From Candidatus Nomurabacteria bacterium (lineage in GTDB: Bacteria; Patescibacteriota; Minisyncoccia; Phycocordibacterales; Phycocordibacteraceae): DNA of 11,096 nt. The first letter of the stretch is position 1. Each line of letters begins with the position of its first letter. The position numbers and the translations under genes are program-made. Below are positions 1-11,096 of the stretch, piece after piece. A model generated the notes under the pieces. The model was not told the DNA's origin. It made no database searches and saw only the letters and a program-made list of their open reading frames with translations. The stretch lies in contig CALRDY010000016.1 of the NCBI GenBank assembly GCA_943355045.1, positions 1-11,096 of the forward strand. The letters are read 5' to 3'.

Positions 1-1
1 C

Positions 2-574
2 ATCGACATCCTCACCAAGTTCCGCAAAGGCATTTTCGATATTCTCGTCGGCGTGAACTTGCTTCGCGAAGGACTTGACCTGCCGGAAGTGGAACTTGTC
101 GGCATCCTCGACGCCGACAAAGAGGGTTTTTTGCGCTCTGAGACCGCACTTATCCAGACCATCGGTCGCGCGGCGCGCAACGTTCTCGGGCGCGTCATTC
201 TCTATGCCGATACGATGACCGGCTCGCTTGAGCGCGCTATCAGCGAGACGAATCGCCGCCGCGCGCTCCAAGTCGCTTACAACGAGAAGCATGGCATCAC
301 GCCGCAGACGATTAAAAAAGAGATCCGCGACATTGCGGCATCGATGCGCACCGAGCACCAGAAGACCATCGACGAGCTTCTTGTGCTTGATACGCTAGCG
401 TATCAAGATGATCCCGCGGCATTTATCAAGAGGAAGAGGGAAGAAATGGCCGAGGCGGTCGAGCAGCTTGATTTCGAAACGGCAGCGCTCATCCGCGACG
501 AACTCTACAAGCTCGAAGGAAACGGACCGAAGGCTAAAAAGCCCCGCACCCGCAAAGCGCTTTCCGGCTCATAA
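2..574 (+). CDS. uvrB: UvrABC excinuclease subunit B, C-terminal part (partial at window start)
   Basis: UvrB is the DNA-damage-verifying helicase-like subunit of nucleotide excision repair. UvrA loads it on DNA, and it then recruits UvrC. The frame is open from base 2; only about the last 190 codons are in the window. Visible are helicase motif V ([15 protein letters not shown], bases 47-91), the stretch [12 protein letters not shown], and motif VI (QTIGRAARN, with the ATP-sensing arginines). A C-terminal UVR motif ([15 protein letters not shown], about bases 457-501) is the part that contacts UvrC or UvrA. A short basic tail ([14 protein letters not shown]) precedes the TAA. The match to the UvrB family is near-textbook, so the identity is secure; the length and start cannot be judged. 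uvrA and uvrC follow about 3.2 kb downstream on the same strand, separated by a surface-protein cassette. Confidence 0.97.
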
Positions 575-588
575 TAATCGCTATTCAG

Positions 589-609
589 TTACAAGGTTCG
601 ACCTTGTAA
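589..609 (+). repeat. 9-bp hairpin after uvrB
   Basis: TTACAAGGT / ACCTTGTAA are perfect inverted arms (589-597 and 601-609) around TCG. The hairpin lies 15 nt after the uvrB stop. It is followed by AAAATAAAA rather than a T-run, so it is not a classic intrinsic terminator on this strand. On the opposite strand it would be followed by only a short A/T-rich stretch. It may be an mRNA 3'-end stabiliser or a copy of a dispersed palindromic repeat. Confidence 0.6.
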
Positions 610-646
610 AAATAAAATGGGGACAACCGCGATTGATTCGTGGGCA

Positions 647-663
647 GCTAGTATACTACTAGC
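647..663. promoter_or_regulatory. Promoter -10 inside a perfect palindrome
   Basis: GCTAGTA-TAC-TACTAGC is a perfect 7+3+7 inverted repeat. It contains a good -10 box, TATACT (652-657), whose 3' end is 8 nt before the ATG at 666. No -35 with standard spacing is evident (TTGATT at 633-638 is only 13 nt away). The expected transcription start falls on or next to the ATG, implying a leaderless or nearly leaderless mRNA for the surface-protein run. The symmetry over the -10 could be an operator. Confidence 0.5.
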
Positions 664-665
664 AA

Positions 666-1001
666 ATGGAAGAGGTAACTGAGCACATTAAGTCTTTCTA
701 CGAAAGGATCGGCCAATGGATTTTGATGCTTGTCGTCGCTCTTGCGGTCGGGTGGCTTTGGCTGAGTTGGCGTAATGCCTGGTTCCCGTTCGGTACTGCA
801 TCTTTTATGACGCCAGCGGTTACTACGGCGCCACAGCAAACGCAAGAAGATACCTTGAAGTCGCTTACCGCTCCCGCGACTCCGACGAGCAGTCCAGCCG
901 CCATCCTCAAACAGCTCACGCCGCCTAAATCTTCAAAAACGATACAGACGAACCCGATCGACACGACGTCAGTGCTCGACTCGCTTACGCCCAAAAAATA
1001 A
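666..1001 (+). CDS. Small membrane-anchored protein with Pro/Thr-rich exterior tail
   Basis: A 111-residue protein that I do not recognise as a named family. It has a short charged N-terminus (MEEVTEHIKSFYERIGQ), one hydrophobic helix (about residues 18-34) and a low-complexity Thr/Pro/Ser tail of about 70 residues. The tail carries three spaced copies of a nonapeptide: DTLKSLTAP (62-70), AILKQLTPP (79-87) and SVLDSLTPK (102-110), the last at the extreme C-terminus. An uncleaved signal anchor with the tail outside is the simplest topology, but this is inferred. The ATG at 666 follows a -10 box by 8 nt. The next ATG (1003) begins one base after this stop (999-1001), so the two genes are surely co-transcribed. 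An antisense frame over the same bases has no family features. Function unknown. Confidence 0.75.
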   Translation: MEEVTEHIKSFYERIGQWILMLVVALAVGWLWLSWRNAWFPFGTASFMTPAVTTAPQQTQEDTLKSLTAPATPTSSPAAILKQLTPPKSSKTIQTNPIDTTSVLDSLTPKK

Positions 1002-1002
1002 C

Positions 1003-2100
1003 ATGCCATCGATACCTCTTCCTCGCCTCCTTCTTCTGCCGCTCCTCATCGCGGTGCTTGTGCTCGGGGGAAGCGCGGTGCTGCCGCGCATGGCAGAGGC
1101 GGTCGGCTCGATGTCCGTTACTGGCTACGCCTGGTCGCAGTACCTGGGCTGGATCAGTTTCAGCGGCACCGGATACGGCGTATCCGAAGACACGACGACC
1201 GGAGCACTTTCCGGCTACGCATGGTCATCTAATTTCGGCTGGATCAGTTTTAATGCGTCTGACGGGACGCATCCGGCGGGAGCGGCCAATGTCATTACCA
1301 AGGCGGTTACCGGATGGGCGCGCGCTTGCGCAGCTTTTGCTGACAAGAACGCTTGCAGCGGAGCGCTCGATGCAAACAGCGGCGGATGGGACGGCTGGAT
1401 CGCCCTTGCGGGTACCGCGTCGGACTCTTCCACGTACGGCGTTACCCAGAATGCCAACTGCACCTGGACCGGCTACGCCTGGGGTTCTGATGCTATCGGA
1501 GCGATCAGCATGAGCGGTACTGCTACCGACGGTTCTGCCTACGGCGTTACCGCCGCCGACGCTTCTGCGTGCGCCGGCGTGCCCACCGCCACGCTCGCTG
1601 CGAGTCCGGACACGGTCGACAATGGTCAATCCTCGACACTGACCTGGAGTTCTACGGGATCGACGTCTTGCACGGCGGCCGGCGGATTCTCGACGGGCGG
1701 CGCAACCTCCGGTAGCGTCTCGGTCGGGCCACTCTCCTCCACGCAGAACTACCAGATCAGCTGCACCGGCACGGGCGGTTCCGCCAATTCGAATGTCGCG
1801 ACGGTAACCGTCCTCACTCCGACTGTCGCGATCAGCGCCACTCCCGATCGTGTGGTAAGCGGCGGCACGACGACGGTCTCGTGGAACGCTACCAATGTGA
1901 ATTCCTGCGGCATCACGAGAAATGGTACGACCTGGCAGACACTTACGGCCGATGGTTCTCGCGTGGTTTCCGGTTCCGCTCCCGATACCATCACTTCTCA
2001 GACCACGTACATCATTACCTGTACGAACAATGCCGGCGCCTCTGCCACCGCGACCGCCACGCAGGTCGTGAATATTCAGGGGTCCTTCGGCGAATTTTAA
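1003..2100 (+). CDS. Secreted surface protein: GYAW repeats plus two Ig-like domains
   Basis: A 365-residue exported protein. The N-terminus is a classic signal peptide: an Arg, a long Leu-rich core (residues 9-27) and probable cleavage after AEA at 31-33. The next part contains repeated aromatic motifs of the type GYAWS..(L/F)GWISF: residues 41-53, 71-83 and a degenerate copy at 157-170, plus GWDGWIALAG at 128-137. I associate this layout with Parcubacteria surface proteins of unknown function. Two Ig-like beta-sandwich modules follow, about residues 195-270 and 273-357. Each has a Cys pair suited to an intradomain disulfide (223/254 and 302/340), and WSS/WNA stretches mark the C strand. There is no LPXTG motif or C-terminal membrane helix, so the attachment mode is unclear. 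No SD precedes the ATG; the one-base gap to the upstream stop suggests coupling or re-initiation. Likely role: cell-surface adhesion or envelope structure. Confidence 0.85.
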   Translation: MPSIPLPRLLLLPLLIAVLVLGGSAVLPRMAEAVGSMSVTGYAWSQYLGWISFSGTGYGVSEDTTTGALSGYAWSSNFGWISFNASDGTHPAGAANVITKAVTGWARACAAFADKNACSGALDANSGGWDGWIALAGTASDSSTYGVTQNANCTWTGYAWGSDAIGAISMSGTATDGSAYGVTAADASACAGVPTATLAASPDTVDNGQSSTLTWSSTGSTSCTAAGGFSTGGATSGSVSVGPLSSTQNYQISCTGTGGSANSNVATVTVLTPTVAISATPDRVVSGGTTTVSWNATNVNSCGITRNGTTWQTLTADGSRVVSGSAPDTITSQTTYIITCTNNAGASATATATQVVNIQGSFGEF

Positions 2101-2112
2101 TCCTACTATTCT

Positions 2113-2706
2113 ATGAACCACCGCCGCATACTCTCGCAGATCGCTCTCGTTACCGGGGCGCTCCTGCTCTCCGTCGGCGTGCAAACCTTCGCCGCATTCT
2201 CTGCACCCTCAACCGCGCCGCCGGGCGCCGATGCGTATGCGCCGCTTCACACCGGCTCGGACGCGCAATCAAAAGTCGGCGGTCTCCTCCTCAATACCGG
2301 CGGCGCGATCAACGGACTCATCGTGCAATTTGGGAATGTGGGCATAGGAACAACCAATCCGACGGCGAGACTAGAAGTTGCGGGAGAAATTAAAATTGGA
2401 AATACTGGTATGGGTTGCAATACTGCAGCGCAAGGTGTTATGCGCTACAACGCCACCGGCAAAAAAATGGAGTTTTGTTCTCCCGATGGTGCGGGTACCG
2501 GTGTCCCGGGATGGGCAGCGATGGGAACTGTAGCGGCGAGCGCTCATGCGCCCGATACTCAAACTTTCAATGCTTCAGGTACCTGGACAAAACCAACCGG
2601 CTTTTCTTCAACAGCTGCATCTCTTGTCCGCTGTTGGGGATCCGGAGGGGGAGGAGGGGGGGGATGGAGGAGCGGGACCAGGGGGAGGAGACTTCGGGAA
2701 CACTAG
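2113..2706 (+). CDS. Glycine-rich tail-fibre-like surface protein, 5' reading frame (frame broken at G8)
   Basis: Start 12 nt after the previous stop, without an SD. Residues 1-28 form a signal peptide or N-terminal anchor (MNHRRILSQI, then a hydrophobic core, ending TFAA). Residues 29-86 form a module shared with the gene at 3133 (APPGADAYAPLHTGSDAQSK ... FGNVGIGTTNP). The VGIGTTNP..RLEV motif resembles phage tail-fibre and collar-type surface proteins. A spacer with two Cys (102, 122) follows, then FNASGTWTKPTGFSS and the start of a glycine-rich domain (RCWGSGGGG). That domain opening is typical of the glycine-rich family found in tail fibres. At the G8 run (2656-2663) this frame turns into 14 non-family residues (WRSGTRGRRLREH) and stops at 2706. 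The rest of the domain continues in the next frame (see 2657-3136). Taken alone, the 197-residue product would be a truncated form. I read 2113-3136 as one gene of about 340 codons, with one G too many for continuous reading. Confidence 0.8.
   Translation: MNHRRILSQIALVTGALLLSVGVQTFAAFSAPSTAPPGADAYAPLHTGSDAQSKVGGLLLNTGGAINGLIVQFGNVGIGTTNPTARLEVAGEIKIGNTGMGCNTAAQGVMRYNATGKKMEFCSPDGAGTGVPGWAAMGTVAASAHAPDTQTFNASGTWTKPTGFSSTAASLVRCWGSGGGGGGGWRSGTRGRRLREH
2656..2663 (+). repeat. G8 homopolymer at the frame break
   Basis: Eight consecutive G within a 21-nt all-purine run (2644-2664). Seven G would join the frame of 2113 to that of 2657-3136. G-tracts of 5, 8, 3 and 5 (2647-2651, 2656-2663, 2674-2676, 2681-2685) also make this a possible G-quadruplex. 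Candidate explanations are a phase-variable tract, a +1 recoding site, or a sequencing/assembly length error. Confidence 0.85.
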
Positions 2707-3136
2707 TGGCGGCCCCGGCGGTAATGGAGGCGGAGGGGCTTATGAAGAGGTCACGATCCTTCTGTCATCCTTGCCTGCAAGCGTACCTATTTCCATTATC
2801 CCTGGCGCCGCCGGCATTACCGGTGGCTTTGCCGGTTCTGGCAGCAACGGAGGTACTGGCTCGACCAGCTTTGGTAGCACGCTCGTGGCCGCGGGCGGTG
2901 GTGGTGGTGGCGGCGGTGGTGGTGGCTATGATTCTTTTACTGGGCAATATTATAACGGCTCAAGTGGGATTCCTGGCGCCGGCGGCATCGCCTATACTGC
3001 GAACGGTGTTTCTGGCTATAGTTCTGGCACTGCAGGACTCGGCGGCGGACTCGGAACAAGTCCTGGTGGTGGTGGTGCAGGCGGTTCATCTGGTGCCAAT
3101 GGAAGGTGTATTGTTACTATCACTGATAATGTATGA
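2657..3136 (+). CDS. Same glycine-rich surface protein, 3' reading frame (C-terminal half)
   Basis: This frame continues the glycine-rich domain begun in the gene starting at 2113. It reads GGDGGAGPGGGDFGNTSGGP, then AYEEVTILLSSLPASVPISI (a beta-rich stretch), SSTSFG-like GSTSFGSTLVAAGG, an 11-Gly tract (2894-2926), and ends GRCIVTITDNV. The order is what one expects for the Gly-rich tail-fibre domain: Gly run, beta strands, G..STSFG..AAGG, Gly run, final strand ending in VT. Extending the frame upstream to an ATG at 2546 gives residues with no family features, so 2546 is probably not a real start. I consider this segment to be translated only if the G8 run loses a base or is bypassed. The later Gly tract uses GGT/GGC, unlike the GGA/GGG codons around the G8 run. 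The TGA (3134-3136) overlaps the next ATG as ATGA, showing that this frame's end is functionally tied to the following gene. Confidence 0.7.
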   Translation, partial: GGDGGAGPGGGDFGNTSGGPGGNGGGGAYEEVTILLSSLPASVPISIIPGAAGITGGFAGSGSNGGTGSTSFGSTLVAAGGGGGGGGGGGYDSFTGQYYNGSSGIPGAGGIAYTANGVSGYSSGTAGLGGGLGTSPGGGGAGGSSGANGRCIVTITDNV

Positions 3137-3597
3137 ACCATCGCCGTTTCCTCTCCCAGATCGTACTCATCGTCGGAGTGCTTCTGTTCTCCGCGGGTCT
3201 TCAGACGTTTGCTGCATTCACAGCGCCCGCAACCGCGCCGCCGGGCGCCGATGCGTATGCGCCGCTCCACACCGGCTCGGACGCGCAATCGAAAGTCGGC
3301 GGACTTCTCCTCAATACCGGCGGCGCGACGAACGGTCTCATCGTGCAGTTTGGCAATGTGGGCATCGGCACGACGAACCCATCGCAAAGACTTGAAATAA
3401 ACGGCAACGTGCAGATAAGCGGTACCATTCGAGGAGCGAGCTACGGATTTGGGGGAATGTATACGATTCTTGGTGATCAGGTTTCTTGTGGGTATCCAAA
3501 CCCAATAACTGGCGGCTGCAGTTGTCCGAGTGGTTTTACTACTTCGCCCCCAAATTACACCGTCGCTACTTTGGTAACTTATTTTTGTTACAAGTAA
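3133..3597 (+). CDS. Paralogous surface protein: shared N-terminal module, Cys-containing tail
   Basis: A 154-residue exported protein. Residues 1-86 align without gaps to residues 1-86 of the gene at 2113: MNHRRFLSQI and a hydrophobic signal core ending TFAA, then the APPGADAYAPLHTGSDAQSK and VGIGTTNP motifs. The nucleotide sequences are also closely similar at a constant offset of 1020 bp, so the pair arose by duplication. The C-terminal part differs completely: RLEINGNVQISGTIRGASYG, then a short domain with four Cys (119, 129, 131, 152) in the pattern CGYPNPITGGCSCPSGF ... FCYK. Disulfide bonding outside the membrane is plausible. The ATG overlaps the preceding TGA (ATGA), so translation is probably coupled to that frame. 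It is the last gene of the surface cassette; uvrA has its own promoter. Exact function unknown. Confidence 0.82.
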   Translation: MNHRRFLSQIVLIVGVLLFSAGLQTFAAFTAPATAPPGADAYAPLHTGSDAQSKVGGLLLNTGGATNGLIVQFGNVGIGTTNPSQRLEINGNVQISGTIRGASYGFGGMYTILGDQVSCGYPNPITGGCSCPSGFTTSPPNYTVATLVTYFCYK

Positions 3598-3720
3598 AAC
3601 AGTCCGTCTCATTCAGCAGAATGACCTACTGGGTCGCCACCCCCACTATAAGCGGACGGGGCATTCTGGCCGAGACCAGTCAAAGATTGAATTGAATCGT
3701 TTCCCCGTTCGTAAGAAAAG

Positions 3721-3758
3721 TGGTATAGTCATACCGTACCTGCCCCACCACGGGCAGG
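3721..3758 (+). promoter_or_regulatory. uvrA extended -10 promoter with nested palindrome and leader hairpin
   Basis: TGGTATAGT (3721-3729) is an extended -10 box; the -35 at 17 nt is weak (TTCCCC, 3701-3706). The -10 lies inside GGTAT-AGTC-ATACC (3722-3735), a perfect 5+4+5 palindrome that could be an operator. The expected start is near 3736, giving a leader of about 59 nt. That leader begins with the hairpin CCTGCCC-CACCAC-GGGCAGG (3739-3758). The rest of the intergenic stretch from 3598 shows only a weak CATTC-AGCA-GAATG hairpin near 3610 and no T-run terminator. Confidence 0.55.
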
Positions 3759-3794
3759 AATTGTGCTTAATGTGGAGCGCGCGGCACTATTTTT

Positions 3795-6530
3795 ATGAAA
3801 AAGACCAAACCAGAAGGGCGCGAACACCGGCCCCGTGAGATAGTCGAAGACGACATCTCACGGGGCAAGCACGGAAGCCGTGACCATCGTCACGGTAGTG
3901 ACTGGCTGTCTGTCCGTGGAGCAAGGACCCATAATTTGAAGAATATCTCAGTTGAGATGCCACGCGGCGCGATGACGGTCATCACGGGTCTTTCGGGAAG
4001 CGGAAAGTCATCGCTTGCGTTCGATACGATTTTTGCCGAGGGGCAGCGGCGTTATGTCGAATCGCTCTCCGCGTATGCGCGGCAATTCCTCAATCAGATG
4101 GCGAAGCCGGATGTCGACGAGATTACCGGTCTTTCGCCAGCCATTTCCATAGATCAGAAGAGCCGCTCAAATAATCCTCGCTCGACGGTAGCGACGGTCA
4201 CTGAAATTTACGATTACCTGCGCGTGCTCTACGCGCGTGCGGGACAGCCCTACTGCATTCATCACGATGTGCCCATTGTGCGGCTCTCGAAAGAAGAGAT
4301 GATCAAAATGGTGTTCATGCGGGTGGAAGCGAAACGTAAAGGCACGGGGACGAGTGTCATGGGTGTCGCTGTCGATAAGACGGCGGTTACTATTTACGCG
4401 CCGGTCGTCGTCGGCAGGAAGGGTGAGTACTACCAGCTGCTCTACGACCTTCTCGGCAAAGGATATGAAAAAGTCGTCATCGACGGGAAGCAGCAGTCGC
4501 TCCGCGAAAAGATCGTGCTCGACCGGAACAAGCAGCACAGCATCGACGTGCTCGTCGACTCTATCTTCGTTTCTGAATTCGCACGCACAACCGCAGGTGC
4601 ACGTGAGCGCTTGTCGGAAGCTCTCGAGCTCGCACTTAAACAGTCGGACGGCCTCGTGAAGATCCAGCACGCCGACGGCACGCTCGAGACGCTCTCGTCG
4701 AAATTTATTTGTCCGGAGGACGGAGCCTCTTTTCCTGAAGTCGAACCACGACTCTTTTCTTTTAATTCGCCGTATGGTGCATGTCCGGCGTGCCACGGTC
4801 TCGGCACCGAATCGCTTTTTTCAGAAGAAATCTGTCCGGTATGTGCAGGGAAGCGTCTGCGCCCCGAGGCGCTTCGCGTATTTCTTACATCTGGCAACTT
4901 GGAGGCCGGGCCTCCAAGTGGAGGCCCGGCCTCCAAGTTGGGCGTCAACATTGTGGACTTTACGAACATGTCGATTAAGGAGGCGAAAGAGTTCGTCGAT
5001 ACTATCGAGCTGTCGGAAATGAAGAAAGATATCGCCGCGCCCATCCTCAAGGAAATAAATAGTCGTTTGACCTTCATGCTGAATGTCGGTCTCGACTACC
5101 TGACCCTCAATCGCTCCGCCGCGACGCTCTCGGGCGGGGAAGCGCAGCGCATCCGGCTCGCCTCGCAGCTCGGCAGCGGGCTCACGGGCGCTTTGTATGT
5201 GCTTGACGAGCCGACCATCGGGCTCCATCAGCGCGACAATGACCGCCTCATCAAGACCTTGCTCGTCCTGAAAGAGCTCGGGAATACGATTATCATCGTC
5301 GAACATGACGAAGATACGATTTATTCCGCTGATTATCTCGTCGACATCGGTCCGGGCGCGGGCGTGCATGGAGGTCAGGTCGTCGCGTCCGGCTGGCTCG
5401 ATGATCTTCTGACCGCAAAGGAGAATGAGAACAGTTCGCTCACGCTTTCGTACTTGCGACAGGAAAAAGAAATTGCGATACCCGAGGTGCGCCGCACGAG
5501 CGAAAAGGGCTGGATCAAAGTGCGCGGCGCGACCCTGCATAATCTCGTGAATCAGAATATCGACGTGCCGCTCGGGAAGCTCGTGTGTATCACGGGCGTT
5601 TCGGGAAGCGGGAAGTCGACCTTCCTCTACGACATTCTGCATCGCAATATCGCCGGACGCTTTGCTCGGCGCGAAGCGAAGCTCGCTCATATCGCGTCTT
5701 TGACCGGCACCGAATACGTTGGTCGCGCGGTGCTCATCGATCAGTCGCCCATCGGCCGCACGCCGCGCTCAAATCCGGCGACGTACACGGGCGCCTTCAC
5801 GCATATTCGCGACCTCTTCGCCGCGACGCCTGAAGCGCGCGCGCGAGGATGGAAGCCGGGACGCTTCTCGTTCAACGTCCCTGGCGGCCGCTGCGAAGCG
5901 TGCCAAGGAAACGGTTCCATCGCGGTCGAGATGCACTTTTTGCCGACGGTATATGTGACGTGCGATATCTGCATGGGCAAACGCTTCATGAAAGAGACGC
6001 TTGAGATCACGTTTCGCGGAAAGACCATCCATGAAGTGCTCCAGATGACGATTGAGGAAGCAGAGAAATTCTTCGGCGACATTCCTGCGATCAGCGATCG
6101 CCTGATGAGCTTGAACTCGACTGGGCTTGAATACCTCACGCTCGGGCAGAGCGCGACGACGCTCTCGGGCGGGGAGGCGCAACGCGTAAAAATTGCGAGC
6201 GAACTGTACCGTTCGATGACGATGAAGACGATTTACCTTCTCGATGAGCCGACGGTCGGCCTTCACTACGAGGACGTGCGCAAGCTCATCGAAATCCTGC
6301 AAGAGCTCGTGCTGCGTGGCAATACGGTCGTCGTCATCGAGCACAATCTCGATGTCATCAAGAGCTCTGACTACATCATCGACTTCGGTCCTGAGGGCGG
6401 CGCGGGTGGCGGAAAAATAGTTGCGAAGGGTACGCCTGAAGAGGTCGTCGACACAAAGGGTTCGTATACCGGAGAATATCTCGAGAAAGCTCTGCGACGC
6501 CATGCAAAAAAGCGCTCTACAAAAATATAA
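3795..6530 (+). CDS. uvrA: UvrABC excinuclease subunit A (compact form, palindrome insertions)
   Basis: UvrA is the dimeric ABC-type ATPase that scans DNA for damage and loads UvrB. At 911 residues it is near the family's usual 940, but differently built. ABC module 1 has Walker A GLSGSGKS (65-72), signature [13 protein letters not shown] and Walker [13 protein letters not shown]. Module 2 has [23 protein letters not shown] and [11 protein letters not shown]. The UvrB-binding region ([10 protein letters not shown] to about residue 300) is present. The C-terminal zinc finger is complete (CEACQGNG ... CDICMGKRF). The first finger reads C306-P-E-D instead of C-x2-C, with C330/C333 kept. Only about ten residues separate GLG from [10 protein letters not shown] (C347, C350), where E. 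coli has roughly 110-125; the flexible insertion domain is therefore missing. Residues 1-36 are an extension rich in hairpin DNA, and residues 368-383 come from an inserted palindrome. The start is the only ATG before the conserved [11 protein letters not shown]; no SD. uvrC overlaps its 3' end. Confidence 0.97.
3830..3866. repeat. 12-bp inverted repeat in uvrA 5' coding region
   Basis: GCCCCGTGAGAT (3830-3841) and ATCTCACGGGGC (3855-3866) are perfect inverted arms around a 13-nt loop that itself contains GTC-GAA-GAC. It starts 35 nt after the uvrA ATG and encodes part of the non-conserved N-terminal extension. In mRNA it would be a stable hairpin close to the start codon. Confidence 0.8.
3878..3895. 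repeat. 7-bp inverted repeat in uvrA 5' coding region
   Basis: CCGTGAC-CATC-GTCACGG (3878-3884, 3889-3895), a perfect tetraloop hairpin 11 nt after the preceding palindrome. It ends just before the conserved UvrA core begins ([12 protein letters not shown]). Confidence 0.7.
4895..4940. repeat. 46-bp palindromic element inserted in frame in uvrA
   Basis: The arms at 4895-4916 and 4919-4940 are perfect 22-bp inverted repeats around AG. Each arm contains the smaller palindrome GGAGGCC-G/C-GGCCTCC, so GGAGGCC or its complement occurs four times. The element is flanked by GG on both sides (4893-4894, 4941-4942), a possible 2-bp target duplication. Element plus one GG is 48 bp, that is 16 codons ([16 protein letters not shown], residues 368-383). 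Removing it restores [16 protein letters not shown], which aligns without a gap problem to ordinary UvrA. It resembles Rickettsia palindromic elements in behaviour, not in sequence. Confidence 0.85.
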
Positions 6531-7746
6531 TCTGCCGGACGTGCCGGGCGTCTACCTCTTCAAGAAGGGGCGGAAGATTCTGTACATCGGCAAAGCAACG
6601 AACTTGCGCGACCGCGTGCGTTCGTATTTCGACGATGATCTGATAGCGACCCGCGGGCCGCGCGTGGTCGATATGGTAACGATGTCCGATCGCATCAGTC
6701 ACGAGACGACGCCGACCGTACTCGAAGCACTTGTGCGCGAAGCGGCGCTTATCCGTCTGCATCGTCCATCGGCAAACGTTGAGGGAAAAGATGATAAGAC
6801 TTTTTTGTATGCGGTCGTTACGGAAGAAGAGATCCCGCGCGTGCTCGTCCTGCGCGGGAAAGATATCGATTTCAAGGCGAAAAATGCGAGTGACGGGCAG
6901 AAGCTGAAAGCGTTCTATGGCCCCTTTCCATCAGGAACGCAGTTGCGCGAGGGTCTGCGGCTCATACGCCGCATCTTTCCTTTTTTTGATACTGAGAAGC
7001 CGATTGGGACGAAGAGTAAGCATCAGGCGGCGAAGATAGAATTCAATACGCAGATCAAACAGTATCCGCGCGTATTTTCAGTTAAGGACTACGGTCGCAC
7101 GATACGGCACGTGATGCTTTTCCTCAGCGGTCGCGGGAAAGAGCTGCGCATAGTGCTAGAGAAAGAGATGCACCAAGCCGCAAAAGAGGAGCGCTTTGAG
7201 GATGCGTCAGCTGCAAGGCGCGAACTCTTCGCACTCGACCATATCCAGGACGTGTCGCTCATCAAGGACGAGCGGCTTGATGACGCCCGCGAGAAACAGG
7301 GAAGCGCCCGCATCGAAGCGTACGACACGGCGCACCTCTCGGGTACGAATGCGATCGGCGTGATGGCGGTCATTGATGCCGGTACGTTGGTCAAATCCGC
7401 CTACCGCACCTTCCGCATCCGCGGTATGCAAAAAAACGACGACATCGCATCACTGAAAGAGATACTTTCGCGCAGGCTTCGGCACGCTGAGTGGTCACTT
7501 CCGCAGGCTATCGTCGTTGACGGTGGTACGACGCATAAAAAAGCGGCGGAAACGGTGCTCAAAGATGTGGGCATCAGCATCCCTGTGGTGGCCGTAGTAA
7601 AGGACGAGCGGCATCGTCCGCGCGAAGTCATCGGCGCCCAGCGCGCGCGTGTGAGTGAAGCGGACGCCGTACTCGCAAACAGCGAAGCGCATCGTTTTTC
7701 TCTTGCGAAGCATCGGGCGGCACGGACGCGTTCGTTACGAAAATGA
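6502..7746 (+). CDS. uvrC: UvrABC excinuclease subunit C (short, cysteine-free form)
   Basis: UvrC makes the 3' and 5' incisions at UvrB-marked damage. I chose ATG 6502, giving 414 residues, because LPDVPGVYLF follows directly as in the family. Upstream codons in this frame lie within uvrA and encode nothing conserved. It overlaps uvrA by 29 nt, so translation is probably coupled. N-terminal GIY-YIG nuclease: GVYLF..ILYIGKATNLRDRVRSYF (residues 16-43), E80 in EALVREAAL and N92. UVR motif: about residues 219-245 (KEERFEDASAARREL). RNase H-like C-terminal nuclease: D274 (RIEAYDTAHLSG), D313/D314 (KNDDIASL), D340 (VVDGG) and H397 (SEAHRF). It ends about 10 residues after the last motif, so the tandem helix-hairpin-helix tail of typical (about 600-residue) UvrC is absent. 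There is not one cysteine, so the usual Cys-rich segment after the GIY-YIG domain (Fe-S site) is gone. Catalytic residues look intact. Confidence 0.95.
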   Translation: MQKSALQKYNLPDVPGVYLFKKGRKILYIGKATNLRDRVRSYFDDDLIATRGPRVVDMVTMSDRISHETTPTVLEALVREAALIRLHRPSANVEGKDDKTFLYAVVTEEEIPRVLVLRGKDIDFKAKNASDGQKLKAFYGPFPSGTQLREGLRLIRRIFPFFDTEKPIGTKSKHQAAKIEFNTQIKQYPRVFSVKDYGRTIRHVMLFLSGRGKELRIVLEKEMHQAAKEERFEDASAARRELFALDHIQDVSLIKDERLDDAREKQGSARIEAYDTAHLSGTNAIGVMAVIDAGTLVKSAYRTFRIRGMQKNDDIASLKEILSRRLRHAEWSLPQAIVVDGGTTHKKAAETVLKDVGISIPVVAVVKDERHRPREVIGAQRARVSEADAVLANSEAHRFSLAKHRAARTRSLRK

Positions 7747-7761
7747 AACAGGCTCTACAAG

Positions 7762-7791
7762 CGCCAGATGCGCGGCGCGGGATTTCTGGCG
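7762..7791 (+). terminator. Hairpin after uvrC (weak)
   Basis: CGCCAGA (7762-7768) and TCTGGCG (7785-7791) pair over a 16-nt G+C-rich loop that can fold internally (GCGC/GCGC). It lies 15 nt after the uvrC TGA, with no T-run behind it. It is a possible Rho-type or 3'-end structure only. The remainder of 7747-7874 shows nothing else convincing. Confidence 0.3.
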
Positions 7792-7874
7792 ACGGAGACG
7801 TACGTGCTGGTACGGCGTAGGAGCTAGATGGGACCCGCAACAATGCAGGTGGCGTTTCTAGTGCCTGCCGCTCC

Positions 7875-7883
7875 TGCTACAAT
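7875..7883 (+). promoter_or_regulatory. ddl promoter (extended -10)
   Basis: TGCTACAAT is an extended -10 box. Its last base is 8 nt before the ddl ATG (7892), so transcription should start within about a base or two of the start codon (leaderless or nearly so). The hexamer at 17 nt upstream is a poor -35 (TTTCTA, 7855-7860). Confidence 0.5.
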
Positions 7884-7891
7884 AGACACAT

Positions 7892-8854
7892 ATGCAAACC
7901 ATCGTCGGCGTATTGCGGGGTGGACCGTCGCGCGAGCATGAGGTCTCGCTCAAGTCCGGTGCCGCTATGCTCGCCGGACTTCCGGAAGAACGCTTCGCGG
8001 TACGTGACATTTATATAGATAGGAGCGGACAGTGGCATGATCGTGGACGGGCAATCACGCCCGAACGCGTGCTACGTCAGATCGACGTGGCGCTTATCGG
8101 GCTGCACGGGGAGTACGGCGAGGATGGGGAAGTGCAGAAGCTTCTCGAGCGTTTCGGCGTCCCCTATGCGGGCGCAGATTCTTTCGGTTCCTATCTCGCG
8201 ATGCACAAGCTCATGGCGAAGATGCGCGCGAAAGAAGCGGGACTGCTCACGCCGGAATCGCGCTATATCGAGAGTGCCGCAGACAGTGAAGTGGCGACGC
8301 ACGAGATCATTCAGAATTTCTCACAGCCGGTCGTCGTAAAGCCGGTCGGATGGGGCTCTTCGGTCGGCGTCTCGCTCGTCGGCGGTTATGCGCCGGTGCT
8401 TTCCGCCATCGAGAAGCTTTTCGCTGAGGGAGCGCCCGCCGTCCTTGTCGAAGAATACATTCGCGGGAAAGAGGCGACGGTCGGCGTCGTCGAGGGTCTG
8501 CGCGGCGAAGCGCTCTACGCGCTCCCCTCGATCGAGATCATCCCGCCGGAAGGGGATCTCTTCTCGTACGGAGCGAAGTATTCCGGCAAAACGCGCGAAG
8601 TCTGTCCCGGCAATTTTTCCCGCGTCGCCGCCGAGGAATTGCAGCGCGCTGCGAAGCTGATGCATCGCACGCTCGGACTCCGTCACTACTCGCGCAGCGA
8701 TTTTATCGTCGCGCCGAAGGGTGTCTATTATTTGGAGACGAATACGCTACCCGGACTCACGCCAGAGTCGCTTTTGCCGAAATCCCTGGCCGCCGTAGGC
8801 ATCCCGTTTCCGGATTTCCTCGGGCATCTGGTCAATCTCGCCCGGTCGCGGTAG
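7892..8854 (+). CDS. ddl: D-alanine--D-alanine ligase
   Basis: This ATP-grasp ligase joins two D-Ala residues in the cytoplasm for the peptidoglycan stem peptide. Its 320 residues match the usual 300-360. N-terminal domain: GGPSREHEVSLKSG (10-23, with E15 as in E. coli DdlB) and HGEYGEDGEVQ (72-82). ATP-grasp core: K150 in VVVKPVGWGSSVGVS with the catalytic Ser at 156/157, EE at 187-188, and the Mg-binding set D270 (SRSDF), E282 and N284 in LETNTLPGLTPESLLPKSL. Y226 in SYGAKY corresponds to the tyrosine of true D-Ala-D-Ala enzymes. VanA-type D-Ala-D-Lac ligases differ here, so normal D-Ala-D-Ala ends are expected. The ATG at 7892 is the natural start; MQTIVGVLRGG follows at once. It is monocistronic as far as visible, ending in TAG, and is followed by a tRNA gene. 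Confidence 0.96.
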   Translation: MQTIVGVLRGGPSREHEVSLKSGAAMLAGLPEERFAVRDIYIDRSGQWHDRGRAITPERVLRQIDVALIGLHGEYGEDGEVQKLLERFGVPYAGADSFGSYLAMHKLMAKMRAKEAGLLTPESRYIESAADSEVATHEIIQNFSQPVVVKPVGWGSSVGVSLVGGYAPVLSAIEKLFAEGAPAVLVEEYIRGKEATVGVVEGLRGEALYALPSIEIIPPEGDLFSYGAKYSGKTREVCPGNFSRVAAEELQRAAKLMHRTLGLRHYSRSDFIVAPKGVYYLETNTLPGLTPESLLPKSLAAVGIPFPDFLGHLVNLARSR

Positions 8855-8865
8855 AGTCTATTGGC

Positions 8866-8896
8866 GGATCGTATCTTCGAAGACTCAATACGATTC
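8866..8896 (+). terminator. Hairpin after ddl
   Basis: GGATCGTAT (8866-8874) pairs with ATACGATTC (8888-8896), including one G-T pair. The loop begins with an inner palindrome, TCTTCGAAGA (8874-8883). Placed 11 nt after the ddl stop and before the tRNA promoter, it suits a transcript end, but no T-run follows. Confidence 0.4.
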
Positions 8897-8916
8897 CTCA
8901 CTCTGGAGAAAATACT

Positions 8917-8939
8917 CATAAGAAGACTTATGGTATTCT
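8917..8939 (+). promoter_or_regulatory. tRNA-Ala(UGC) promoter with adjoining palindrome
   Basis: TGGTATTCT (8931-8939) is an extended -10 box 10 nt before the tRNA. Overlapping its upstream edge is a perfect palindrome, CATAAG-AAGA-CTTATG (8917-8932). No good -35 is seen at standard spacing. Confidence 0.5.
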
Positions 8940-8949
8940 TCCTTCGTTC

Positions 8950-9025
8950 GGGCCGTTAGCTCAGTTGGTAGAGCACCTCATTTGCAATGAGGGGGTCGCA
9001 GGTTCGAATCCTGTACGGTCCACCA
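8950..9025 (+). tRNA. tRNA-Ala (anticodon UGC)
   Basis: Full cloverleaf of 76 nt. Acceptor GGGCCGT/ACGGTCC (one G-U), D-arm GCTC-AGTTGGTA-GAGC, anticodon stem CCTCA/TGAGG with loop TTTGCAA (anticodon TGC), T-arm GCAGG-TTCGAAT-CCTGT. Discriminator A is followed by an encoded CCA, the only one of the four tRNAs here to have it. A short T5 stretch follows (after 9028). Confidence 0.97.
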
Positions 9026-9067
9026 AAGTTTTTGATAGACATAGGTAGTTCATGATGTTTGTAGATA

Positions 9068-9076
9068 TGCGATACT
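9068..9076 (+). promoter_or_regulatory. Promoter of the two-TM coiled-coil gene
   Basis: TGCGATACT has the TGn extension and a fair -10 hexamer (GATACT). It ends 6 nt before the ATG at 9083, so a leaderless transcript is expected. Co-transcription from the tRNA-Ala promoter is also possible. Confidence 0.4.
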
Positions 9077-9082
9077 GCGTTT

Positions 9083-9529
9083 ATGCCGCAGAAAATGATT
9101 ATTGAAAAAATAACCACATGGATTGGATCGGTAACTTCGCTCAGTATTCATACGACCGTGTTCGCGACCTCTTTTCTGTTCGCCATATTCGGTTTTATCT
9201 CATGGAACTTCATGTTGCTCGTGCTTACTACCATAGTGTCGCTTGAGGCGATTTATCTCGCCATCTTTATCCAAATGACGGTGAATCGACAGGCGCGAGA
9301 GCTTGCAGAGGTGAGTGGAGATGTGGAAGACATTCAGGAAGATATTGAAGAGATCAGCCAGGACGTCGACGAGATCCAAAAAGATGTCGATGAAATTCAA
9401 GAAGACGTCGAGGAGATCAACGATGAAACGGGAGAACAGCATGAGCAACAGCAGACAGTCGCGCTCGAACAGCTCACGCGGGACGTCCGCCGCATGCTTG
9501 CCAATCTTGAACAGCTTAAAAAGAAATAA
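9083..9529 (+). CDS. Two-TM membrane protein with acidic heptad-repeat coiled coil (DUF1003 / low-affinity iron permease-like)
   Basis: A 148-residue protein. Residues 10-24 (ITTWIGSVTSLSIHT) lead into two hydrophobic helices, about 23-41 and 45-66. The second ends in SLEAIYLAIFIQMTVNRQ, a motif I associate with DUF1003 and low-affinity iron-permease-like proteins. Transport is not shown, because only one two-helix unit exists. After the membrane part comes a strongly acidic run of five seven-residue units (DVEDIQE, DIEEISQ, DVDEIQK, DVDEIQE, DVEEIND; about 80-114). Ile/Val at a and d positions marks a parallel coiled coil. A Gln-rich linker and a second short amphipathic helix ending LEQLKKK follow. 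Both ends of the hairpin are probably cytoplasmic (inferred). The coiled coil suggests an oligomer or a scaffold. It sits alone between tRNA-Ala and tRNA-Val. Confidence 0.8.
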   Translation: MPQKMIIEKITTWIGSVTSLSIHTTVFATSFLFAIFGFISWNFMLLVLTTIVSLEAIYLAIFIQMTVNRQARELAEVSGDVEDIQEDIEEISQDVDEIQKDVDEIQEDVEEINDETGEQHEQQQTVALEQLTRDVRRMLANLEQLKKK

Positions 9530-9551
9530 TCTGGGAATCTGATCGGATGTC

Positions 9552-9560
9552 TGGTATGGT
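9552..9560 (+). promoter_or_regulatory. Promoter for tRNA-Val (and probably tRNA-Pro)
   Basis: TGGTATGGT, an extended -10 of the same TGGTAT type as those of uvrA and tRNA-Ala. It ends 11 nt before tRNA-Val. No separate promoter is evident between tRNA-Val and tRNA-Pro. Confidence 0.45.
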
Positions 9561-9571
9561 TAAGGGTGCTC

Positions 9572-9645
9572 GCGCTCTTAGCTCAGTTGGTTAGAGCGTC
9601 CGCCTCACACGCGGAAGGTCGCAAGTTCGAATCTTGCAGAGCGCA
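9572..9645 (+). tRNA. tRNA-Val (anticodon CAC)
   Basis: A 74-nt cloverleaf. Acceptor GCGCTCT/AGAGCGC, D-arm GCTC-AGTTGGTTA-GAGC, anticodon stem TCCGC/GCGGA with loop CTCACAC (anticodon CAC), variable AGGTC, T-arm GCAAG-TTCGAAT-CTTGC, discriminator A. CCA is not encoded. Confidence 0.97.
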
Positions 9646-9685
9646 CAAGCGGAGCTCTAATGGCCGCAAAAGAGGTGTCTTGTGT

Positions 9686-9756
9686 CGGGCTGGCGTATGC
9701 CGGTAGTACATGCGATTCGGGTTCGTAAAGACCGGGTTCGATTCCCGGCAGCCCGA
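9686..9756 (+). tRNA. tRNA-Pro (anticodon CGG)
   Basis: A 71-nt cloverleaf. Acceptor CGGGCTG/CAGCCCG with the C1-G72 pair typical of bacterial tRNA-Pro; D-arm GTAT-GCCGGTA-GTAC; anticodon stem TGCGA/TCGTA with loop TTCGGGT (anticodon CGG); variable AAGA; T-arm CCGGG-TTCGATT-CCCGG; discriminator A; no CCA. Oddities are G instead of T at position 8, G-T pairs in the D- and anticodon stems, and a short D-loop. It is probably functional, but it is the least canonical of the four. Confidence 0.85.
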
Positions 9757-9769
9757 CAGAGGACATCTC
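9742..9769 (+). repeat. 28-bp direct repeat, copy 1 (tRNA-Pro 3' end)
   Basis: Runs from the T-arm through the acceptor 3' strand and trailer (TTCCCGGCAGCCCGACAGAG, then GACATCTC). It is identical to 9935-9962. Confidence 0.9.
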
Positions 9770-9970
9770 TCAGAATGGGCCACATAGTTAGTATGCTAAC
9801 TTATACCAAGTAGGGTGTGCCGGGAATCGAATGCCGGAGCTATGTTCGGCTAGCAAGCCGAACCGCGAGGCGGGGCCGAGAAAATTCGTGAGTGGCGACG
9901 AACGAATTATTCGTGGCCGAAACCGTAATCGGGGTTCCCGGCAGCCCGACAGAGGACATCTCAAAATATT
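9757..9970 (+). other. Gene-free structured stretch after tRNA-Pro
   Basis: No credible ORF. It holds AGTTAG-TATG-CTAACT (9787-9802); an inverted 14-nt copy of the tRNA-Pro T-arm sequence TTCGATTCCCGGCA (9818-9831 against 9737-9750); GTTCGGC-TAGCAA-GCCGAAC (9844-9863); and CCGC-GAG-GCGG (9863-9873). It also holds two mutually exclusive hairpins, AATTCGT/ACGAATT (9883-9889, 9902-9908) versus ACGAA-TTA-TTCGT (9902-9914), and the second direct-repeat copy. On the minus strand the T-arm-like part followed by CACACCC looks like a decayed tRNA, but no matching acceptor 5' strand exists. Confidence 0.5.
9935..9962 (+). repeat. 28-bp direct repeat, copy 2
   Basis: Exact copy of 9742-9769, displaced by 193 bp, ending 8 nt before the ATG at 9971. 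It can pair with the tRNA-Pro leader (9672-9692) as well as copy 1 can. It also supplies AGAGGA 14 nt before that ATG, the only SD-like string near a start in the window, though too far away to be standard. Confidence 0.9.
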
Positions 9971-10195
9971 ATGAACTATACATTTTGGCGGAAAATGTTC
10001 GGAGGATTGCTTATGATCCTCGGCGCGCTCGCATTCGTAACTCCCTTCACGCCCGGGTCGTGGCTCATCTTTATCGGGGCGGAGATACTTGGCATAGGGC
10101 TTCTCACGCGCGCGAATGTCCTCCTCGTATATGAAAAGACGAAGGAGGGGATACTCGGATGGATAAAGCAGAATACTGAAAAGGAGCGGGAGTAG
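9971..10195 (+). CDS. Small PGPGW-type transmembrane protein
   Basis: A 74-residue protein with two hydrophobic segments, about residues 9-25 (MFGGLLMILGALAFVTP) and 30-48 (SWLIFIGAEILGIGLLT). They are joined by the tight turn FTPGSW, and an amphipathic basic/acidic tail follows (YEKTKEGILGWIKQNTEKE). The turn followed by WLIFIG fits the family known as putative transmembrane protein PGPGW, whose function is unknown; the usual PGPGW here reads TPGSW. ATG 9971 gives the conserved length; the overlapping frame at 9892-10134 has no such pattern. It starts 8 nt after the second tRNA-Pro-derived repeat and has no clear promoter of its own, so read-through from the tRNA-Val/tRNA-Pro unit is likely. 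Confidence 0.75.
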   Translation: MNYTFWRKMFGGLLMILGALAFVTPFTPGSWLIFIGAEILGIGLLTRANVLLVYEKTKEGILGWIKQNTEKERE

Positions 10196-10214
10196 TGAAT
10201 TTCGTTTTTCCGTA

Positions 10215-10223
10215 TGTTAAAAT
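10215..10223 (+). promoter_or_regulatory. Possible promoter before the tRNA-Ala(CGC) leader
   Basis: TGTTAAAAT fits TGn plus a -10 box, 20 nt after the preceding stop. A transcript from here would start near 10230 and run through the hairpins at 10240-10305 towards the tRNA. Confidence 0.4.
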
Positions 10224-10239
10224 CGCCCGCACAGGGCTC

Positions 10240-10312
10240 TCGTATCGGCTGCTTGCATCGATACGAATCCCTCGCTCGGCGAGAAAACATATGACGCGGC
10301 GTCATTATTTTC
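10240..10312 (+). ncRNA. Candidate small RNA or structured leader (three hairpins)
   Basis: Consecutive hairpins: TCGTATCG/CGATACGA (10240-10247, 10259-10266; 8 bp, 11-nt loop); CTCGC-TCG-GCGAG (10271-10283); and ATGACG-CGG-CGTCAT (10291-10305) running into TATTTTCT, a passable intrinsic terminator. The TATTTT at 10306-10311 could equally be the -10 of tRNA-Ala(CGC). No family recognised. Confidence 0.3.
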
Positions 10313-10322
10313 TACCTCGCTC

Positions 10323-10395
10323 GGGCCCGTAGCTCATCTGGTAGAGCGCGTCATTCGCATTGACGAGGTAAGCGGTTCAAGTCCGCTCGGGTCCA
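10323..10395 (+). tRNA. tRNA-Ala (anticodon CGC)
   Basis: A 73-nt cloverleaf. Acceptor GGGCCCG/CGGGTCC, D-arm GCTC-ATCTGGTA-GAGC, anticodon stem CGTCA/TGACG with loop TTCGCAT (anticodon CGC), T-arm AGCGG-TTCAAGT-CCGCT, discriminator A, no CCA. Only CT separates it from the next gene's ATG. Confidence 0.96.
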
Positions 10396-10397
10396 CT

Positions 10398-11096
10398 ATG
10401 AGAACAGACATTGTCCACCCGGGGGCAGACAAGCTCCGGTACGAAATACGCGAGATCGTCGCGGTCGCGAAACGTGTCGCAGAAGCGGGCATGCCCATCG
10501 TATGGGAAAACATCGGCGACCCGGTCGCCAAGGGCGAAGTGCCGCCTGCGTGGATACGGAAGATCATCAGCGATACGCTTAAAGAAGATTTGACCTTTGG
10601 GTATTCGCCGACGAAAGGGCTCGACGAGACGCGCGCGTATATCGCGCGCGAACGGAACCTTGAGGGTGGCATTCAGATAACGCCAGACGACATCCTTTTC
10701 TTCAATGGGCTTGGCGACGCCATCTCGCATCTGTATCGGAATCTCAATCCGCACACGCGAATACTCGGCCCCGACCCAGCGTACCCGACGCATTCGTCTT
10801 CCGAAGCGGCGCACGCGGATAAACCGCATATCACGTATCATCTTGATCCGGAAAATGAGTGGCGGCCGGATCTTGCGGATATGGAGGCGAAGCTGCGCGC
10901 GCATAAAGACATCGCGGGCATCCTTATCATCAATCCGGACAATCCGACGGGCTTCGTGTATCCACAGGAGACGATCCGTGCCATCGTCGCGCTCGCGAAG
11001 AAGTATAAGCTTTTCATCGTCTCGGATGAAATCTATTCGAACCTCGCCTATGGGGGTAGCGGCATGCACAAACTCGCGTCGGTAATCGACGGCGTG
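10398..11096 (+). CDS. PLP-dependent class I/II aminotransferase, N-terminal part (runs off the window)
   Basis: An open frame from ATG 10398 to the window end with no stop: 233 codons, about 60% of a normal 390-residue enzyme. It is a fold-type I aminotransferase of the alanine/aspartate aminotransferase kind, moving an amino group from an amino acid to a 2-oxo acid through pyridoxal phosphate. Visible features are the N-terminal substrate loop ENIGDPVAKGEVPPAWI (37-53), YSPTKGLDETR (69-79), NGLGDAIS (103-110, cofactor phosphate loop), DPAYPTHSS (126-134), NPDNPTG (179-185, the Asn contacting PLP) and SDEIYSNLAY (209-218, with the Asp holding the pyridine nitrogen). The Schiff-base lysine lies beyond the window, so activity cannot be confirmed. 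The start fits homologues, which also begin about 30 residues before the GDP motif. It starts two bases after tRNA-Ala(CGC), without an SD or room for a promoter, so it must be transcribed through the tRNA. The exact substrate is unknown. Confidence 0.92.
   Translation, partial: MRTDIVHPGADKLRYEIREIVAVAKRVAEAGMPIVWENIGDPVAKGEVPPAWIRKIISDTLKEDLTFGYSPTKGLDETRAYIARERNLEGGIQITPDDILFFNGLGDAISHLYRNLNPHTRILGPDPAYPTHSSSEAAHADKPHITYHLDPENEWRPDLADMEAKLRAHKDIAGILIINPDNPTGFVYPQETIRAIVALAKKYKLFIVSDEIYSNLAYGGSGMHKLASVIDGV

What the first reader, a model, noticed from the sequence alone, without database searches (positions are those of the whole stretch)
4893..4942. Palindromic element inserted in frame inside uvrA, encoding 16 extra residues
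A 46-bp near-perfect palindrome (22-bp arms, AG centre, nested GGAGGCC units) lies within uvrA at a point where the normal protein has no such segment. It is flanked by GG on both sides; removing 48 bp restores a seamless conserved sequence (FLTSG-VNIVDF). Length, reading frame and boundary repeats fit insertion of a small mobile palindrome tolerated in a protein-coding gene, as known for Rickettsia palindromic elements. I know of no named Patescibacteria equivalent, though I cannot search.
Basis: partly seen in the sequence, partly recalled or inferred. Interest (0 to 1): 0.75.

Follow-up and report, generated by a model that had tools for sequence, protein, structure and literature searches.

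The report
Transposase-linked DNA hairpin inside repair gene
A short DNA hairpin of the kind handled by a single-strand-cutting transposase found elsewhere in the same genome sits in frame inside the DNA-repair gene uvrA of a tiny Patescibacterium, and relatives carry such hairpins at fixed places in several essential genes and inside the transposase gene itself.

Summary
The palindrome is real (22/22-bp arms, window 4895-4940) and in frame in uvrA. It is an inverted pair of a dispersed 23-bp hairpin, ACTTGGAGGCC-S-GGCCTCCAAGT. The genome has 10 of this type: two in uvrA, one each in trmD, tsaD, tsaE, two in frame inside a Y1 (HUH) transposase gene, three flanking it; two more hairpins are of related types. 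The transposase model's best PDB match is E. coli TnpA-REP (4er8). So this is a REP/RAYT system, not a Rickettsia-type RPE. In-frame REPs, also in uvrA, are published for other phyla (Di Nocera 2013). What looks new: a Paceibacteria RAYT clade with its own REP at up to two fixed in-frame positions of its ORF, and concerted evolution: within 21 RAYT loci hairpins share 18.4/19 bases, between loci 14.3/19; 0 of 2000 permutations reach this. In-gene sites persist while sequence changes: tsaD and tsaE show the same three compensatory pair changes between sister genomes, though two hairpins of other types hardly change.

The parts
3795..6530 (+). uvrA (excinuclease ABC subunit A), 911 codons, reading through the element
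4895..4940 (.). 46-bp palindrome: inverted pair of two REP-like hairpins (REPIN-like); codons 4896-4940 read [15 protein letters not shown]
4897..4919 (+). first 23-bp hairpin ACTTGGAGGCCGGGCCTCCAAGT, identical to dispersed copies
4919..4939 (-). second hairpin (inverted), core TGGAGGCCCGGCCTCCA at 4919-4935
4860..4961 (+). uvrA loop site (RPEALRVFL ... VNIVDF) that holds other palindromic or repeat inserts in some genomes of the genus and a short KKDKT-type linker in 18 of 30 loci

Best explanation
The palindrome is a REPIN-like pair of REP hairpins, disseminated by a REP-associated Y1 (HUH) tyrosine transposase encoded elsewhere in the genome (G000:C31). Proposed working (inferred): the transposase recognises its hairpin in single-stranded DNA, probably at replication forks, cuts at its foot, and places copies at new or already occupied sites. 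Insertions in essential genes survive only if their length keeps the frame and the peptide is harmless; the hairpin is stop-free in all frames, and surviving copies avoid the frame that would encode TWRxxLQV. An occupied site tends to persist, while its sequence comes to match the hairpin type then current in the genome (concerted evolution of that type). Shown: repeats, in-frame positions, one clean empty site, co-variation with the transposase, shared sites. Inferred: cutting, copying, and in-place replacement.
For: Ten identical-core copies, seven in frame in genes and three flanking the transposase gene. Clean 21-nt empty site in trmD of the closest relative G002. Transposase: Pfam Y1_Tnp 27.7 bits over cut-off 23; H90 and Y150 invariant, N89 and H92 nearly so, in 40 aligned sequences; best Foldseek hit 4er8, E 1.2e-6. 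The nine close loci of the protein search (own one included) carry hairpins upstream, at one or two fixed positions inside the ORF, and downstream. Within-locus similarity 18.43/19 (75% of 92 pairs identical) against 14.27/19 at the same site between loci (1.6% of 615); 0 of 2000 permutations. At least two dispersed ACTTGG hairpins in 8 of 9 genomes with the close transposase and 5 of 49 without, Fisher p 5.5e-6. Dispersed copies equal to the own transposase's type: G000 5/7, G023 4/4, G003 2/2, G017 4/8, G004 1/2. Same codon site with genome-specific hairpin: tsaE, tsaD, an FAD-oxidase-like gene (5 genomes), uvrA (3 genomes, each as an inverted pair). Frames: LEAxPPS 23, LGGxxSK 22, TWRxxLQV 4 among 49 copies in ORFs of 200 aa or more outside RAYT loci.
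Against: No movement was observed. NCBIfam REP_Tyr_transpos matches at only 20.6 bits, below its cut-off 80. No GTAG or CGTC tag at the feet: 4 and 2 of 145 hairpins, about chance. Homogenisation is not genome-wide: G000 keeps two hairpins of other types (C23, C30), and their G002 counterparts are the same (C23) or differ by one inserted G (C30). Dispersed copies do not match the close transposase in G063 (0 of 3 seen) and G071 (0 of 8); G002 and G059 have 6 and 8 hairpins without a close transposase; other transposases of those genomes were not tested as sources. Over the seven genomes compared 16 of 34 dispersed copies match. Twelve of the 21 RAYT loci came from a scan for the hairpin itself and so are selected; nine are not, but one of these is the own locus. 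In G076 (L189) one in-ORF copy deviates.
Confidence: 0.83

Rival explanations
1. Rickettsia-type palindromic element (RPE): selfish palindrome in coding genes without its own transposase.
For: In frame in unrelated housekeeping genes, as RPEs are (PMC10969869, passages seen).
Against: A Y1 transposase gene contains and is flanked by the same hairpin and co-varies with it; the unit is 23 bp, the pair 46 bp, against about 150 bp quoted for RPEs.
Confidence: 0.05
2. Selected regulatory or structural hairpins: each hairpin is kept because a host or RAYT protein binds it, and copies co-evolve by selection at each site, with no copying.
For: Sites are fixed and stems show compensatory changes; in-ORF hairpins are kept in RAYT genes.
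Against: Loop letters and even mismatches are shared within a genome: G059 has the imperfect ACTTGGGTGTCTCGCCGCCAAGT (one strand or the other) in 8 of 8 listed copies. Clean empty site in trmD.
Confidence: 0.12
3. Quasi-palindrome correction or ectopic template switching during replication homogenises the hairpins, with RAYT only an ancient source.
For: Arms are perfect and at the tsaE (C43) and RAYT sites the palindrome runs on into copy-specific flank.
Against: Does not by itself explain identical changes at tsaD and tsaE on different contigs or the association with the close RAYT. In the wide set flank pairing is modest.
Confidence: 0.2
4. Ordinary lineage-specific loop of UvrA, or assembly artefact.
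For: The loop is variable in the genus.
Against: Same DNA hairpin in unrelated genes and in many separately assembled genomes.
Confidence: 0.01

Closest known systems
REP elements and RAYT/TnpA-REP (REPtrons), e.g. E. coli TnpA-REP, PDB 4er8
   Same: Short hairpins, single or as inverted pairs, flanking a Y1 HUH transposase gene and dispersed in the genome; structural match to 4er8
   Different: No GTAG tag at the foot; low copy number (10 of this type here; at most 50 matches of one pattern in any of 297 genomes of the order); REPs also inside the transposase ORF; 52 of 110 copies outside RAYT loci lie in ORFs of 150 aa or more
Intragenic GTAG/CGTC REPs of Di Nocera et al. 2013 (PMC3733652)
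   Same: In-frame REPs in uvrA (Thioalkalivibrio, O. terrae), DNA ligase, tRNA synthetases; different REPs at about the same recB site in two Xanthomonas (sections 15 and 16 and the first part of 17 read)
   Different: Other phyla and tags; the parts read report REPs overlapping transposase gene ends but none inside a RAYT ORF, and no concerted replacement at coding sites
Rickettsia palindromic elements (RPE)
   Same: Palindromes in frame in essential genes
   Different: About 150 bp as quoted; no transposase partner (recalled); different lineage
REPINs (Bertels and Rainey 2011, PMC3116915; search listing and abstract start only)
   Same: Two REPs in inverted order form the unit (recalled), as in uvrA of G000, G063 and G059
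   Different: Here often single hairpins, and often in coding genes

Membership tests
RAYT / TnpA-REP transposase | Y1_Tnp domain with HUH motif and conserved tyrosine | tested here: met
   PF01797 above cut-off; N89-H90-x-H92 and Y150 in alignment A1; that Y150 is the catalytic one is inferred from its YVNLN context (recalled)
RAYT / TnpA-REP transposase | Fold of TnpA-REP | tested here: met
   AlphaFold pLDDT 83.2, pTM 0.81; top PDB hit 4er8, E 1.2e-6, TM 0.45 by query and 0.60 by target, rmsd 6.0
RAYT / TnpA-REP transposase | Scores above the NCBIfam model NF047646 | tested here: not met
   Only NCBIfam family listed, but 20.6 bits against cut-off 80
RAYT / TnpA-REP transposase | Gene flanked by REPs of the same family as dispersed copies | tested here: met
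REP element | 20-40 bp hairpin, dispersed, single or in inverted pairs | tested here: met
REP element | GTAG (or CGTC) tetranucleotide at one foot | tested here: not met
   GTAG 4, CGTC 2 of 145 hairpins within 8 nt, about 5.6 expected for any one tag
REP element | Extragenic | tested here: not met
   52 of 110 outside RAYT loci are in ORFs of 150 aa or more; for all 145 it is 68, random positions 564 of 725
REP element | Recognition and cleavage by the RAYT | not testable with these tools
   needs biochemistry
Rickettsia palindromic element | In-frame insertion in protein genes | tested here: met
Rickettsia palindromic element | Length about 150 bp and Rickettsiales host | tested here: not met
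   23 and 46 bp; host in the genus of a Ca. Kaiserbacteria genome (contig lengths of G017 equal JACRFL010000013.1 and JACRFL010000001.1)

The most novel reading that the evidence does not exclude
In this Paceibacteria clade the RAYT exchanges hairpins in place: it treats sites occupied by its kind of hairpin, in host genes and in its own ORF, as cassettes, so that when its specificity shifts those copies are rewritten, and with them peptides in proteins such as UvrA, TsaD, TsaE and the transposase itself. The in-ORF copies would make the transposase gene both source and target of its own element. (Odds lowered from 0.3 after one search showed that hairpins of other types in the same genome are left unchanged.)
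Probability: 0.26. Interest if true: 0.85.

Novelty: new variant of a known kind. Interest (0 to 1): 0.61.

Why it matters
How REPs spread is an open question; their dissemination mechanisms are called poorly understood (PMC8266576, abstract start in the listing). Here sites stay put while the sequence turns over in step with the transposase, so insertion and replacement can be read from closely related genomes. It also shows that small genomes tolerate mobile DNA in essential proteins at fixed loops, and that such loop residues in Patescibacteria proteins should not be read as adaptation without a check.

Tried and rejected
Diverged copies in the own genome: no one-mismatch copy; two hairpins of related types were first overlooked and found on re-checking. 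Target-site duplication or GG boundary repeats: not supported. A fixed target motif: flanks show only a weak C(A/C) ... (T/G)GG trend. Flank palindromy as a general insertion product: strong at some sites, modest overall. PDB search by sequence: no hit for the single RAYT; profile hits to 2xm3 and 2xma only at E above 0.4, not significant. Papers (searches; 7 of 10 allowed): none of the listed titles and abstracts describes REP/RAYT in coding genes of Patescibacteria; most subscription journals and bioRxiv are not in that library. Counts of copies inside RAYT loci used were taken by me. The listing was cut, so G076 copies and one G063 copy were not read there. Gene names such as FAD oxidase, miaA and murC are my reading of the sequence.

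Full report
Observation. The window holds a perfect 22-bp inverted repeat with a 2-nt centre at 4895-4940, in frame in uvrA. It folds far better than its shuffles as RNA or DNA. The unit is a 23-bp palindrome, ACTTGGAGGCC-S-GGCCTCCAAGT; the uvrA element is two of them in inverted order sharing their inner ends.

Copies in the genome. A search of the own genome (452,166 bases, 51 contigs) finds 10 cores TGGAGGCCSGGCCTCCA with no mismatch to TGGAGGYYNRRCCTCCA, none with one, and three with two. Besides the two in uvrA the ten lie in trmD (C11), tsaD (C17, minus strand), tsaE (C43, minus strand; one outer base is changed), and five on C31. The seven that fall in genes keep the reading frame. On C31 two are inside, and three flank, a 226-codon gene of the Y1_Tnp family. 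Two of the three two-mismatch hits, on C23 and C30, are hairpins of related types, ACTTGGCGGTTTAACCGCCAAGT and ACTTGGGGGTTAAACCCCCAAGT; I first took them for unrelated and found this on re-checking. The C30 copy has no ORF over 93 aa across it; the C23 copy is crossed by a 179-codon frame, where the G002 counterpart has only a 59-codon one.

The transposase. The one NCBIfam model listed is REP-associated tyrosine transposase, at 20.6 bits against a cut-off of 80. In an alignment of 40 relatives H90 and Y150 are invariant and N89 and H92 nearly so. The AlphaFold model (pLDDT 83.2, pTM 0.81) matches E. coli TnpA-REP bound to its REP hairpin first (4er8, E 1.2e-6); IS608 and ISDra2 transposases follow among Thg1 proteins at weaker E-values. 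The peptide coded by the first in-ORF hairpin falls in residues 63-72, which are modelled with pLDDT under 50.

Concerted evolution at the transposase locus. A protein search of 58 genomes of the genus gives relatives in 35, of which nine are close (62% identity or more, G000 itself included). All nine loci have hairpins upstream, in frame at one or two fixed places in the ORF, and downstream, alike within a locus with one clear exception (L189, first in-ORF site), but each genome, G000 and G017 excepted, has its own sequence, such as ACTTGGAAGTCGGACTTCCAAGT in G063, ACTTGGCGGTTTCACCGCCAAGT in G023, and CGTGGCGGTCCGACCGCCACG in G005. With 12 more loci from the named-genome scan, 21 loci have the site upstream in 19, first in-ORF in 18, second in-ORF in 16, downstream in 19. 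Hairpins of one locus share on average 18.43 of 19 central bases (92 pairs, 75% identical); hairpins at the same site of different loci share 14.27 (615 pairs, 1.6% identical), no more than hairpins at different sites (14.30, 1849 pairs); 0 of 2000 column shuffles reach the observed value. Hairpins lacking TGG...CCA were left out of this count. Other imperfect loci are L239, L285, L340 and L333, whose downstream copy is of another type. Twelve of the loci were found through the hairpin, so only nine are unselected, the own one among them.

Dispersed copies follow the transposase, in part. The pattern ACTTGGN{9,13}CCAAGT gives 98 forward matches in 21 of 58 genomes against 4 for the reversed control. 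At least two copies outside the transposase locus occur in 8 of 9 genomes with the close transposase and in 5 of 49 without it (Fisher p 5.5e-6). Copies equal to the own transposase's hairpin: 5/7 in G000, 4/8 in G017, 2/2 in G003, 1/2 in G004, 4/4 in G023, 0/3 seen in G063, 0/8 in G071, that is 16 of 34; G076 was not read and G005 has none of this pattern. G002 and G059 have 6 and 8 copies without a close transposase.

Fixed sites in genes. trmD of the closest relative G002 lacks exactly 21 nt (VEKALKTRGG against VEKALGGRASKLKTRGG). At tsaE, 7 of the 30 loci fetched carry a CTTGG-type hairpin at the same place (G000, G002, G017, G012, G071, G026, G063), with differing inner sequence. Between G000 and G002 the tsaD site has about four mismatches in 45 nt on each side (81.7% identity over 150 nt on each side), while the hairpin differs by three compensatory pairs; the tsaE hairpins differ by the same three pairs and one outer base. 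The C23 hairpin, of another type, is the same in both genomes and the C30 one differs by one inserted G, so not every hairpin takes part. An FAD-oxidase-like gene has a hairpin at the same codon in G017, G023, G004, G059 and G063, in the first three of the type of the own transposase. A miaA-like gene has one within four codons in G071, G017 and G023, of the own type only in G023. At the uvrA site three genomes have an inverted pair of this family, each with its own centre (G000, G063, G059); others have other palindromes or repeats; 18 of 30 loci have only a short linker. UvrA of G. stearothermophilus (2r6f) has no such segment.

Wider spread. In 297 genomes of the order 101 have a match to the looser pattern, up to 50 copies; the reversed control reaches at most 4. 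Of 145 hairpins in the 119 stretches 68 lie in ORFs of 150 aa or more, against 564 of 725 random positions, so they are depleted in long ORFs about 1.7-fold yet common there. Outside transposase loci, among 49 copies in ORFs of 200 aa or more the frames are LEAxPPS 23, LGGxxSK 22, TWRxxLQV 4 (P 3.7e-5 for the deficit). This points to selection on the peptide, not only on frame. No gene finder was run; ORFs stand for genes.

What is known. Di Nocera 2013 (sections 15 and 16 and the first part of 17 read) reports in-frame REPs in many genes, many in replication and repair, uvrA included, and REPtrons. So an in-frame REP in uvrA is not new in kind. I found no report of REPs at fixed in-frame positions inside the RAYT ORF, of concerted replacement at coding sites, or of any of this in Patescibacteria. 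The usual GTAG tag is absent.

Verdict. Most likely a REPIN-like element of an untagged RAYT family. Copying is supported by repeats, shared loop letters and the empty site; the enzyme's role is inferred from co-variation, association and structure; in-place exchange is the bold reading, template switching and selection the rivals.

Noticed in passing
window 9686-9769 and 9935-9962: A 28-bp exact repeat: the 3' part of tRNA-Pro (9686-9757) and the bases after it recur 193 bp downstream, like a scar of integration at a tRNA gene.
   Followed up: no
window 2107-2376 and 3127-3396: Two 270-nt copies, 81% identical, in neighbouring ORFs (perhaps duplicated surface-protein genes).
   Followed up: no
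L183 1344-1370 (G000:C31): AAATGTGGACTTCGTAAGTCCACATTT upstream of the transposase equals the hairpin that flanks and lies inside a distant RAYT of G002 (L209): probably a second REP family in this genome.
   Followed up: partly
G000:C23 about 5701 and C30 about 5413 (L386 1502, L387 1514): Two hairpins of related types, shared with G002 and nearly unchanged; C23 also holds a distant RAYT relative at 2862-3281.
   Followed up: partly
L047, L048, L049, L051, L052, L053, L065, L067 (uvrA site); L141 (tsaE); L161, L163, L169 (trmD); L105, L108, L116 (tsaD): The same four gene sites hold other palindromes or repeats in other genomes, perhaps from other RAYT families.
   Followed up: partly
G101:C6 31924-32661: Four hairpins with RAYT-like spacing, three of one type and the last of another, as if caught part-way through replacement; L333 looks alike.
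   Followed up: no
L250 6841, L298 1585: The hairpin in a contig titled Bacteroidia (in frame in a 312-aa ORF) and in one titled Clostridia: misbinned contig or transfer.
   Followed up: no
L279, L281, L319; L264, L282: Hairpins at the same place in a murC-like gene (3 loci) and in a second shared gene (2 loci) across named Paceibacteria.
   Followed up: no
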